Below, piece by piece: positions 1 through 64,000 of a stretch of 64,000 nt of DNA (position 1 is the first letter of the stretch; the number at the start of each line of letters is the position of its first letter). Under the pieces are notes generated by a model. It saw only the letters and a list, made by a program, of their open reading frames with translations. It made no database searches and was not told the DNA's origin. Both the position numbers and the translations under genes were made by a program. This stretch comes from Flavobacteriales bacterium (GTDB lineage Bacteria > Bacteroidota > Bacteroidia > Flavobacteriales > Schleiferiaceae), in the NCBI GenBank assembly GCA_012269745.1, contig JAAXJR010000030.1, forward strand, positions 85,961 through 149,960. The letters are read 5' to 3'.

Positions 1-476
1 CGTCCTTCAAGTTGGAAGAAGCTGTGCCCCAAAGCTGGCCCGTTCCAAAGGTGACCCTTGTACAAAGGATTGCTTTCTTCAAGAGTCTCTGGTGCACTGT
101 AGGCGCGAGTGCTATCTAAACCGATGTGGTAGTTCAATCTACCGTTGTACGAACCACGTGGCAACTGTGCGAGCTTAACCTCGGAGGTGGACAACAGATC
201 AATAGCAGTAAGATCGTTTTCTGTACGTGTCGTATCCATTTCATCCACGCTCACAAATTCTGCTCCGCTCAAAGTGATGTAAACGTGAGATAATTTGATC
301 ATGTCGCCATTTATCTGATACACTGTGCTCGTATCAGCAATATCGCCATCAAAGTATTTGTAGGCTCTGATGTAAATGTTGCGATCGTCTAGTGCAGCTG
401 GATCTACTACGGTAATATCACGTTCGCAAGAAGCAAATGCGCCCAAAGCTACTAAGGCTAAAATGAATTTTTTCAT
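1..476 (-). CDS. MbnP-like periplasmic lipoprotein (partial, C-terminus outside window)
   Basis: The frame runs leftwards from an ATG at 476 and is still open at base 1, giving about 158 residues. The N-terminus is a lipoprotein signal: MKKF, a hydrophobic stretch, then a Cys at residue 18 after GAFAS. The rest has the order typical of the MbnP-like family of Bacteroidota: a segment with IKLSHVYITLSG, an LTAIDLLS strand, a 'LPRGSYNGRLNYHIGLDS' segment and a late 'LWNGPALGHSFFQLEG'. MbnP relatives are linked to copper handling, but many homologues are only described as lipoproteins, so the ligand is unknown. Its ATG overlaps the TGA of the upstream acyltransferase (ATGA), suggesting translational coupling. 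The family call rests on pattern memory. Confidence 0.62.
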   Translation of the reverse strand, partial: MKKFILALVALGAFASCERDITVVDPAALDDRNIYIRAYKYFDGDIADTSTVYQINGDMIKLSHVYITLSGAEFVSVDEMDTTRTENDLTAIDLLSTSEVKLAQLPRGSYNGRLNYHIGLDSTRAYSAPETLEESNPLYKGHLWNGPALGHSFFQLEG

Positions 477-1249
477 TCGTCTTTTATTTTCAAAAACTCT
501 GGTGCCTGTTCAATGGCCACCATTATTTGGTCTAACAGATCGTCATTTTCTTTCGAAAAATCTAACTCTAAAGGTTCCTTAAAGGTAATGGTTAATAGAT
601 TACCTGTGCTCTTCACAAACATACCCGTTTTGTCGAAGGCTCGACGGAACCCATTGATAACCACTGGCACTACTACTGGGTTCAATTCACGGATCAAATG
701 CACCGTACCTCTCCTGCCCTTCACAAAAGGCCTAGTTGTACCCTGAGGAAAGGTTATGGTCCAACCCGTTTCCATCGCCTTTTTAATGTTGGCGATGTCT
801 TTTGGATCGACACCTCTATTAATGGTCTTTCCTGCTTCTCGCCAAGTGCGCTTAATACTTACAGAACCGGCATACTGCATCAATTTTGGCAACAGCCCTT
901 TCTTCATGGTCTCAGCAGCAGCTACGAAAAACACGTTCAACTTTGGACGGAAGAGCGTACTCATTGGCACCCTGTTGTAGATGCCGTTCTCTGCCGCATT
1001 GAAGACTTGGTACATCGCGCTCACATCAGCAAAGTAAGTCTGGTGGTTCGATACAAAAAGTACGCCTCGCTCCGGAAGATCTTTGAGCTTATCTGCCCCT
1101 ACAATCTGCACGGAATTCATGCGAAAGAATCGGTACCAAGTAATCAAACCAAAGACAAATATGACCGAACGCTTGATCAGCAAATTATATCCGAAACTGT
1201 CTTTTTTAAACGGGTTGAGCACGTGGATTCTTCTTTCAGTGGAGCGCAA
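473..1249 (-). CDS. PlsC-like 1-acylglycerol-3-phosphate acyltransferase (divergent motifs)
   Basis: This 258-residue protein has the layout of the PlsC/AGPAT acyltransferases, which add an acyl chain to lysophosphatidate or a similar acceptor at the inner membrane. A hydrophobic segment lies at about residues 25-45. The acyltransferase block 1 reads NHQTYFAD at 68-75, and block 3 reads FPQGTTR at 167-173. Both differ from the usual form: His to Asp spacing is five rather than four residues, and the FPEGTR glutamate is Gln. A PVVVPVVINGFRR segment matches the late block IV. The stop overlaps the ATG of the downstream lipoprotein. The substrate cannot be read from sequence, and the altered motifs could mean a different acceptor or a specialised clade. 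Confidence 0.8.
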   Translation of the reverse strand: MRSTERRIHVLNPFKKDSFGYNLLIKRSVIFVFGLITWYRFFRMNSVQIVGADKLKDLPERGVLFVSNHQTYFADVSAMYQVFNAAENGIYNRVPMSTLFRPKLNVFFVAAAETMKKGLLPKLMQYAGSVSIKRTWREAGKTINRGVDPKDIANIKKAMETGWTITFPQGTTRPFVKGRRGTVHLIRELNPVVVPVVINGFRRAFDKTGMFVKSTGNLLTITFKEPLELDFSKENDDLLDQIMVAIEQAPEFLKIKDE

Positions 1250-1258
1250 ATATAATCC

Positions 1259-1870
1259 TTAGGACAACAGTGCCACTAATCTCGCGGTAATGATTGCTGT
1301 AGCGCCCCAAATGACCTCGTCTTTCCATAAATAGGCAGGTACCTTCACCTTGCCCAGTTTGGTTTGCACTTTGGCACTTCCCATCAAATCCCCTTGTCTT
1401 AATTCACTGAGTGGAACGGAGAATGTATAGGCGACTTCTTTAGGGTCCAATTCCAGTTCAGGCTGTTCCTCTGCGATACTTACGAATGGATGTACTAGAA
1501 AATTTGAAGGCGGTATATACAGTGGCTCCAAAGCCTGAATGATTCGGTAGTCTTCATAGAATAAGCCAACTTCTTCTCGGGCTTCACGTATGGCGGTTTG
1601 CTTAAAACTTAGGTCTTCTTCTTCTCTTCTACCTCCTGGAAATGAAACTTGGCCACCGTGGGTACCATCGTAATCTGGACGCCTCATGTACAAAACTTCA
1701 AGACCTTGTTCACCTTGAAAAATATGTACCAGAACTGCTGCCTTTTTTGCCGTAGACAAGGTCTTCGCACTGGGCTTGACTATCTTTCGATACCAAGGCA
1801 TCATCGGATTTGAGCCAGCAGAAGTCTGGTCAATTTTCGAAAGTTTTGCAATGAGTTCGTCTGTATTCAC
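1259..1870 (-). CDS. Nudix hydrolase, coenzyme A pyrophosphatase type
   Basis: This protein of 203 residues probably cleaves the pyrophosphate bond of CoA or a related nucleotide. The signature of the CoA branch is visible: VLYMRRPDYDGTHGGQVSF leads into FPGG and a slightly extended Nudix box ending REAREEVGL at about residues 95-103, whose glutamates bind the catalytic metal. The start is a GTG at 1870; I find no ATG at a better place. It ends nine bases before the acyltransferase start, so the two are probably one transcript. Chemistry is well supported by the Nudix box. CoA as substrate is inferred from the residues around HGGQVSFPGG. Confidence 0.88.
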   Translation of the reverse strand: MNTDELIAKLSKIDQTSAGSNPMMPWYRKIVKPSAKTLSTAKKAAVLVHIFQGEQGLEVLYMRRPDYDGTHGGQVSFPGGRREEEDLSFKQTAIREAREEVGLFYEDYRIIQALEPLYIPPSNFLVHPFVSIAEEQPELELDPKEVAYTFSVPLSELRQGDLMGSAKVQTKLGKVKVPAYLWKDEVIWGATAIITARLVALLS

Positions 1871-1915
1871 CTACTAAAATTACCCAAAGTGAATCTTACC
1901 GTGAACTTTAGCCGT

Positions 1916-1923
1916 TATTTTTG
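1916..1923 (+). promoter_or_regulatory. -7 promoter element of oxyR
   Basis: TATTTTTG fits the Bacteroidota housekeeping -7 consensus TAnnTTTG exactly and lies 30 bases before the oxyR ATG. No clear TTG -33 element is visible at the expected distance. Confidence 0.5.
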
Positions 1924-1953
1924 TTATCTATTAAATCCCTAGCTCAATAATAC

Positions 1954-2883
1954 ATGACTATTACTCAGTTCCGTTATATCGTCGCCGTAGATAACCACCG
2001 TCATTTTGCACGTGCAGCAGAAGCGTGTTTTGTTACTCAACCGACGCTGAGCATGCAAATTCAAAAGCTGGAGGAAGAACTGGATATTCTCATTTTCGAC
2101 CGTTCAAAACAACCTATAGTTCCAACGCCTCTTGGTGAAAGAATATTAGAGCAAGCCAGAAAAGTGTTGCAAGAAGCTGCCGTTCTTGAGCACATGTCCA
2201 AGCAAATTAAGGGCACTTTCGAAGGGGAATTGAAGCTAGCTGTCATCCCGACAATTGCCCCTAGTTTATTACCGAGGTTCTTGGTTGAATTCAATAAGGC
2301 CTACCCAAAAATTAAGCTGTTTGTCGAGGAGTTGAAGACGGCTGATATGATTGAAGCGCTTCGCAAAGACAGAATAGATGTTGGCATTGCCGCAACTCCT
2401 CTTGAAGAACGTGGCATTGTAGAAAAGCCTATTTATCATGAGCCTTTTGTGGCATTTGTTCCATCATACCATAAAATGTCAAAGGACAAATTCTTGCTCG
2501 CCTCTGAGATTAATCCTGATGAGCTCTTGCTGCTAAACGAAGGCCATTGCTTTCGAAACAGCGTTCTTTCATTGTGCAACCACAAGAATTTAAACAGCGA
2601 AGGCATCCACATGGAAAGTGGCCATTTTGATACACTAGTGAAATTGGCAGATAAAGGTATGGGCATGACATTGCTTCCCTACCTCACCGGAATTGATCTA
2701 AACGATCGCTATAAAGGCTCTGTAAAACCTATTGCAGAACCGACACCTACACGCCAGGTAAGCCTCATTCATTCGAGAACCCAATTGAAGATTGAATGGA
2801 TCGAAGCTTTGGAAGAGATTATAGTGAAGAATCTCCCGAAGAAGGTATTAGAAGCCCCTGAGCAAGTGGTTAGCCCATTGTAA
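1954..2883 (+). CDS. oxyR: OxyR hydrogen-peroxide sensing LysR-type regulator
   Basis: This 309-residue LysR-family regulator has an N-terminal winged helix-turn-helix (about residues 1-60, with FARAAEACFVTQPTLSMQI) and a C-terminal effector domain. The redox motif of OxyR is intact: GHCFRNSVLSLC, with Cys at 199 and 208, the same numbering as the peroxide-reactive pair of E. coli OxyR. Oxidation forms a disulfide that turns on catalase, peroxiredoxin and related genes. None of those targets is adjacent. A LysR regulator usually sits divergent to its target, but here the downstream neighbour is convergent and overlaps the last 14 bases. The start is supported by the standard MTITQFRYIVAV beginning and a -7 box upstream. 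Confidence 0.95.
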   Translation: MTITQFRYIVAVDNHRHFARAAEACFVTQPTLSMQIQKLEEELDILIFDRSKQPIVPTPLGERILEQARKVLQEAAVLEHMSKQIKGTFEGELKLAVIPTIAPSLLPRFLVEFNKAYPKIKLFVEELKTADMIEALRKDRIDVGIAATPLEERGIVEKPIYHEPFVAFVPSYHKMSKDKFLLASEINPDELLLLNEGHCFRNSVLSLCNHKNLNSEGIHMESGHFDTLVKLADKGMGMTLLPYLTGIDLNDRYKGSVKPIAEPTPTRQVSLIHSRTQLKIEWIEALEEIIVKNLPKKVLEAPEQVVSPL

Positions 2884-4273
2884 GCAGCAACATCCCAAGA
2901 GCAACGAGGATGATTACCGATAGTATATTTAATACTATGCCTCTAGCCATCATATAGCTCACGGTCAATTTTCCCGTAGAAAACACGATAGCATTGGGCG
3001 GAGTAGCCATAGGCAACATGAAGGCACAACTAGCGCCTAGCACAAGCGGCACACTTAAGATTTCCATGGACCATCCAAAAGTTTGAGACAGGCTCAACAC
3101 TAGTGGCATTAAGGCGCTGACTAGCGCCATGTTACTCAAAAGCTCTGTGGCGAACACGCCCAACAAGGCCATAATGACCACCCACAGCAGAATAGGTGTG
3201 TTTTCAAAAGACTTCATACTCACCTCAAGAGCATCGAACCAATAACTCTGTTGCAAGGTGCCTGCGAGGGCTAGACCGCCGCCAAAGAGAATAAGAATAC
3301 CCCAAGGTAATTTTGAGGTGCTTTCCCAATCCAATAAGCTCTTGCCCCCTGCCGTCGCACTGAAGAGGAATACCGCTGCGAGCAACGATATGCCAGTATC
3401 CGACCAATGAATATGTTCACTCAATGCTCCCAAATAAGGACGGAGTATCCACAATAGCGCAGTAGTAGTGAAGATGATTGCTACGCGCTTTTGCACGGCT
3501 GTCATCGCCCCTAACCTGCTCCATTCTTCACTAAGGTGTAATTCCGTTCCCTGCTGTTCACTTTCAGTTAATTCTACTTTTTTCAGGCTTCTAGCCAAGA
3601 TGTAAAATGCTGAAAGTCCCAATAGCAATGTTGTGGACAATCCTATTGGCAACCATTCCACAAAGCCAATTTCACGGTTCAAATGCTCGCTCAAAAAGCC
3701 CGCAAAAATCATGTTGGGCGGTGTCCCAATAAGAGTCGCCATGCCACCAATGTTGGCAGCCCATGCGATACTTAAGAGCAATGGTCGCTCTATTCGTTTT
3801 GAAGAGGCCTTCGGCAATACAGCCAATACACTCGTAGCGATGGGCAACATCATAATAGATGTGGCCGTGTTGGAGATCCACATGGACATAAAACCGGTGC
3901 TAAGCATAAAACCAGCCAATAGTCCTTTGCTACCTGTTCCCGTTCTGCGTAAAATCCACAAGGCAATTCTGTAGTGTAAATTAGTTTCCTCCAAAGCACG
4001 GGCAATGATGAAACCCCCAAAGAATAGATAGACTAGAGGATGTGCGTAATAGGCCGACATGCTTTTCGCCTCCATGAGCCCAAAGAGCGGAAAAAGTAGC
4101 AATGGCAGTAAAGCGGTAACTGCGAGGTTCACAGTTTCTGTGATCCACCAAAGTAGCATCCAAAAAGTGATTCCCAATAAAATGTAATGGCTTTCAAAAC
4201 CTCCGGCTAGCGCAGTAATTAATCCTAGAAGAGGACCACCAAGGCGAATTAAGACTGTACTTTTGTCGTTCAT
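2870..4273 (-). CDS. SLC13/DASS family sodium-coupled anion symporter
   Basis: This 467-residue inner-membrane protein is very hydrophobic, with roughly eleven or more membrane spans. It belongs to the divalent-anion:Na+ symporters that import dicarboxylates, citrate or sulfate. The first SNT substrate/sodium motif is present at residues 134-136 (WISNTATS). In the symmetry-related second site the motif reads SNM at 380-382, so the usual Thr is Met, which may change the substrate or sodium site. The substrate cannot be decided from sequence. It converges on oxyR with a 14-base overlap and diverges from rdgB with only nine bases between the start codons. Confidence 0.88.
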   Translation of the reverse strand: MNDKSTVLIRLGGPLLGLITALAGGFESHYILLGITFWMLLWWITETVNLAVTALLPLLLFPLFGLMEAKSMSAYYAHPLVYLFFGGFIIARALEETNLHYRIALWILRRTGTGSKGLLAGFMLSTGFMSMWISNTATSIMMLPIATSVLAVLPKASSKRIERPLLLSIAWAANIGGMATLIGTPPNMIFAGFLSEHLNREIGFVEWLPIGLSTTLLLGLSAFYILARSLKKVELTESEQQGTELHLSEEWSRLGAMTAVQKRVAIIFTTTALLWILRPYLGALSEHIHWSDTGISLLAAVFLFSATAGGKSLLDWESTSKLPWGILILFGGGLALAGTLQQSYWFDALEVSMKSFENTPILLWVVIMALLGVFATELLSNMALVSALMPLVLSLSQTFGWSMEILSVPLVLGASCAFMLPMATPPNAIVFSTGKLTVSYMMARGIVLNILSVIILVALGMLLLTMG

Positions 4274-4282
4274 TTAGTGCTT

Positions 4283-4852
4283 ATGAAATTGGTTTTTGCA
4301 ACCCACAATGCGGGTAAGTTACGAGAGGTAAAGGAATTAATCGGACACAAATACGAAGTAATTGGTCTGAGTGAATTGGACGATCTCGAAGAAATCCCAG
4401 AAAACGAGCCCACGTTAGAAGGAAATGCCCTTGTCAAAGCGAGGACTATCTGGAACAAATACGGTTTAGCTTGTTTCTCCGACGACACTGGATTAGAGAT
4501 TGACACTCTAGGTGGTGCCCCAGGAGTAATTAGTGCGCGCTATGCCGGCGAAAGCAAAGACCCGGAGCTGAATATGGCAAAGGTCTTGAAGGAATTAAGC
4601 GACAAAGAGGACCGCTCTGCACAATTTAGAACTGCTGTAGCTCTAATTGTAAATGGTAAAGAGCACGTCTTTGAAGGCATCGTACGAGGTAAGATTGCCA
4701 AGGAAAAAAGCGGCTCAAAAGGTTTCGGCTATGACCCCATTTTCATCCCCGAGGGCTACGACATCAGCTTTGCCGAAATGGACAACGCGAAGAAGAACAG
4801 CATGAGCCATAGAGGTCGTGCCATCGCTAAGCTGGTTGACTTTCTTATCTAG
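4283..4852 (+). CDS. rdgB: RdgB/HAM1 dITP/XTP pyrophosphatase
   Basis: This 189-residue house-cleaning enzyme hydrolyses dITP, dHapTP and XTP to monophosphates, keeping deaminated purines out of DNA and RNA. The opening MKLVFATHNAGKLRE is the classic nucleotide-binding start of the family, followed by SDDTGLEID with the catalytic acidic residues near 70 and GAPGVISARYAG. The motif SMSHRGRA near the C-terminus is also typical. I chose the ATG at 4283; a GTG two codons upstream is in frame but only adds two residues and sits closer to the divergent gene. The stop shares the palindrome CTAG with the stop of rsmD on the other strand. Confidence 0.96.
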   Translation: MKLVFATHNAGKLREVKELIGHKYEVIGLSELDDLEEIPENEPTLEGNALVKARTIWNKYGLACFSDDTGLEIDTLGGAPGVISARYAGESKDPELNMAKVLKELSDKEDRSAQFRTAVALIVNGKEHVFEGIVRGKIAKEKSGSKGFGYDPIFIPEGYDISFAEMDNAKKNSMSHRGRAIAKLVDFLI

Positions 4853-5400
4853 TCTTTATCTATTTCCTCCGGGTTAGAGAAGAAACTAAAATTCACATGA
4901 CCGTACCTGCGGTGCTCGGTAAATCCAGGTAAATGACTAAGGTCGGTCTGATCGCTGTGCTCAATAATGGCCTCCCCGCCTTCCGCAAGCATTTTTTGAT
5001 CAATAATACCTTTAGCTAGATCTTCATAATGCTCCCATTCGTACGGAGGATCAGCAAAAACAATATCGTACTGGGTTGCATTGCGGCGCACCCATTGCAA
5101 GGCATCGGATTGCACCGTTTGAATGTTTGCGCCTATTTCTTCTGCTGTTTTAGCGATGAACCTAATACAATCCCGATGCATATCCACCGCGACAATTTCC
5201 TCAGTGCCCCTAGAGGCAAATTCATATGAAATGTTTCCCGTGCCGGAGAAGAGGTCCAAAACGCGCAAGTCTTCGAAGTAAAATCGGTTGTTTAAAATGT
5301 TAAACAGGCTTTCCTTGCCGAAGTCCGTGGTAGGACGCGTAGGCAAATTTTTAGGAGCTGTGATGCGCTTTCCACGCCACTTTCCACTTACTATTCTCAT
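4849..5400 (-). CDS. rsmD: 16S rRNA (guanine(966)-N2)-methyltransferase RsmD
   Basis: This 183-residue SAM-dependent methylase modifies guanine 966 of 16S rRNA. It opens with MRIVSGKWRGKRI, as RsmD does, has the SAM-binding loop LDLFSGTGNISYEF at about residues 48-61 and the N-methylase catalytic tetrad DPPY at 117-120. Length matches the family. The ATG overlaps the TAA/TGA region of the upstream DUF3822 gene by four bases, so the two are translated together. DUF3822 next to rsmD is a common arrangement in Bacteroidota. Its 3' end meets rdgB with stops sharing CTAG. Confidence 0.95.
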   Translation of the reverse strand: MRIVSGKWRGKRITAPKNLPTRPTTDFGKESLFNILNNRFYFEDLRVLDLFSGTGNISYEFASRGTEEIVAVDMHRDCIRFIAKTAEEIGANIQTVQSDALQWVRRNATQYDIVFADPPYEWEHYEDLAKGIIDQKMLAEGGEAIIEHSDQTDLSHLPGFTEHRRYGHVNFSFFSNPEEIDKD

Positions 5401-6170
5401 AATCTAAGTAGGGGGCCGTAAGAGTGAATATCTACCTTGCTGAGAGCAGTACTCACCTTCACGTATTTTTCTGGTTTTATAGTTGAAACCAATTTAAAAT
5501 AAGGTTTCACAAACGCTCTTGCCTTCTGATGACCTATACCGCTAATCTCAATCTCTACCTCCCCTCTATCCCAGCCTAATTGTTCTGTAATATTGCCCAA
5601 ATGGTAGAGTAATTCTTCGTTTGAAGTGGTTGGGAGACTATTAATCATTTGTAACCCAGAGGCGTCACAAGCAATATAGGTAGCTACCTTCGACTCTTGA
5701 TTGACCCAAAGCTTAGGTTTAGTCACCTTTGGCAGTCGCTCAAGCTGTACCAACCAATTGTTCTGGATGTTCGGAGAAGCCTCATTCGCAATCGAATAGA
5801 CTTGTAGACCTAGCTTATCAGAAGCGTCAATTCTATTTGCTGGAGCTCCTAAAAGCGATTTCGTCCAAGAGGAATCCTTACTGGCTAAAGCTTTTGGAAC
5901 CAGGGTAGCATTCACAAAATCCTGCGCCTCAACCACCTTTCCCGGTAGTTCAGAAAAAGATCCTTTGAGCTCTTCAAAAGGATGCTCTCCGAGCTCAGCT
6001 GCCGGCACGAAGCCAATCATATATAATTGCTTAGTGCCTGTGTTTTTCACCAAAAAAGAAAGTCCATCCTGCTGACGCAGGATGGACAATGTGCAATTTT
6101 CCGCTTTCGCCGATTCGAAAGCTGGATCAATATTATTCTGTCTTACAACGTGTGTTCTCGTAGTTACCAC
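5397..6170 (-). CDS. DUF3822 family protein, possibly ASKHA (PilM-like) fold
   Basis: A 257-residue protein of the DUF3822 family, which is confined to Bacteroidota and has no assigned function. The early strand pattern CTLSILRQQDGLSFLVKN and the later SNEELLYHLGNITEQLGWD followed by EIEISGIG look like the two halves of an actin-like ATPase fold such as PilM or GspL; this is my reading of the pattern, not an established fact. No signal peptide or membrane span is seen. It starts at a GTG (6170), 38 bases inside the end of the upstream gene, and ends overlapping rsmD by four bases. The tight coupling with a pilin-like protein upstream makes a shared role plausible. Confidence 0.72.
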   Translation of the reverse strand: MVTTRTHVVRQNNIDPAFESAKAENCTLSILRQQDGLSFLVKNTGTKQLYMIGFVPAAELGEHPFEELKGSFSELPGKVVEAQDFVNATLVPKALASKDSSWTKSLLGAPANRIDASDKLGLQVYSIANEASPNIQNNWLVQLERLPKVTKPKLWVNQESKVATYIACDASGLQMINSLPTTSNEELLYHLGNITEQLGWDRGEVEIEISGIGHQKARAFVKPYFKLVSTIKPEKYVKVSTALSKVDIHSYGPLLRL

Positions 6171-6765
6171 TAATCGTAGGTTCTGTTAGCGAGCCAATAG
6201 TCCAAGCGTTATTTTCAACTTTACCGAAGGCTTGCGGGTATTCTGATGCAATATCAGCAAAAATTACTTTGTAAGGAGCGCTTACTTCGAAGGTAGCAAC
6301 ATCAACACCGTTCTTATTAATCTCAGAAGCATCCATTGCGAACGCTGAATCTGTACCTGAGATGTTTCTCAAAGTAGCTGCCATGAAACCCTCACCGAAC
6401 AACTGAGTACTTACTTTTTCCTGACCTAGGACACGAATGATTACCGAATCCTTGTTCATGTCCTTCTGGTATACTTTATCGTAGTACATGAATGAAGTAT
6501 CCTTGCGCTCGATGATGCTGATAAATCCAGTATCTACGAAACCAACTAGCTCCTCGATGGATGCACAGTACGATCCAAATTCGCTTTTGTACGCAAGTTG
6601 CGCTTCACGAATGTTTTCTAACTGCTCTGTAACCTCACACAATCTCGTATTTTCAATACGCTGAAAGTTGATAGGTTGCATAATACTTTGGTAGATTCGT
6701 ACAGTCAAAAACACTGACGTTACGATTAGAACTGCTTTAATTCCGAGTTGTACCTTTGAATTCAT
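6133..6765 (-). CDS. Membrane-anchored protein with pseudopilin-like N-terminal layout
   Basis: A 210-residue protein conserved, as far as I recall, in Bacteroidota next to DUF3822; no function is known. It has one N-terminal membrane helix (about residues 8-24), then a long helix with LENIREAQLAYKSEFGSY followed by a small C-terminal domain. The phrase 'IR.AQ.AYKSEFG.Y' resembles the helix-to-loop turn of type IV and type II pseudopilins. There is no prepilin peptidase site (no Gly before a Phe/Met and Glu5), so it is not a classical pilin. Two Cys late in the chain and one at 43 could form disulfides. It probably sits in the inner membrane facing the periplasm. Confidence 0.6.
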   Translation of the reverse strand: MNSKVQLGIKAVLIVTSVFLTVRIYQSIMQPINFQRIENTRLCEVTEQLENIREAQLAYKSEFGSYCASIEELVGFVDTGFISIIERKDTSFMYYDKVYQKDMNKDSVIIRVLGQEKVSTQLFGEGFMAATLRNISGTDSAFAMDASEINKNGVDVATFEVSAPYKVIFADIASEYPQAFGKVENNAWTIGSLTEPTISGNYENTRCKTE

Positions 6766-6811
6766 TGTTATCGTTCAGGATTAATCGCTCCAAAACTACA
6801 ATAATTTTTCA

Positions 6812-8224
6812 TTGCTTACACCCCAAAGTACATACGCAGATTTAAAAGGATTCTTTCCCTTCGAACCCACTGAAGACCAAGATGTTTTGCTTAAAAAGCT
6901 GGCACTCTACCTCAGTGTCAAACGCATCCTCCCAGAGGTGCTCATCGTCAAGGGATATGCAGGTACAGGAAAAACGACCATTTTGCGATCGGTCGTGGCA
7001 GCGCACAAAAAGCACCAACGAAAAATCATGCTGATGGCGCCTACGGGACGTGCCGCGAAGGTGATGAGCGGAGCTTCCGGCAAGAATGCATTTACCATTC
7101 ACAGAAGCCTCTATCGCCCACGAGTTCACGGTTCTGTGGCCAGTTTTGTTTTGGCAAACAATCCGCATAAAAACACAACGTTTGTCGTTGATGAGGCCGG
7201 GTTAGTGGAAACGAACAACAATCCTGTTCTGGGGTCCAATTCTCTTTTGGACGACCTCCTTTCCTACGTTTTTACGGACCCAAGCAATAGTCTAATCCTT
7301 GTGGGAGATCCAGCACAGCTACCGCCCGTGGGACAGCCCAAGAGCCCGGCACTGAGCGCAGATTATTTTATAGGTAGCGGAATCAACGCTACAGAGCACA
7401 CATTAAGATCTGTGGTACGCCAAGCATTAGACAGTCACATACTAAAGAACGCTACTCAACTGCGTGAACTCATAGAATCGGATTCTTCAGATCCACCGAA
7501 AATGGTGCCTGGAGAAGACTTTGTTGTGGTAGAGGACGGCTACCAGTTGCAGGAAATTTTCGAACAGCTCTACTCCTCAAACAGTGAAGGCAACACTATG
7601 GTGGTTCGCAGCAATAAGAAGGCAAACAACTACAACCAAGGCATACGCGGAAGAATTAAATTTCAAGAAGACCAGATCAGTGCCGGAGACCAATTCATGG
7701 TGGTCAAGAACAACTATTTCTGGCTGCCTGAGACCTCAAAAATTGGCTTTATCGCAAACGGTGAAATAGGTGAAGTACGCTCCATTCGAAATATACACGA
7801 GCGTTACGGATTCACCTTTTGCGAAGCCACCGTAGCCTTTGTCGATTATCCGGAAGAGGATGCTATAGACGTCATTTTAAATTTGAGCACTCTGAGTTCC
7901 GAAGGCCCCGCACTCACAAGTGCACAGGTCAACACGCTTTACGAGCAATTGGTCGCGAAATATTCATACCTCAGCTCAAAGCGCAAGATTTATGAAGCCA
8001 TCAAAAACGATCCCTACTACAACGCCCTTCAGGTAAAATTCAGCTATGTGATTACTTGCCACAAGAGCCAAGGCGGTCAGTGGGAACAAGTCATCATTGA
8101 ACATCCTTATTTGCCCGACGGCCCTTCTCCCATCTACTACAAATGGCTTTATACTGCCCTTACTCGTGCTTCACAAAAAGCCTATTTATTGGGGTTCCCG
8201 CCGGATTGGTTTGACGTATCTTAG
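6812..8224 (+). CDS. RecD-like superfamily 1 DNA helicase
   Basis: This 470-residue ATP-dependent helicase of the RecD2/Dda type acts in DNA repair or replication. Walker A is GYAGTGKTT at residues 48-56, followed by APTGRAAKVMS (motif Ia) and FVVDEAG (Walker B, 124-130). ILVGDPAQLPPVG is motif III, and the C-terminal part ends with the UvrD_C_2 segment YVITCHKSQGGQW and YTALTRA. It lacks the long N-terminal domain of RecD2, as is common for the short Bacteroidota form. No ATG is available; the frame opens with a TTG at 6812, 47 bases from the divergent gene. The gene is followed by an acyltransferase 18 bases later. Confidence 0.87.
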   Translation: MLTPQSTYADLKGFFPFEPTEDQDVLLKKLALYLSVKRILPEVLIVKGYAGTGKTTILRSVVAAHKKHQRKIMLMAPTGRAAKVMSGASGKNAFTIHRSLYRPRVHGSVASFVLANNPHKNTTFVVDEAGLVETNNNPVLGSNSLLDDLLSYVFTDPSNSLILVGDPAQLPPVGQPKSPALSADYFIGSGINATEHTLRSVVRQALDSHILKNATQLRELIESDSSDPPKMVPGEDFVVVEDGYQLQEIFEQLYSSNSEGNTMVVRSNKKANNYNQGIRGRIKFQEDQISAGDQFMVVKNNYFWLPETSKIGFIANGEIGEVRSIRNIHERYGFTFCEATVAFVDYPEEDAIDVILNLSTLSSEGPALTSAQVNTLYEQLVAKYSYLSSKRKIYEAIKNDPYYNALQVKFSYVITCHKSQGGQWEQVIIEHPYLPDGPSPIYYKWLYTALTRASQKAYLLGFPPDWFDVS

Positions 8225-8242
8225 CAGTCTTATCACTGCATC

Positions 8243-8797
8243 ATGAAATATATTATCAGCCGAATACTTTTAGGCCTTATTGGATGGGAAGTTGTCGCCT
8301 CAGATGAAATTAAAAAGAAAGCTCGTAATACCGTTACTATAGCTGCCCCGCATACTTCAAACTTCGATACATTTCTCGCCCTTGGCACCTTTTGGCAAAT
8401 GCGCCTTCCTATGAAATTCCTCATCAAGGATTTTTACACTAAATGGTACTTCTTTGGCTTCTTCACTTGGCTAGGCGCCATAGGTGTGAACAGAGAACAA
8501 CGTTCGAACCTGGTTGCTACGAGCGCTCAACTCATGAAAGAAGGCGATATCAATCTCATTGTTAGCCCTGAAGGAACACGTAGCTATGCCGAGAAATGGA
8601 AAAGCGGATTTTACTATATCGCTAAAGAAGCTGGAGTTAATATTAGCCTAGGATTCGTGGATTACAAGAACAAAAGGGCCGGTATCACCAAGGTCATTTC
8701 ACCAACCACATTGGAGCAGACGAAGGCAGAATTGACCGCATTTTATAAGGACATTGAAGGAAAGTATCCAGAGAAGTTCAATACAAACATGAAGTAG
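8243..8797 (+). CDS. Lysophospholipid acyltransferase family protein
   Basis: A 184-residue short acyltransferase of the PlsC superfamily, with the catalytic HX4D box intact as HTSNFD (37-42) and the acceptor-binding box SPEGTRS (108-114). Residues 117-127, KWKSGFYYIAK, match the block seen in small bacterial acyltransferases that act on glycerolipids or aminolipids. It is distinct from the longer divergent acyltransferase at the window start. The stop TAG overlaps the GTG of the next gene by one base, indicating cotranslation. The acceptor lipid cannot be inferred. Confidence 0.86.
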   Translation: MKYIISRILLGLIGWEVVASDEIKKKARNTVTIAAPHTSNFDTFLALGTFWQMRLPMKFLIKDFYTKWYFFGFFTWLGAIGVNREQRSNLVATSAQLMKEGDINLIVSPEGTRSYAEKWKSGFYYIAKEAGVNISLGFVDYKNKRAGITKVISPTTLEQTKAELTAFYKDIEGKYPEKFNTNMK

Positions 8798-9237
8798 TGG
8801 CAAGAACTGCATTGCACTTTCCGGAGGCTTTAACCAATGAGATCCAACTCAAAACTGAGGAGGGCCAGGAATACATTTTTGATGCAGTGCGTAAAAAATG
8901 GTTAGTCTGCACGCCCGAGGAATGGGTTAGACAGCATGCAGTTCAATATTTAATTGCTTTGGGATACAGTATTCACCACCTTCAGATTGAAAGCGGCTTG
9001 AAGACGGGGTTCAATTCCAAACGCAGCGACATCATTGCCAATGTTGGCGGTAAACCCAAAATTCTCGTTGAGTGCAAGGCCCCTGAAGTGAAATTGAGTC
9101 AAGACACTTTTAATCAGGCCTTTAATTACAACAATACCATAGGCGCGCCAATTATCTGGCTCACCAATGGATTGCAAAATCTGTATTGGGATTGCGCTGA
9201 AAGTAAGCAATTACAGCAGCTGCCTACTTGCGGTTAA
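8797..9237 (+). CDS. HsdR N-terminal-like nuclease-fold protein (HSDR_N_2)
   Basis: This 146-residue protein matches the stand-alone HSDR_N_2 domain that is widespread in Bacteroidota. The PD-(D/E)XK core is readable: a conserved Glu helix around PEEWVRQHAVQYL, then RSDIIAN and, after a short gap, ILVECKAP, giving the D...ExK arrangement of restriction-like nucleases. No methylase or specificity subunit is nearby, so it is not part of a type I restriction system. The function of the solitary domain is unknown; nucleic-acid processing is the likely guess. It starts with a GTG overlapping the acyltransferase stop and ends in a TTAA shared with the stop of the convergent DUF4293 gene. Confidence 0.83.
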   Translation: MARTALHFPEALTNEIQLKTEEGQEYIFDAVRKKWLVCTPEEWVRQHAVQYLIALGYSIHHLQIESGLKTGFNSKRSDIIANVGGKPKILVECKAPEVKLSQDTFNQAFNYNNTIGAPIIWLTNGLQNLYWDCAESKQLQQLPTCG

Positions 9238-9626
9238 CGCAAGCGGTCTAACGAGCGAACTTTCTTCTCGTCCTTTTGGATGCCTTTTGAAGCCATGAAG
9301 GCTAGAACGATGTTGATGAAAGGAACTACAACACCCCAAGATGCTGAAGCGCCTTCGCCTTGAATGATCCAGATCAATGCTCCTAGAACTACGAGACTCA
9401 CAAGCATGCCTAGGCGCACAATGAGCAACTGAAGGTTGCGATTGTTATACAAGAGGATGGAACCTGAGAACAACGCCATCGATCCGCCGAAACCGCCGAA
9501 AGTAGATGCATTAGCAGTGGCAGCAAACGAAGTACCTTCTAGGGCGTACATAGGAAGCACGAAGGCTGCTAGGGCACTTAAAATAGCTGCAGCAAATAAA
9601 TACAGGGTCTGAATGCGTTGAATCAT
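9234..9626 (-). CDS. DUF4293 membrane protein
   Basis: This 131-residue inner-membrane protein begins MIQRIQTLYLFAAAI, the hallmark opening of DUF4293, a Bacteroidota family of unknown function. Four membrane spans can be seen, at about residues 7-27, 45-63, 67-88 and 97-113, with a charged tail ending in KDEKKVRSLDRLR. I place the start at 9626; an upstream in-frame start would add 22 residues that do not fit the family. It is divergent from rho across 134 bases, a common arrangement in the phylum. Confidence 0.86.
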   Translation of the reverse strand: MIQRIQTLYLFAAAILSALAAFVLPMYALEGTSFAATANASTFGGFGGSMALFSGSILLYNNRNLQLLIVRLGMLVSLVVLGALIWIIQGEGASASWGVVVPFINIVLAFMASKGIQKDEKKVRSLDRLR

Positions 9627-9717
9627 GGGTCTGAAATTTTGACAAAGTTGAAAAAAAATCGGCTTTGCTCTACCCAATCGTACGAAACTCACTATTATTG
9701 TAGAACAATGATCGAAG

Positions 9718-9737
9718 GAAACCTACCTATCGGTTTC
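9718..9737 (+). other. Small hairpin in the rho leader
   Basis: GAAACC pairs with GGTTTC around an eight-base loop and is followed by CTTTTAC, 23 bases before the rho start. It is a weak stem. It could act in leader attenuation of rho, which is autoregulated in other bacteria, but this is speculative. Confidence 0.25.
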
Positions 9738-9760
9738 TTTTACAAGTTATTCCCAAGCAC

Positions 9761-11278
9761 ATGTTGACTGAAAAAGATTTGCAATCGCGCAAATTGCCTG
9801 AATTAAAAGAATTGGGCAGTAAACTAGAAATACCAAAGGCCAAGACCATGAAAAAAGGCGAATTGGTAGAAGCGATTAAACAAAAGCTAAACATTACAGA
9901 CGATGCCCCTGCCGCTGAAAAAGCAGCACCTGCTACTAAAGAAACTGCTCCTAAAAAAGAGACTTCACCAAAAGCTGGCAAAGCTAATAGCGCTGAGAAA
10001 AGTGAAGGTTCTTCAGATAACAAGCAAGAGCAACGCAAAGGCAACGAAAACCGCAAGGAGCGTCAAGGCGGCGATCACCAAAACAGAAAAGGTCAGAGAA
10101 ACGACCGCGATCGCAATAAAAACAATCACAACCACAACCGTCGCAGACCGAAAGAATTCCACTTTGAAGGCATCATCGCCAACGAAGGTGTTCTTGAGAT
10201 TATGCCAGACGGTTATGGATTCTTGAGAAGTTCGGATTACAACTACCTCAATTCTCCAGATGATATTTACGTGAGCCAGAATCAGATCCGCAGCATGGGT
10301 CTAAAAACTGGTGATACCGTAAGTGGTGAAGTGCGCCCTCCACGCGAAGGTGAAAAGTACTTCCCGCTTGTTAAAGTGAATAGCATCAATGGCCGTAGCC
10401 CTGAATTTGTACGTGATCGCGTTGCATTCGAGCACTTAACGCCGTTGTTCCCGAACGAAAAGTTTGACATCACCTCGCGCCAATCTTCAACTTCGACAAG
10501 AATCATCGACCTGTTCTCTCCTATCGGTAAGGGACAGCGTGGTCTTCTAGTTGCACAGCCCAAGACGGGTAAGACCACCTTGATGAAAGAGGTGGCCAAT
10601 GCTATCGCAGCGAATCACCCAGAGGCGTATATGATTGTGCTTCTGATTGACGAACGTCCAGAAGAGGTTACCGATATGTCTCGTAGTGTAAATGCAGAGG
10701 TAGTAGCATCAACCTTTGATGAACCGGCAGACCGTCACGTAAAGGTGGCCAATATCGTGTTAGAGAAGGCGAAGCGTATGACAGAATGTGGTCACGATGT
10801 GATTATCATGCTCGATTCTATCACGCGTCTTGCACGTGCGTACAACACCGTTAGTCCTGCTTCAGGTAAGATTCTTTCCGGTGGTGTGGATGCCAATGCA
10901 CTTCAAAAGCCGAAGCGCTTCTTTGGTGCCGCACGTAATATTGAAGGCGGTGGTTCGTTAACCATTCTTGCAACTGCACTTATCGACACAGGTTCTAAGA
11001 TGGACGAAGTCATCTTTGAGGAATTCAAGGGTACAGGTAATATGGAGATGCAATTGGATCGCCGTATTGCAAACCGTCGCATTTGGCCGGCTATCAACCT
11101 CATTGAAAGTGGCACGCGTAAAGAAGACCTTCTGCTTGCACCTGATGTCCTTCAACGCATGTGGATCATGAGAAAGTATTTAGCCGATATGACACCAATC
11201 GAGGCCATGGAATTCTTAAACGACAGAATGCGTCAGACCAAGGACAACGCAGAGTTCTTGATTTCGATGAATGGATAA
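9761..11278 (+). CDS. rho: Transcription termination factor Rho with disordered N-terminal insert
   Basis: This 505-residue hexameric RNA translocase ends transcription at Rho-dependent sites. Domains in order: a Rho_N helical region (1-47), a low-complexity insert rich in Lys, Asn, Arg, Gln and Glu (about 50-130), the cold-shock-like primary RNA site (about 131-205, with [15 protein letters not shown]-like residues), and the RecA-like motor with Walker A PKTGKTT near 267, the Q-loop [14 protein letters not shown] and the R-loop [15 protein letters not shown]. coli Rho is 419 residues; the extra length is the insert. Such inserts promote Rho condensates in Bacteroides. A bidirectional terminator follows 23 bases after the stop. 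Confidence 0.97.
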
Positions 11279-11299
11279 AAAGTCCCAAAAAGATAAATG

Positions 11300-11331
11300 A
11301 AAAAAGGCCGCCCGATGGGCGGCCTTTTTTA
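11300..11331. terminator. Bidirectional intrinsic terminator, rho / ABC exporter
   Basis: Stem GGCCGCCC with GGGCGGCC around a short GAT loop, flanked by A6 on the left and T6 on the right, so it can stop transcription from both rho (+) and the convergent ABC exporter (-). Confidence 0.92.
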
Positions 11332-11344
11332 TGCGGTAATTTTT

Positions 11345-13105
11345 CTACACCTCGCTGGTAAACTGCTTTTCGTACAAATTGAAATAGGCGCCTTCTTTGG
11401 CCAAAAGCTCTTGGTGGTTCCCCACTTCTATGACTTGCCCCTTATCTAAGACAATGATTCGATCGGCGTGCTGTATGGTCGATAAACGGTGTGCAATGAT
11501 AACGCTAGTGCGGTCTTTGGTCAATGCGATTAGTGCACGCTGAATGAGCTCCTCGGTGTGTGAATCTATGCTGGAAGTGGCCTCGTCAAGGATGAGCACT
11601 TTCGGATCCGTAATATAGGCACGCAGGAAAGCAAGTAACTGACGTTGCCCAGCGGACAGCACGCCTCCACGCTCTTGAACGTTATAGTCCAAACCTTGAG
11701 GCAGTTCTTCAATGAATTCTGAAATACCAATCGCCTCAGCAGCCTCTAGCAGGGCTTCGTCCGAGATGCTATCATTCCCAAGAACAATATTGGCACGAAC
11801 TGTATCTGAAAACAGGAAAACGTCTTGCAGCACTAGTGCTAATTGCTCACGCAATGCATGGACGTTAATGTCTTTGAGTTCAATGCCGTCAATAGTGATG
11901 GATCCATCGCTGTATGGATAGAAACCCATGAGGGCGGAAATGATGGTGCTCTTTCCAGCACCTGTGGCACCCACGATGGCGACAGTTTCTCCCTTAGCTA
12001 CCTCGAAGCTTACATCTCTGAGGATAGGCTCGTCTGGGTTATAGCTGAAGTGTACGTTTTTAAAGGCAATTTCTCCTTGTAGCGATTCAATGGTTTGTGT
12101 ACCGTTAGGCTCAATCTCGTGATCGCTATCAAGCAATTTTAAGACGCGCTCTGAAGCAACCATACCCATTTGCAAGGTGTTGAATCGGTCCGCAAGCTGG
12201 CGAAGGGGACGAAACAACATCCCAATGAAGATAATAATGGCCGTGAGCTCCCCTACGGTGACATCGCCGCCGGTCGCTGCGTTCATCCCACCATACCACA
12301 CCGCAAGACCTATGGACATGGCACTGAGCACTTCGATGATGGGGAAGAACAACGCATAATAGAATATGCTCTCCACATTCGCGTTTCTGTGGCGATCGTT
12401 GATCGCTTTGAATTTGTCCAGCTCCTGCTGCTCACGACCAAAGGCCTGAACGATGGACATACCGCTAAGGTGCTCTTGAACAAATGTATTAAGGTTACTC
12501 ACTTCGGTACGTACCTTTTGAAAAGCCCCCTTAATACCGCGCTGGAACCAACGGGTGGCAACAAAGAGTATGGGGATGATGCTCAAACTCACCAAAACGA
12601 GGATGGGATTGAAAAAGAAGAACATCGCAGCCAGCATGACTACAATGCGGAAAAGATCCCCGAAGATGACCAGGATACCTTGAGAGAAAATTTGTGAAAT
12701 GGTCTCGATATCGGAAACTACACGAGTCACTAGTTGACCAATAGGTGTGCGATCGTAGAAGCCTAGGCGGAAGGTTTGTAATTTGTCGTAGAGCTCTATG
12801 CGAATGTCCTTAATGATACTTTGACCCAACCAATTGGCGGCATACATAAAGCCGAATTGGCCCAAAGCCTCAATAACGAGAAGGGAGACGAGCAAGAGCA
12901 TTAAACGGATGAGCTCTTGTGCGTCATTCATCAAAATAGCATCATCAATAACGCTTCTAATAAGGATAGGGCGCGCAGTACCTAAGCCACCAAGAGCAAT
13001 GGTTAAGAAGACGGAGAAAATAAAGAGTGCTCTATAGGGTTTGGCGTAGGCCATGACCTTGAGAAAGAGCTTGAAATCAAATGCTTTTCCGCCGACTTGG
13101 GACAT
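11345..13105 (-). CDS. MsbA/LmrA-type ABC exporter (fused membrane and ATPase)
   Basis: This 586-residue half-transporter dimerises in the inner membrane and exports lipids, lipopolysaccharide core or drugs. The N-terminal half (1-310) carries six membrane helices; the C-terminal half is an ABC ATPase with Walker A VGATGAGKST near residue 378, signature LSAGQRQ near 480, Walker B VLILDEATSS and a switch His in IIAHRLSTI. The layout fits the MsbA-like branch that is single-copy or low-copy in Bacteroidota, but the substrate cannot be assigned. It follows truA on the same strand with one base between, so they are probably cotranscribed. Confidence 0.92.
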   Translation of the reverse strand: MSQVGGKAFDFKLFLKVMAYAKPYRALFIFSVFLTIALGGLGTARPILIRSVIDDAILMNDAQELIRLMLLLVSLLVIEALGQFGFMYAANWLGQSIIKDIRIELYDKLQTFRLGFYDRTPIGQLVTRVVSDIETISQIFSQGILVIFGDLFRIVVMLAAMFFFFNPILVLVSLSIIPILFVATRWFQRGIKGAFQKVRTEVSNLNTFVQEHLSGMSIVQAFGREQQELDKFKAINDRHRNANVESIFYYALFFPIIEVLSAMSIGLAVWYGGMNAATGGDVTVGELTAIIIFIGMLFRPLRQLADRFNTLQMGMVASERVLKLLDSDHEIEPNGTQTIESLQGEIAFKNVHFSYNPDEPILRDVSFEVAKGETVAIVGATGAGKSTIISALMGFYPYSDGSITIDGIELKDINVHALREQLALVLQDVFLFSDTVRANIVLGNDSISDEALLEAAEAIGISEFIEELPQGLDYNVQERGGVLSAGQRQLLAFLRAYITDPKVLILDEATSSIDSHTEELIQRALIALTKDRTSVIIAHRLSTIQHADRIIVLDKGQVIEVGNHQELLAKEGAYFNLYEKQFTSEV

Positions 13106-13106
13106 G

Positions 13107-13856
13107 TTAGAGGTTGTTGTAGGTTACGTTAGATAAATATAAGCCTTGTGCGGGTGCACTAGTTCCCATGGCACCGCGATTTTTTTGCGCCAACCTGTTC
13201 TCGAAGTCTTCCACGGTCCATTTACCGCGCCCAACTTCATAGAGCGAGCCCACGATGGCACGCACCATGTTGCGCAGGAATCGGTCGGCTGTGATGTGAA
13301 ATACCCATAGATCGCCCTGCTGTACCCAAGTTGCCTGGGTGACCGTACAAAGGGTGGTTTTGTTATCCGAGCCACTCTTGCAAAAGCTGGCAAAATCGTC
13401 TACTTCAAGCAAAAGTGCTGCAGCGGCATTCATCCTGTCCACATCAGGCATCTTATCCACCATCCATGCGGAATGCCTGTGAAAAGGCGAGCCATTGTCA
13501 CACATGTAATATTCGTAACTGCGGGAAACGGCATCGAAACGAGCATGCCAATCAGCGGCAACTTCACGGGCTTCAAATATGCGAATGGCTGGATCTAAGA
13601 ATCGGTTTAATCTATGTACGAGATGATCCAAATCCTTCACACTCGTAGCCAATTCAGGGTGCCAATCAAAATGCACATACATCTCCTTCGCATGCACACC
13701 GGTATCAGTACGCCCTGCCCCCATCGACGAAATAGGCTGATTCAACAGCTTAGAAAGCGCATCGTCGAGATCCCCCTGCGCCGTGCGGTCGCTTGGCTGT
13801 ATTTGCCAACCGCAAAATGGGGCGCCGTCAAAGGCCAATCTCAGGAGTGTTCTCAT
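13107..13856 (-). CDS. truA: tRNA pseudouridine(38-40) synthase TruA
   Basis: This enzyme isomerises uridines 38, 39 and 40 in the tRNA anticodon arm. The catalytic Asp sits in MGAGRTDTGVHA (Asp51 in the 249-residue protein), and the later DRFLRNMVRAIVGSL is the second conserved block. The start at 13856 (MRTLLRLAFDG) matches the family; an earlier in-frame start would run into the divergent phosphoesterase gene. It is upstream of the ABC exporter in the same direction and separated from it by one base. Confidence 0.95.
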   Translation of the reverse strand: MRTLLRLAFDGAPFCGWQIQPSDRTAQGDLDDALSKLLNQPISSMGAGRTDTGVHAKEMYVHFDWHPELATSVKDLDHLVHRLNRFLDPAIRIFEAREVAADWHARFDAVSRSYEYYMCDNGSPFHRHSAWMVDKMPDVDRMNAAAALLLEVDDFASFCKSGSDNKTTLCTVTQATWVQQGDLWVFHITADRFLRNMVRAIVGSLYEVGRGKWTVEDFENRLAQKNRGAMGTSAPAQGLYLSNVTYNNL

Positions 13857-13893
13857 TACTTTTGATGCTCGTTGATACGCCAAAGGTACGCTT

Positions 13894-14433
13894 GTGCAGG
13901 AAAAAAGGACAAAAATCTTATTGCTCTCTGACAATCATAGTCACATGGACGACCGCGTGCTTGAATTTGCGCAATCTGTCGACATGATTTGGCATGCCGG
14001 AGATATAGGCTCCCACGAAAGCATGGATGCCTTGGAAGCTACAGGCAAACCTGTGGTTGCTGTATATGGCAACATCGACGACCATACCATGCGGGCACGC
14101 TATCCTGAACATCAAAAGTTCTACTTAAACGGCATGAAGGTGTGGATGACCCATATTGGGGGCTACCCGCCCAAATACAACATGCGCACTAGAGATGCTA
14201 TCCGTAAGGAGCAACCAGATTTGTTCATTTGCGGACACAGTCACATATTAAAAGTGGTCAATGATCCAAAAATCAATTGTCTGCACATGAACCCCGGCGC
14301 TTTTGGCCACCACGGCTTCCATAAGGTGCGGACCATGCTCCGATTCGAAATTATTCAAAACCATCCCAATTCTCGTGGAAAAGTGGAGAACCTCGAGGTC
14401 ATAGAATTAGGAAAACGAGGTCAACTGCGCTAA
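13894..14433 (+). CDS. YfcE/MJ0936-type metallophosphoesterase
   Basis: A 179-residue calcineurin-like phosphoesterase. The dinuclear metal site is visible in order: LLSDNHSHMDD (DxH), MIWHAGDIGS (GD), VYGNIDD (GNxD), THIGGYPP (H), ICGHSH (GHxH). These enzymes hydrolyse phosphodiesters or phosphomonoesters in vitro; the cellular substrate is not known. It starts at a GTG (13894), preceded by no obvious ATG, 37 bases from truA on the other strand. purB follows after 24 bases. Confidence 0.87.
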   Translation: MQEKRTKILLLSDNHSHMDDRVLEFAQSVDMIWHAGDIGSHESMDALEATGKPVVAVYGNIDDHTMRARYPEHQKFYLNGMKVWMTHIGGYPPKYNMRTRDAIRKEQPDLFICGHSHILKVVNDPKINCLHMNPGAFGHHGFHKVRTMLRFEIIQNHPNSRGKVENLEVIELGKRGQLR

Positions 14434-14438
14434 TTTTG
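14431..14438 (+). promoter_or_regulatory. -7 promoter element of purB
   Basis: TAATTTTG matches TAnnTTTG and overlaps the stop of the phosphoesterase gene, 19 bases before the purB ATG. This suggests purB has its own promoter as well as readthrough. Confidence 0.45.
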
Positions 14439-14457
14439 CGCTTTAACGAAGAAACTT

Positions 14458-15807
14458 ATGTCAACTGCCTTACATGCCATCACTCCAGTAGATGGTCGCT
14501 ATGCTTCTAAGACGTCAGAATTAACCAACTATTTTTCAGAGTTCGCCTTGATCAAATACCGCGTTCGCGTGGAGATTGAGTATTTCATCGCCCTTTGTGA
14601 AACGGGCGTTGAGCAACTTTCTGGTGTGGATGCTTCCTTATTTGAATCGCTCCGTGATATCTACCGCAACTTCCAGACAGAAGATGCCCAGAAAATCAAG
14701 GAAATTGAAAAGGTAACGAACCACGACGTTAAGGCAGTAGAGTACTTCATTAAAGAAAAGTTTGAGGGATTAGGATTGAGCCAATTTCAAGAGTTCATCC
14801 ACTTCGGATTGACCTCTCAAGACATCAACAACACCTCGGTGCCTTTGAGTATAAAGGACGCGTTGAACGAGCTCATCTACCCGCAGCTTGAAGCGTTGAT
14901 TGAAGCTATTGAATCAAGTGCAACTGCTTGGGATCATATTCCACTCCTAGCACGTACGCACGGCCAACCAGCCTCTCCTACCACCTTAGGAAAAGAATTC
15001 AAGGTATTCACTGCCCGCTTGCGTGCGCAGCTCGAACAGCTCAAGGCAGTGCCGCACAGCGCCAAATTTGGTGGTGCTACCGGTAACTTCAACGCACACA
15101 CTGTGGCCTACCCTGAAGGCGACTGGCACGCGTGGGGTGATAACTTCGTGACCAACTATTTGGGCCTATCACGCAGCTACCCTACCACACAGATTGAGCA
15201 CTACGACAACCTCGCTGCACAGTTCGATGCAATGAAGCGCATCAACAACATCTTCATTGATTTTTGTCGCGACGTATGGACGTACGTGAGCATGGATTAC
15301 TTCAAGCAGAAAATCAAGAAAGGCGAAGTGGGCTCTTCTGCGATGCCGCACAAAGTGAACCCGATTGATTTTGAGAATGCCGAAGGCAACCTTGGTCTAG
15401 CGAACGCATTGTTGGAGCACTTGGCTGCGAAACTACCCATCTCGCGCTTGCAACGCGACCTTACCGACTCTACCGTATTGCGTAACGTTGGAGTGCCTTA
15501 TGGACACCTAATGATTGCTATTGCGAGCATGAACAAAGGGTTGGGCAAACTACTTGTAAATGAAGCGAAGATTGCGGCAGATTTGGAAGCCAACTGGGCT
15601 GTAGTGGCTGAGGCCATCCAGAACATCCTTCGTCGTGAAGGCTACCCGAAGCCGTACGAGGCGTTGAAGGAATTGACCCGTACGAATAGTGCCATTACTG
15701 CTGAAAGCATCTCGGCATTTATTGATACCTTAGAGGTAAACGACAGCATCAAAGCCGAGCTGAAGGCCATTTCGCCGAGCAATTACATCGGCCAGATGCG
15801 CTCTTAA
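14458..15807 (+). CDS. purB: Adenylosuccinate lyase PurB
   Basis: This 449-residue enzyme releases fumarate from SAICAR and from adenylosuccinate, serving two steps of purine synthesis. It carries the fumarase/ASL superfamily signature SSAMPHKVNPIDFENAEGN near residues 291-309, the HFGLTSQDINNTS block and LLARTHGQPASPTTLG with the general acid His. Length and motifs match the E. coli-type PurB rather than the shorter Bacillus type. The next gene starts three bases after its stop. Confidence 0.97.
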   Translation: MSTALHAITPVDGRYASKTSELTNYFSEFALIKYRVRVEIEYFIALCETGVEQLSGVDASLFESLRDIYRNFQTEDAQKIKEIEKVTNHDVKAVEYFIKEKFEGLGLSQFQEFIHFGLTSQDINNTSVPLSIKDALNELIYPQLEALIEAIESSATAWDHIPLLARTHGQPASPTTLGKEFKVFTARLRAQLEQLKAVPHSAKFGGATGNFNAHTVAYPEGDWHAWGDNFVTNYLGLSRSYPTTQIEHYDNLAAQFDAMKRINNIFIDFCRDVWTYVSMDYFKQKIKKGEVGSSAMPHKVNPIDFENAEGNLGLANALLEHLAAKLPISRLQRDLTDSTVLRNVGVPYGHLMIAIASMNKGLGKLLVNEAKIAADLEANWAVVAEAIQNILRREGYPKPYEALKELTRTNSAITAESISAFIDTLEVNDSIKAELKAISPSNYIGQMRS

Positions 15808-15810
15808 CCT

Positions 15811-16236
15811 ATGAAGAAAAAGATATTTCTACTTGTAGCGGTCGTCGTTTTGGCGGCCGTTTTTTTTGGTCTAAGCGAATATTTTAGAACGCCTGAAACT
15901 GCCTTAGAGCGTGATGCAACAGTGGTGCTAGATTCTCAGCAATTAGAGATGGCTGTGGGCATGGAAGACCTGAAACCTGGTGATGTAGCCGTCATCTCGG
16001 GAGAGATTGTATCTGCTGAGAGCCAAAGTGTTGAGCTCATTGGCGGAGTGCTTATCACCCGCAGCGCAGAAGACGAAGCTCAGTGGCCTAAGGCCGGCGG
16101 AGCAACATTCAAAGCAAAATTTGACGGCGTAGAGGAAGACGAATTCTTCGGGGAGATGTTATACCGCTTTAGTGGCGGATTTCTTGTAGAAGGTTTGCAG
16201 GCGAAGAATCTGAACCAATCCAATAGCGAAGAATAG
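15811..16236 (+). CDS. Membrane-anchored OB-fold (tRNA_anti-like) protein
   Basis: A 141-residue protein with an N-terminal membrane anchor (about residues 5-22) and a periplasmic part that resembles the tRNA_anti-like OB-fold family: GDVAVISGEIVSAESQSVEL, then a short strand-rich region ending FKAKFDG and FSGGFLVEGL. The family is small, often secreted, and without known function. It follows purB after three bases. Its last 78 bases overlap the convergent MFS transporter, which is unusually long. The family match is from pattern only. Confidence 0.5.
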   Translation: MKKKIFLLVAVVVLAAVFFGLSEYFRTPETALERDATVVLDSQQLEMAVGMEDLKPGDVAVISGEIVSAESQSVELIGGVLITRSAEDEAQWPKAGGATFKAKFDGVEEDEFFGEMLYRFSGGFLVEGLQAKNLNQSNSEE

Positions 16237-17448
16237 CGACAAGGCTAAGGCGCTGTTTCTCAAATCTCCCGTCAACCATTCCAAAATTCCAATGGAGAAC
16301 ATCCCCACGGTGGTGGCGAGTTTTTCCATCACATCGTAAAAGCTGAAATAGGTGCTGTGGTCTTCAGTCTTCGGAAGCATCTTACTATACGTACTTCTAG
16401 AAAGACTCTGAACAGCGCCCATCACAAATCCCAGTCCCATACCTACAGCGTAGAATTGATTGGCTGTTTGTACAAAGTAGGCTCCGAAACAGATGACCAT
16501 CCAGATGGCCACACCTATGCTTATGGCGAAGGTATTGGAAGTGCGTTCACTCAAACGTGCGAAAACGGCAGCACCGGCGATAGCCACGAATTGGATGATG
16601 AGAATAGTTATAATCAATTGGCTGCTCTCCAATCCTAGCACTTTTGATCCAAATACTGCTGCCAGAAGAATAATGGTTTGCATCCCCGTGGAGTACCAGA
16701 AAAAGCCGCTCAAAAACCTGCGCAGTGCCGGCAACTCTCCCAATTCTTTTAATACAAGCAAGAGCTCTTTCCAGGAAGACCAAAAAAGCTTTGATTCAAA
16801 GTAATCTTTCACTTCGTCTTTTGGCAATCTACCTATGGCGGGTAACCCAAAGCCTAGCCACCAAATACCTGTTATAAGAAAGGAAACTCGCGTAGCTATA
16901 CCGGCATCGGCCAATCCAAAGGTTTCTGGCATCTGTACCAGGGCCAAACAGAAAATCAAGAGTAAGCCACTACCGAGGTATCCCAGAGAGAACCCACGTG
17001 CAGATAAACGGTCTTGCATCTCTTTTGGCGCAATAATCGGCAAGTAAGAATTGTAAAAGACAAAGGATCCTGTGAATCCTAGACTGGCAAAATAGGCCAA
17101 GACTAGTGCCAAAGCAGGATTAGCAGCAGTGAAGAAATACATCAGCATGGTGCTTATACCACCAGTAATCATGAAGGTATTCATGAAGACCTTGCGACGG
17201 CCCGTTTTATCCGCCATGGCTCCTAAATATGGACTGAGAATACTGATAGTGAGGAATGAGGCTGCAATGATGTAATTGTAGATCACTGTATTCTCCCACT
17301 CTGCTCCTAAGAACCAAACTTTCGCATCGTTTTCCTTGGTAACCGCTTCGTAGTAGATAGGTAGCAAAACGGTGCTAATGACCAGTGAGTACACGGAATT
17401 GGCCCAATCGTACATGGCCCAGCTGCGCTGTATCTTATTAAATTTCAT
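16159..17448 (-). CDS. UMF1/Atg22-type major facilitator superfamily transporter
   Basis: A 429-residue permease with about twelve hydrophobic spans. The opening WAMYDWANSVYSLVISTVLLP is diagnostic of the UMF1/Atg22 branch, followed by PYLGAMADKTGRRK, the loop motif between helices 2 and 3. The substrate is unknown for nearly all bacterial members; amino acids are suspected for fungal Atg22. I take the start at 17448 (MKFNKIQRSW); ten more residues are open upstream but do not fit. The 3' end overlaps the OB-fold gene on the other strand by 78 bases. Confidence 0.88.
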   Translation of the reverse strand: MKFNKIQRSWAMYDWANSVYSLVISTVLLPIYYEAVTKENDAKVWFLGAEWENTVIYNYIIAASFLTISILSPYLGAMADKTGRRKVFMNTFMITGGISTMLMYFFTAANPALALVLAYFASLGFTGSFVFYNSYLPIIAPKEMQDRLSARGFSLGYLGSGLLLIFCLALVQMPETFGLADAGIATRVSFLITGIWWLGFGLPAIGRLPKDEVKDYFESKLFWSSWKELLLVLKELGELPALRRFLSGFFWYSTGMQTIILLAAVFGSKVLGLESSQLIITILIIQFVAIAGAAVFARLSERTSNTFAISIGVAIWMVICFGAYFVQTANQFYAVGMGLGFVMGAVQSLSRSTYSKMLPKTEDHSTYFSFYDVMEKLATTVGMFSIGILEWLTGDLRNSALALSLFFAIGLVQILRLQTFYKKSATKAV

Positions 17449-17517
17449 ACTTGCCCAAAATACGAAAGGTTGAGGCACAATAATTGTTTAACTTGGTCAA
17501 ATAACCACCAAGAAAAA

Positions 17518-18369
17518 ATGAAAAAGTTTCTTCTCGCATTGTTCGTATTAGGCGCTAGTTTCACGGCGAAATCTCAGGACATGCTTATTTACAAGGATAA
17601 AACCATTGATGAAGTCACCATCATGGAAGTCACTCCAGATTTCATCAAGTATCGTGAATTCGGTTCCCCTGTAAATTCCGTGATCTTCACTATTGAAAAA
17701 GACTACCTACAAAAAGTAGTTTTTGAAAGCGGTCGAGTCATGGATTTTAGTAAACAACTGATTGATGACGAGCGTGTTTATGCGGGTCAGCGAGATAGAG
17801 CACTAAAAGTAGACGTTGCCGGGTTTAGTGCTAATTACACTTTCGTGACCTATGAACAAGCAGTTACCCCATCCACTTCTTGGGAGGCCGGATTCATCTT
17901 CATTGGTGCCGGCTATGAAAACCAAAATGGATGGAACGATGCCGAGAATGCGATGGGCGGTGCAATCAACGTCGGCTATAAATTCAAACGCAGCCCCAAC
18001 TTCTACATGCAGCGCATGCGCTTTGGTCACATCATGAGAGGTACTTATGTGAAGCCAAATATGTTTGTAACAACCTACAACTACGATAGAGTTGATTACG
18101 ACCACCCTCCAGACCCAGTAACTTTCATGTACCCTACAACACGTGAAACAGCGGTTGCAGGTTCATTGCAGATCGATTTCGGTAACCAACTAGTATTCGC
18201 GGACCAGTTCCTTCTAGATTATGCCGCAGGTATTGGATACGGTTTTACCACAAAAGATTCTTGGAATCCTTCTAACTACGGCTTCTTAGGTGGTGCTGGA
18301 CCACAGAACTACACACCATATACATTCAGCTTTACCCTACGTGTAGGTTACTTGTTGAACAGTAAATAA
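17518..18369 (+). CDS. Secreted barrel-like envelope protein of unknown function
   Basis: A 283-residue protein with a cleavable signal peptide (MKKFLLALFVLGASFTAKSQ). An N-terminal segment, DMLIYKDKTIDEVTIMEV then IKYREFGSP, is a motif found at the start of many flavobacterial secreted proteins. The remainder alternates aromatic and polar residues, ending FSFTLRVGYLLNSK, consistent with an outer-membrane barrel. I do not recognise a specific function. It is divergent from the MFS gene and followed by a pair of strong terminators. Confidence 0.6.
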   Translation: MKKFLLALFVLGASFTAKSQDMLIYKDKTIDEVTIMEVTPDFIKYREFGSPVNSVIFTIEKDYLQKVVFESGRVMDFSKQLIDDERVYAGQRDRALKVDVAGFSANYTFVTYEQAVTPSTSWEAGFIFIGAGYENQNGWNDAENAMGGAINVGYKFKRSPNFYMQRMRFGHIMRGTYVKPNMFVTTYNYDRVDYDHPPDPVTFMYPTTRETAVAGSLQIDFGNQLVFADQFLLDYAAGIGYGFTTKDSWNPSNYGFLGGAGPQNYTPYTFSFTLRVGYLLNSK

Positions 18370-18390
18370 TAAAAGACCGCTCGCGGTTAA

Positions 18391-18424
18391 AATCCCCCGG
18401 CGCTGCGCGCCGGGGGATTTTTTT
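18391..18424 (+). terminator. Strong intrinsic terminator after the barrel-like gene
   Basis: A 13-base perfect stem, AATCCCCCGGCGC with its complement around a TGC loop, followed by T-rich sequence. It ends the + strand gene at 18369. Confidence 0.9.
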
Positions 18425-18442
18425 GCTCAAACTTTTGGACAT

Positions 18443-18475
18443 AAAAAAGCCCGGCGCACTGCGCCGGGCTTTTTA
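18443..18475. terminator. Second terminator, serving aconitase
   Basis: AGCCCGGCGC pairs with GCGCCGGGCT around ACT, with A6 on the left and T5 on the right. It works in both directions and ends the aconitase transcript. It shares the CCCGGCGC core with the neighbouring hairpin. Confidence 0.9.
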
Positions 18476-18494
18476 GTATCTAGTCCGCTTTGGA

Positions 18495-20762
18495 TTAAGC
18501 GTTCTGTGCTTTGATCAAGTTCAATGCAGAACCTGCCTTGAACCACTCAATCTGCTGTGCATTGTACGTGTGGTTCAACTTGATAGTATCTGTAGAACCA
18601 TCAGCGTGAACAACCTCAAGCGTCAATTGCTTGCCTGGAGCAAACGATGCAAGATCCGTGAAGTTGAATGTATCGTCTACCTGGATCAAATCGTAATCTG
18701 CTTCGTTATCGAAGGTCAGACCCAACATACCTTGCTTCTTCAAGTTCGTTTCGTGGATACGAGCAAATGACTTCACGATTACCGCGCGAACGCCAAGGTG
18801 ACGTGGCTCCATTGCTGCGTGCTCACGTGAAGAACCTTCACCGTAGTTATGATCACCCACAACGATAGAAGGAACACCGGCTGCTTTGTATGCACGCGCT
18901 ACATTAGGAACCTCATCCACTGAACCGTCCAATTGGTTCGTTACAGCGTTGGTCTCTTTAGTATATGCGTTTACTGCACCGATCAAGCAGTTGTTTGAAA
19001 TGTTATCAAGGTGACCGCGGTAACGCAACCATGGACCTGCCATTGAGATGTGATCCGTAGTACACTTACCAAAGGCCTTGATCAAAAGCTTAGCACCTTC
19101 GATGTTGGCACCGTCCCATGGAGCGAATGGGCTCAATAGTTGTAGACGCTGTGAATCTGGGCTCACAACTACTTCTACACCTGAACCGTCGGCTGCAGGA
19201 GCTTGGTAACCGTTATCTTCTACATCAAAACCAGCCGATGGCAATTCGTGACCTGTTGGCTCTGCCAATTTCACCTCTTCGCCATTTGCGTTGGTCAATG
19301 TATCTGTAACCGGGTTGAAATCTAGTTTACCAGAGATTGCGATTGCTGCAACCATTTCTGGTGACGTAACGAAGGCGTGTGTGTTCGGGTTACCGTCCGC
19401 ACGCTTCGCAAAGTTTCTGTTGAACGAGTGAACGATAGAGTTTTTCTCTTGCTTCTCAGCACCTTCACGAGCCCACTGTCCGATACATGGACCACAAGCA
19501 TTGGTAAAGATTCTCGTTCCCTCTAGTTTATTGAACGTATCCATCAAACCGTCACGCTCTGCAGTGTAACGCACTTGCTCAGAACCTGGGTTGATACCCA
19601 AGATCGCCTTTGGAGCAATGCCTTTCTCTACTGCATCAGCAACGATAGAAGCCGCACGTGTCAAATCTTCGTACGAAGAGTTAGTACATGAACCGATCAA
19701 TGCCCACTCAATGTCCGTTGGCCAATCGTTCGCTGCAGCTTTCTCCTTCATCTCAGCAACGGGTGTAGCGAGATCCGGAGTAAATGGTCCGTTCAAATGC
19801 GGTGTTAATTCGTCTAGGTTGATTTCGATCACTTGGTCGAAGTACTGCTCAGGGTTTGCATACACCTCAGCATCACCCGTCAAGTGCTCAGCTACTGCAT
19901 CAGCAGCATCTACTACATCTTGACGACCAGTTGCTGCCAAATAGCGACGCATGCTGTCGTCGTAACCGAATGTTGAAGTCGTTGCACCGATCTCAGCACC
20001 CATGTTACAGATGGTTCCTTTACCTGTAGCACTCAAGCTTTCTGCACCTTCACCGAAGTACTCAACGATTGCGCCAGTACCACCTTTCACCGTGAGGATA
20101 CCTGCCACCTTCAAAATGACATCCTTAGGCGCAGTCCAACCGTTCAAACGACCGGTGAGCTTCACACCAATAAGTTTCGGGAATTTAAGCTCCCAAGGCA
20201 TACCTGCCATTACATCTACAGCATCTGCACCACCTACACCGATAGCAACCATACCTAGACCCCCAGCGTTTACTGTATGAGAATCGGTACCGATCATCAT
20301 ACCGCCTGGGAAGGCATAGTTCTCAAGAACTACCTGGTGGATAATACCTGCACCTGGCTTCCAGAAACCAATGCCGTATTTGTTACATACTGAAGAAAGG
20401 AAGTTAAATACCTCGTTATTCTTGTTGATTCCGTCTTGCAAATCTTTGTCTGCACCTATTCTCGCTTGGATCAAGTGATCTGCGTGAGCCGTAGAAGGAA
20501 CCGCTACTTTGTCTTTACCTGCTTGCATGAATTGCAACAAAGCCATCTGAGCCGTTGCATCTTGCATTGCTACACGGTCTGGTGCAAAGTCTACATAGCT
20601 AGCACCGCGATCGTACGCTTGGTTTGCCGCTCCATCCCAAAGGTGAGCGTATAAAATTTTCTCAGAAAGTGTAAGTGGCTTACCCACTGCTTCACGAGCA
20701 GCAGCAATGCGCTCAGGATAGCGCTCATACACTTTGCGAATCATGTCGATATCGAATGTCAT
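18495..20762 (-). CDS. acn: Aconitate hydratase, mitochondrial type
   Basis: This 755-residue TCA-cycle enzyme interconverts citrate and isocitrate with a [4Fe-4S] cluster. The three cluster Cys are at about residues 358 ([10 protein letters not shown]), 423 and 426 ([10 protein letters not shown]). The substrate-loop Ser/Arg region [17 protein letters not shown] lies in the swivelling C-terminal domain. Order of domains and length are those of the mitochondrial-type aconitases found in Bacteroidota, not of AcnA (about 890) or AcnB (about 860). It stands alone as a transcript with a terminator just downstream. Confidence 0.96.
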
Positions 20763-20928
20763 ATCAGAGTGGTTTTTCGCGTTAGTGGCACGAATTTACT
20801 ACATAAATAGACTCGTTCAGCATGAGTTTTAGCTAAGATGTAATAGCTATAGACTATTCCCAAAAGAATCTCAAAAAGAGACACTTGCAAATGAGAAATT
20901 AGGAAAATACAGGGACTTTAATTCCGAA

Positions 20929-21747
20929 TTAAGGAATTAGCACTTTCAAATTGTGGTGCCAATTTTCACCTTCTACACGCAATACGTGAATACCTGTGCT
21001 CCAACCCAAGGTGCTAAGGTGGTGAGATGCCTTAGGATCAGCATTGTACAGCTCCTTGCCTTGCATATCGAAGATGCGTAAACCAATGGGTGAATCTGTA
21101 CTTACATCCATAGTATGACCGTCCTGAGCAACACAAAGATTGCGCAACACGCGGTCCATCACATCAAGAAGTTCAAAAGCAACGGTAAAGGAAGTGTCCT
21201 TCTCAGGATTGAAACTCCAATCCTTAATGGTGAAGCTTTTCGCACTATCAGCCACATCCATACGCAGCCATCCAAAACATGCGCTGTCGTCTTTCAAGAT
21301 GCGCAATCCGAGGTAACCGTCTGTTACCGGACCTGCCCAATTGGAATTCGGATAAGCAACACCGTCCACCAAGAACGCCATGTACCCTACTTTCAATGAG
21401 TTGTTGATGCCAGAGAATCCAGCGCTCGGGTTCAATACAGTTCCAGGAACCGCGTTAGCTACATAGTTGAAGCTATTCGCTGCAGCACCCAAGGCAAGGT
21501 TTCCTTCAATACTGTCGCCAGGGCGCAGAAGGATGGAAGTTACGTTGCCTAATTGGCCACCGTTAAGAACATGTTCAATGGTAAAGTCAACGATGGTATC
21601 GCCGTCTAAATCCAATTCAAAAATGCCATCCACAACAGTAGTGTCGTCGATATCTGTATACAGCAATTGTGCTTGTGCAGAATTCGCTCCAAGGACTGCA
21701 GCAGCAGCGCCTAAGTACGAAGAGATTTTCTTGGATTTGTCGTTCAT
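20929..21747 (-). CDS. Secreted protein with putative type IX secretion C-terminal sorting domain
   Basis: A 272-residue secreted protein with a signal peptide (about residues 1-27, ending NSAQAQ). The body is rich in Asp, Asn and Gly and has the pattern 'DIDDTTVVDGIFELDLDGD', similar to secreted proteins with PEP-like or calcium-binding surfaces. The last 75 residues, with IGLRIFDMQGKELY and a final 'STGIHVLRVEG' plus a short Lys/Val tail, match a type A sorting domain recognised by the T9SS. The protein is thus probably exported to the cell surface. Function of the mature part is unknown. Confidence 0.68.
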   Translation of the reverse strand: MNDKSKKISSYLGAAAAVLGANSAQAQLLYTDIDDTTVVDGIFELDLDGDTIVDFTIEHVLNGGQLGNVTSILLRPGDSIEGNLALGAAANSFNYVANAVPGTVLNPSAGFSGINNSLKVGYMAFLVDGVAYPNSNWAGPVTDGYLGLRILKDDSACFGWLRMDVADSAKSFTIKDWSFNPEKDTSFTVAFELLDVMDRVLRNLCVAQDGHTMDVSTDSPIGLRIFDMQGKELYNADPKASHHLSTLGWSTGIHVLRVEGENWHHNLKVLIP

Positions 21748-21762
21748 GTCGGCAAATATAGC

Positions 21763-24219
21763 TTAAAAGCGCCTGAGCTGTGGGGAAATAACAGTCTTTA
21801 ACAATGAAATATCAACCTTCTTATTCACGACGGAACTAAGGGCCTTTAGCGACCGATCAAGTGCGCTAGAAATCTCTCCTGATTCCACCGCCTGGAGCAA
21901 GGACTCAAAAGACAGATCAATGATTTCAGTATACGGGTCCAATTCCAACACCAACGCCGTCTTCTCAAACTCTTCGGACCAACTTACCTTTTCCCGCCAG
22001 CCCAGTGGAACCTGCTCGTTCCCTTTCATTCTGCGCTGACTTTGCAGGACAGCATCGAGATCTCGGTGCATATGGACCACCACCTTTCGCCCTTTGGGCA
22101 GGGGCGCCTGGCGCAAGAGTGGCTCCACAATCTTGATGGCTTTGCCGCGCTGGGCATCCAGCCACCCTGCATCTAATTCCCACTGACGCACCTTTTCGTG
22201 CTCAAAATACCCCTTGGCATTGTGCTCGTCTTTACTTCGTACGCCATCCGAAACGGCAGCAACTCCACAAGCCTCCAGTAATTGCATCGCTAAAGAAGTA
22301 CCGCTACGCGGCGGGCCGGTGACAATAAATAAAGGCTCCTTCTCTTCAACCTCTAGCAGCTTCATCTGCAGCGCCTTCGCCGTCCCGGCTTCCTCCATCA
22401 TGCCGAGTTTGGCAAAACAGAGTGCTGCGAGACCGTGTAAAGCAGGTTGGTAAAACAGTAAGTTCAGACTTTCTAAAGCAGCATCCAGGGCATCGTCCCA
22501 CCTTTGCAATAGCAAGAAAGTGCGTGCACGAAGGTTCCAAATATCTACCCCCTGATGCGCTTCATTATCTAATAGCGTGGTCAATTCTTCTAAATTCCCA
22601 GCCTTCAGGAGCAATTGGCCCCACAAGACCACGACACTCTCGTGCGAAGCACTGCTCAGTCCGTGTGGAAGTTCAACTGTACCTGTAGCCTTCAAGGTGA
22701 GCAAGGCCTGATAAAATGACCAGATCAAATTTTCCGGCGCATCTGCCTTGCTTACGATTCTTTCCAAGGCATTATAGTTACCGGCATCGGCCAGCACAGA
22801 GGCAGCTAATTGCAAGTATCGCTCTGGCACTTCGGAGCGATCTGTGAGTGGTTCTATAACCTGCCATGCCTCGGACAGACGTTTTTCAGCGCGCAGACTT
22901 CGCGCCAAGTAATAGCGGTTCTCTTGCAGCCTTCCTTCTTCACTGACCAATTGGTTTTCGTCCAAATAACCCAAATCCACCAAGGATTGTAGCAATTGCT
23001 CGTCAGCAGAGAACGTTTCTTCATTCACTCGCGGATCCGCTGATTTCAAAGCTTGTACTTGCTTTCCGCTGAACGGCACAGGCACCCTACCCTCCATGGT
23101 CTTCGGTGCTTTTAATCCGTGCGCAGCCAAAACAATCGGCGCGACATCTAATAGATTCAAGCCTTTCCAATTTAATTCATCGGTAAAGAGCGGACCTTTG
23201 GCCGCGAACACCCCGTGGAAGTTGTGCTCCAATGCTGGCGCTCCAGCATGCTCCGGCAAGGCAATAATTCGGTCCTTACCGGAAACAAAGCCGTGATCGC
23301 TAATAAGCAATGCGGTGCCATTGGGGTCCAATTGGCCCATGAGCGCGCTTAAACACAAATCGTGCAAACGGTAAGCGCTTTCCACAATGTGCTGATACCT
23401 GGTAAAGTCTTCGTCACTCACCCCATTGAGCTGAGGCGGTGCGTACTTCATTCCAAGGTGCTTGTAATGATCAAGGGCATCAAAATATATACTGGCATGA
23501 CCTCCAGCACCGTAATCCAGCGCGAACGTGGCCAACAATTGAACGTTCAAAGCATGCGTGGTAATCTTCAGCACACTGCGCACTACATCATCCTTGCTGT
23601 CCAATTCCATGTTGGGAAAGAACTGAGCAATAGCGGCCGCAGGAATTTCTTCGGGCTGCAACAATAGCGAAGACAAGAGCTCATGGTGCTCTTTTGGGGC
23701 CATCCCGTCCGGTAGCCAGCGTAAATCCTCGCTCACGGCTAGGTTTGAAACGCGTATTGCGCCCAATGAACTTTCTTTAGCAGGATGCGACGGCCACCAC
23801 GCTACGCTTGAAGCGGGAATTCCTTGCTTTTCGAGGTAGTCAAAGTAGGAAGGCATTTGGATGGACGAGCCTCTAACGGCGCGAATAGCACCCTCGTACA
23901 TTTCTGTAAATCCATGAATTCCGTGCGCCGATGGCCACGAAGAGGTCGCGATCGACGTCCAAAGCATCGGAGAGATGGGCGGATCAAGAGTGGCTAAATT
24001 CGCATGTACTCCAGCACTCAACAGTTCTGCTAGCGCAGGCATCTTTCCTTGTTGCAAGAGCGGATACATGCTATTCCAATCGGCTGCATCCCAACCAATG
24101 AGCATGCTATCATATAGTGGTCGCTCAGTAAGATCAGGCAGTTCAATCCCCTTGAGCGCTGCCACATTTCTGTACCCTCCTGCTAAAAAACCTAATGTAT
24201 GTTTTGGATTCACTGCCAC
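21763..24219 (-). CDS. Fusion: alkaline-phosphatase-superfamily phosphodiesterase, TPR linker, sulfotransferase
   Basis: An 818-residue three-part protein with no signal peptide. Residues 35-385 look like a type I phosphodiesterase/nucleotide pyrophosphatase: Asp44 in IGWDAADWNSM, a nucleophile candidate Ser83 in PPISPMLWTS, Asp247/Asp250-His251 in YFDALDHYKH, Asp308-His309 in LISDHGF and His332 in LEHNFHG give the two-metal set. Residues 400-620 are helical, with TPR-like periodicity. Residues 630-818 carry a sulfotransferase-like cofactor loop GPPRSGTSL (635-643) and an HMHRDLDAVLQS segment like the 3'-phosphate-binding region. Each module is recognisable; the combined substrate is not. It is divergent from the permease at 24269. 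It could modify or trim a nucleotide-activated or sulfated glycan. Confidence 0.78.
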   Translation of the reverse strand: MAVNPKHTLGFLAGGYRNVAALKGIELPDLTERPLYDSMLIGWDAADWNSMYPLLQQGKMPALAELLSAGVHANLATLDPPISPMLWTSIATSSWPSAHGIHGFTEMYEGAIRAVRGSSIQMPSYFDYLEKQGIPASSVAWWPSHPAKESSLGAIRVSNLAVSEDLRWLPDGMAPKEHHELLSSLLLQPEEIPAAAIAQFFPNMELDSKDDVVRSVLKITTHALNVQLLATFALDYGAGGHASIYFDALDHYKHLGMKYAPPQLNGVSDEDFTRYQHIVESAYRLHDLCLSALMGQLDPNGTALLISDHGFVSGKDRIIALPEHAGAPALEHNFHGVFAAKGPLFTDELNWKGLNLLDVAPIVLAAHGLKAPKTMEGRVPVPFSGKQVQALKSADPRVNEETFSADEQLLQSLVDLGYLDENQLVSEEGRLQENRYYLARSLRAEKRLSEAWQVIEPLTDRSEVPERYLQLAASVLADAGNYNALERIVSKADAPENLIWSFYQALLTLKATGTVELPHGLSSASHESVVVLWGQLLLKAGNLEELTTLLDNEAHQGVDIWNLRARTFLLLQRWDDALDAALESLNLLFYQPALHGLAALCFAKLGMMEEAGTAKALQMKLLEVEEKEPLFIVTGPPRSGTSLAMQLLEACGVAAVSDGVRSKDEHNAKGYFEHEKVRQWELDAGWLDAQRGKAIKIVEPLLRQAPLPKGRKVVVHMHRDLDAVLQSQRRMKGNEQVPLGWREKVSWSEEFEKTALVLELDPYTEIIDLSFESLLQAVESGEISSALDRSLKALSSVVNKKVDISLLKTVISPQLRRF

Positions 24220-24236
24220 AGCGTAAAAGTAATTGC

Positions 24237-24244
24237 TAAATTTG
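24237..24244 (+). promoter_or_regulatory. -7 promoter element of the MacB-like permease gene
   Basis: TAAATTTG matches TAnnTTTG, 24 bases before the ATG at 24269. No -33 TTG at the right distance. Confidence 0.45.
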
Positions 24245-24268
24245 GCTTAAGCCCTAAGCACCTACCCT

Positions 24269-25507
24269 ATGCGACTAAAGAATTTCAAAGAAACCACAGC
24301 CTTAGCTTGGTCAGCTATTAAAGCATCACCACTTAGGACTATTTTAACGTCGCTCATCATTTCTTTCGGCATCATGGCCTTGGTCGGTATTTTAAGTGCT
24401 ACAGATGCATTGAAACAAAGCCTAGAGAGCAACTTCACCTCCTTAGGTGCGAACACGTTAACTATTAGAAACTCCCAGGGCGGCTTCTTTGTAGGCAATG
24501 CCGATTACCGTCAGAATCCAAAAATCACTTACCGCGAAGCATTGCGGTTTAAAGAGCGTATGGACTATCCTGGAGCAAAAACATCCCTCACCTATATAGC
24601 TTCCGGAACTGCCAAGCTCTCCTACCAAAATGTGAGTACCAATCCGAATACGCTAATTACAGCAACGGATGAGAATTACATGTACACCGGCGGCTTCGAC
24701 CTTGCGGAAGGAAGAAACTTCACTTTAGACGATGTATATTCTGGACGGAACTACACCATTTTAGGTAGTGAAACTAAACAAGACTTGTTTGGAGACGGTC
24801 CTGCCGCGGGCAAGACCATTCGCATCCAAGGGAAGCCCTACCTAGTTATTGGCACCCTCGCCGAGAAAGGATCATCGGGACTTTTCTCCGGTGACCGCGG
24901 TGCCTGGGTAACGTTAAACTATGCGCGTGCAAATTTCTCTGGGGGTTCACCCAACTACACCCTGAGTGTGAATGCACCTAGCGCTGAAACTTTGGATGCG
25001 GTCCAAGGACAATGCATGGCACTGATGCGTAGCGTAAGAAAATTGGTCCCAAAAGAACGCGACAACTTTAGCATTACGCGCAGTGATAGCGTGGCGAAGA
25101 GCTTGATTGAAAACCTCAACATGGTGACTACTGGTGCCTTTATTATTGGAAGTATTACCCTTTTAGGAGCATCTATTGCATTAATGAACATAATGCTTGT
25201 AAGCGTTACAGAGCGTACCAGAGAGATTGGCACTCGTAAAGCCATTGGCGCAACAAAAAGAGCCATCAGTTCTCAGTTCCTCTCAGAGGCGGTTATGATT
25301 ACACAGATCGGCGGATGGGCAGGTATTTTGTTCGGGATTATCATCGGGAATGTCGTAGCCAACCAGATTGGTGGATTCTTTTTCATTCCTTGGCTCTGGA
25401 TTATTGTGGCCTTCGTGATCTCAGTGCTTGTTGGTGTTGCTGCAGGATGGTACCCTGCAACCAAGGCGGCAGACCTCGATCCTGTGGAGGCACTGCGCTA
25501 CGAATAG
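24269..25507 (+). CDS. MacB/FtsX-type ABC transporter permease
   Basis: A 412-residue permease with the type VII ABC layout: one membrane helix near the start (about residues 20-42), a large periplasmic MacB_PCD-type domain (45-270), then three membrane helices between about 285 and 405, ending DLDPVEALRYE, the usual closing motif. VTERTREIGTRKAIGATKR is the cytoplasmic coupling segment. Such proteins push lipoproteins, peptides or antibiotics outward, or act mechanically. No ATPase partner is next to it, so the pump would rely on one encoded elsewhere. The gene is followed closely by the small membrane-protein gene on the opposite strand. Confidence 0.9.
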   Translation: MRLKNFKETTALAWSAIKASPLRTILTSLIISFGIMALVGILSATDALKQSLESNFTSLGANTLTIRNSQGGFFVGNADYRQNPKITYREALRFKERMDYPGAKTSLTYIASGTAKLSYQNVSTNPNTLITATDENYMYTGGFDLAEGRNFTLDDVYSGRNYTILGSETKQDLFGDGPAAGKTIRIQGKPYLVIGTLAEKGSSGLFSGDRGAWVTLNYARANFSGGSPNYTLSVNAPSAETLDAVQGQCMALMRSVRKLVPKERDNFSITRSDSVAKSLIENLNMVTTGAFIIGSITLLGASIALMNIMLVSVTERTREIGTRKAIGATKRAISSQFLSEAVMITQIGGWAGILFGIIIGNVVANQIGGFFFIPWLWIIVAFVISVLVGVAAGWYPATKAADLDPVEALRYE

Positions 25508-25508
25508 G

Positions 25509-25676
25509 TTATTTCTTCTCCACCATAGTGTACCCTACCCCTGCCCCAAAGGCGATTCCCAAGGAAATCCACAATCCAATGTTGTCGGTTAAGGCGCCAA
25601 CTAGGATCCCTATTATTAATCCTGCTGTGATGTAAGGCACGACTTTCTCGTCGATTGCTTTGGAATTTTTCTTCAT
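25509..25676 (-). CDS. Small two-span membrane protein (55 residues)
   Basis: A short gene of 55 residues read leftwards from an ATG at 25676. It begins MKKNSKAIDEKVVPYITAG, then a hydrophobic span of about 15 residues (ITAGLIIGILVGALT), a short polar turn DNIG, and a second span (LWISLGIAFGAGVGYT), ending MVEKK. Gly-rich helices like these resemble glycine-zipper or small transporter-accessory proteins. The stop lies two bases from the permease stop on the other strand. Coding is supported by the clean frame, Lys-rich ends and hydrophobic pattern; there is no clear homologue in memory. Confidence 0.6.
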   Translation of the reverse strand: MKKNSKAIDEKVVPYITAGLIIGILVGALTDNIGLWISLGIAFGAGVGYTMVEKK

Positions 25677-25694
25677 TAAGTGAATGTAATAAAT

Positions 25695-25721
25695 AAAAAA
25701 GCCGCCCCGAGGGACGGCTTT
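25695..25721 (-). terminator. Terminator of the rpsF-rpsR-rplI operon
   Basis: On the - strand AAAGCCGTCCC pairs with GGGGCGGCTT (one G-U pair), followed by a T-run. It lies about 25 bases beyond the rplI stop and just before the small membrane-protein start. Confidence 0.85.
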
Positions 25722-25746
25722 CGCATTCGCGATATAGTCTTGTCGT

Positions 25747-26196
25747 TTAAGCTTCCGCTACAACGTCAAATTCAAAGTTTACTACAACTTCACGGTGCAA
25801 ACGCACTGCAGCAGTGTAGTGACCTAGTGCCTTGATAGAACCACCTACGATTTGGATGAATTTCTTCTCAATACTAACACCAGCCTTCGCTAGTTCGTCT
25901 GCTACGTTTTGGTTAGTAACTGCACCGAAGAGCTTGTTACCTGTACCTACCTTAGCAGTCATCTTCAACTCAACACCGGCCAATTTCTCAGCAGTTGCTT
26001 TTGCATCAGCGATAGCTTGAGCTTCCTTGTGTGCACGTTGACGCAAGTTCTCAGCCAATACTTTTTTAGCGCTCTCAGTTGCCAATACTGCGTAACCCTG
26101 TGGGATCAAGAAGTTGCGACCGTAACCGTCTTTTACAGTTACCACGTCATCAGCAAAACCTACGTTCTCTACGTCTTTCTTTAGAATGATTTCCAT
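25747..26196 (-). CDS. rplI: 50S ribosomal protein L9
   Basis: This 149-residue protein binds 23S rRNA with its N-terminal domain. It has the usual opening MEIILKKDVENVGFADDVVTVKDGYGRNFLIPQG, ending in the long helix and a C-terminal domain. It is the last gene of the conserved rpsF-rpsR-rplI cluster; the upstream gap to rpsR is nine bases. Confidence 0.97.
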   Translation of the reverse strand: MEIILKKDVENVGFADDVVTVKDGYGRNFLIPQGYAVLATESAKKVLAENLRQRAHKEAQAIADAKATAEKLAGVELKMTAKVGTGNKLFGAVTNQNVADELAKAGVSIEKKFIQIVGGSIKALGHYTAAVRLHREVVVNFEFDVVAEA

Positions 26197-26205
26197 GGTA
26201 ATGTC

Positions 26206-26481
26206 TTATTTAAGGTTATCTGCTACGTAAGGCATCAATGCAATGTGACGTGCACGCTTGATAGCCGTAGACAATTTTCTTTGGTATTTCAATGAAGTAC
26301 CGGTCAAACGACGTGGCAAGATTTTTCCCTGTGGGTTTACAAAACGCAACAAGTAATCTGGATCCTTGTAGTCGATGTATTTGATGCCGGCTTTCTTAAA
26401 ACGACAGTATTTCTTCTGGTTGCCGCTTTCTACGTTGATAGGCTGTAAGTAACGAACGTCGCCTTTTCCTCTAGTTGCCAT
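26206..26481 (-). CDS. rpsR: 30S ribosomal protein S18
   Basis: A 91-residue S18 with the signature [39 protein letters not shown] and [15 protein letters not shown]18 pairs with S6 on the platform of the small subunit. It lies between rpsF (12 bases) and rplI (nine bases) in one operon. A Cys (C27) is present, though the zinc-binding form is not expected. Confidence 0.97.
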
Positions 26482-26493
26482 AATTTCTTCTTA

Positions 26494-26826
26494 TTAAGCG
26501 TTAACTCTAGCACGACGCTTCGCAGCGTATTCAATGCCATATTTATCCATTCTTACTGTCAAAAAGCGCATGATACGCTCGTCACGCTTAAACTCAACCT
26601 CTAGTGGTGCAATTGCCTCACCAGGAGCTGTGTATTCTACAAAGTGGTAAAAGCCACTTTTTTTCTTTTGGATTGGGTAAGCCATCTTCTTGAGGCCCCA
26701 GTTTTCTTTGTTGATAATGCTCGCGCCTCTCTCTTTCAAGAATGACACGTACTTATCTACCGCTTCCTTTACCTGATCTTCAGATAAAACGGGATTCAAA
26801 ATGAAAACGGTTTCGTACTGATTCAT
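26494..26826 (-). CDS. rpsF: 30S ribosomal protein S6
   Basis: A 110-residue S6, first gene of the operon, with the typical [19 protein letters not shown] opening and [19 protein letters not shown] strand region. It has a -7 box 29 bases upstream on the - strand and is divergent from dnaX. No Glu tail addition motif is seen beyond the normal end ARVNA. Confidence 0.97.
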
Positions 26827-26855
26827 AATTAATTGAACTTAAAATTTAAGGAGTG

Positions 26856-26863
26856 CAAATGTA
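26856..26863 (-). promoter_or_regulatory. -7 promoter element of rpsF operon
   Basis: On the - strand TACATTTG matches TAnnTTTG exactly. A TTG at 26884-26886 lies 20 bases further upstream, as expected for the -33 element. This is one of the better-supported promoters here. Confidence 0.6.
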
Positions 26864-26950
26864 CAAGACTTTTCCTTTTGTTCCAACTAATGTTAGCAAC
26901 GTGTTTACAGCCTTTTTTTCTAGGGACATTTTATAGGTGCAAAGGTCGCT

Positions 26951-26958
26951 TATATTTG
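26951..26958 (+). promoter_or_regulatory. -7 promoter element of dnaX
   Basis: TATATTTG matches TAnnTTTG, only four bases before the dnaX ATG. If used, the transcript would start at or next to the start codon and be nearly leaderless. Confidence 0.4.
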
Positions 26959-26962
26959 TGGT

Positions 26963-28879
26963 ATGGAGCAATTCATTGTATCAGCAAGAAAATACAGACC
27001 GCAGGCCTTTGAGTCTGTAGTGGGACAAAGCCACATCACGGACACATTGCTCAAAAGTGTGGCCAATGATCATTTGGCGCAGGCCCTGCTTTTCTGCGGT
27101 CCTCGTGGTGTTGGAAAAACGACATGTGCCCGTATTCTTGCTAAAGTCATCAATGGCGATGCGAATTTGACGGAAGAAGAATTAGCATTGAACATCTTTG
27201 AATTGGATGCCGCATCAAACAACTCTGTGGATGATATCCGTCGCTTGATTGATCAGGTTCGATTCGCTCCACAAACTGGAAAATTCAAGGTCTATATTAT
27301 TGATGAGGTGCACATGCTCTCTCAGCAGGCCTTCAACGCCTTCTTGAAGACCCTGGAAGAACCGCCAGCGCACGCTATCTTCATTTTAGCCACAACAGAG
27401 AAGCACAAGATCATTCCAACCATTTTGTCGCGATGTCAAATCTTTGACTTCAAACGCATCACGGTAGATGATATTGCGGGACACCTCGCATTCGTAGCCG
27501 AAAAAGAAGGTGTACAGGCAGAACCTGAAGCCCTGCACATGATTGCAGAAAAGGCAGACGGCGCTCTTCGCGATGCTTTGAGTTTGTTCGACCGCATGGT
27601 CAGCTTCTCAGGAAGCGAACTTACCTACAATCAAGTCGTAGAAGTGTTGGACATCTTAGATTACAACTACTTCTTCCGATCGATCGACCTCGCAGCAGGA
27701 GTCAATTATCCGGATCTACTGCTCTTGTACAACGAAGTATTAGAGAAAGGATTCAACGGCCACGAATTTGTTGTAGGAATGGCCAAGCATTTCAGAGATC
27801 TTTTGGTAGCTAGAGAACCTAGAACGGTAGAACTCCTGGAAGTTGGTCCAGCGATCAAACAGCGTTACCTCGAGCAGAGCGCGGCAACCTCCACCAGATT
27901 CTTGTTGCACGGATTAAAGGTCTTCAATGAGTTAGACGGCCAGTACAAAGCATCGAGCCAGCCGAGAATTTTGGTAGAATTAGGCCTGCTTAAACTCGTC
28001 GAGTTCATCTCGCAAGAAAAAAAAAAGTCGCAACCCAGCGTAGCGCCCGAGGCTAACGGCACGGACCAGTACCTGCCCGATGCCCTTCCAAAACGAGGTG
28101 ATGCTCCTGCTCCGCCCGCACCATCAACTCAACCGGCTCCAGCGCCTGTAACACCAGCCGCACATACGCCTACTCCTGCACCAGTGGCTGCGGAGGCTCC
28201 TTCGACGGCTCCAGTTCCACAAGCAGCACCTGCTGCTCCACAAACTACGGCGCCTACGCACAATACAGTAAGTGATTCTAATTTGCCTGAGGAAATGGCA
28301 GTTCCAGAGACTCCCTCTGTAGCGCCGCCGCCAGAAGCTTCTCCTGCTGCCGCCTTTGACCTACCGAAAGAAGGCAGACGTCGTAGAACGACTGGAAAGA
28401 AGAAAGGCGGGTTATCACTGACGGCGATGATGGAAGAAATGGCTAGTGAGAACGAACCGACGAAGCCAACGGCTGAATCGGGTGAAAGCGATATTCCAGC
28501 GGCTGCAGAAGGTCCGCAGAACGTGTATACGGAGCACGAATTAAAATTGGCCCTGGAAGAATATACCAACCAGCGCCACGTCAAGACGGCCATCCGCAGC
28601 ATGCTTCAGGCCCAAGTGCCGAAGATTTTGGACAAAAACACGTTGGAAATCACCGTGGATAACAACATTCAGCAAGGCTACTTTAATGACGAACAGAAAG
28701 AATTGGTTCCTTGGTTGCGTAAAAAATTGGACAACTTCGCCCTTCGTTTTGAGGTGAAGATGGCCGAGAACGTTCAAACGAAGAAACTCTATCTACCCGA
28801 GGAGAAATTCAAGCATATGGTGGAAAAGAACCCGAACTTGCTCTACCTGCGTGAGAAGCTTAATACCGACTTGGAATAA
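26963..28879 (+). CDS. dnaX: DNA polymerase III subunit tau/gamma
   Basis: This 638-residue clamp-loader ATPase has Walker A GPRGVGKTT (about 47-55), IIDEVHMLS as Walker B and ILSRCQ as the sensor/Arg finger. The zinc-binding Cys cluster found in most DnaX is missing, and INGDANLTEEELALNIFELDAAS replaces it, as is usual in Bacteroidota. Domain III ends near residue 350. A Pro/Ala-rich linker (about 375-480) and a C-terminal tau region follow. At codons 352-355 there is GAA AAA AAA AAG, containing the heptamer A AAA AAG in frame and a run of ten A; the -1 frame stops at 28054. A shorter gamma of about 364 residues is thus possible. Confidence 0.97.
   Translation: MEQFIVSARKYRPQAFESVVGQSHITDTLLKSVANDHLAQALLFCGPRGVGKTTCARILAKVINGDANLTEEELALNIFELDAASNNSVDDIRRLIDQVRFAPQTGKFKVYIIDEVHMLSQQAFNAFLKTLEEPPAHAIFILATTEKHKIIPTILSRCQIFDFKRITVDDIAGHLAFVAEKEGVQAEPEALHMIAEKADGALRDALSLFDRMVSFSGSELTYNQVVEVLDILDYNYFFRSIDLAAGVNYPDLLLLYNEVLEKGFNGHEFVVGMAKHFRDLLVAREPRTVELLEVGPAIKQRYLEQSAATSTRFLLHGLKVFNELDGQYKASSQPRILVELGLLKLVEFISQEKKKSQPSVAPEANGTDQYLPDALPKRGDAPAPPAPSTQPAPAPVTPAAHTPTPAPVAAEAPSTAPVPQAAPAAPQTTAPTHNTVSDSNLPEEMAVPETPSVAPPPEASPAAAFDLPKEGRRRRTTGKKKGGLSLTAMMEEMASENEPTKPTAESGESDIPAAAEGPQNVYTEHELKLALEEYTNQRHVKTAIRSMLQAQVPKILDKNTLEITVDNNIQQGYFNDEQKELVPWLRKKLDNFALRFEVKMAENVQTKKLYLPEEKFKHMVEKNPNLLYLREKLNTDLE
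28017..28026 (+). promoter_or_regulatory. Ten-A slippery run in dnaX, possible frameshift site
   Basis: Ten consecutive A inside codons 352-355, with A AAA AAG in the zero frame as in E. coli dnaX. The -1 frame ends at TAA 28054-28056 and the +1 frame at TAG 28041-28043. Either polymerase slippage or ribosomal frameshifting would make a short gamma-like product. The downstream stimulatory structure is not obvious. Confidence 0.45.
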
Positions 28880-29760
28880 TGCGCCGAGTTCTACTGCTTT
28901 CCTTACTCCTTAACTGGCTGAGCGCTAATGCACAGATGGATTGGTGGAATCAGATCCACAATTGGGACGGAGCGACGCCGTGGACGCAATACATGAATTA
29001 TTCGCATGCCTACCTCGGCCCAAATGCTATTCCTATCCCTACGCTTCAACGCAGCAATATGGGCAGCTATTTTAAGAGCAGCTCGCAGATGAGCCTCATT
29101 GAAGACGATAGTTTCTTGACACTGCATAACGAATTGCATTGGGACAGAGGCCACACGCAGATTCATATTACGCATCAGAGCATAGAATATTACCGCATGT
29201 CGGAAGAAGTACGAGACTTGCGGATTTCTAGAGACGAGGACGGTGAAGGCGTACTCGCCGGGGATGTCTTGATCGATATCAGTACCCGACTTTGGACAAA
29301 ACATGAGCAAAGTCTATGGTTCACTTTTCACACCAAGACGGCCGCTGGACCACTTCCTCAAGCAAGATTTACCGATGCACCCGGTTATGCCTTTTTCTTT
29401 TCGCACCAGAAGAGCTTCGATTCGTGGGGAAATTGGGAACCCTATCTCACCACTGATGCTGGATTTCAAGTCTACCAGACCCATTGGGTGGATTACCCAC
29501 AGAACGACGGATTCCTTGGAAACATTAAGCTGCAGCTACATAAAGACAAGACTTACCTGAGTGCTCAATTACGCACCTTTTCCGGCTATTTTCTAGATGG
29601 AGATTGGCCGAGGCTGTTGGAGCTGCAGTGGAGTCAGACCTTTACTTTTGGACCGGCACAGCTTGGACGCGCACATGTCGGTTGGACACGAGGACTGAAC
29701 GATTACCCCTTCTCTTTTTTGACCGTTGGAATGACGTATTGGTTAGACGTTCACAAGTAA
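28879..29760 (+). CDS. Secreted barrel-like protein, unknown function
   Basis: A 293-residue protein whose ATG shares a base with the dnaX stop (TAATG), so translation is probably coupled. It has a signal peptide (MRRVLLLSLLLNWLSANAQ), then many aromatic residues in alternating strands and an aromatic-rich end (FLTVGMTYWLDVHK), consistent with an outer-membrane barrel. I do not recognise the family beyond a conserved Bacteroidota hypothetical. Its last 18 bases overlap the convergent glycosyltransferase gene. Confidence 0.58.
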   Translation: MRRVLLLSLLLNWLSANAQMDWWNQIHNWDGATPWTQYMNYSHAYLGPNAIPIPTLQRSNMGSYFKSSSQMSLIEDDSFLTLHNELHWDRGHTQIHITHQSIEYYRMSEEVRDLRISRDEDGEGVLAGDVLIDISTRLWTKHEQSLWFTFHTKTAAGPLPQARFTDAPGYAFFFSHQKSFDSWGNWEPYLTTDAGFQVYQTHWVDYPQNDGFLGNIKLQLHKDKTYLSAQLRTFSGYFLDGDWPRLLELQWSQTFTFGPAQLGRAHVGWTRGLNDYPFSFLTVGMTYWLDVHK

Positions 29761-30594
29761 TCGCAACCAAAGACCTAAAGGTACTCGCGTATTTTTCGCA
29801 TTGTTCAAGGCTTCCTCTTTCCATTTTTTCTGAGCCTCAGTATTTCCGCGCTTCTTATACGTTCGGGCCAATTCATAGGCCTTCCGAACCTCATAAAGCT
29901 TAAATTCCTTCTCACTGATGTGACCTAGATCTTTAGCCTTGGCCACTGCACGCATCACCTTATTTACGTGCCCTTCTGCATCTGCAGTCATGCCGAAATC
30001 CAATCGGTACTTCAGCGTCGCCTCAGGCAGCATCTTTGGAAAATCACCGCGACTAAGCACTCTTAAATGCGCGCCAACATCTTCCTGGAGGTTCCTATCA
30101 TTCTCCCAAGCGTAGTCAAAACCACTGCGCATGATGATTGTTGAAGGAACAATCGGGTTGTAGCTCAAAAAAGACCGCAGAGAACTTACCTGGCTGCAGG
30201 CTCTCTTGCGCGTACTATTTTCATTCTCGGGTGTCCACTCCAATATTGGTGTGTAAAACCACTGGGTCTTTGGATACTTCAGAAGCCCCTTCATCCCTTG
30301 CTCGAGCTTACCTGGCAACCACACATCGTCCGCATCTAAAAATGCATAGGCATCACCCGTCGCGGCAGCCATCCCGGCATTTCTGGCTTTTCCCAAGCCT
30401 GAATTTGCCTGACTTACGATTCTTAAGGTGAGCTTGGCTTCAAATTTTGCTGCGACTCTTCGAGTATTGTCCGTACTTCCGTCGTCTACCAAAATAACCT
30501 CAAAAGGTCGAACGCTTTGACGTACTACACTCTCAAGACATTCCGCAAGCGTGGAGCCAGCATTGTATGCAGGTATGATGACAGATATTCTCAT
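29743..30594 (-). CDS. GT2 family glycosyltransferase
   Basis: A 283-residue inverting glycosyltransferase with the GT-A core: SVIIPAYNAGS opening, ILVDDGSTDNT (36-45), NSGLGKARNAGMA and the metal-binding DADD (87-90). The C-terminal half is Lys/Arg-rich. Donor and acceptor are unknown. Its ATG overlaps the stop of the upstream sulfotransferase/glycosyltransferase fusion (TAATG), so both are translated as a unit and probably build the same glycan. Confidence 0.9.
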   Translation of the reverse strand: MRISVIIPAYNAGSTLAECLESVVRQSVRPFEVILVDDGSTDNTRRVAAKFEAKLTLRIVSQANSGLGKARNAGMAAATGDAYAFLDADDVWLPGKLEQGMKGLLKYPKTQWFYTPILEWTPENENSTRKRACSQVSSLRSFLSYNPIVPSTIIMRSGFDYAWENDRNLQEDVGAHLRVLSRGDFPKMLPEATLKYRLDFGMTADAEGHVNKVMRAVAKAKDLGHISEKEFKLYEVRKAYELARTYKKRGNTEAQKKWKEEALNNAKNTRVPLGLWLRLLVNV

Positions 30595-32366
30595 TAGTGG
30601 GCAAAAAATGATTTCGGGAACAGACGAGCTGCTAGTTTTTTGGCTGGCTTTTTCAAGCCGAGGTAAATAAAGAATTGACCCAATAATTTAATGGCGCCAC
30701 TTCTGAGCAAATACCGGCCTAACCCTTTTTTATACCCCTTAAAGGCCTTGTATAACCTGCGGTTGTTGCGCCAGACCTCAGCGCTGCGGTCCATGGAGAA
30801 CACATTGGCTGCCCACCACATCGCCACTTGGCCACGGGCGGCATTGATGGTTTCAAGCGGTGCAAAGCTTTCCTTCTCGAAGATGGTGTACATCTCTAAC
30901 AGTTCGTCAAAAGCGCTGTAGGAGCTGATGGCGCGGCTGCGTTGTGTTTGTGAATGAAAGCGGAATTTGTTTCGCGGCCGCGCATGAAAGACGAGATCGC
31001 CGTATTGTAAAAGCTTGGCGTAAAAGAGCCAATCTCCATTAAGGCGCCAATGCGTCGCTGGAGCGCCAACTTTATCGAAGGCTTCTTTGCGCATTAAAAT
31101 ACCGCTGGCGTTCGGGATGGTGTTGGAAAAGACCATGTGTTTGGCCACCTCGGTTTTCCCTTCGTTGGTGAAGTCTTTGGCCCATTTGGCAGTATCGCCG
31201 AAGATGAAGGCATAGTCGTCTTTAAAGTCCCGCAGAAATTGGCCGTTCTCATCCACGAGATGGCTGTGACTGTAGGCGATTACAGCATTTTCATTGGCCT
31301 CCATACTCTGTACGTGAAGCGCGAGCATATCTGTATCGCAATAATCGTCGCTTTCGGCAATCCACAGGTATTTGCCCTTGGCCCAAGCGGCTCCTTTGGC
31401 CCATTGCGCGAATGGACTGCCAGAGTTTTCTTCGTTGAACAACGTGGTCATCCTGGAGTCCTTTGCAGCCCATTTTTCAAGCACCGTGCGGCTATTGTCC
31501 GGACTACAATCGTCCATGAGCAGGACTTCGATATTCGTATATGACTGGCCAGCAATGCTTTCCAAGCGTTGATCCAAGAAAGCAGCATGGTTGTAATTAG
31601 GTACGATTACGCTTACCAATGGACCGTCCGTAGGCAATGCTGCTAAAGGTTTTGAGGAGGTCGTTGTGGCCGATTTTGGACTTCGCCGTGCGAAGCCTTC
31701 CATCTTCCCTGGACGTACCTTACAGAATTGGTACAGAGAGAACCAACTTTTACGTTGAGTATCGATTTCTGAGCTGACCAAATCTTTATACTGCACCATG
31801 CGTACCTCTACTCCACTGTTCTTAATGTTCGTGGTTGCCGCTTCGTTATAAGCACGCACTAGCTCGCGAGCAGTTTCTTCAGTGAGGTCACTAAAGGCTT
31901 CCCCTTCCACGCGCTGGCGGCGGAGCAAGCTTTGAACGATCTCCTCTTCATCGCGGAGTACCCAGATAACCTTCGCCTTCGGAAAGCGGGCAAGCCACCA
32001 AGGCAGGGTAAAACACAAACGAGGGTCCTTTACAGCCCACGGCCCGCTGTGTGCAAAGGCTAGAGAAATACGGCGGCCTGAAGGATGTTTCAGGTGCGTG
32101 CCATAAATATCAAGGTCAGTAAGTTCAGACTGAAAATTTGATGCCGCATCTAAAACCGATTCAAGTTCAGGCGGCGACCACCAGTTTCCACCGGCAGTTT
32201 CTAGGATACGGTCGTTAATATCTATGCCGTAGAGCGCCTCAGAGTTGTGATCGAGAATGGTTCCTACATGAACGCCAGCCGCTCCCAAGGCGCGAGTCAC
32301 CATAGTGGTCCCACTGCGGTGCATGCCTAGTATGAAGACGGGTTGCTTGATTTTGGGTAGAAACAT
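30594..32366 (-). CDS. Fusion: sulfotransferase-like domain with GT2 glycosyltransferase
   Basis: A 590-residue two-domain protein. The N-terminal part (1-230) has the cofactor loop GMHRSGTT at 14-21, WAVKDPRL and WVLRDEEEIVQSLLRR, the pattern of the sulfotransferase_3-like group that may use PAPS. The C-terminal part, from about residue 248, is a GT2 enzyme with SVIVPNYNHAAF, LMDDCSPDNS (DD at 285-286) and WIAESDDY (metal site near 338-341). I chose the start at 32366 rather than 16 codons upstream because the earlier one overlaps the divergent gene. Together with the GT2 downstream it is likely a glycan decoration unit. Confidence 0.85.
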   Translation of the reverse strand: MFLPKIKQPVFILGMHRSGTTMVTRALGAAGVHVGTILDHNSEALYGIDINDRILETAGGNWWSPPELESVLDAASNFQSELTDLDIYGTHLKHPSGRRISLAFAHSGPWAVKDPRLCFTLPWWLARFPKAKVIWVLRDEEEIVQSLLRRQRVEGEAFSDLTEETARELVRAYNEAATTNIKNSGVEVRMVQYKDLVSSEIDTQRKSWFSLYQFCKVRPGKMEGFARRSPKSATTTSSKPLAALPTDGPLVSVIVPNYNHAAFLDQRLESIAGQSYTNIEVLLMDDCSPDNSRTVLEKWAAKDSRMTTLFNEENSGSPFAQWAKGAAWAKGKYLWIAESDDYCDTDMLALHVQSMEANENAVIAYSHSHLVDENGQFLRDFKDDYAFIFGDTAKWAKDFTNEGKTEVAKHMVFSNTIPNASGILMRKEAFDKVGAPATHWRLNGDWLFYAKLLQYGDLVFHARPRNKFRFHSQTQRSRAISSYSAFDELLEMYTIFEKESFAPLETINAARGQVAMWWAANVFSMDRSAEVWRNNRRLYKAFKGYKKGLGRYLLRSGAIKLLGQFFIYLGLKKPAKKLAARLFPKSFFAH

Positions 32367-32381
32367 GTATTTTCGGCTCCG

Positions 32382-33137
32382 ATGCGTAACCCAAAGAAAC
32401 TCGTTTTTATCCACATCCCAAAAACTGCCGGGACATCCTTGCGATTATTGTTGGAAAGCAACTACAAGGAAACCGAGCGCAGGGCCATTTACAGCCATCA
32501 GGATTTAGACGAGCAGCTCGCATCCGCCCTTAACGACCCCAAGGTCAAATGCATCTACGGTCATTTTCCCTTACGTCCCGTCATTGCCGAATCAAATGCC
32601 ACAGTAGTTACACTTTTCCGAGAGCCTATCGCGCGCTCGATGAGTCACTACAACCACTACAGCAAACGCATGAATGAAAAGCATGCACAGCTCATGGAAG
32701 GGATTGACAGTCCTGAGGACTTTACCCGATTAGTTCAGAGCAACAATCGCCAGACGGCATTTATGAGCGGCTACTTGAACCAGAAGGAGTTTTTAGAGGA
32801 TGAAGGCGTATTAGAAAAAGCATTGGCCAATTTTGACCGATTGGACGCCGTTGGCTTCACCGAACACTATGCAGCGTCTATCGCCTACTTTGGCGAGCAG
32901 TTTGGCTGGAAGAACACCCTAGTGGAGCATCACAACAGCGGCGGTAAGAAAAAGGAAGTTGCCGCAAAGGCAGTTTGGGAAAGCATGAACGAATACGACC
33001 TGCCGCTCTACAAGAAGGCTGTGGAGCGTTTTGCTGATGTTTTGAAAGACTACGAAGGGCGAGCGCCTCGTGTTCCGAAGCCGCCACTACTTAAGAGAGT
33101 AAAGGGTTACTTGCGTGCTCTGAGTTCGAAATTCTGA
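32382..33137 (+). CDS. Sulfotransferase family 2-like protein
   Basis: A 251-residue protein with the PAPS-binding loop of the heparan-sulfate-type sulfotransferases: [13 protein letters not shown] at 10-21, YGHFPLRP at 59-66 and the 3'-phosphate site [13 protein letters not shown] (78-90). Members transfer sulfate to hydroxyls of sugars or other groups. It is divergent from the sulfotransferase/GT2 fusion with 15 bases between the starts and overlaps the convergent lptB by 31 bases at the 3' end. A specific acceptor is not predictable. Confidence 0.85.
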
Positions 33138-33838
33138 CCGAGATACACACGTCTTACCTGCTCATCTGCAGCCAATTCTTCTGCGGTACCACTTTTTAGA
33201 ATTCGGCCCTCAAACATCAAATACGTACGATCTGTGATGGCCAAGGTCTCTTGAACATTGTGATCGGTAATTAGGATACCGATGTTTTTCTTCTTCAAAT
33301 TGGCCACAATCATCTGAATATCTTCTACCGCGATTGGGTCTACCCCTGCAAACGGCTCATCCAACAAGATGAACTTTGGTTTGGTAGCCAATGCACGTGC
33401 GATCTCCGTACGGCGGCGTTCCCCACCGCTGAGCAAATCACCTCGGGTTTTACGGATGTGCTGCAACCCGAATTCATCGAGCAACTCTTCAAGACGCTCG
33501 TTGCGTTCTTGCGCATTCAAGCCCGCCATTTCCAAAACACCAAGAATATTATCTTCTATGCTGAGCTTACGAAATACCGATGCCTCCTGGGCCAAATAAC
33601 CAATGCCCATCTGCGCACGTTTGTACATCGGCAGCTTTTGGATGGGCGTGCCGTCGAGCAAAATTTGACCGCTGAATGGTCGAATGAGTCCAACCACCGT
33701 GTAGAAGCTCGTGGTCTTTCCTGCGCCATTTGGACCAAGCAGTCCTACTATCTCGCCTTGATTTACCTCAAAACTCACGTCGTTGACCACGGTGCGAGAG
33801 CGGTATTTTTTCACGATATGTTGTGCTTCTAACTTCAC
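33107..33838 (-). CDS. lptB: LPS export ATPase LptB
   Basis: This 243-residue ABC ATPase powers LptFG to move lipopolysaccharide out of the inner membrane. Walker A is GPNGAGKTT (35-43), signature [15 protein letters not shown], Walker [15 protein letters not shown], and the H-loop His in [11 protein letters not shown]. The PIAVEDIQ and DHNVQETL segments are typical of LptB rather than other ABC ATPases. It starts at a GTG that abuts the stop of tatC. No other lpt gene is in the window. Confidence 0.95.
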
Positions 33839-34651
33839 TTAAGACATCTTCACTTTAGCCTTGTTCTTAATGATTCTACGGCTTACCATGATGCTGATCT
33901 GGTATAGGATAAGCACGGGTAGCGTCACTAAGATTTGCGAGGCGATATCGGGTGGGGTAATGATTGCGCTGAGCAACAAAATACCCACGATGGCATGCCT
34001 GCGGTAGGTTTTCAATAGTTCTGGAGTTACAACGCCAATTTTGCTCAGGAAGTATACCACAATAGGAAGTTGGAACAGAATACCTGTAGCCAACGTCACT
34101 GAACTCACCATACTGATGTACGAAGTGAGATCAATGCGGTTGAAGATTTCTGAAGAGACGGTGTAGGTGCCTAGGAATTGGACACTTAAAGGAACAATAA
34201 TGTAATAGCCAAAGAGCACTCCAAGGATGAATAGAACCGTGGTAAAAAGGATCACCCCGCGAGAGTTTTTGCGCTCGTTCTCGTGAAGGCCCGGTTGAAT
34301 GAATCGCCAAATTTCCCAAAACACGTAAGGGAAGGCTATGATGATACCAGCGACTAAGGATACCCAGAGGTGCATCTGGAATTGGCCACTCATTCGCATA
34401 TTTAATAGCTCAAAGGGCATCTCATCGAAGCAGAATACATCGCCTCCTACGTAGCTAGAGAGCCAGCAAAAGAAGGTGTAAGTAGGGAAATCCATTTGCT
34501 TGGGTCCGAAGATAATGGTGTCAAAGATGATCTCCTTCGAGAGAAAGGCAACTACAGCGAAAATAACAATGGCCACAGAAGCGCGCATCAAATGCCAACG
34601 CAACTCACCAAGGTGGTCCAAAAAGCTCATGTTATTCTTGTCTTTGCTCAT
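33839..34651 (-). CDS. tatC: Twin-arginine translocase subunit TatC
   Basis: This 270-residue membrane protein recognises twin-arginine signal peptides. It begins with the classic MSFLDHLGELRWHLMRA segment and has six membrane spans, with FPYVFWEIWRFIQPGLHENERK as the conserved first periplasmic/helix region. It is directly upstream of lptB with no spacer; tatA is not in view. A 26-codon N-terminal alternative is not needed. Confidence 0.95.
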   Translation of the reverse strand: MSKDKNNMSFLDHLGELRWHLMRASVAIVIFAVVAFLSKEIIFDTIIFGPKQMDFPTYTFFCWLSSYVGGDVFCFDEMPFELLNMRMSGQFQMHLWVSLVAGIIIAFPYVFWEIWRFIQPGLHENERKNSRGVILFTTVLFILGVLFGYYIIVPLSVQFLGTYTVSSEIFNRIDLTSYISMVSSVTLATGILFQLPIVVYFLSKIGVVTPELLKTYRRHAIVGILLLSAIITPPDIASQILVTLPVLILYQISIMVSRRIIKNKAKVKMS

Positions 34652-34761
34652 GTTGATAACCCAGAATTGTGGCCAAAAATCCGAAAAACATTCTGATGTA
34701 CCTTCACAATCCTTGATAAAATCCCTTATCTTTTAGGAATAACAACAACACCATAGATCAT

Positions 34762-36936
34762 ATGTCCTCTAATCATTGGGAACATCATCTAAAGCAGTTT
34801 TTTGGTTTTAGCGATTTCAAAGGAAATCAGAAAGCTATTATTGAGAGCATCACTTCAGGAAAAGACACCTTCGTGATCATGCCTACGGGCGGTGGTAAGA
34901 GTTTGTGTTACCAGCTTCCTGCCCTTGCAAGTGAGGGAACTGCTATTATCGTTAGCCCACTTATTGCCTTGATGAAAAACCAGGTTGATGCCATTCGCGG
35001 ATATAGCGAACAAGACGGCATTGCTCATGTTCTAAATAGCTCTTTAACGAAGGGCCAATTAGAGCAGGTGCACACCGACCTAAAATCTGGTTTGACCAAA
35101 TTGCTTTTTGTAGCTCCGGAGAGTTTGAACAAGGCTTCCAACATTGAGCTATTAAGCAGCATAGAAATTAGCTTCTTCGCCATTGACGAGGCGCACTGTA
35201 TTTCTGAATGGGGTCACGATTTCCGTCCGGATTACCGCACCATTAAAGAAAGTGTGAAGGCCTTGGGTCGTAAACCCATCATTGCACTAACAGCAACAGC
35301 TACACCAAAAGTGCAAGCGGATATCATGAAGACGCTGGGTATGCAAGACCCGCAGGTTTTCTTGTCGAGTTTCAACCGTCCTAACCTGTATTATGAGGTA
35401 CGCCCTAAACGCGATATCGATCGTGACATTACCAAACTCCTTTCTGCAAATAAAGGAAAGAGTGCCATCGTTTACTGTTTATCGCGCCAGAAGGTAGAAG
35501 ATCTTGCAGAGCAACTTCAGGTGAACGGCATCAATGCCCTTCCTTACCATGCTGGGCTTGAAGCAAGCAAACGAGTGAAGCACCAAGATGCCTTCCTCAA
35601 CGAGGAATGTGATGTCATTGTCGCTACTATTGCCTTTGGTATGGGTATAGACAAACCAGATGTTCGCTTCGTATTGCACTACGACATGCCAAAATCCCTA
35701 GAAAGCTATTACCAAGAAACCGGTAGAGCTGGGCGTGATGGTGGCGAAGGATCTTGCATCACCTACTTTGATATCAAGGATATCGAGCGCTTGCAGAAAT
35801 TCTTGAACAAGAAGAATGTAAGTGAGCAAGAGATCGGTCGTCAGCTCTTGGAAGAAGCTACGGGCTACGCAGAGGCTGCCACTTGCCGTCGCAGAGCCAT
35901 TCTCCACTATTTCGGTGAAGAGTTCCATGAAGACGATTGTGAAAAGATGTGCGATAACTGCCGTCATCCTAAGGAAAAGGTAGAAGCATCCCAAGAATTA
36001 CTAGATGTTATTTCTGCGGTGAAAGAAACGCACGGCAAATTCAAGACGACAGAAATTGTCAATATCCTAAGAGGGCAAAGTACCGCTGTTCTTGTCAAAA
36101 ACGACGCCATGAATTTGCCGAGCTGGGGCAAACAAAAAGACAAGAGCGAAGTCCATCTGCGCGCAGTAATACGACAGGGGATCATTCGTCACTATCTCTA
36201 TAAAAACATCGACGCCTACGGCACCATTCAAATTACAGAGAAAGCGGCTTCGGGCAAATTGCCTAAAGCTTTCCGTGTAAGAAAAGAATTAGATTACGAT
36301 CAGCTCAATAGTGCAGCAAGCGCCCCAACCAAGGTGGTAGCAGTAGACAAGCAATTGTTTGGCATCCTTAAGGACCTGAGAAAAAAGATTGGAAATGCCA
36401 AGGGTGTACCGCCTTATGCGGTGTTCAGTGAAAACTCTTTGAGCGAAATGGCCACCGTGTATCCATGTACCATCGACGAATTGAAAAACATTCAAGGGGT
36501 TGGCGATGGTAAGGCACGTAAGTTTGGCGCGAAGATGGTTGAAGCCATTGAGAAGTATGTCGAAGAAAACGATATCGACCGCCCTCAGGACATGGTCTTC
36601 AAGACCGTTGCCAATAAGAGTGCACTGAAGGTGTATATCATCCAAAGCACGGACCGTAAACTGCCGTTTGATGATATCGCAAGTGCCAAAGGGTTAAAGA
36701 TGGATCAGCTTCTTGAAGAAATGGAGCGCATCGTAACCAGTGGTACCAAGCTAAACATTGACTACTACCTCGAAGACATTCTAGACGAAGACAGCATTGA
36801 GGAAATCTTTGAGTTCTTAACGGATGATTGTGAGGAAGGCTCTATGGAAGAACTAATCGAAGAGTTCTCTGATGAATACGACGAAGAAGAGTTAAGGTTG
36901 GCTCGACTGAAATTCTTCTCTGACGTAGCCAATTAA
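34762..36936 (+). CDS. recQ: ATP-dependent DNA helicase RecQ
   Basis: A 724-residue 3'-5' helicase for recombination repair. It has motif 0/I (FKGNQKAIIES and TGGGKSLCYQLP), DEAH in AIDEAHCISEWGHDFRP, and QETGRAGRDG (motif VI). A zinc-binding RQC region follows with CRRRAILHYFGE and CEKMCDNC, then a winged-helix and an HRDC domain. It is longer than E. coli RecQ (609) because of a C-terminal acidic extension ending LVIEEF-like residues. No LexA-like site is visible upstream. A bidirectional terminator lies 18 bases beyond the stop. Confidence 0.96.
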   Translation: MSSNHWEHHLKQFFGFSDFKGNQKAIIESITSGKDTFVIMPTGGGKSLCYQLPALASEGTAIIVSPLIALMKNQVDAIRGYSEQDGIAHVLNSSLTKGQLEQVHTDLKSGLTKLLFVAPESLNKASNIELLSSIEISFFAIDEAHCISEWGHDFRPDYRTIKESVKALGRKPIIALTATATPKVQADIMKTLGMQDPQVFLSSFNRPNLYYEVRPKRDIDRDITKLLSANKGKSAIVYCLSRQKVEDLAEQLQVNGINALPYHAGLEASKRVKHQDAFLNEECDVIVATIAFGMGIDKPDVRFVLHYDMPKSLESYYQETGRAGRDGGEGSCITYFDIKDIERLQKFLNKKNVSEQEIGRQLLEEATGYAEAATCRRRAILHYFGEEFHEDDCEKMCDNCRHPKEKVEASQELLDVISAVKETHGKFKTTEIVNILRGQSTAVLVKNDAMNLPSWGKQKDKSEVHLRAVIRQGIIRHYLYKNIDAYGTIQITEKAASGKLPKAFRVRKELDYDQLNSAASAPTKVVAVDKQLFGILKDLRKKIGNAKGVPPYAVFSENSLSEMATVYPCTIDELKNIQGVGDGKARKFGAKMVEAIEKYVEENDIDRPQDMVFKTVANKSALKVYIIQSTDRKLPFDDIASAKGLKMDQLLEEMERIVTSGTKLNIDYYLEDILDEDSIEEIFEFLTDDCEEGSMEELIEEFSDEYDEEELRLARLKFFSDVAN

Positions 36937-36953
36937 AGAATCTATAAATCAAG

Positions 36954-36980
36954 AAAAAGCCCGCTATAGCGGGCTTTTTT
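36954..36980. terminator. Bidirectional terminator between recQ and the small protein gene
   Basis: AAGCCCGC and GCGGGCTT form a stem around TATA, with A5 on the left and T6 on the right. It ends recQ on + and the sigma-operon small gene on -; on - the stop codon (36979-36981) sits directly at the hairpin base. Confidence 0.9.
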
Positions 36981-37122
36981 AGTTCTTAAAAATTTCGCCT
37001 AATTCCTTCGGCGAAGACTTGAGTCTCATCTGCTTTGTCGCTTTTGAGAAAGCCAGAATGTTTTGGATGCTTTTTTCAGAGGCTCCTACCTCCAGATGTT
37101 CATAAGGTAAAGTTTTTCCCAT
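36979..37122 (-). CDS. Small conserved protein in the sigma-factor operon
   Basis: A 47-residue protein starting at 37122 (MGKTLPYEHLEVGAS) with SEKSIQNILAFSKAT and a short Lys-rich end. Small proteins with the 'ASEKSIQNILAFSKA' pattern are common downstream of ECF sigma genes in Bacteroidota, though none has an assigned role; this is from memory. It lies 60 bases downstream of the sigma gene on the same strand and could be cotranscribed. An 18-codon longer frame exists upstream but does not fit. Confidence 0.55.
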   Translation of the reverse strand: MGKTLPYEHLEVGASEKSIQNILAFSKATKQMRLKSSPKELGEIFKN

Positions 37123-37182
37123 GGGCTTTATTTGTGATTTTAGGTATAACGCCGCCCTTTGGGTTCTTAGTATCAAAGACTT

Positions 37183-37767
37183 TTAAAATTCTAAACTAAT
37201 GTTGTGCTTCACCATTAACTTCTGAATATTACTGACCGCATAACGCATGCGCCCGAGTGCTGTATTGATGCTAACATCAGTCTCCTCAGCAATCTCTTTG
37301 AAACTATAATTACAGAAAACACGCAGCTCAAGCACCTTGCGCTGGTCATCCGGCAAGTATTTGATAAGCTTGTACAAATCTTCATTGATCTGCGCTTCAA
37401 TCATCTCCTGTTCGTAGCTCTGATCAGATTCTCCATAGGTATCAAACACCGTAAATTCACCATTTGGGCGAAACTCCTTCTTGCGCGATTCTCTTCTGAA
37501 ATAATCTAACGTTGTGTTGTTTGCCACGCGAATGGCCCAAGGCAAGAATTTGCCCTTTTCTTCATAATTCGACTTTCGCAAAGAGCGAATAATCTTAATG
37601 AAGGTTTCTTGAAACAGATCATCTGCGATATCTGCGTCTTGAACTTTCGAATAAATCTGCAGGAAAATGCGTTTTTGGTGTCTTCGAATCAACACCTCAA
37701 AGGCTTGCTCATTTCCGCTACGGTACTGTGCCACCAAAGCGTGGTCTTCCAGTTGTCCTAGTTTCAT
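37183..37767 (-). CDS. ECF-type RNA polymerase sigma factor
   Basis: A 194-residue alternative sigma of the sigma-70 family with regions 2 and 4 only. Region 2 includes DLFQETFIKIIRSLRKSNY (about 48-66) and WAIRVANNTTLDYFRRE; region 4 is LPDDQRKVLELRVFCNYSFKEIAEE with the helix-turn-helix following (about 140-180). No anti-sigma with a membrane span is next to it, so its control may be by other means. Bacteroidota have many such factors and the regulon is unknown. Confidence 0.93.
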   Translation of the reverse strand: MKLGQLEDHALVAQYRSGNEQAFEVLIRRHQKRIFLQIYSKVQDADIADDLFQETFIKIIRSLRKSNYEEKGKFLPWAIRVANNTTLDYFRRESRKKEFRPNGEFTVFDTYGESDQSYEQEMIEAQINEDLYKLIKYLPDDQRKVLELRVFCNYSFKEIAEETDVSINTALGRMRYAVSNIQKLMVKHNISLEF

Positions 37768-37894
37768 ACATCAAGGATTTAGCGTAGCAGTCTCTCTATA
37801 GGCAAGTCTTTTATTTGCTGTGAATATACACGAAAGAATCAAATACTATTCCAAAATCATGTTAATCTCGGGAACCCTAGGTCTATTTATAGGT

Positions 37895-37902
37895 TACATT
37901 TG
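37895..37902 (+). promoter_or_regulatory. -7 promoter element of uvrA
   Basis: TACATTTG matches TAnnTTTG, 20 bases before the uvrA ATG. No LexA-box-like palindrome is seen beside it. Confidence 0.45.
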
Positions 37903-37922
37903 TGTTTTGACTCTAACGACAC

Positions 37923-40703
37923 ATGACCGATTTCATTGAAATTAAGCGCGCCGCTGTACACAACCTTAAAGAAGTTAGCGTAAATATTCCGAGAAACCAA
38001 CTTGTGGTCATCACCGGAGTGAGTGGTTCTGGGAAAAGTTCCCTTGCCTTTGATACGCTATTCGCTGAAGGACAGCGCCGTTATGTCGAGAGTCTTAGTT
38101 CATATGCGCGTCAATTCTTAGGAAAATTGGACAAGCCTAAGGTGGAATACATCAAGGGTATTCCTCCTGCCGTAGCCATTCAACAGAAAGTAAGTAGCAA
38201 GAATCCTAGATCAACAGTCGGAACTACCACCGAGATTTACGATTACCTTAAGTTGCTTTATGCTCGTGTGGGCAAGACGTTCAGTCCTATTTCAGGTGAA
38301 GAAGTCAAGCGTCATCAGGTAGAAGATGTCATTGACTTTATAGATACCAAGGAAGAAGGCACCCGCTTTCTAATCGTCGCTCCTGTTACTTACAGTGATA
38401 GAACGGCGATACAGCATTTGACCATATTAGCGTCACAGGGTTTCGCTAGAATGATGGTTGATGGCGCCATAGAGCGCATTGAGGACGTTATCGAGGCGGG
38501 GACCTTTGACGAGAAAACAATCATGCTCGTCGTCGACCGTGCGGTAGTTCGCAAAGGTGACCAAGAAAACATTCACCGTCTACAAGATTCTATCCAAACT
38601 GCCTTTTATGAAGGTCGCGGGAGTTGTTTGATCGATTTCATGAATGGTGAACAACCCGTAGAATTCAACAATCTGTTTGAATTGGACGGAATGGCCTTCA
38701 CCGAGCCATCTGTTCATTTGTTCAGCTTTAATAATCCAGTGGGCGCTTGTCCAACCTGTGAAGGATTTGGGAGCATCATGGGGGTAGATGAAGATTTAGT
38801 CGTTCCCAACCAAACATTGAGCGTCTACGAAGGCGCCGTTGCCCCGTGGAAGGGCGAAACCATGGGCAAATGGAAAACTAAATTCATTTTAGGCGCAAGC
38901 GATGCTGGTTTTCCTGTACACCGCCCATACATGGATCTCAGTGACGAAGAGAAAGAAATGCTTTGGGAAGGAGGAAAAGGATTCAAAGGAATCAATGCCT
39001 TCTTTAAACATCTCGAAAGCAAGAAATACAAGATCCAATTCCGCGTAATGCTGAGCCGCTACCGCGGTCGCACCAAGTGTACTACCTGTAAAGGCAAACG
39101 CTTAAAGCCCGAGGCTGCCTATGTTAAAATCGGCGGCGTTGCCTTACACGAATTGGTTGAATTGCCGTTAAATAAGCTGGCTGATTTTTTCGCTGATCTT
39201 TCATTAGACGAGCGCGAAGCTGAAATAGCTAAAAGACTGCTCACAGAAATCACAACTCGTATAGACTTCTTGATGAACGTAGGTCTCTCCTACCTCACTT
39301 TGAACAGAACGAGCAACACTTTGAGCGGCGGAGAAAGCCAACGGATACAACTGGCTACATCGTTAGGTTCTGCCTTAGTTGGTTCGCTATACATCTTGGA
39401 CGAGCCTTCCATTGGATTGCATCCCTTTGATGCGGAGCAGCTTATCAAGGTAATTGAAGCCTTGCGCGACAAGGGTAACACCGTGGTCGTCGTAGAGCAC
39501 GAAGAAGCCTTCATGCATGCTGCCGATTACCTAATTGATATTGGCCCTGCCGCAGGAAATCTAGGTGGGGAAATCATTGCGGCAGGTTTACCAGATGCCG
39601 TTTTAGCACATGAGACCAGCCTAACTGCCGGTTACCTCTCGGGAAGAATGGAAATCCCTCAACCAGATACCCTTCGTAAACCTTCCGGTCATATTCGTTT
39701 AGAAGGTGTGCGACAGCACAACCTTAAAGGGTTTGATATCGACATACCTCTTGGTGTATTCTCTGTAGTAGCCGGAGTCAGCGGATCTGGGAAAAGTACA
39801 CTTATCAAGAAAATACTTTACCCTGCTTTAAAGAAGCATTTGGAGCACGTAGGTGAACGCCCGGGGCTGCACAAAGCCCTTACTGGCGATTTAAACAAGA
39901 TTGCCCACGTGGAAATGGTGGACCAAAACCCTATAGGTAAGTCTTCCCGTTCAAATCCGGTGACCTACTTAAAGGCATACGACGACATCCGCAATCTCTA
40001 TGCTTCGAACGAACTTTCTAAAGTACGAGGTTACAAGGCCAAGCACTTTAGCTTCAATACAGACGGCGGTCGCTGTGACACGTGTAAGGGAGAAGGCGAG
40101 GTGACTATTGAGATGCAGTTCATGGCAGACGTTCATTTGCCTTGTGAAGATTGTAATGGCCACCGATTCAAAGCCGAAATCCTCGAAGTCAAGATTCAGG
40201 ACAAGAGTATCTCAGATATCTTGGAATGTACCATAGACGAGGCTATAGAATTCTTTAGAAGCATCAAGCAAACAAAAATTGCGAATAAGCTACAGCCGTT
40301 GCAAGATGTAGGTTTAGGCTATGCAGCCGTAGGTCAAAGCAGCTCTACACTGAGTGGCGGCGAGGCACAGCGCGTAAAATTGGCCTACTTCCTCTCGAAA
40401 GGAGATAAAGCAGGTAAGACGCTATTCTTATTCGACGAACCTACCACTGGGTTGCACTTTGACGACGTTAAAAAACTGCTTGTTGCGTTGAATGCTTTGG
40501 TAGACATGGGCCATACTGTTTTAGTCATTGAACACGATTTAGATGTCATTCAACGCGCAGACCACCTGATCGAGATTGGTCCTAAAGGCGGTGAAGAAGG
40601 CGGTCAATTGCTATTCGCAGGCGATCCGAAGAAGGTTACTGAGGTAAAAAACAGCCCTACCGCCTTTTCAATTATGAGTAAAAATGAGAAAAGTCTCATT
40701 TGA
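37923..40703 (+). CDS. uvrA: Excinuclease ABC subunit UvrA
   Basis: A 926-residue damage-recognition ATPase of nucleotide excision repair. Two ABC modules are visible: Walker A GVSGSGKSS (32-40) and SGSGKST (near 620). Signature sequences LSGGESQ and LSGGEAQ precede each Walker B, FDEPTTGL in the second. Cys pairs ACPTCEGFG and CTTCKGKR in the first half and CDTCKGEGEVT plus CEDCNGH in the second mark zinc-related sites, though the first Zn module is the reduced form usual in this phylum. The stop codon TGA lies inside the palindrome at 40693-40706. Confidence 0.97.
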   Translation: MTDFIEIKRAAVHNLKEVSVNIPRNQLVVITGVSGSGKSSLAFDTLFAEGQRRYVESLSSYARQFLGKLDKPKVEYIKGIPPAVAIQQKVSSKNPRSTVGTTTEIYDYLKLLYARVGKTFSPISGEEVKRHQVEDVIDFIDTKEEGTRFLIVAPVTYSDRTAIQHLTILASQGFARMMVDGAIERIEDVIEAGTFDEKTIMLVVDRAVVRKGDQENIHRLQDSIQTAFYEGRGSCLIDFMNGEQPVEFNNLFELDGMAFTEPSVHLFSFNNPVGACPTCEGFGSIMGVDEDLVVPNQTLSVYEGAVAPWKGETMGKWKTKFILGASDAGFPVHRPYMDLSDEEKEMLWEGGKGFKGINAFFKHLESKKYKIQFRVMLSRYRGRTKCTTCKGKRLKPEAAYVKIGGVALHELVELPLNKLADFFADLSLDEREAEIAKRLLTEITTRIDFLMNVGLSYLTLNRTSNTLSGGESQRIQLATSLGSALVGSLYILDEPSIGLHPFDAEQLIKVIEALRDKGNTVVVVEHEEAFMHAADYLIDIGPAAGNLGGEIIAAGLPDAVLAHETSLTAGYLSGRMEIPQPDTLRKPSGHIRLEGVRQHNLKGFDIDIPLGVFSVVAGVSGSGKSTLIKKILYPALKKHLEHVGERPGLHKALTGDLNKIAHVEMVDQNPIGKSSRSNPVTYLKAYDDIRNLYASNELSKVRGYKAKHFSFNTDGGRCDTCKGEGEVTIEMQFMADVHLPCEDCNGHRFKAEILEVKIQDKSISDILECTIDEAIEFFRSIKQTKIANKLQPLQDVGLGYAAVGQSSSTLSGGEAQRVKLAYFLSKGDKAGKTLFLFDEPTTGLHFDDVKKLLVALNALVDMGHTVLVIEHDLDVIQRADHLIEIGPKGGEEGGQLLFAGDPKKVTEVKNSPTAFSIMSKNEKSLI

Positions 40704-40706
40704 GAC
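40693..40706. repeat. Palindrome GTCTCATTTGAGAC, copy 1
   Basis: A 14-base inverted repeat (GTCTC, spacer ATTT, GAGAC) containing the uvrA stop codon. A second copy, in reverse orientation, lies at 42128-42141. Additional AAATGAG elements flank it on both sides. Confidence 0.75.
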
Positions 40707-40718
40707 AGTCAAAATGAG

Positions 40719-40744
40719 AATTGAGCGGTTGAAAATGCTCAATT
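40719..40744. repeat. Inverted repeat AATTGAGC/GCTCAATT
   Basis: Eight-base arms around a ten-base loop, right after the palindrome. No T-run follows, so it is not a clear terminator. It may be part of a regulatory or processed RNA end. Confidence 0.5.
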
Positions 40745-40801
40745 TGAACCTATAGCCCCTTGAAAGCCCACTAATACTGAACATGGCGGCAGAATATGCA
40801 T

Positions 40802-40809
40802 TATCTTTG
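40802..40809 (+). promoter_or_regulatory. Orphan -7 element in the uvrA-trmH gap
   Basis: TATCTTTG matches TAnnTTTG but has no gene behind it on the + strand: a strong hairpin with a T-rich tail follows within 42-72 bases. It could drive a short noncoding RNA; see the findings. Confidence 0.3.
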
Positions 40810-40850
40810 AAGTATACCTTTTATGGGTAGCTTAGGTTTATTGGTTTGGT

Positions 40851-40881
40851 GAACGGCCCGCTCTGCGGGCCGTTCTATTTT
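40851..40881 (+). terminator. Strong hairpin with TATTTT tail
   Basis: GAACGGCCCGC pairs with GCGGGCCGTTC around TCT and is followed by TATTTTCT, typical of intrinsic termination on the + strand. It could end uvrA readthrough or a short RNA from 40802. On the - strand there is no T-run. Confidence 0.8.
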
Positions 40882-40891
40882 CTACCAATTC

Positions 40892-41677
40892 CTATTGCTG
40901 AGATTTCCAGTGGTACATCAATACCGCAGCACTTACACTCACATTTAAAGAATCGATCACATTACCTTCCATAGGAATGATGATATTTTTTAATTCTTCT
41001 GGATTCCAAGCCGAGCTCAGACCACGCGCCTCCTCTCCCAATACGATAGCACTCTTTTCCGCCCATTCCACCTCAAACATAGATGTAGCCCTTTCGTGCA
41101 AGTAGGTCATATACGTTGTGTAGCCAGCCCTACTCAATGCTGGTAGAAGCTCAAGAGTACTTGTGGCAATTAAAGGAACTTCGAAAAGTGCACCAGTCGC
41201 ATTGCGAATCACGTTGGGACCGAAGGGGTCTATGGCCGGATCTGCGAGAATCAAGGCATCGACGCCAGCTGCAGAAGCTGTTCTTAAAATTGCTCCAAGA
41301 TTTCCAGGCTTTTCAATGCCTTCGAGCACCAGCACACATTTAGCGGCATTTAATAGATCATATTGTGCAGCCAAACTGACATCAGGCACACTAAATACTG
41401 CCACCGCCTCTTCTGTGGTATTGCGGTAGGCAATCTTAGCGAAGACTTTAGAGGAAGCCAGGTAATAATTTGGGAAGGCCATGGTGTTTAGCGGAACATC
41501 GCTGCCGTCTAATTGCCACAATTCTCTGGGCTCCCAACCGCAGGTGAGCGCACGGTTGATCTCGCGAGCACCTTCTACGATGCAAAGACCGCGCGATTTG
41601 CGTTCACGTGATTTAGTGAGTAATTGGACAATGTCCTTTACTTTTGGGTTCGCAGTGCTTGTAATGACTAAGCTCAT
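40892..41677 (-). CDS. TrmH/SpoU-type RNA 2'-O-methyltransferase
   Basis: A 261-residue SPOUT enzyme that methylates ribose 2'-OH in tRNA or 23S rRNA. It opens MSLVITSTANPKVKDIVQLL with an N-terminal substrate-binding region, and the C-terminal part has the knot motifs LVLEGIEKPGNLGAILRTA (with the catalytic Arg), GALFEVPLI, LGEEARGLS and IPMEGNVIDSLNVSVSAAV. The start is the ATG at 41677; a 12-codon extension further upstream would overlap the divergent gene. Specific rRNA or tRNA target is unknown; the RlmB/TrmH distinction is not safe here. Confidence 0.9.
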   Translation of the reverse strand: MSLVITSTANPKVKDIVQLLTKSRERKSRGLCIVEGAREINRALTCGWEPRELWQLDGSDVPLNTMAFPNYYLASSKVFAKIAYRNTTEEAVAVFSVPDVSLAAQYDLLNAAKCVLVLEGIEKPGNLGAILRTASAAGVDALILADPAIDPFGPNVIRNATGALFEVPLIATSTLELLPALSRAGYTTYMTYLHERATSMFEVEWAEKSAIVLGEEARGLSSAWNPEELKNIIIPMEGNVIDSLNVSVSAAVLMYHWKSQQ

Positions 41678-41684
41678 AATTATG
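41675..41684. other. Ten-base palindrome holding two divergent start codons
   Basis: CATAATTATG: the left CAT is the ATG of the TrmH-type gene on the - strand and the right ATG starts the eIF1-like gene. Both starts are four bases apart, so each promoter lies in the other gene. Confidence 0.8.
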
Positions 41685-42041
41685 GCTAAAAAGAATAAAC
41701 CAAAGAAAATCAATTTAGAGGACTTGGGAGGCTTTGTCTTTAGTACAAATCCAGATTTCGATTACGACAACGAAAAGGGAGTTGAATCTATAGATCCGTC
41801 GGACCAATTGCTCGAGCTACACTTTGAGAAAAAGGGACGTGGCGGTAAGCAAGTGGTCATTATTCGTGGCTTTGAAGGTCCGGATGAGGAATTGGCCGAT
41901 TTAGGCAAGAAGCTGAAGCAAACCTGCGGTGTTGGCGGTAGTTCGAAAAACGGCGAAATCATTCTTCAAGGCAACGTCCGCGACAAAGCGAGAGCGTTTT
42001 TAGAAAAAGAAGGTTTCAAAACAAAACGCATAGGCGGATAA
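41682..42041 (+). CDS. SUI1/eIF1-family translation factor (YciH-like)
   Basis: This 119-residue protein has an N-terminal Lys-rich lead (MAKKNKPKKINLEDLGG) and the SUI1 fold: GRGGKQVVIIRGFEG, LGKKLKQTCGVGGSSKNGEII and GNVRDKARAFLEKEGFKTKRIGG. eIF1 relatives in bacteria bind the small subunit and can influence start-codon choice. The ATG at 41682 is in the right place for the family; an earlier frame opening lies inside the divergent gene. A weak hairpin with T5 follows (42128-42146). Confidence 0.92.
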   Translation: MAKKNKPKKINLEDLGGFVFSTNPDFDYDNEKGVESIDPSDQLLELHFEKKGRGGKQVVIIRGFEGPDEELADLGKKLKQTCGVGGSSKNGEIILQGNVRDKARAFLEKEGFKTKRIGG

Positions 42042-42127
42042 ATTGCGCCAATTTGATTCACTTTTGAATCTAGACGTATTGAGTACTTTACACTAAAATA
42101 GCTTTAAGTCGAAGACCGGAAAACCAT

Positions 42128-42146
42128 GTCTCAAATGAGACTTTTT
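42128..42146 (+). terminator. Palindrome copy 2 with T5, possible weak terminator
   Basis: GTCTCAAATGAGAC is the reverse complement of the palindrome at 40693-40706; here it is followed by TTTTT, so it may end the eIF1-like transcript on the + strand. It lies 16 bases beyond the bshA stop on the - strand. Confidence 0.5.
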
Positions 42147-42161
42147 GCAATTAGATTCCGC

Positions 42162-43307
42162 TTATTTATTCTCTTTACCCTCGCGTATAGTAGCTAGTGC
42201 TCTCTCATAGACCTCCTCATATTTAGGAAGTACAGCTTCAATAGAAAACTCCTGGGCACGTTTATAAGCATTGGCTTTAAACTTTTCGTGCAGCTCTAGA
42301 TTTTGCAATAGGGTCAAGCTGTGTTCCGCCATGGTCTCTACATCTCCAATGGTAGCAAGAAAGCCCGTCACTCCGTGCACGTTCACTTCACTAATCCCAC
42401 CTGCATTTGAACTAACCACTGGTACCTTGGCCGCCATGGCTTCCAGCGCAACCAACCCAAAGCTCTCAGTAGATGATGTCAGTAAGAAAAGATCCGACAT
42501 ACATAATAGGCGACGGATCTCAGTAGTCTTACCCAAGAATTTTACCTTGGAAAATATGCCTAAATCCTTGGCTTGTTGCTCTGCCTTTTCACGCTCAGGA
42601 CCTTCACCAATCATCAATAAAATGGCATCTTCTTTCTGCTGTATACGGAAGAAAATTTCGATGATATCTGGTATTCGTTTCACCCCACGCATGTTCGAGA
42701 TGTGCGTAATAACCTTTTCACCATTGGGGGCCAATTGAGATTTCAAACAAGGTCCTACGTCATCGTAGAGTTTCAGGTCTACAAAGTTGGGGATGACCTC
42801 TATTTCATTTTTAATCACAAAAGAGCTCAAGGTATCCTCTTTCAAGCTCTGACTCACCGAGGTAACAATGTCGCTTTTATTGATTGAAAAAGTCACCGCT
42901 GGCTTGTATGATGGATTCTTACCCACCAAAGTGATATCTGTACCGTGCAGTGTGGTCACTACAGGAATGTAAATGCCTTTTTCCAGCAAGATTTTCTTTG
43001 CCATGTAAGCAGCATATGCGTGCGGGATGGCATAATGAACGTGAAGAATATCAATACCCTCAGTGAGGACGGTATCTACCATTTTAGAACTTAGTGCGAG
43101 CTCATACGGCTGGTATTCAAATAACGGGTAATCGTGCACATTGACCTCGTGGTAGTAGATGTTCGGCTCTAGTATATCTAGTCGAACGGGCTGGCTGTAA
43201 GTGATAAAATGGACCTCGTGGCCCTTCTTGGCCATTTGAATGCCAAGCTCAGTTGCGACCACCCCGGAGCCGCCGAATGTGGGGTAACAAACGACACCTA
43301 TTTTCAT
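42162..43307 (-). CDS. bshA: N-acetylglucosaminyl L-malate synthase BshA (bacillithiol synthesis)
   Basis: A 381-residue retaining GT4 enzyme that joins GlcNAc from UDP-GlcNAc to L-malate, the first step of bacillithiol biosynthesis. It begins MKIGVVCYPTFGGSGVVATELG, the fingerprint of BshA, with THHG-like TTLHGTDITLVG, VSQSLKED, HISNMRGVKRIPDI, LIGEGPERE-like and the sugar-nucleotide motif TESFGLVALEAMA. Bacillithiol is known in Bacteroidota as well as Firmicutes. bshB and bshC are not in this window. It may act with OxyR at the window start in thiol redox defence, though this is only a theme. Confidence 0.94.
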   Translation of the reverse strand: MKIGVVCYPTFGGSGVVATELGIQMAKKGHEVHFITYSQPVRLDILEPNIYYHEVNVHDYPLFEYQPYELALSSKMVDTVLTEGIDILHVHYAIPHAYAAYMAKKILLEKGIYIPVVTTLHGTDITLVGKNPSYKPAVTFSINKSDIVTSVSQSLKEDTLSSFVIKNEIEVIPNFVDLKLYDDVGPCLKSQLAPNGEKVITHISNMRGVKRIPDIIEIFFRIQQKEDAILLMIGEGPEREKAEQQAKDLGIFSKVKFLGKTTEIRRLLCMSDLFLLTSSTESFGLVALEAMAAKVPVVSSNAGGISEVNVHGVTGFLATIGDVETMAEHSLTLLQNLELHEKFKANAYKRAQEFSIEAVLPKYEEVYERALATIREGKENK

Positions 43308-43324
43308 GAGTCTAAAATACTCTA

Positions 43325-46219
43325 TTAATTCAGCGCTTGGTAGAGAACTTCCTGAATATTTGTTCGAACATCGTATTTGCTGAGCTTCCAGTTCTCCATA
43401 TTAGGATAGGTACGGTTGCTTAGAAAGATGTACAACAATTCTTCCTCTGGGTCCATCCAAACCATGGTACCTGTAAAACCAGTGTGACCAAAACTCTTGT
43501 TGGAAGCACAGGTACAGCTAGGCCCGGGACCATCGTCCAACTGGGGACGATCAAAACCTAAACCTCGTCTGTTCTTAAGCTCGCAAAAGGCACAAGCGGT
43601 AAACTTTTCAATGGTCCCTTCTTCGAGATACTTAACCCCTCCATATTCACCACCCCATAGGTACATCTGCATCATTTTGGCAAGGGAATTGGTGTTTGAA
43701 AAAAGGCCGGCATGACCAGCCACTCCGCCCATCATCGCTGCACCCATATCGTGGACGCGTCCATGGACAATCGTATTGCGCCAGTACCCGTCTTCCTCCG
43801 TAGGCACTACTTCCTCCAAGCTAAATCCTTTTTCCAAAGGCTTGTAGGTCAATCGCGAAGCTCCCAAGGGTGCATAAAACGTGGTCCGTACCCACGTATC
43901 TAGAGGCTCGTTATTGCGTTTCTCCAGCATGCGCTGGAACAAGTAATAGCCCAAATCTGAATAGCGGTAGTCGTTGCCCTTGAGTTCACTTTGCTCCAAC
44001 ATGGCATACATAGTATCGCGAATTTCCGGGCGCAAGTAAAGCTCTTCCGTAACCTTGATAGCACCTGGTGTATTACTACTCACGTACCAAAATGCCTTCG
44101 CAGAATCGTTATCGATGGTTCGTAAATAATACGGGATCCAAGCAGGCAAACCGCTTTGATGTGCCAACACATCTTCTAACACTAGATTACCTTTATCTGA
44201 AGTGGCCAACTCTGGCAATTGTTGCCCCACAGTACTCTCTAAAAGCAGTGGTTGTTTCTCGTACCAATTCATCACTCCCGGCAAGGTGGCCGTGATTTTA
44301 GTGACCGAGGCCAGGTCGTAAAGGTCCGTCCATTCAACGGCTTTTTTTTTATCGTAGCTGTGGTACCCAAAGGACTTATCATAAATCACAGTACCGCCTC
44401 GTGCTACCAATATCTGCCCCCCAGGTGTTGCCTCTTTTGAAATGGCAAATTCCATGATAGAATCCACCTTAAGTAATTGCTCGCTACGAACGCCCACTTC
44501 CGAAGGCAAACCATACCCTAAGCGCTTGAAAACCGCGCTTTTGAGACCGCTTCCCTGTGCGCCCCATCCATAGAGCTCGACCGGCAACTTGCCCTTCGTC
44601 CCACGAGCACCGAACAAAAATTGCGGTGCTAATTTTTGTGCCGCGGCATTGTTTTCATACATCACCAACACTTTAGTATTCTCGCCTAATTCCGGATAGG
44701 TCAACAATCCATAAGGGTTGGCAAAGTGCAATACATAAATAGGCTTGCCCGCTGCCTGTATTCCAGAAATCAATGCCTTTTCACTCGAGGTGAGCTTGTA
44801 CCTACGCCATGGATTTTTAGGGTCTTGGTGGAAACTCAAAACTATGGCCTCATGGCGCAATAGCCCTTTGGGGGCAACGTTGGTGAAGTGGTCAAATTTG
44901 GCGTAGCGATCGAGGTATTCGTTCAGTACGTTTACCTCTGGATTGGTCCCGATCGCAATGTGAGCGAATGTACCCTCAACGCTTTGAATAGGGAAAGGTG
45001 CCCTTCCTTTGTCGAGTAAGGTAGCGGCATCGCGAACCAGTCGGAAGGTCAGCTCTTCATTTGATGCAGTGGCATCGGGGTAGCGCGCAGATAATTCACG
45101 CGAAAGTGCACCCTTCTTGGCCCACGCCCAGTGCTGCCAGCTCGAAGAATTTTCTTTTGCCATGAGAATGCGACGCACACGCTTATCGAGTTCCGCCTCG
45201 CTCAGTTCACCGCTTTCAAGGGCAGCAACGAGCTGTTTCGAAGCCTTGGGCACATCCATGGCAAAGAGTAGGATATCATTGCCGGCTTTGAATGCTTCAA
45301 TTTCTAATTGGCCCACAGGAGCAAACTCACTAACGCCTTTCATGTTCAAGGCATCTGTCAACACCAAACCATCGTAGCCCCACTCCTTGCGCAGTATATC
45401 ATTAATAACCTTGGAACTCAAGCTCGTTGGTTTACCTGAGGGTTCTAAAGAAGGGATGTTCAAATGTGCCACCATGATGGAACCGATACCGTTTTGCAGG
45501 ACCGATTTAAAGGGCACCCACTCCACCTCATTTAGTTCTTCGAGCGTCCTATCGACTACTGGTAAGGTTTTATGACTGTCCGATTGGGTATCGCCATGGC
45601 CCGGAAAATGTTTTCCACTCCCCAATACACCAGCCCCTTCCATACCGCGCGTCAAGGCGAGTCCTCTTTGGCTTACTTCAAAGGGATCTGACCCAAAAGA
45701 ACGGGCTCCAATGATTGGATTCTTGGGATTGGTATTGACGTCTAGGACCGGAGAAAAACTCATATGGACGCCTGTTTTGTGACTTTCATAAGCCAATGCC
45801 GCGCCCAAATCTTCCACTAAATCCATATCCTGCACTGCACCAACGGTGAGAGACGTTGGGAATTTATAGGTGCTGTCCAAACGCATCGCCTGGCCCCATT
45901 CCGCATCCTGGCCCACCAGCAAGGGAAGTTTTGAAGCCGCCTGTAAATGCTGAACCAATTTCTTTTGCCGCTCGGCACCGCCCTGCATCACAATCACACC
46001 TCCAATACCGTAGTTCTTCACTAAAGATTCGAGGTAAGCTTGGTGTTTCTCATCCTTGTTGCTGTAGGCAGCGACCATGAATAACTGACCTACTTTCTCC
46101 TCTAAACTCATGGTTTTCAAAAGGCTATCCACCTTTCCAGCTGGGTCTGTTGACTGCGCTTGAACGGATAATGCAGGTAAGAAGAGAGCGAAAAAAAGGA
46201 TATATAGATGACGCTTCAT
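43325..46219 (-). CDS. GH3 glycosidase fused to serine beta-lactamase-like domain
   Basis: A 964-residue secreted protein with a signal peptide (MKRHLYILFFALFLPALSVQAQ). The first half is a NagZ-like GH3 beta-N-acetylhexosaminidase with KHFPGHGDTQSDSHKTLP (His/Asp pair near 203-220) and LVLTDALNMKG with the nucleophile Asp. A middle GH3_C region follows. The last third is a beta-lactamase/class-C esterase fold with LASVTK (Ser-x-x-Lys near 638), YSDLGYYL in place of the usual YxN, and GHTGFTGT near 910. Such fusions are typical in Bacteroidota and are thought to act on peptidoglycan or recycled muropeptides in the periplasm. Confidence 0.9.
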   Translation of the reverse strand: MKRHLYILFFALFLPALSVQAQSTDPAGKVDSLLKTMSLEEKVGQLFMVAAYSNKDEKHQAYLESLVKNYGIGGVIVMQGGAERQKKLVQHLQAASKLPLLVGQDAEWGQAMRLDSTYKFPTSLTVGAVQDMDLVEDLGAALAYESHKTGVHMSFSPVLDVNTNPKNPIIGARSFGSDPFEVSQRGLALTRGMEGAGVLGSGKHFPGHGDTQSDSHKTLPVVDRTLEELNEVEWVPFKSVLQNGIGSIMVAHLNIPSLEPSGKPTSLSSKVINDILRKEWGYDGLVLTDALNMKGVSEFAPVGQLEIEAFKAGNDILLFAMDVPKASKQLVAALESGELSEAELDKRVRRILMAKENSSSWQHWAWAKKGALSRELSARYPDATASNEELTFRLVRDAATLLDKGRAPFPIQSVEGTFAHIAIGTNPEVNVLNEYLDRYAKFDHFTNVAPKGLLRHEAIVLSFHQDPKNPWRRYKLTSSEKALISGIQAAGKPIYVLHFANPYGLLTYPELGENTKVLVMYENNAAAQKLAPQFLFGARGTKGKLPVELYGWGAQGSGLKSAVFKRLGYGLPSEVGVRSEQLLKVDSIMEFAISKEATPGGQILVARGGTVIYDKSFGYHSYDKKKAVEWTDLYDLASVTKITATLPGVMNWYEKQPLLLESTVGQQLPELATSDKGNLVLEDVLAHQSGLPAWIPYYLRTIDNDSAKAFWYVSSNTPGAIKVTEELYLRPEIRDTMYAMLEQSELKGNDYRYSDLGYYLFQRMLEKRNNEPLDTWVRTTFYAPLGASRLTYKPLEKGFSLEEVVPTEEDGYWRNTIVHGRVHDMGAAMMGGVAGHAGLFSNTNSLAKMMQMYLWGGEYGGVKYLEEGTIEKFTACAFCELKNRRGLGFDRPQLDDGPGPSCTCASNKSFGHTGFTGTMVWMDPEEELLYIFLSNRTYPNMENWKLSKYDVRTNIQEVLYQALN

Positions 46220-46246
46220 AGAGTCGTAAAAATGGCTTGAGGTTAT

Positions 46247-46254
46247 TACCTTTG
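46247..46254 (+). promoter_or_regulatory. -7 promoter element of the mutL operon
   Basis: TACCTTTG matches TAnnTTTG, 22 bases before the ATG of the small gene ahead of mutL. Confidence 0.5.
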
Positions 46255-46276
46255 AGAAAGGAGAAGTTAAGACAAT

Positions 46277-46552
46277 ATGGGATTTTTCGCACGTAATCAA
46301 CCTCGCGGTTTTCAACATCAGGCACGCTTTCACGACGAGCGTAAAGAGCGTTTGAAATTGTTGGAGCGTCCTGAAGGTGAAGACGAAATTCCATTTGACA
46401 ACAAAGAGAAATACAGACAGCGTATACGCGACAACTGGGACCTGCGCCGTGCACAGAGTGCTGGCAAGAGCGACGGTTATGCCAAACGACTCATATACAG
46501 TCTCATCTTCCTTCTTCTCGTTATCTTTTTCGCCGCCAAATTCCTTTTATGA
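46277..46552 (+). CDS. Small tail-anchored membrane protein ahead of mutL
   Basis: A 91-residue protein with a basic, charged front (RFHDERKERLKLLERPEGEDE) and a single C-terminal membrane span (about residues 71-90, LIYSLIFLLLVIFFAAKFLL). A small protein in this place is common ahead of mutL in Flavobacteriia; some databases mislabel it as a riboflavin synthase subunit, which nothing here supports. The stop overlaps the mutL start by four bases (ATGA). Confidence 0.7.
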   Translation: MGFFARNQPRGFQHQARFHDERKERLKLLERPEGEDEIPFDNKEKYRQRIRDNWDLRRAQSAGKSDGYAKRLIYSLIFLLLVIFFAAKFLL

Positions 46553-48363
46553 CCGCATTGATTTCCGTTTTACCCGACCACGTTGCTAACCAGATTGCTG
46601 CGGGTGAGGTTGTGCAACGACCTGCCTCTGTAGTAAAGGAATTATTAGAAAACAGCATTGATGCTGGAGCCACAAAAATCACGCTCAGCCTAACAGGTGC
46701 CGGAAAAACAGCAATTGTAGTCAGCGATAATGGCAGTGGAATGAATGCGGCCGATGCAGAACTTTGTTTCCGCCGTCATGCCACCTCAAAGATTTCTTCT
46801 GCCGATGACCTCTTTAACCTTAACACGCGCGGTTTCCGTGGGGAGGCCATGGCTTCTATTGCTGCCGTAGCGCATGTGCAATTGAAGACCAATACAGCGG
46901 GCAGCGAAATGGGAACCTCGTTGAAGCTCGAGGATGGAAAAATCACAGCAAACCTTCCTTATCCCGGGCCACAGGGGAGTATTGTGGAGGTAAAGAACCT
47001 ATTTTACAATGTCCCAGCGAGACGTAAATTCTTGAAGAACGATAGAATAGAATTAAGGCATTGTATTGATGAATTTCATCGTGTCGCCCTAGTGCATTCA
47101 GATATCGAATGGGTATTGAAGAGTGACGAAAAGGTCATGTTTCATTTGATGCCGGAAAATTCTCGCAGACGAATTAGTGCCATTTTTGGGCGGAAATTCG
47201 ATGAGAAATTGGTTCCGATCAGCGAGGATACCAATGTGGTGAAGGTGGAAGGTTTTGTGCTTAAGCCAGAGTTTGCCAAGAAGAAGCGTGGTGAGCAGTT
47301 CTTCTTTGTCAACGGCCGATTCATCAAATCGCCCTACTTACACAACGCCATCCGTGAAGCCTTTGAGGAAGTATTGAGTGCGGAGCATCACCCAGGATAC
47401 TTTCTGTTTCTAGAAGTGGACCCGAACGGACTAGATGTCAACATCCATCCTACTAAAACTGAGGTGAAATTTGAAGACGAGCGTGCTATTTACGCCGTGT
47501 TACGCAGTGCTGCGCGTCACGCCATTGGTCAGTTTAATGTAGCCCCGGCTATTGACTTCAATTCGGAGGTTAGTTTTTCTGTGCCTCCTATGCCCAAAGG
47601 ACATATTCCGCAACAGCCAAAAATTCGCGTAAATCCAAATTTCAATCCGTTTGAACCGGATAACAACATCAGTCGACCCCAACTAAGGACGCCTGACCAG
47701 CAATACGAGCGCATCAAGAATGAAAAGATGCTCAACACGAATCCAGAGATTGAGGTTAGCGCCTTGGGGGATACTTTGGAAAGTTTTTGGTCGGATGAAG
47801 ATCAGATTGATAGTGGCAAGAGTAAAAGCAAGGTGCTCTCTTGGGGTAAGTTTATGGTGACGATTTTAGGGAGCAAGCTGCTTCTTATAAATACAAAGCA
47901 AGCGCAAATTAGGGTACAGTTCGATCAAATTTGGTCGAAGCTTGAAGGGGCGAGTGTAGCCTCGCAACAATTGCTCTTCCCAGAGCAAATGCACATCACA
48001 CCTTCAGACGCACTACTTTTAGATGAATTCGCAGGTCAGTTTGCTTTAGCCGGTTTCGACTGGAACCTCAGTGCCGATAGAACTACGGTTGAGATTGTTG
48101 GGGCACCTGTCGTTTTGGCACCCGAAAATGCCAAAGGCGCGATGGAACGATTTATGGAAGAACTTAGCTCCATGGAGGATGTAAGTGAATCCAAAGTATT
48201 GAAAGCGTTTGCGTTAGAATTGGCCACAAAAACTGCAGATAGCTCACTAAGTACAGAGGCTATGGAACATTTAAGGGAGCAACTCTTTAGTAGTTCGAAC
48301 CCAAGTGTGGGGCCAAATGGCAAAAAAATTATAACTGAACTCCAACAGGAGGATCTTGTTTAA
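46549..48363 (+). CDS. mutL: DNA mismatch repair protein MutL without endonuclease motifs
   Basis: A 604-residue mismatch repair ATPase. The GHKL ATPase is intact: ELLENSIDAGA (31-41), SDNGSGM (59-65) and TRGFRGEAMASI (near 93-104). FFVNGRFIKSPYL is the loop near 250-262. In the C-terminal dimerisation domain the endonuclease motif DQHAxxER-E is replaced by INTKQAQIRVQFD (near 448), and the CPHGRP motif by VGPNGKKI (near 586), so the protein should not cut DNA by the usual metal site. Coupled upstream to a small membrane protein gene; followed by two rhomboid genes. Confidence 0.95.
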   Translation: MTALISVLPDHVANQIAAGEVVQRPASVVKELLENSIDAGATKITLSLTGAGKTAIVVSDNGSGMNAADAELCFRRHATSKISSADDLFNLNTRGFRGEAMASIAAVAHVQLKTNTAGSEMGTSLKLEDGKITANLPYPGPQGSIVEVKNLFYNVPARRKFLKNDRIELRHCIDEFHRVALVHSDIEWVLKSDEKVMFHLMPENSRRRISAIFGRKFDEKLVPISEDTNVVKVEGFVLKPEFAKKKRGEQFFFVNGRFIKSPYLHNAIREAFEEVLSAEHHPGYFLFLEVDPNGLDVNIHPTKTEVKFEDERAIYAVLRSAARHAIGQFNVAPAIDFNSEVSFSVPPMPKGHIPQQPKIRVNPNFNPFEPDNNISRPQLRTPDQQYERIKNEKMLNTNPEIEVSALGDTLESFWSDEDQIDSGKSKSKVLSWGKFMVTILGSKLLLINTKQAQIRVQFDQIWSKLEGASVASQQLLFPEQMHITPSDALLLDEFAGQFALAGFDWNLSADRTTVEIVGAPVVLAPENAKGAMERFMEELSSMEDVSESKVLKAFALELATKTADSSLSTEAMEHLREQLFSSSNPSVGPNGKKIITELQQEDLV

Positions 48364-48369
48364 CTTTAT

Positions 48370-49101
48370 ATGATTGCACAGCAACGCTTTAGCTTAATGC
48401 CCACCGTTGTAAAGAACTTGCTCATTATCAACGGCTTGTTCTTTATGGGGATGATCAGTTTTCGTTCCACATTTGGCATTGACATTACAGATTGGCTAGG
48501 ATTGTACTTTCCAGCCAGCGACAGTTTCATCCCATCACAGCTCGTGACACACATGTTCATGCATGGGAACCTTGGGCACATAGCCACGAACATGATCATG
48601 CTTTGGTTCTTGGGTAGCGCCATGGAGAATTACTGGGGATCACAGAGATTTTTGATCTATTACGTACTCACAGGCCTCGGAGCAAGCGCATTACAGATAG
48701 CGGTGAACGCCTATGAATACTATTCTCTAGCAGCTAGCCTTAGCCCTGAAAACTTGCAAGTTGTTGTGAACGAAGGGGCGGACCTCATTGCACGAGGATA
48801 CAATTATACCAACAGTACCATGGGTGCACTAAATAGGCTGCTCAATACGCCCATGGTAGGTGCTTCTGGTGCAGTATTCGGTGTTCTTTTAGCATTTGGT
48901 ATGACCTTCCCTAACCAAGTTATCTATCTCAACTTCTTCTTCCCGATTAAGGCGAAATATTTTGTGATCGGCTATGGCTTACTCGAACTCTACAATGGCT
49001 TCTCCACCAGCAACAGTGGTATTGCTCACTTTGCCCACTTAGGCGGGATGTTATTTGGCTTTTTGTTAATCCGCAAGTGGAGAAAAAGTAGGTATCTTTA
49101 A
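48370..49101 (+). CDS. Rhomboid intramembrane serine protease
   Basis: A 243-residue protease with about six membrane spans that cleaves membrane anchors of partner proteins. Early HMFMHGNLGHIATNMIMLWF is the rhomboid H/N helix, GASGAVFG holds the catalytic Ser (near 167) and HFAHLGGM the catalytic His (near 223). An unusual long loop (about 117-160) sits between the third and fourth spans, with acidic and Asn-rich residues. It follows mutL by six bases and precedes a second rhomboid. Confidence 0.9.
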   Translation: MIAQQRFSLMPTVVKNLLIINGLFFMGMISFRSTFGIDITDWLGLYFPASDSFIPSQLVTHMFMHGNLGHIATNMIMLWFLGSAMENYWGSQRFLIYYVLTGLGASALQIAVNAYEYYSLAASLSPENLQVVVNEGADLIARGYNYTNSTMGALNRLLNTPMVGASGAVFGVLLAFGMTFPNQVIYLNFFFPIKAKYFVIGYGLLELYNGFSTSNSGIAHFAHLGGMLFGFLLIRKWRKSRYL

Positions 49102-49123
49102 TCCACTAGTAGAAGTATAGCTA

Positions 49124-50029
49124 ATGAGCAGTTTATTCGAAAGAGCCAAACAAGACGCATTCAAAGGAGATTACCTCACCAGGTTGTTGTATTTGAATAT
49201 TTCTGTTTTTCTGCTCTTCGCGCTCTCCAACGCCTTTACCAGTCTATTTACTGGAAACTTTGGACTCATTCCGAACCTTGCCGATGACCTGTTGGCATTG
49301 CCTTCCGACCCTTTGCGCTTACTCCTACGTCCTTGGACATTGTTGACCTACATGTTCACGCACTTTGGATTTAGACACATCCTCTTCAACATGATTGTGC
49401 TTTATTTCTCAGGCAAAATCCTCATGGAATACCTGGGAGAGAAACGCATGCTTGCCTTGTACATCTACGGCGGTATTGGCGGAGGTTTGCTGTATATCAT
49501 TTTATACAATATCAGTCCAATTCTAGGTCAAGGTTCCATGGTAGGCGCTAGCGCAGGCTGTATTTCGGTGCTTGTCGCAGGAGCTTTGTACATGCCTCAA
49601 ATGCCCGTACGTCTTTGGGGCATTTTCGAAATCAAATATTGGATGCTCGCCGCCGGAATCGTTACCCTAGACGTGCTGAACCTCACTGGATCAAATGCCG
49701 GAGGGCACATTGCACACCTGGGCGGAGCCATAGTCGCCTTCTTCTTCATTCGCAGTATGCGCCAAGGCCACGAATGGAATGTCTACCTGTTCCAAATCAT
49801 TGACGCCGTACGAAACATGCTCTTTAGACCAAAATCGAAAAAGAAACGCCGAGGTTTCAGCTTTGGTGAAAGCAGCTACGTCAAATACGAAGAAGTAAAA
49901 ACCCCGAAGAAGGAAGCCCCTAATACCGCCAAAATGGATGCCATCTTGGACAAGATTAAAGAGAAAGGCTACGACAGTCTTTCCAAAGAGGAGAAAGCCT
50001 ACTTGTTCAAGATATCCAACGAAGAGTGA
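49124..50029 (+). CDS. Second rhomboid protease with C-terminal extension
   Basis: A 301-residue rhomboid. HFGFRHILFNMIVLYF holds the first conserved His/Asn, GASAG the nucleophile Ser (near 142), and HIAHLGGA the His (near 198). A cytoplasmic C-terminal tail of about 80 residues follows the last span, rich in Lys and with PKSKKKRRGFSFGESSY and a helical end, often seen in this phylum. It is 22 bases after the first rhomboid, and its TGA overlaps the GTG of the next gene. Confidence 0.9.
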   Translation: MSSLFERAKQDAFKGDYLTRLLYLNISVFLLFALSNAFTSLFTGNFGLIPNLADDLLALPSDPLRLLLRPWTLLTYMFTHFGFRHILFNMIVLYFSGKILMEYLGEKRMLALYIYGGIGGGLLYIILYNISPILGQGSMVGASAGCISVLVAGALYMPQMPVRLWGIFEIKYWMLAAGIVTLDVLNLTGSNAGGHIAHLGGAIVAFFFIRSMRQGHEWNVYLFQIIDAVRNMLFRPKSKKKRRGFSFGESSYVKYEEVKTPKKEAPNTAKMDAILDKIKEKGYDSLSKEEKAYLFKISNEE

Positions 50030-51096
50030 GAAAACGCCGGTTCATACTGAAGTGGATCAATCGTCTACTACTCCTATTGACCATCCTTTGTGGTGTAGGC
50101 TCTCTTCTACCCTCGGACACTCTCCCCGGATCTAGCCTCCTTTCCCTAGCCTTCCCCGTATTCATCATTCCGCACATCTTCTTCTTCCTGTTAACGCTCC
50201 GGTTCTCTCCTAAGCGTATCCTTCCCAACTTCTTCGGTATCGGGCTCACCTTGATTCCTGCACTTGCTCAATTCCCTTATGCCAAGCCACAGGAGGAACC
50301 CGAAAACGCTGTGAAAATTGCCACCTACAACGTGCGCGCTTTCTACCAGGTAGATGATGCGTCCAAGAAAATGCGTCAGTGGGTAGCAGACCAAGGCGTT
50401 GATGTGCTCTGTATGCAAGAAGTACGCAGGCCAGGATATTATCCTGTAGACCAGGAATTCAGCCACTTAGCATTCGCACCTAAATGGAGCGGCTACAGCG
50501 TGGGCATCTTCTCCAAGTACCCTATCATTTACAAAGAGCCGCTGATCTTCTCCTACGTTGACGAAAACGAAGAGTACCCGAAAGGTAGTGCTGGTCTTGC
50601 GGACATTGTCCTGCCTTGGGATACCGTTAGATTCATCAATGTTCACCTGAATTCCACCGGTGTTCGAGACGGTGACATGAGTGTCAGTGCAGATACTGAC
50701 GAGCTCATCGCCAGGGGTAAATTCATTGCGCGCAAACTGGCAGGCTCTGACCATGTGCGTGGACTCCAAAGTAAATCGGTTTTAGAATGGATCGAGGCCA
50801 GTCCGCACCCGGTGGTTTTATGCGGCGATTTCAACAGCGTCCCTGGCGGCAATCTTTATGTACGTTTACTGCGTAAGTTGGAGGATCCTTATCTATTCAA
50901 AGGCTCTGGTAAAATGGGAAGCTTCGAGCCGCTTAAGCGCCGATACTTGCCAATTAAAATTGACTGGACCTTGCACAGCGAAGGAATTGAGAGCTATGAC
51001 CAGCATATCGACCATATCAACCTCAGCGATCACTATCCTCTTGTAACCACCATTGGTCCTCCAAAGAAAGAACAAGCTAGTCCTGAGGAAGAATAA
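50026..51096 (+). CDS. Membrane-anchored endonuclease/exonuclease/phosphatase family protein
   Basis: A 356-residue protein with three N-terminal membrane spans (about 10-30, 37-61 and 66-83) and an outward- or inward-facing EEP domain: VKIATYNVRAF (96-106), LCMQEVRRPGYYPV (Glu), NVHLNST, LCGDFNSVPG, and IDHINLSDHYPLV (Asp-His end). This fold hydrolyses phosphodiesters in DNA, lipids or inositol compounds; the substrate is unknown. It starts with a GTG overlapping the second rhomboid (GTGA), which fits a mutL-rhomboid-rhomboid-EEP operon seen elsewhere in Flavobacteriia. The end overlaps the convergent lipoprotein by 20 bases. Confidence 0.86.
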   Translation: MRKRRFILKWINRLLLLLTILCGVGSLLPSDTLPGSSLLSLAFPVFIIPHIFFFLLTLRFSPKRILPNFFGIGLTLIPALAQFPYAKPQEEPENAVKIATYNVRAFYQVDDASKKMRQWVADQGVDVLCMQEVRRPGYYPVDQEFSHLAFAPKWSGYSVGIFSKYPIIYKEPLIFSYVDENEEYPKGSAGLADIVLPWDTVRFINVHLNSTGVRDGDMSVSADTDELIARGKFIARKLAGSDHVRGLQSKSVLEWIEASPHPVVLCGDFNSVPGGNLYVRLLRKLEDPYLFKGSGKMGSFEPLKRRYLPIKIDWTLHSEGIESYDQHIDHINLSDHYPLVTTIGPPKKEQASPEEE

Positions 51097-52639
51097 CCTC
51101 ATTCAAAAGCAGGGCGTTTAACGCATTGGTCTTCAACCCCTCTACTCCTCGCGGGAATACTCGAATAACCTCATCGTAGTACAGAGGCACACAAGCGGCA
51201 TCACGCATCAACAAGGAATCTGCACGGGCGGCAATCTCCGACTTATTACTATCTGCCGCCACAACCAATTCCTCATACAAGAGATCATAAGCCCCATTAG
51301 AATACCTCGAATAATTAGGTCCCGCCGGCGCCTTCATTGCCGAGGCAAAGAGCAACACGTAATTCTCTGCATCAGGATAATCGGCAATCCACGACGCACG
51401 GAAAAAATCCAACGTTCCAGCACTCTTCTCACTGCGCAGCGTCGCAGAAGGCACTATATCAACGCCGATTGACCAACCTAATTGGCCCAAAGCCCCCTGA
51501 ACGAACTCACAAATGTCCCTATAATTTGCCACTGTCGTTAAAGTCAATTCTGGTAATTCCTCATAAGATTGTAGTAGGGCCTTTACGCTATCAGGCTGAT
51601 ACGAGATACCCACTCCGCCGGCATACCCAGGAAGCCCATACGGTATTATACCTCCACTTGCAGGACGACCAATACCGCTTCTGAGCAGCTCCATCATCTG
51701 CACCCGATCTATTCCAGCGTTAATCGCCCAACGTAGCTCATAAGGAATCCGAGCCTCGGCGTTGAACAACAAGAATTCAGTATTAAGAAACGGACTGCGC
51801 TCGATCACATGAGCCGTTTCGTAGCGCTTTTGTAATAGACCGTCTTTGGTTAGAAGATCATCTTTGAAGCTAGGGTCAATGTTGGGAAGCAGATCAAATG
51901 TACCCACCAAATACTCTAAAAAGGCACTTTGCTGGTCAGGCAAAAACGACACACTAATACCGTCGAGATAAGGCAATGGTTGACCTTCCTTATCTCTACG
52001 CCAATAGTTCTCATTCCTATGCAGGATAAGTTTTTCGCCGTAGTGCCATTTATGGAATTTAAAAGGGCCGCTACCACCAGCTTCAGTAGCGAGTGTGCCC
52101 CTATGTGCAGCGACAGAATCTACCACCGAACAATAGGGCATGGTCAGCAGCGATGGGAAGGCGGCAAAAGGTTCAGTTAATTCTATTTGAAGCGTGGAAT
52201 CGTTCGGTGAAGTGATGTTCTTCACACGTTCCAGCACCCAAGCACCGGGTGATGCCGTAGCTGGATCAACGAGGCGATCAAAGGAGAATTTGACGTCTGA
52301 GGAAGTCACCCTTCTACCGCAATGGAAATAGGCCTCTCTTAAATGGAAGGTATACAGTGAACCACTGGTCTCATAATTTTTAGCTAATGCTGGCTTAACC
52401 TCATTGTTTTCATCTAAGTTGAACAGGCCTTCATACAACTGTCCCACCGCCCAAATAGTGCTTTTATCTCGAGCAAAGGCGGGATCCAATGTAGGTATAC
52501 CCGACGGCTCGTTGTAGCGGAAAACCATCTTATCGCTATGATCTTCACGACCACAGCTAGAGAGCAGCAACTTAGCAGCTACAAAAAAGCCCCCAATAAA
52601 GGAGGCTTTCTTAATAATATGAAGCTTCTTAAGCGTCAA
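51077..52639 (-). CDS. Oligopeptide-type ABC solute-binding lipoprotein
   Basis: A periplasmic SBP_bac_5 type lipoprotein of 520 residues that would capture peptides or similar ligands. The signal ends in LLSSC (Cys29), after the basic KKLHIIKKA. Family features are LDPAFARDKSTIWAVGQLYEGL, GSGPFKFHKWHYGEKLILHRN and ELRWAINAGIDRVQMMELL. The start is not an ATG: the only sensible one I find is a TTG at 52639, inside the end of gyrB (11-base overlap); other in-frame codons lie deeper in gyrB. No permease or ATPase gene is adjacent, so it may be an orphan subunit. Confidence 0.82.
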   Translation of the reverse strand: MTLKKLHIIKKASFIGGFFVAAKLLLSSCGREDHSDKMVFRYNEPSGIPTLDPAFARDKSTIWAVGQLYEGLFNLDENNEVKPALAKNYETSGSLYTFHLREAYFHCGRRVTSSDVKFSFDRLVDPATASPGAWVLERVKNITSPNDSTLQIELTEPFAAFPSLLTMPYCSVVDSVAAHRGTLATEAGGSGPFKFHKWHYGEKLILHRNENYWRRDKEGQPLPYLDGISVSFLPDQQSAFLEYLVGTFDLLPNIDPSFKDDLLTKDGLLQKRYETAHVIERSPFLNTEFLLFNAEARIPYELRWAINAGIDRVQMMELLRSGIGRPASGGIIPYGLPGYAGGVGISYQPDSVKALLQSYEELPELTLTTVANYRDICEFVQGALGQLGWSIGVDIVPSATLRSEKSAGTLDFFRASWIADYPDAENYVLLFASAMKAPAGPNYSRYSNGAYDLLYEELVVAADSNKSEIAARADSLLMRDAACVPLYYDEVIRVFPRGVEGLKTNALNALLLNEVILPQD

Positions 52640-54572
52640 TGTTTGCGTATTTCGCGTTGCGCTCGATAAAGTCTCTACGCGGCGGTACATCATCACCCAT
52701 GAGCATCGAGAAGATGCGATCGGCTTCTGCACTGTCGTCAATAGTCACCTGCTTCAAGATGCGCTCATCAGGATTCATTGTAGTTTCCCACAACTGCTCT
52801 GCGTTCATCTCACCAAGACCCTTGTAACGCTGTACACCTACACCTTGTCCGGTTTCACCACCAAACTCTAATTGTAGTGCATCACGCTGGTCGTCGTTCC
52901 AAGCATAAGAGCTTTTCTGGCCCTTCTTCACTAAGTACAACGGTGGGTTTGCAATGTATACGTAGCCTAATTCCACCAACTCGCGCATATAGCGGAAGAA
53001 GAAGGTCAAAATCAATGTCGAAATGTGGCTACCATCCACATCGGCATCCGTCATGATGACAATCTTGTGGTAACGTAGCTTAGCCAAATTCAAAGCTCTA
53101 TCATCTTCTTCTGTACCTACACTCACACCAAGTGCGGTGTACATGTTCTTGATTTCTTCATTCTCAAAGACTTTGTGAGAAATGGCTTTCTCTACGTTCA
53201 AGATTTTACCACGAAGTGGAAGGATGGCCTGGAAATTACGGTCACGACCTTGCTTGGCCGTACCCCCTGCAGAATCACCCTCTACAAGGAAGATTTCACA
53301 AACTTCTGGATCCGTCTCTGAACAATCGCTCAACTTCCCTGGAAGTCCCATAGAAGACATGGTTCCTTTACGCTGAACCATCTCGCGTGCTTTTTTAGCC
53401 GCCACACGAGCTTTCGCTGCCAAAAGAACCTTCTGAACGATCATTTTTGCTTCGTTCGGGTGTTCCTCCAAGAAATTGGTCAACATCTCCCCAACGAGCT
53501 TATCTACAGCACCACTAACCTCTTTGTTACCAAGCTTGGTCTTAGTCTGTCCCTCAAACTGAGGCTCCATTACCTTCACAGAAATCACAGCAGTCAAACC
53601 TTCGCGGAAATCGTCACCGCTCACTTCTACTTTCTCTTTCGCAAGTAGACCGCTTTCGTCTGCATATTTCTTCAACGTACGCGTCAAAGCTCTGCGGAAA
53701 CCAGCAAGGTGTGTCCCTCCTTCGTGCGTATTAATGTTGTTTACATAGGAGTGAATGTTCTCGTTGTAGGAAGTGTTGTAGTGCATCGCAACCTCCACAG
53801 GAATACCGTCGCGCTCACCTTCCATACACATCACGTGCGGCATGATTACCTCACGGTTTGCATCGATGTATTTCACAAAACCTGCAAGACCGTCCTCTGA
53901 GTGGAAACGCTCGCCGATGAACTCCCCTTTTTCGTCCTTCTCGCGAAGATCCGTCAAAGTAATCGAGATACCCTTGTTCAAGAATGCTAGCTCGCGCATA
54001 CGCTTAGCTAGGATCTCGTATTGGTAAATTAGGTCCTCGAAGATTTCGCCGTCTGGCTTGAAGGTCACAATGGTTCCACGGTAATCTGTATCGCCAACCT
54101 TGCGGGTAGGGTATTTAGCTACACCACGTGAGAACTCTACTTCGTGCTTCTCACCGTTGCGGTGCACCTCTGCATGCAGCATGGTTGAGAGTGCATTCAC
54201 ACAGCTCACACCTACCCCGTGCAAACCACCGGAAACCTTGTAGGAATCTTTATCAAATTTACCCCCTGCGTGGAGTACCGTCATTACTACCTCTAGGGTA
54301 GAACGACCGTCCTTTGGGTGCATATCTGTAGGGATACCACGACCATCATCCTTAACCGTGATACTATTGTCTTCGTTGATTGTAACGTAGATATCAGATG
54401 CATAGCCTGCTAGGGCTTCATCAATAGAGTTATCTACTACCTCGTATACTAAGTGGTGAAGACCTTTTACGCCAACATCACCAATGTACATGGCAGGACG
54501 TTTTCTTACGGCTTCTAGTCCTTCAAGGATTTGAATGGACCCTCCATCATAGTTGTTTTGCTCTTCGCTCAT
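52629..54572 (-). CDS. gyrB: DNA gyrase subunit B
   Basis: A 647-residue gyrase B that supplies ATP hydrolysis for negative supercoiling. The GHKL ATPase has EVVDNSIDEALAGY (near 44-57), DDGRGIPTD (near 75) and GLHGVGVSCVNAL; the TOPRIM domain has VEGDSAGGTAKQGRDR and DADVDGSHI. The length matches the short form without the E. coli insertion. A -7 box lies 35 bases upstream. The lipoprotein gene begins inside its 3' end. Confidence 0.97.
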   Translation of the reverse strand: MSEEQNNYDGGSIQILEGLEAVRKRPAMYIGDVGVKGLHHLVYEVVDNSIDEALAGYASDIYVTINEDNSITVKDDGRGIPTDMHPKDGRSTLEVVMTVLHAGGKFDKDSYKVSGGLHGVGVSCVNALSTMLHAEVHRNGEKHEVEFSRGVAKYPTRKVGDTDYRGTIVTFKPDGEIFEDLIYQYEILAKRMRELAFLNKGISITLTDLREKDEKGEFIGERFHSEDGLAGFVKYIDANREVIMPHVMCMEGERDGIPVEVAMHYNTSYNENIHSYVNNINTHEGGTHLAGFRRALTRTLKKYADESGLLAKEKVEVSGDDFREGLTAVISVKVMEPQFEGQTKTKLGNKEVSGAVDKLVGEMLTNFLEEHPNEAKMIVQKVLLAAKARVAAKKAREMVQRKGTMSSMGLPGKLSDCSETDPEVCEIFLVEGDSAGGTAKQGRDRNFQAILPLRGKILNVEKAISHKVFENEEIKNMYTALGVSVGTEEDDRALNLAKLRYHKIVIMTDADVDGSHISTLILTFFFRYMRELVELGYVYIANPPLYLVKKGQKSSYAWNDDQRDALQLEFGGETGQGVGVQRYKGLGEMNAEQLWETTMNPDERILKQVTIDDSAEADRIFSMLMGDDVPPRRDFIERNAKYANIDA

Positions 54573-54606
54573 AACGGTTGAGTTTTGTGCTTTTTTGCTA
54601 TCCTAA

Positions 54607-54614
54607 CAAAGATA
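54607..54614 (-). promoter_or_regulatory. -7 promoter element of gyrB
   Basis: On the - strand TATCTTTG matches TAnnTTTG, about 34 bases before the gyrB ATG. No TTG at the expected distance. Confidence 0.45.
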
Positions 54615-54685
54615 ACTTTCTAGGGTCCAATTCTACCCTTTTATCCCCCAGAAGCGGGGTGCACTTACCAACATTGTTATTAACA

Positions 54686-54707
54686 TTCTCGCGGGTTACA
54701 GCGAGAA
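54686..54707 (-). other. Hairpin downstream of the barrel gene
   Basis: TTCTCGC and GCGAGAA can pair around an eight-base loop, 17 bases beyond the stop of the barrel gene on the - strand. The tail is only TGTTAATAAC, so termination here is uncertain. The remaining 54573-54724 gap holds only this and the gyrB promoter. Confidence 0.3.
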
Positions 54708-54724
54708 AAGAGTACCTGATGGAA

Positions 54725-56428
54725 TTAAAATTGGTAGTTGATCACAAACATGCCGCGAGTGCCTCTAACACCATATCCCTGCCACATCATATACCTCTGA
54801 TTCAGCAAGTTATAACCGCGTAAACTCACACTTAAATTCTCATTGATTTTGTAATCGACACGCGCACTTAAATCCATGTAATCCTCCAACGGATACAGCG
54901 AATAATCTAAGCTGTTGTAACGACCACCCAAATAGCGAAGATTAGCCCCAACAGATAGCTCATTGATGCTGTAATCTACCATAGCCCCTAAAACACGTCC
55001 TTCTTGTCCTAGGAAGGCGTCTCCGGAGTAGTTGTTGAGCTCAGCATAGGTAGATGCTACAAAGTGCTTTAAAGGCAGGTTTAATTCTCCTCGTATTCCC
55101 GTCTTGACGACATTCTCGGCATACACTGCTTCTAAGGCGGCCCATTGCTGGCCGTTTACTTCTGTTAACATCAAGAGTGAATCGCGCTGGAACATCAATG
55201 CATCGTTCATTGTTGTTAGCGATCCTTCAACACGATATTGGAGCTTTCCTGCCAATGCACCTTGCATTCCCACATATCCTTTGTTAGATCCTGAAAGACG
55301 GTATTCTTGGTCCATAGAAAGGAAAGGCACCTCAGCAATCATACTCTCCAAGGTATTTTGCTTTGCTGTACCGTCCCAACCCCCGTAGACTGCTAGGGTG
55401 CGTTTTAGTAATTCTGCCTGCAAGTTTACTTTCGGAAATACATAGTATTCGAATCTATCGATACCCAAACCGCTGGTTTGTGTACCAGTAAAATTCAATC
55501 CAAACTCATAGCTCAAAATTCCCTTTTGACCGCTAGTGTAGGGTGCTATGGTGAAATTGTGATAGGCTGAAGCTGAAGAATCGGCCCATGAATTTACACT
55601 GGCAAACTGATAGCCTACATCGAGGCTGATATCTTGCTCGTCGGCATAAATTTCAAAGCGGTGCTGGGTCTTCGCCAAATGTTCCGCCGTAGCCAAACCA
55701 GCCGCTGTGTATTTGTAAGAAAGCCCCCCGCTGCGGTAGGCAAACTTCACTTTAGAGGTTGGGTTTGTGGTGCGCAACCATTGCTGCGATAAACCATACT
55801 GTTGCTGCCAAAGGCCAGGAGTGCTATCAGGCACCACTGTGATAGGTGTCAATGCCCCATAATAGCTAGTATAATCTGCTTTAAGCAGTACTTGAGTTTT
55901 AAAATTATAGCTCTTTGTAGCGCGTTGGAAATCTGCCAAGATCTCATTCTCATATTGCGGTTGGCGAACGAAATTAACGTCTTTAACACCGCTCAGTGCA
56001 CCTTGGTGCAAGGCCCGAACACCCCAAACATTCTTTTTACTGCGTGGCGAGCTCAGAATAAAGCTTGCATAGGAGCTTGCGTAATTACCACCACCCACGC
56101 TAATACTTTGAGTAGGCAGCTTCGGCAATTTCACTCGACCAAGGCGAATAGCAGGGATTGCATCAGGGGCAAAATCTAAAGACATCGCTTTAGGATTTAT
56201 GCGCACACTCACCGGCAATTTCGCCGAAGTAGTATCTGAAAACGACGGTTGCTCAGAGATTTTTTGTGCACTGCGTACCTGCGCTTGATATTCTTCAACA
56301 ACGCGAATTTCCACGCTTTTCACCTCATCGCCAGTTCCCGTTTCTTCTTGAGCAAACAGTGAAGCATTTGCACCCAAAAGAAGTGCAACTGTGGCGACTA
56401 TTCTAAATTGGAATTTCATATTCATCAT
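54725..56428 (-). CDS. TonB-receptor-like outer-membrane barrel, partner of the TPR protein
   Basis: A 567-residue outer-membrane protein with a signal peptide (MKFQFR..., ending NASLFAQ). The front is a short linker (VKSVEIRVVEEYQAQVRSAQ) and then alternating strands rich in Tyr, Ser and Gly; the chain ends GTRGMFVINYQF, a barrel-type aromatic end. It has no plug domain of the usual size, unlike TonB receptors that import nutrients. A gene of this kind beside a long TPR gene is a recurring pair in Bacteroidota. Three in-frame Met lie within four codons of the start. The TPR gene precedes it by three bases. Confidence 0.7.
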   Translation of the reverse strand: MMNMKFQFRIVATVALLLGANASLFAQEETGTGDEVKSVEIRVVEEYQAQVRSAQKISEQPSFSDTTSAKLPVSVRINPKAMSLDFAPDAIPAIRLGRVKLPKLPTQSISVGGGNYASSYASFILSSPRSKKNVWGVRALHQGALSGVKDVNFVRQPQYENEILADFQRATKSYNFKTQVLLKADYTSYYGALTPITVVPDSTPGLWQQQYGLSQQWLRTTNPTSKVKFAYRSGGLSYKYTAAGLATAEHLAKTQHRFEIYADEQDISLDVGYQFASVNSWADSSASAYHNFTIAPYTSGQKGILSYEFGLNFTGTQTSGLGIDRFEYYVFPKVNLQAELLKRTLAVYGGWDGTAKQNTLESMIAEVPFLSMDQEYRLSGSNKGYVGMQGALAGKLQYRVEGSLTTMNDALMFQRDSLLMLTEVNGQQWAALEAVYAENVVKTGIRGELNLPLKHFVASTYAELNNYSGDAFLGQEGRVLGAMVDYSINELSVGANLRYLGGRYNSLDYSLYPLEDYMDLSARVDYKINENLSVSLRGYNLLNQRYMMWQGYGVRGTRGMFVINYQF

Positions 56429-56431
56429 TCC

Positions 56432-59400
56432 TTATTCTTCTAATTCTTCAATCGATTCCAATTCGAAATCGTCCATAATCAAACTGTCTACACCAATGGT
56501 ATTGCTAGCTTCACGCTCGCGTTGCAAAGCCAATTCCGCTTTGTATGCGCTCGCTTGGGCCGCATATTCGCCAAAATCTGCATTGTCGATCACGAAGTCC
56601 AAGGTGTAGTTCGCTTGGAAGTCATCGCGCAAGCCTGCGTAGTTCTTTGCCATCAAAATGAGCGAGTTCCAACGCCATTTCGGATAGGTTGGCAGGTTCT
56701 CAATCATCCAAAACAATAGATCGTTCGAGGCCTCGTATTTGCCCATGATATGATCAAACTCTGCCAAGTGGTATGTCGCTTCAGCTTGCGCCTCTCCTTT
56801 GATCTCCGCTTTGACCTGAGTGTAGTAGAGCTTTGCGTTGGCACTATCCTTCAGATCATACGCACTGCGAGCTGCATTTAAGAGCGCTTCGGTCTTCCAA
56901 TCGGTCGGTAATGCCTCATCTTGCAATAAACTCTCCGCGTATTGCATCACCACAGGCGTGTTATTTAATGACTTGGCACAGCGCATTAGTCCTAGACGTG
57001 CTCTTCGACCTTCGTCAGCATTGCCCACCAGTCCAAGCACCTGCTCGTAGTAATAGAAGGCTTGCTCAAAATCTTGTTTAGCGTAGTACAACGAGGCTAA
57101 ACGCTCTACAGTCTGCTTACGGAAACTCAGCTCCCCAGAGGCAGCAACAAATTCATACGCTCCCATTGCAATGGAATCTTGTCCTTGATTAAAGGCACAT
57201 TCAGCGAGGTAGTAGTTTGCAGGCACCCTAAAGATTCCGTCAGGGAATTTATTCAGGTAGTCCGTCATTCCCTTCAGTGTACCTTCACAATCTCCAAAGC
57301 TGTAACGGTCGTAAGCGCCATTGTATAGGGTGGAATCCAGCTGACCTTGACCGATATCGGTGCCGGTTAAAGTTTGAATCCAATCTACATATCCGGTAAG
57401 CTGGTCCAATTCCGCAAACTGAATCTTCGCCAATCCAAGTGCCTCACGGCTTTCTGCAGTATTCGGAAAATCTTCAACAACACTCTTGAACTGATCCAAG
57501 GCCATGTTGCCTTTCCCCTGTGTACGGTAGATCAAGCCCAAAGCTATGTGGGCATTTTTGATGAATCGAGACTTCGGGTAATCCTGAATGAAGGCCGTAA
57601 AAATTGATTCAGCTTGGTTTTCCTTACCCATCTTCATGTAAGTCTCACCCAGCTCAAAGTAAGCATCGGTAGCATATACAGAATTTGGATATTTCTTCAC
57701 CAATTTCTCTAAGCTCCCCGCCTTGCGCTGATCATCGTCCACTAAACCAAAACAAAGACTCTGTTGGAACATTGCGTAATCGGCATCCGGTACAGCACGC
57801 CCCAAATAGGTCTCGTAGTAGCTGATCGCATTGTTGTACTGACTGGTCATGAAGTAGGAATCTGCCAAGCGTAATTCTGCATCGTTCGCCAGTTTGGTGC
57901 CTGGACGCTGCTTATTCAAATACAACCTGAACGTCGTAGCGGCAGCTTCATAATTGCCCTTGGCAAAGTTTGCATAGGCCTTGTTGTACAAGCTTCGCTT
58001 GTATTGACTCAAAGTAGCCGAACCAGGTGTCGCCTCAAATTTAGACAGCTCTCTCAGGGCTCCTTCGTAATCCTTTGCGCGGTAGGCAACCTCAGCCAAC
58101 CAGTAATGCGCCAAGGCAGTGTACACGTTGCTCAACGGGTAGTCTAATGAACGCTCAAACATGCGCTTCGCAGCCGGGTATTGAATGGCATTGAAATGCT
58201 GCACACCACGGAAATAGGCTACTTTCTGGTAGGCCCCTTGCATCGTAGGCTGTTCCAGACCTGCAGCAGAAATTGCCTTCATGGCGCTCTCGTAATCTTT
58301 AGAATTCAAATACAAATTTGCCAAATATTCATTCGCTTCTGCTCGATACTTACTGTTTGGGTACTTCTTCAAGAAGTCCTTGAAAATATCTAGCGGCTGC
58401 TCAAAAGGTGTAGCGCTATCATAAGCCAATTTCGCGTAGTTGAAATACGCATCCTCTCGCAAGCGCTTATCGCTACCACTCTGGCTCGCTTTGAAAAATG
58501 CGCCCTGCGCTTCAGTCTTTTTACCAGTCTTCAAATAACAATCGGCCAAATGATAGTAGGCGCTCTGGCCCAAATCATCTCCGCGATTGTGGATCTTGTT
58601 GAACGCCTTGATAGCCTCCTCGTACCTGCGCGTCTTGTACAAAACGAAGCCCAACTTGTAGTTGTCTTGAATACTCAGCTTACCGCCCAGCTCTTTATGC
58701 TTCTCCAAATAAAGTGCGGCCTCTTTCCAATTCGATTTTCGGTAATAGCCCTCACCAATGAGCTTTGCTACCTCAGCGGCACGCGAAGGGACCGCTTGTG
58801 CAAGAAGCGATTCTCCCACGGCCAATAGCTGGTCTATATCCCCCGTCTTGTAGTAAATCTGGCTAAGGTAATACGGCACCACCCCACCGAATTTTTCATC
58901 ACCCACCAAAAGCTTAAACTGACTGAGTGCAGTGCTATACTGCTCTGCTTCGTAGGCAATGTGTCCGTAGTAGTACTGGTGATAATTTTGGTATTCGCCT
59001 TTGTAGCTCGTTCCTTGAAAAAAGAGATTACGGGCTTTTTCCACATCCTTGGCCATAAGATAACTGTAAGCCAATTTGAAGTAATACTCACTTTTGAACC
59101 CGTTAGGAACATCTGCCGCATCAATAGCACCGAGCCATTGAATGACCTTCTTGTAACGACGGTTGTTGAAGTAATAATTAGCTGCTGTTACGTGCGCCTC
59201 TTGCCACCTTGGGCTAAGCGGATACGTCTGCGAGAAATAGGTCAAGAAGTACTCGCTATTCTCATTCATCAGATACAACGCACAGAGCGCTCGGTAAAAG
59301 CTGCTTTCCTCTTTTAAGAAGCTCTGAGTAGGCAAATCTGAAGAGAGAAGCTCGTCAAAACCAACTCTCGCTGCTGCATAGAGTCCATCGTCAAAAAGTC

Positions 59401-59518
59401 CAACACTCGAATTGAAGGTAGCCTCAAATCCGCGCTCTGCAGTCGTTTGTTGTGCAGTTGCAGAAAGGCCAAACACTAGCAGAAGAGCTAGAAAAAATCG
59501 GGTACGCATATCGTTCAC
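56432..59518 (-). CDS. Long periplasmic TPR protein (28+ repeats)
   Basis: A 1028-residue secreted protein (signal ATAQQ-type, residues 1-22) built almost wholly from tetratricopeptide repeats. Repeats are visible in units of about 34 residues, for example AYFELGETYMKMGKENQAESI, KYPNSVYATDAYF and DFPNTAESREALG. TPR arrays bind other proteins; this one probably scaffolds an envelope complex with the barrel protein encoded three bases downstream. The C-terminus ends in acidic residues EELEE. No enzymatic motif is seen. Confidence 0.88.
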   Translation of the reverse strand: MNDMRTRFFLALLLVFGLSATAQQTTAERGFEATFNSSVGLFDDGLYAAARVGFDELLSSDLPTQSFLKEESSFYRALCALYLMNENSEYFLTYFSQTYPLSPRWQEAHVTAANYYFNNRRYKKVIQWLGAIDAADVPNGFKSEYYFKLAYSYLMAKDVEKARNLFFQGTSYKGEYQNYHQYYYGHIAYEAEQYSTALSQFKLLVGDEKFGGVVPYYLSQIYYKTGDIDQLLAVGESLLAQAVPSRAAEVAKLIGEGYYRKSNWKEAALYLEKHKELGGKLSIQDNYKLGFVLYKTRRYEEAIKAFNKIHNRGDDLGQSAYYHLADCYLKTGKKTEAQGAFFKASQSGSDKRLREDAYFNYAKLAYDSATPFEQPLDIFKDFLKKYPNSKYRAEANEYLANLYLNSKDYESAMKAISAAGLEQPTMQGAYQKVAYFRGVQHFNAIQYPAAKRMFERSLDYPLSNVYTALAHYWLAEVAYRAKDYEGALRELSKFEATPGSATLSQYKRSLYNKAYANFAKGNYEAAATTFRLYLNKQRPGTKLANDAELRLADSYFMTSQYNNAISYYETYLGRAVPDADYAMFQQSLCFGLVDDDQRKAGSLEKLVKKYPNSVYATDAYFELGETYMKMGKENQAESIFTAFIQDYPKSRFIKNAHIALGLIYRTQGKGNMALDQFKSVVEDFPNTAESREALGLAKIQFAELDQLTGYVDWIQTLTGTDIGQGQLDSTLYNGAYDRYSFGDCEGTLKGMTDYLNKFPDGIFRVPANYYLAECAFNQGQDSIAMGAYEFVAASGELSFRKQTVERLASLYYAKQDFEQAFYYYEQVLGLVGNADEGRRARLGLMRCAKSLNNTPVVMQYAESLLQDEALPTDWKTEALLNAARSAYDLKDSANAKLYYTQVKAEIKGEAQAEATYHLAEFDHIMGKYEASNDLLFWMIENLPTYPKWRWNSLILMAKNYAGLRDDFQANYTLDFVIDNADFGEYAAQASAYKAELALQREREASNTIGVDSLIMDDFELESIEELEE

Positions 59519-59633
59519 GTTTATGCTTAAAAATAACCTTTGCTCATGGCCTACTTTAGGGCCAATCCTGTGAATTCGGCTGAGTTATTCACATCTAAAA
59601 AAACGTCTAACCTCATTCGTTTGGTATTTCTTC

Positions 59634-59641
59634 TAACTTTG
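59634..59641 (+). promoter_or_regulatory. -7 promoter element of ftsE
   Basis: TAACTTTG matches TAnnTTTG, 26 bases before the ftsE ATG. Confidence 0.5.
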
Positions 59642-59667
59642 ATTCCGCTTATAATTACCTGCAGCAC

Positions 59668-60345
59668 ATGGCAACTATCGAATTACAAAACGCAAACGTT
59701 TTTCAAGGCAAACACCTGGTACTTACCGACGTTAGCTTTAAAATCAACACGGGCGAATTCGTGTATTTGATCGGCCAAACAGGCTCAGGAAAAAGCTCTT
59801 TACTCAAAACACTTTACGGCGATCTTCCGCTTGAGCAAGGCACAGGGACTGTGGCTGGTCATGCATTAAATGGTCTAAAGAGCAAAGACATTCCGGCCCT
59901 ACGTAGAGATATCGGCATTGTATTTCAGGACTTTCAACTATTGAGCGACCGTAGCGTTGAGGCCAATCTAGACTTCGTATTGCGCGCTACAGGATGGAAA
60001 AACAAAGAAGATCGAAGCAAGCGAATTGTAGAGGTTTTGTCATTGGTTGGAATGCAGAACAAGAAGCATAAGAGCACTTTTGAAATCTCTGGAGGTGAAC
60101 AACAGCGTGTGGCAATTGCTCGAGCCCTCCTAAATTCCCCAAAAGTCATCCTAGCAGATGAACCTACTGGGAACCTAGATCCACGTACCTCTGAGGAAAT
60201 CATGTCCTTATTGCTTTCCTTGGCGGATCAAAACACTGCTATTCTAATGGCTACTCATGATTATCAGATGATACACAAGTACGCGAACCGCACCTTAAAA
60301 GTTAGTGGCGGCAAAGTAGAAGATTCAGTAGTCTCAAACCTTTAA
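59668..60345 (+). CDS. ftsE: Cell-division ABC ATPase FtsE
   Basis: A 225-residue ABC ATPase of the division complex that, with FtsX, controls peptidoglycan hydrolases at the septum. Walker A is GQTGSGKSS (36-44), the Q-loop VFQDFQLL, signature [15 protein letters not shown] and Walker [11 protein letters not shown], all as in FtsE. FtsX is not adjacent; in Bacteroidota it is often elsewhere. The next gene, a GT2, begins two bases after the stop. Confidence 0.9.
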
Positions 60346-60347
60346 GA

Positions 60348-61265
60348 TTGAACATTAACGAGCACAAGATTAGCATCTGCATCGCTTCATATGGAGACGA
60401 TGTAGGTCCATTATTGCTCGAATTAAGGCACTGTGTAGATTTTGGCTTACCCGATCTTTGGAGCTCGGAAGTTTTAATTTCTGACCAATTCTACAAACGC
60501 CACAAAAACGCAGATTCCTGGGAGCAGACCTTTGGCTGCCGATATATACATTCCCCTAAAACCAAGGGGCGATCAGTGAATAGAAATGGACTCTCCTCCA
60601 TCGCCGATGGTGATTTTCTGCTGTTCTTAGATGCCGATGCCATACCGAAAACTAGTGGTTTTTTAAACCGCTACTGCAACTACGCCATGCAGAGTTCTGT
60701 CATCGTTGGCGGTACGGCCTACCGTCCAGGCTACAAGAGCGATGAATTGCGCGTGAAAGTCGGGAAAATAAAAGAAGAAATCACTCCGCAGGTTCGTGAT
60801 AAGAACCCTTATGGCAGCTTTTCCGCATTTAACTTTCTGATCAGACGTGATGTTTTCTGCGAGATCTATTTCTCTGAAAAAATGCTGGAGTATGGGCATG
60901 AGGACACCCTCTTCGGCCTAGAGCTGAAATACCGCAATATTGACATCTTGCACATCGACAACCCTGCTTACCACATGGGGATCGATAGCGGAGAAGACTT
61001 CATGGAGAAAACCGCCACTGCTGTGGACAGTCTCGCCAAACTTATACAAGCTGGAAAAATAGACGAAGACATCACCCTATTCCGCGTCTATAGAGTTCTT
61101 CAAAAATCCGGCTTCCACATGATTCTTCGATTGCTTCATGCTGTAGTTGGCAACGGCATTAAAAAAGGACTCGCCGCGGGAAATTTACCCCTGTTCTTTT
61201 ACGACCTCTACAAGCTCTTGAGGTTGAGCAGTCACTCTATAAAAATTGGCCGTAGAATGCCTTAA
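60348..61265 (+). CDS. GT2-type glycosyltransferase beside ftsE
   Basis: A 305-residue GT-A enzyme. It has ISICIASYGDD, a long loop, and LLFLDADAIPKT with the metal-binding DAD; RRDVF and EYGHEDTLFGLELK form the acceptor-side part. It starts with a TTG two bases after the ftsE stop, so the pair is probably cotranslated, an order often kept in Flavobacteriia. Sugar and acceptor are unknown. The 3' end overlaps the convergent GT4 gene by 29 bases. Confidence 0.82.
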   Translation: MNINEHKISICIASYGDDVGPLLLELRHCVDFGLPDLWSSEVLISDQFYKRHKNADSWEQTFGCRYIHSPKTKGRSVNRNGLSSIADGDFLLFLDADAIPKTSGFLNRYCNYAMQSSVIVGGTAYRPGYKSDELRVKVGKIKEEITPQVRDKNPYGSFSAFNFLIRRDVFCEIYFSEKMLEYGHEDTLFGLELKYRNIDILHIDNPAYHMGIDSGEDFMEKTATAVDSLAKLIQAGKIDEDITLFRVYRVLQKSGFHMILRLLHAVVGNGIKKGLAAGNLPLFFYDLYKLLRLSSHSIKIGRRMP

Positions 61266-62337
61266 GAGGCAATAGCTCGTTCTCCCAATTTAGCTCTTTC
61301 TGCGCCTTCTTCAATGCAGCTTCATAACTAGCGGCACCCACCTTTTCTATGGCACTCTTCAAAGCTTCAATGTTCTCAGGATGGACAGTCTCACCAACGC
61401 CGTACTCATCTACAATTCGCTTGACCTCAACTACAGTAGAAGTAACCACAGGCGTATCACAATGGATGTAATCAAACAACTTATTGGGAAGAGAGAATCT
61501 GTAGTTGATATTCGTGCTTTTGTCCAAACTAAGCCCTACATCGGCCGCACTGGTATATTGCAATAATTCTTCATAGGGCACGCGACCTACAAACTTCACC
61601 TTTGCCTCTAAGTGGTGTTCCTTGACATAGCTCTGTAAAGCGGGAATGGCATCACCGCTTCCCACTAGAAGTAGCATCCAGTCGTCCATTTGCGAAATAG
61701 CTTCCACCGCCTCCTCAAGGCCACGATCTACATTCATTCCCGAGCCTTGGTTAATGGCTATTTTTACGTCTTCAGGCAAACCCAATTCTGCTCTAGACTT
61801 CTTGGTGAAATTGGGCTTTGGACTGATGTTTCTAAACACCCTTGGTCGCTTATTGTAATCCCCCTCGTACAATCCAGCAATGCTCTCATTCACTGTCCAA
61901 ATATGTTCTAATCGAGGAAATACAAACCGCTCAACGCCTTGCCACACACGCTTGACCCAGCGTCCTTGTATTTCAGGTACGCCGCTGAAGTACTCATGGC
62001 TATCATACACCAGAGGAATTCCAAAAAACCTACTGATCAAAAAGTTAGGAAGCAACGTATCTAAATCGTTTGATAACAACACCGCCTTTCGATCGCATTC
62101 AAACAAGAGCTTGAAGAACAATCGGACCTGAAACTCGGCATAAAAGAGCCCGCCTTTGGTAAACCACAGCTTCATGCGGTTGGTCCCATAAACCCTTTCT
62201 AAGGGTTTTGAACCGGCCAATTCACGACCAATCCACATTACCTCAAAACCCATCTCTTCGAGCATCACCGCCACCTTGTTCACGCGGTTGTCCGTAGAAA
62301 TATCGTTGGTTGTAGAAATGAAAATCTTGCGCTTCAT
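61237..62337 (-). CDS. GT4-type glycosyltransferase
   Basis: A 366-residue GT-B enzyme. The N-terminal half has NDISTDNRVNKVA and YDSHEYFSGVPE, and the C-terminal half has INQGSGMNVDRGLEEAVEAI, LLLVGSGDA, KFVGRVPYEELLQ and the donor-binding end LPNKLFDYIHCDTPVV. These are retaining enzymes building polysaccharide or lipid-linked sugars. The linked region suggests an envelope glycan, but no specific product is inferable. It is divergent from queA with 75 bases between them. Confidence 0.88.
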   Translation of the reverse strand: MKRKIFISTTNDISTDNRVNKVAVMLEEMGFEVMWIGRELAGSKPLERVYGTNRMKLWFTKGGLFYAEFQVRLFFKLLFECDRKAVLLSNDLDTLLPNFLISRFFGIPLVYDSHEYFSGVPEIQGRWVKRVWQGVERFVFPRLEHIWTVNESIAGLYEGDYNKRPRVFRNISPKPNFTKKSRAELGLPEDVKIAINQGSGMNVDRGLEEAVEAISQMDDWMLLLVGSGDAIPALQSYVKEHHLEAKVKFVGRVPYEELLQYTSAADVGLSLDKSTNINYRFSLPNKLFDYIHCDTPVVTSTVVEVKRIVDEYGVGETVHPENIEALKSAIEKVGAASYEAALKKAQKELNWENELLPLKAFYGQFL

Positions 62338-62384
62338 GGCCTCAAAGTTATGCTCTCAGGAGTTGCCGCTAAGGTAGCGAACCT

Positions 62385-62392
62385 TATTTTTG
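62385..62392 (+). promoter_or_regulatory. -7 promoter element of queA
   Basis: TATTTTTG matches TAnnTTTG, and a TTG lies at 62363-62365 exactly 19 bases upstream, giving the full Bacteroidota promoter layout. It also favours the queA start at 62413 over the upstream alternative. Confidence 0.65.
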
Positions 62393-62412
62393 CGCTCAAG
62401 CAAAGCATCCGA

Positions 62413-63591
62413 ATGCAAAAGTCAGATTTCCTTTACGACCTACCCGAGCACAGAATTGCCACGCACCCTCTTTACGAGCGCGACCAAAGCAAACTGCTTG
62501 TCTTCGATGGAAACATTGATGATCATGACTTTTCACATCTACCAACGCTTTTGCCTTCAGGCAGTCAATTAATCTTCAACAATACCAAGGTCATCAAAGC
62601 GCGTCTTCGATTCACAAAAACCGAAGGCGCCAAACCTATCGAGGTATTCTGCCTCAATCCCTACGATCAAAGCGTCGAAGAAGCCATGGAAGCCCTGCGT
62701 TCCATCCGCTTTGAGTGTATGGTAGGCAACTTGAAACGTTGGAAGGACCACCCGCTTCATCTAGAATTGGCGGACGACCTTACTCTAACGGCAGTTAAAG
62801 GAGAAAGATCTGGACAAGGCTTTATTATTAACTTCTCTTGGACCGGCTCCTACACCTTCTCCGAGGTACTCAACATTGCCGGCCAAATTCCACTTCCGCC
62901 GTACATGAACCGCGATGCTGAAGAAGACGATATCGAACGCTATCAAACGGTCTATGCTGCTAACAACGGATCCGTTGCTGCGCCAACGGCTGGACTACAC
63001 TTCACGCCGAAAGTTCTCGGACAATTAGATAGTAAAGGTCACCAACGTTTAGAGCTCACACTTCACGTGGGCGCTGGCACATTTAAGCCTCTCGGTGAAG
63101 GCGACATCAGCGCCCACGAAATGCATGCCGAGGAAATCATCTTAAGTAGAGATTGGCTGAAGAATTACCTCGAGCACGATGGAAATAAATTCGCCGTAGG
63201 AACAACGAGTTTACGCACACTTGAAAGCTGTCATTGGATTGGGGTCAAGCTAATGACATCAGGCATATTGGAGAATTTAGGACAGTTTGACGCATACGAA
63301 TTGGACCAAGAGGTCAGCACGAAGGAAGCCTATAAAGAACTGCTAAGTCATCTTGAGGAACATGGTATAGAATCGATGGCGCTTCAAACACAGTTGATGA
63401 TTCGACCGGGCTATACCATGAAATCAGTACAAGGTATTATCACAAATTTCCACCAACCCGGATCTACCCTGCTCTTGCTAGTAAGCGCGGGAATTGGGGA
63501 TAGCTGGAAAAGTGTGTATGAGCATGCATTGGAAAACGATTATCGCTTTTTAAGCTACGGCGATTCCTCCCTTCTTTACTTCAATCGTTAG
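62413..63591 (+). CDS. queA: S-adenosylmethionine:tRNA ribosyltransferase-isomerase QueA
   Basis: A 392-residue enzyme that adds the epoxycyclopentane precursor of queuosine to tRNA at position 34. The opening is MQKSDFLYDLPEHRIA, followed by DQSKLLVFDG and LPPYMNRDAEEDDIERYQTV, SVAAPTAGLHF (SAM/substrate region) and TLHVGAGTFKPL. ITNFHQPGSTLLLLVSA closes the core. The start at 62413 sits 20 bases after the -7 box; a longer in-frame opening upstream would begin before the promoter. Confidence 0.96.
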   Translation: MQKSDFLYDLPEHRIATHPLYERDQSKLLVFDGNIDDHDFSHLPTLLPSGSQLIFNNTKVIKARLRFTKTEGAKPIEVFCLNPYDQSVEEAMEALRSIRFECMVGNLKRWKDHPLHLELADDLTLTAVKGERSGQGFIINFSWTGSYTFSEVLNIAGQIPLPPYMNRDAEEDDIERYQTVYAANNGSVAAPTAGLHFTPKVLGQLDSKGHQRLELTLHVGAGTFKPLGEGDISAHEMHAEEIILSRDWLKNYLEHDGNKFAVGTTSLRTLESCHWIGVKLMTSGILENLGQFDAYELDQEVSTKEAYKELLSHLEEHGIESMALQTQLMIRPGYTMKSVQGIITNFHQPGSTLLLLVSAGIGDSWKSVYEHALENDYRFLSYGDSSLLYFNR

Positions 63592-63634
63592 CAACTTTTA
63601 GTTATTCACTTTTCTTGGTGATCAAGTAATTCCG

Positions 63635-63649
63635 GGGCCAATTTGGCCC
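63635..63649. repeat. Palindrome GGGCCAATTTGGCCC before the EEP gene
   Basis: A perfect seven-base inverted repeat around a single T, ending one base before the ATG at 63651. It could be an operator or a hairpin in the translation start region. Confidence 0.7.
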
Positions 63650-63650
63650 A

Positions 63651-64000
63651 ATGAAACAACTGCTCATTTGCCTTCTTTTCCCTTGGCTTAGTCAGGGGCA
63701 ACCTTGGGTGTTCTACAACCTAGAAAACCTCTTTGACACTATCAATGACCGCGGCTTTCATGATGAGGAGTTCACCCCAAATGGCACCAAGGACTATGCA
63801 TCTATTCGCTACAGGTTGTGTATTAGGCAGAGTGCGAGGGTTCTGAATGCGCTTGAACAAAGCGGAAAAAGTGCACCCGTGATTGGACTCTGTGAAATTG
63901 AAAACCGAAGCGTTCTTGAAGATCTTATTAATCACAAAGGAATGCGTAATTATGGTCCATGGGGCATCGTGCATTATGATAGTCCCGACCATAGAGGAAT
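63651..64000 (+). CDS. Secreted endonuclease/exonuclease/phosphatase family protein (partial)
   Basis: The gene begins at 63651 and runs off the window after 116 codons. It has a short signal peptide (MKQLLICLLFPWLSQGQ), then FYNLENLFDT, DEEFTPNGTKDYASIRYR, GLCEIENRSVLEDL and HYDSPDHRG, the front half of the EEP family seen in Bacteroidota secreted nucleases. These enzymes are usually exported and degrade DNA or phosphodiesters outside the cell. The catalytic Asp-His end is beyond the window. Confidence 0.85.
   Translation, partial: MKQLLICLLFPWLSQGQPWVFYNLENLFDTINDRGFHDEEFTPNGTKDYASIRYRLCIRQSARVLNALEQSGKSAPVIGLCEIENRSVLEDLINHKGMRNYGPWGIVHYDSPDHRG

Follow-up and report, generated by a model that had tools for sequence, protein, structure and literature searches.

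Background

In Xanthomonas, the bacterial tyrosine sulfotransferase RaxST is encoded next to its substrate, the secreted peptide RaxX (PMC6637879). The RaxX precursor, unlike the partner protein described below, is a short chain of 60 residues that leaves the cell through a type I system. PorX, a response regulator of the T9SS, contains a cytoplasmic domain of the alkaline-phosphatase (AP) superfamily with zinc phosphodiesterase activity (PMC11320123). The active site of NPP3 has seven ligands, D168, T206, D326, H330, D373, H374 and H483 (PMC6052110).

The window, i.e. the whole stretch of 64,000 nucleotides that was analysed, encodes a single polypeptide in which an AP domain, a TPR-like array and a sulfotransferase (ST) domain are joined, directly beside the gene of a secreted protein. 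The likeness to RaxST-RaxX lies in this gene arrangement, a sulfotransferase gene adjoining the gene of a secreted polypeptide. To our knowledge RaxST has neither an AP nor a TPR part. PorX is a precedent for an AP-superfamily domain that is located in the cytoplasm and linked to the T9SS, as is predicted for the fusion. Unlike the fusion, it contains a receiver domain and takes part in regulating the T9SS, and no TPR array, ST domain or such partner gene has been described for it. The earlier note on this DNA had considered the fusion a candidate for an undescribed enzyme, and in the literature searched we found no paper on an AP-TPR-ST fusion and nothing relevant on a sulfotransferase in connection with PEP-CTERM; the words sulfotransferase, phosphatase and phosphodiesterase are all absent from the text of the 2006 PEP-CTERM paper. 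The fusion is real, conserved and apparently undescribed: its parts are known, its combination and context apparently new.

Reading frame and domain architecture

The fusion gene (21763..24219, minus strand) starts with GTG and encodes 818 aa in a frame that is open throughout. The AP domain covers residues 37-385 (23065..24111, minus strand), as assigned by PF01663, a fold match to PafA and a residue audit. A linker and a TPR-like helical array follow (residues 386-624, the array itself at about 400-621; 22348..23064, minus strand), recognised as helix pairs of the TPR type in the AlphaFold2 model. The ST domain forms the C-terminus (residues 625-818; 21766..22347, minus strand); folded alone it reached a pLDDT of 91.3. 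In the Pfam scan, Phosphodiest (PF01663) matched residues 40-326 with an E-value of 7.7e-17; a TPR-like match on residues 522-581, just below the cut-off, and a Sulfotransfer_3 match on residues 629-666 (E 9.7e-6) were sub-threshold. Twenty-two relatives presented PF01663 in 22/22, Sulfotransfer_3 in 20/22 and TPR families in at least 16/22 cases. The model of the whole fusion, built from the family alignment, had a mean pLDDT of 86.7 and a pTM of 0.81 and resolved AP domain, helical array and ST domain. Domain scan, relatives and model thus bear out three segments in one chain, as the earlier note had read them, and the structure prediction agrees with its assignment of residues 630-818 to a sulfotransferase fold, TPST2 and TPST1 being the best matches. 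An assembly artefact or a fusion by frameshift was ruled out, since dozens of assemblies made independently of each other contain the fusion likewise as one ORF. A 92 %-identical relative (L007/L026) has the fusion ORF as two overlapping ORFs of 613 and 313 aa, probably an assembly frameshift.

The fusion has no signal peptide, and several relatives start only few residues before the first strand. Its layout, without a secretion or sorting signal and in this unlike the partner, is predicted to be cytoplasmic, in agreement with the location that had been proposed for the hydrolase.

Fold and active site of the AP domain

A phmmer search with the single fusion sequence matched no PDB chain, so that profiles were needed; profile searches against PDB sequences agreed with the fold matches of both the AP and the ST domain. 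Fold comparison of the model placed the AP part close to PafA (Z 24.4, 316 residues, rmsd 3.6) and to ENPP3/ENPP1 (Z approximately 24). The residue audit of 58 distinct AP domains revealed D44, S83, D250, H254, D308, H309 and H332 as conserved metal ligands, each present in 56-58 of the 58 members, so that the domain has a two-metal ligand set with a Ser/Thr nucleophile. The metal set read previously from the sequence stood for D44, S83, D250, D308, H309 and H332; two of its positions are variable, with D247 kept in 41/58 and H251 in 48/58 domains, and the conserved H254 had not been listed. The ligand pattern D, S/T, D-x3-H, DH, H is the one of NPP3, and S83 aligns with the NPP threonine. The DH motif and H332 align with iPGM, and the third histidine closely follows the DH as in iPGM. 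Unlike in NPP and other PF01663 relatives, the nucleophile is a serine inside a PPxSPMLW motif. The active-site asparagine of NPP (N227 in NPP3, N111 in Xac NPP), located 21 residues past the nucleophile, is replaced by Phe104 in 56/58 members, thus the AP domain is not an NPP proper. It differs further from its relatives, type I phosphodiesterase/NPP, PafA and phosphonoacetate hydrolase, in the predicted cytoplasmic location and in the attached TPR array and, usually, ST domain. A planctomycete ST-less member (L047:5650-7965) has a degenerate AP site, with S83A and changes at D247, D250, H251 and H254; its partner gene is still adjacent.

Sulfotransferase domain

The loop GPPRSGTSL (residues 635-643; 22291..22317, minus strand) is a 5'-phosphosulfate loop with an invariant core: G635, P637, R638, S639, G640, T641 and S642 were present in 46/46 ST domains. 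Equally invariant (46/46) is R719-x7-S727 (22039..22065, minus strand), which we take to be the 3'-phosphate-binding pair of sulfotransferases. The PAPS-type cofactor loop that had been proposed at residues 635-643 is confirmed by this combination of GxPRSGTS and Arg719-x7-Ser727. D658, R661, N667, G670, E673, K696 and Q728 were also invariant among the 46 domains. In fold comparison, TPST2 (Z 10.2 over 163 residues) and TPST1 (Z 10.1) were the best matches, and the two were among the best profile matches; they share with the ST domain the GxPRSGT loop and the Arg-x7-Ser pair. Unlike TPST1/2, the ST domain is bacterial, predicted to be cytoplasmic and 194 aa long instead of about 280 aa, with an identity of only about 20 %. 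Teg12, SULT and StaL matched the model with Z 9-10, about one unit or less below TPST; the TPST match does not settle the type of acceptor because cytosolic SULT and Teg/StaL score nearly as high.

The ST domain is a detachable module. Members lacking it are clustered in the tree of 58 AP domains, with 4 changes versus 9.4 with shuffled labels, and this group has retained the AP-TPR core and, in most cases, the partner gene. At one locus (L203) the cluster has a separate ST gene of 199 aa, upstream of the gene for an AP-TPR protein with a degenerate ST domain of its own; at another (L206) a separate ST gene of 260 aa follows 1.1 kb downstream of an AP-TPR gene without ST.

The genes for the supply of PAPS are unevenly distributed. 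Neither APS kinase (PF01583) nor CysD (TIGR02039) was found in the own genome (G000) or in most genomes of the same genus, with nearly the same pattern for both. APS kinase was present in 12/12 sampled genomes of other genera of the family, and both APS kinase and CysD occur in a relative of 94 % identity (G017). The ST motifs are intact also in genomes in which the two genes were not found, for which one has to assume either a gap in the MAG or PAPS from elsewhere. A PAP phosphatase of the CysQ type scored over the cut-off in the own genome (5.5e-79) and occurs in nearly all fusion-bearing relatives. An APS-kinase-like gene, recognised by reading its sequence, lies directly upstream of one fusion gene (L036:5256-5792, plus strand). 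The window contains a second sulfotransferase-like fusion (30594-32414, minus strand) of Sulfotransfer_3 (residues 25-222, E 5.6e-15) and a family 2 glycosyltransferase (residues 268-395), followed by a free glycosyltransferase at 29743-30594.

Distribution of the fusion

Relatives of the fusion were present in 33 of 60 related genomes; almost every sampled genome of the genus has one, as do most of the family's other genera. Across the order, the AP domain was found in 53/395 genomes, and all but one of these belong to the own family. In a phylum sample of 296 genomes, the full-length profile gave TPR matches everywhere, therefore only full-length or AP-domain matches were counted; the full fusion was otherwise rare. 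A scan of genome contigs detected the fusion also in Verrucomicrobiota, Planctomycetota, Flavobacteriaceae, Chitinophaga-like genomes and a MAG labelled Deltaproteobacteria.

The neighbouring secreted protein

The partner gene (20929..21747, minus strand) starts 15 bp past the stop of the fusion gene on the same strand and encodes a secreted protein of 272 aa. Its N-terminal leader, KSKKISSYLGAAAAVLGANSAQA (21667..21747, minus strand), is weakly hydrophobic; the leader was judged by eye and hydrophobicity, and it is presumably cleaved. The C-terminus carries a T9SS type A sorting tail (20938..21096, minus strand): TIGR04183 matched residues 218-270 with an E-value of 1.9e-4 and 21.3 bits, just below the cut-off of 23. 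Proteins of the partner family share a three-part build, in which a core containing Y-x-G-x-R-F and HYGW-like motifs lies between the N-terminal leader and the sorting tail. According to NCBIfam, the tails of 22 members were T9SS type A (TIGR04183) in 9/22 and PEP-CTERM in 6/22; the sorting signal is T9SS in Bacteroidota and PEP-CTERM in most other members. No target site was identified in the partner, since no single Tyr, Ser or Thr is invariant across the homologues, and the residues conserved only alongside ST-bearing enzymes revealed no clear modification site. In genome G351, a 972-aa protein (L207:4191-7106) matches the partner with its N-terminus and has the same leader type; it is located about 205 kb from an unpaired fusion gene on the same contig.

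The strongest clue to the function is the pairing of fusion and partner, which the earlier note did not contain. In an all-against-all comparison of flanking genes, the partner family was the one strongly recurrent neighbour besides the fusion itself. Among 50 distinct AP-TPR(-ST) genes flanked on either side by 700 bp or more, the partner profile found a homologue within 1 kb of 44, and six were without an adjacent partner. Part of this set had trained the partner profile, therefore loci found only via the AP profile were examined: a partner was present within 1 kb in 22/25 and at 1.26 kb in one more. The chance expectation for such adjacency is well under 1 %, since most genomes hold one to few partner genes. 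The two genes are co-directional at some loci and divergent at others, thus the pairing exceeds an inherited operon order. Among the 60 relatives, 29 of the 33 fusion-bearing genomes had a partner match; in the remaining four (G002, G003, G004 and G007) the contig ends at or close to the fusion match. G361 contains six paralogous AP-partner pairs with a correlated divergence (r = 0.90, permutation p = 0.007). Co-retention and co-duplication mark a functional pair. Another locus (L198:8354-9353, minus strand) has a second partner gene beside a short ORF whose match to the AP profile is confined to the first 24 profile positions; this ORF possibly belongs to a second enzyme copy that is broken or frameshifted.

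The partner does not strictly need the enzyme, as partners occur in the fusion-free genomes G025 and G034. In G034, a member of the same family, the order MacB-type permease, partner, aconitase is as in the window, the fusion alone being missing (L142:6978-11469). The partners in these two genomes have an ordinary hydrophobic signal peptide; the partner leaders in the fusion-bearing genomes of the family that were examined are weak, rich in A/S/G and often contain KxLxxYxA. This difference, read from the sequences, is only suggestive. Over all loci, the maximum leader hydrophobicity did not differ significantly between linked and unlinked partners (p 0.12, with some windows running upstream of the true start).

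Possible function of the pair

We propose, at about an even chance of being right, that the fusion acts in the cytoplasm as an enzyme dedicated to maturing the adjacent secreted protein. The TPR array would contact and bind the precursor of the partner, either ahead of Sec export or in its course. With PAPS as presumed donor, the ST domain would move sulfate onto a hydroxyl or, considering that TPST is the nearest fold, a tyrosine side chain of the partner, which would be the substrate. The two-metal AP domain may hydrolyse or transfer, via Ser83, a phosphoester on the same client or on its modifier as its presumed target. The client would then be exported and sorted by the T9SS in Bacteroidota or by the PEP-CTERM system in most other members. 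In favour of this reading are the conserved pairing, the joint divergence of the paralogous pairs, the separate ST genes within the cluster at two loci, the APS-kinase-like gene beside one fusion gene, the folds and conserved motifs of the AP and ST domains, and the secretion and sorting signals that the partner alone carries. Against it speak the absence of an invariant Tyr, Ser or Thr in the partner, the failure to find APS kinase and CysD in the own genome and most of the genus, the partners in fusion-free genomes and the six of 50 genes with no partner next to them.

The pair may also cooperate without the partner being a substrate, the enzyme making or editing a sulfated, phosphodiester-linked small molecule or glycan that is later carried or bound by the surface protein. 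As is generally known, AP and sulfotransferase folds act mostly on small molecules, lipids and glycans; the partner has no conserved modification site, and the window encodes the Sulfotransfer_3-glycosyltransferase fusion at a distance of about 6 kb. However, no genes for glycans or lipids recur in the neighbourhood, where the partner is the sole strongly recurrent neighbour besides the family itself, the TPR array suggests a protein client and the paralogous pairs diverge together. We regard a small-molecule or glycan product as rather unlikely. Hydrolysis of PAP, by which the AP domain would spare the fused sulfotransferase from inhibition by its by-product, had been suggested in the earlier note from the presence of both domains in one chain, and enzymes of the AP superfamily are generally known to cleave phosphoesters, but none of the results points to PAP in particular. 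For the other suggestion of that note, the editing of a nucleotide-linked acceptor, the results speak neither way. The trimming of PAP was not supported and is now highly improbable, because a separate CysQ-type phosphatase is encoded in the own genome and in nearly all fusion-bearing relatives, and because ST-less members, which leave no PAP to trim, keep the AP-TPR core and mostly the partner.

The persistence of that core in clustered ST-less members is consistent with yet another role, in which AP-TPR serves mainly as a targeting or chaperone factor for the unusual leader of the partner, and sulfation is a side activity that some lineages have lost. The weak leaders in fusion-bearing genomes of the family compared to the ordinary signal peptides in G025 and G034, and the absence of the fusion alone from an otherwise retained gene order in G034, point in the same direction. 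However, linked and unlinked leaders do not differ significantly in hydrophobicity, therefore recognition of the leader was kept only as a rival, and the metal ligands of the AP domain, superfluous for a mere chaperone, are kept in nearly all members; we give such a role little probability. The maturation of the partner by the fusion remains our preferred reading.

Conclusions

In Bacteroidota, Verrucomicrobiota and Planctomycetota alike, a fixed domain combination is paired with a single sorted surface protein, and this arrangement is apparently undescribed. On a broader view, which is speculative and in our judgement rather improbable, a cross-phylum system may exist that provides every surface protein with a cytoplasmic enzyme of its own with two activities: after capture by the TPR array, the ST domain would sulfate the protein, possibly on tyrosine, and the AP domain would add, remove or swap a phosphoester ahead of sorting by T9SS or PEP-CTERM. 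This would be a protein sulfation unlike that by RaxST. For the group of proteins whose sole match is to the general 'type I phosphodiesterase' domain, the pairing provides a likely biological context. If the partner is the substrate, the locus would be a concrete, testable case of protein modification ahead of T9SS or PEP-CTERM export.
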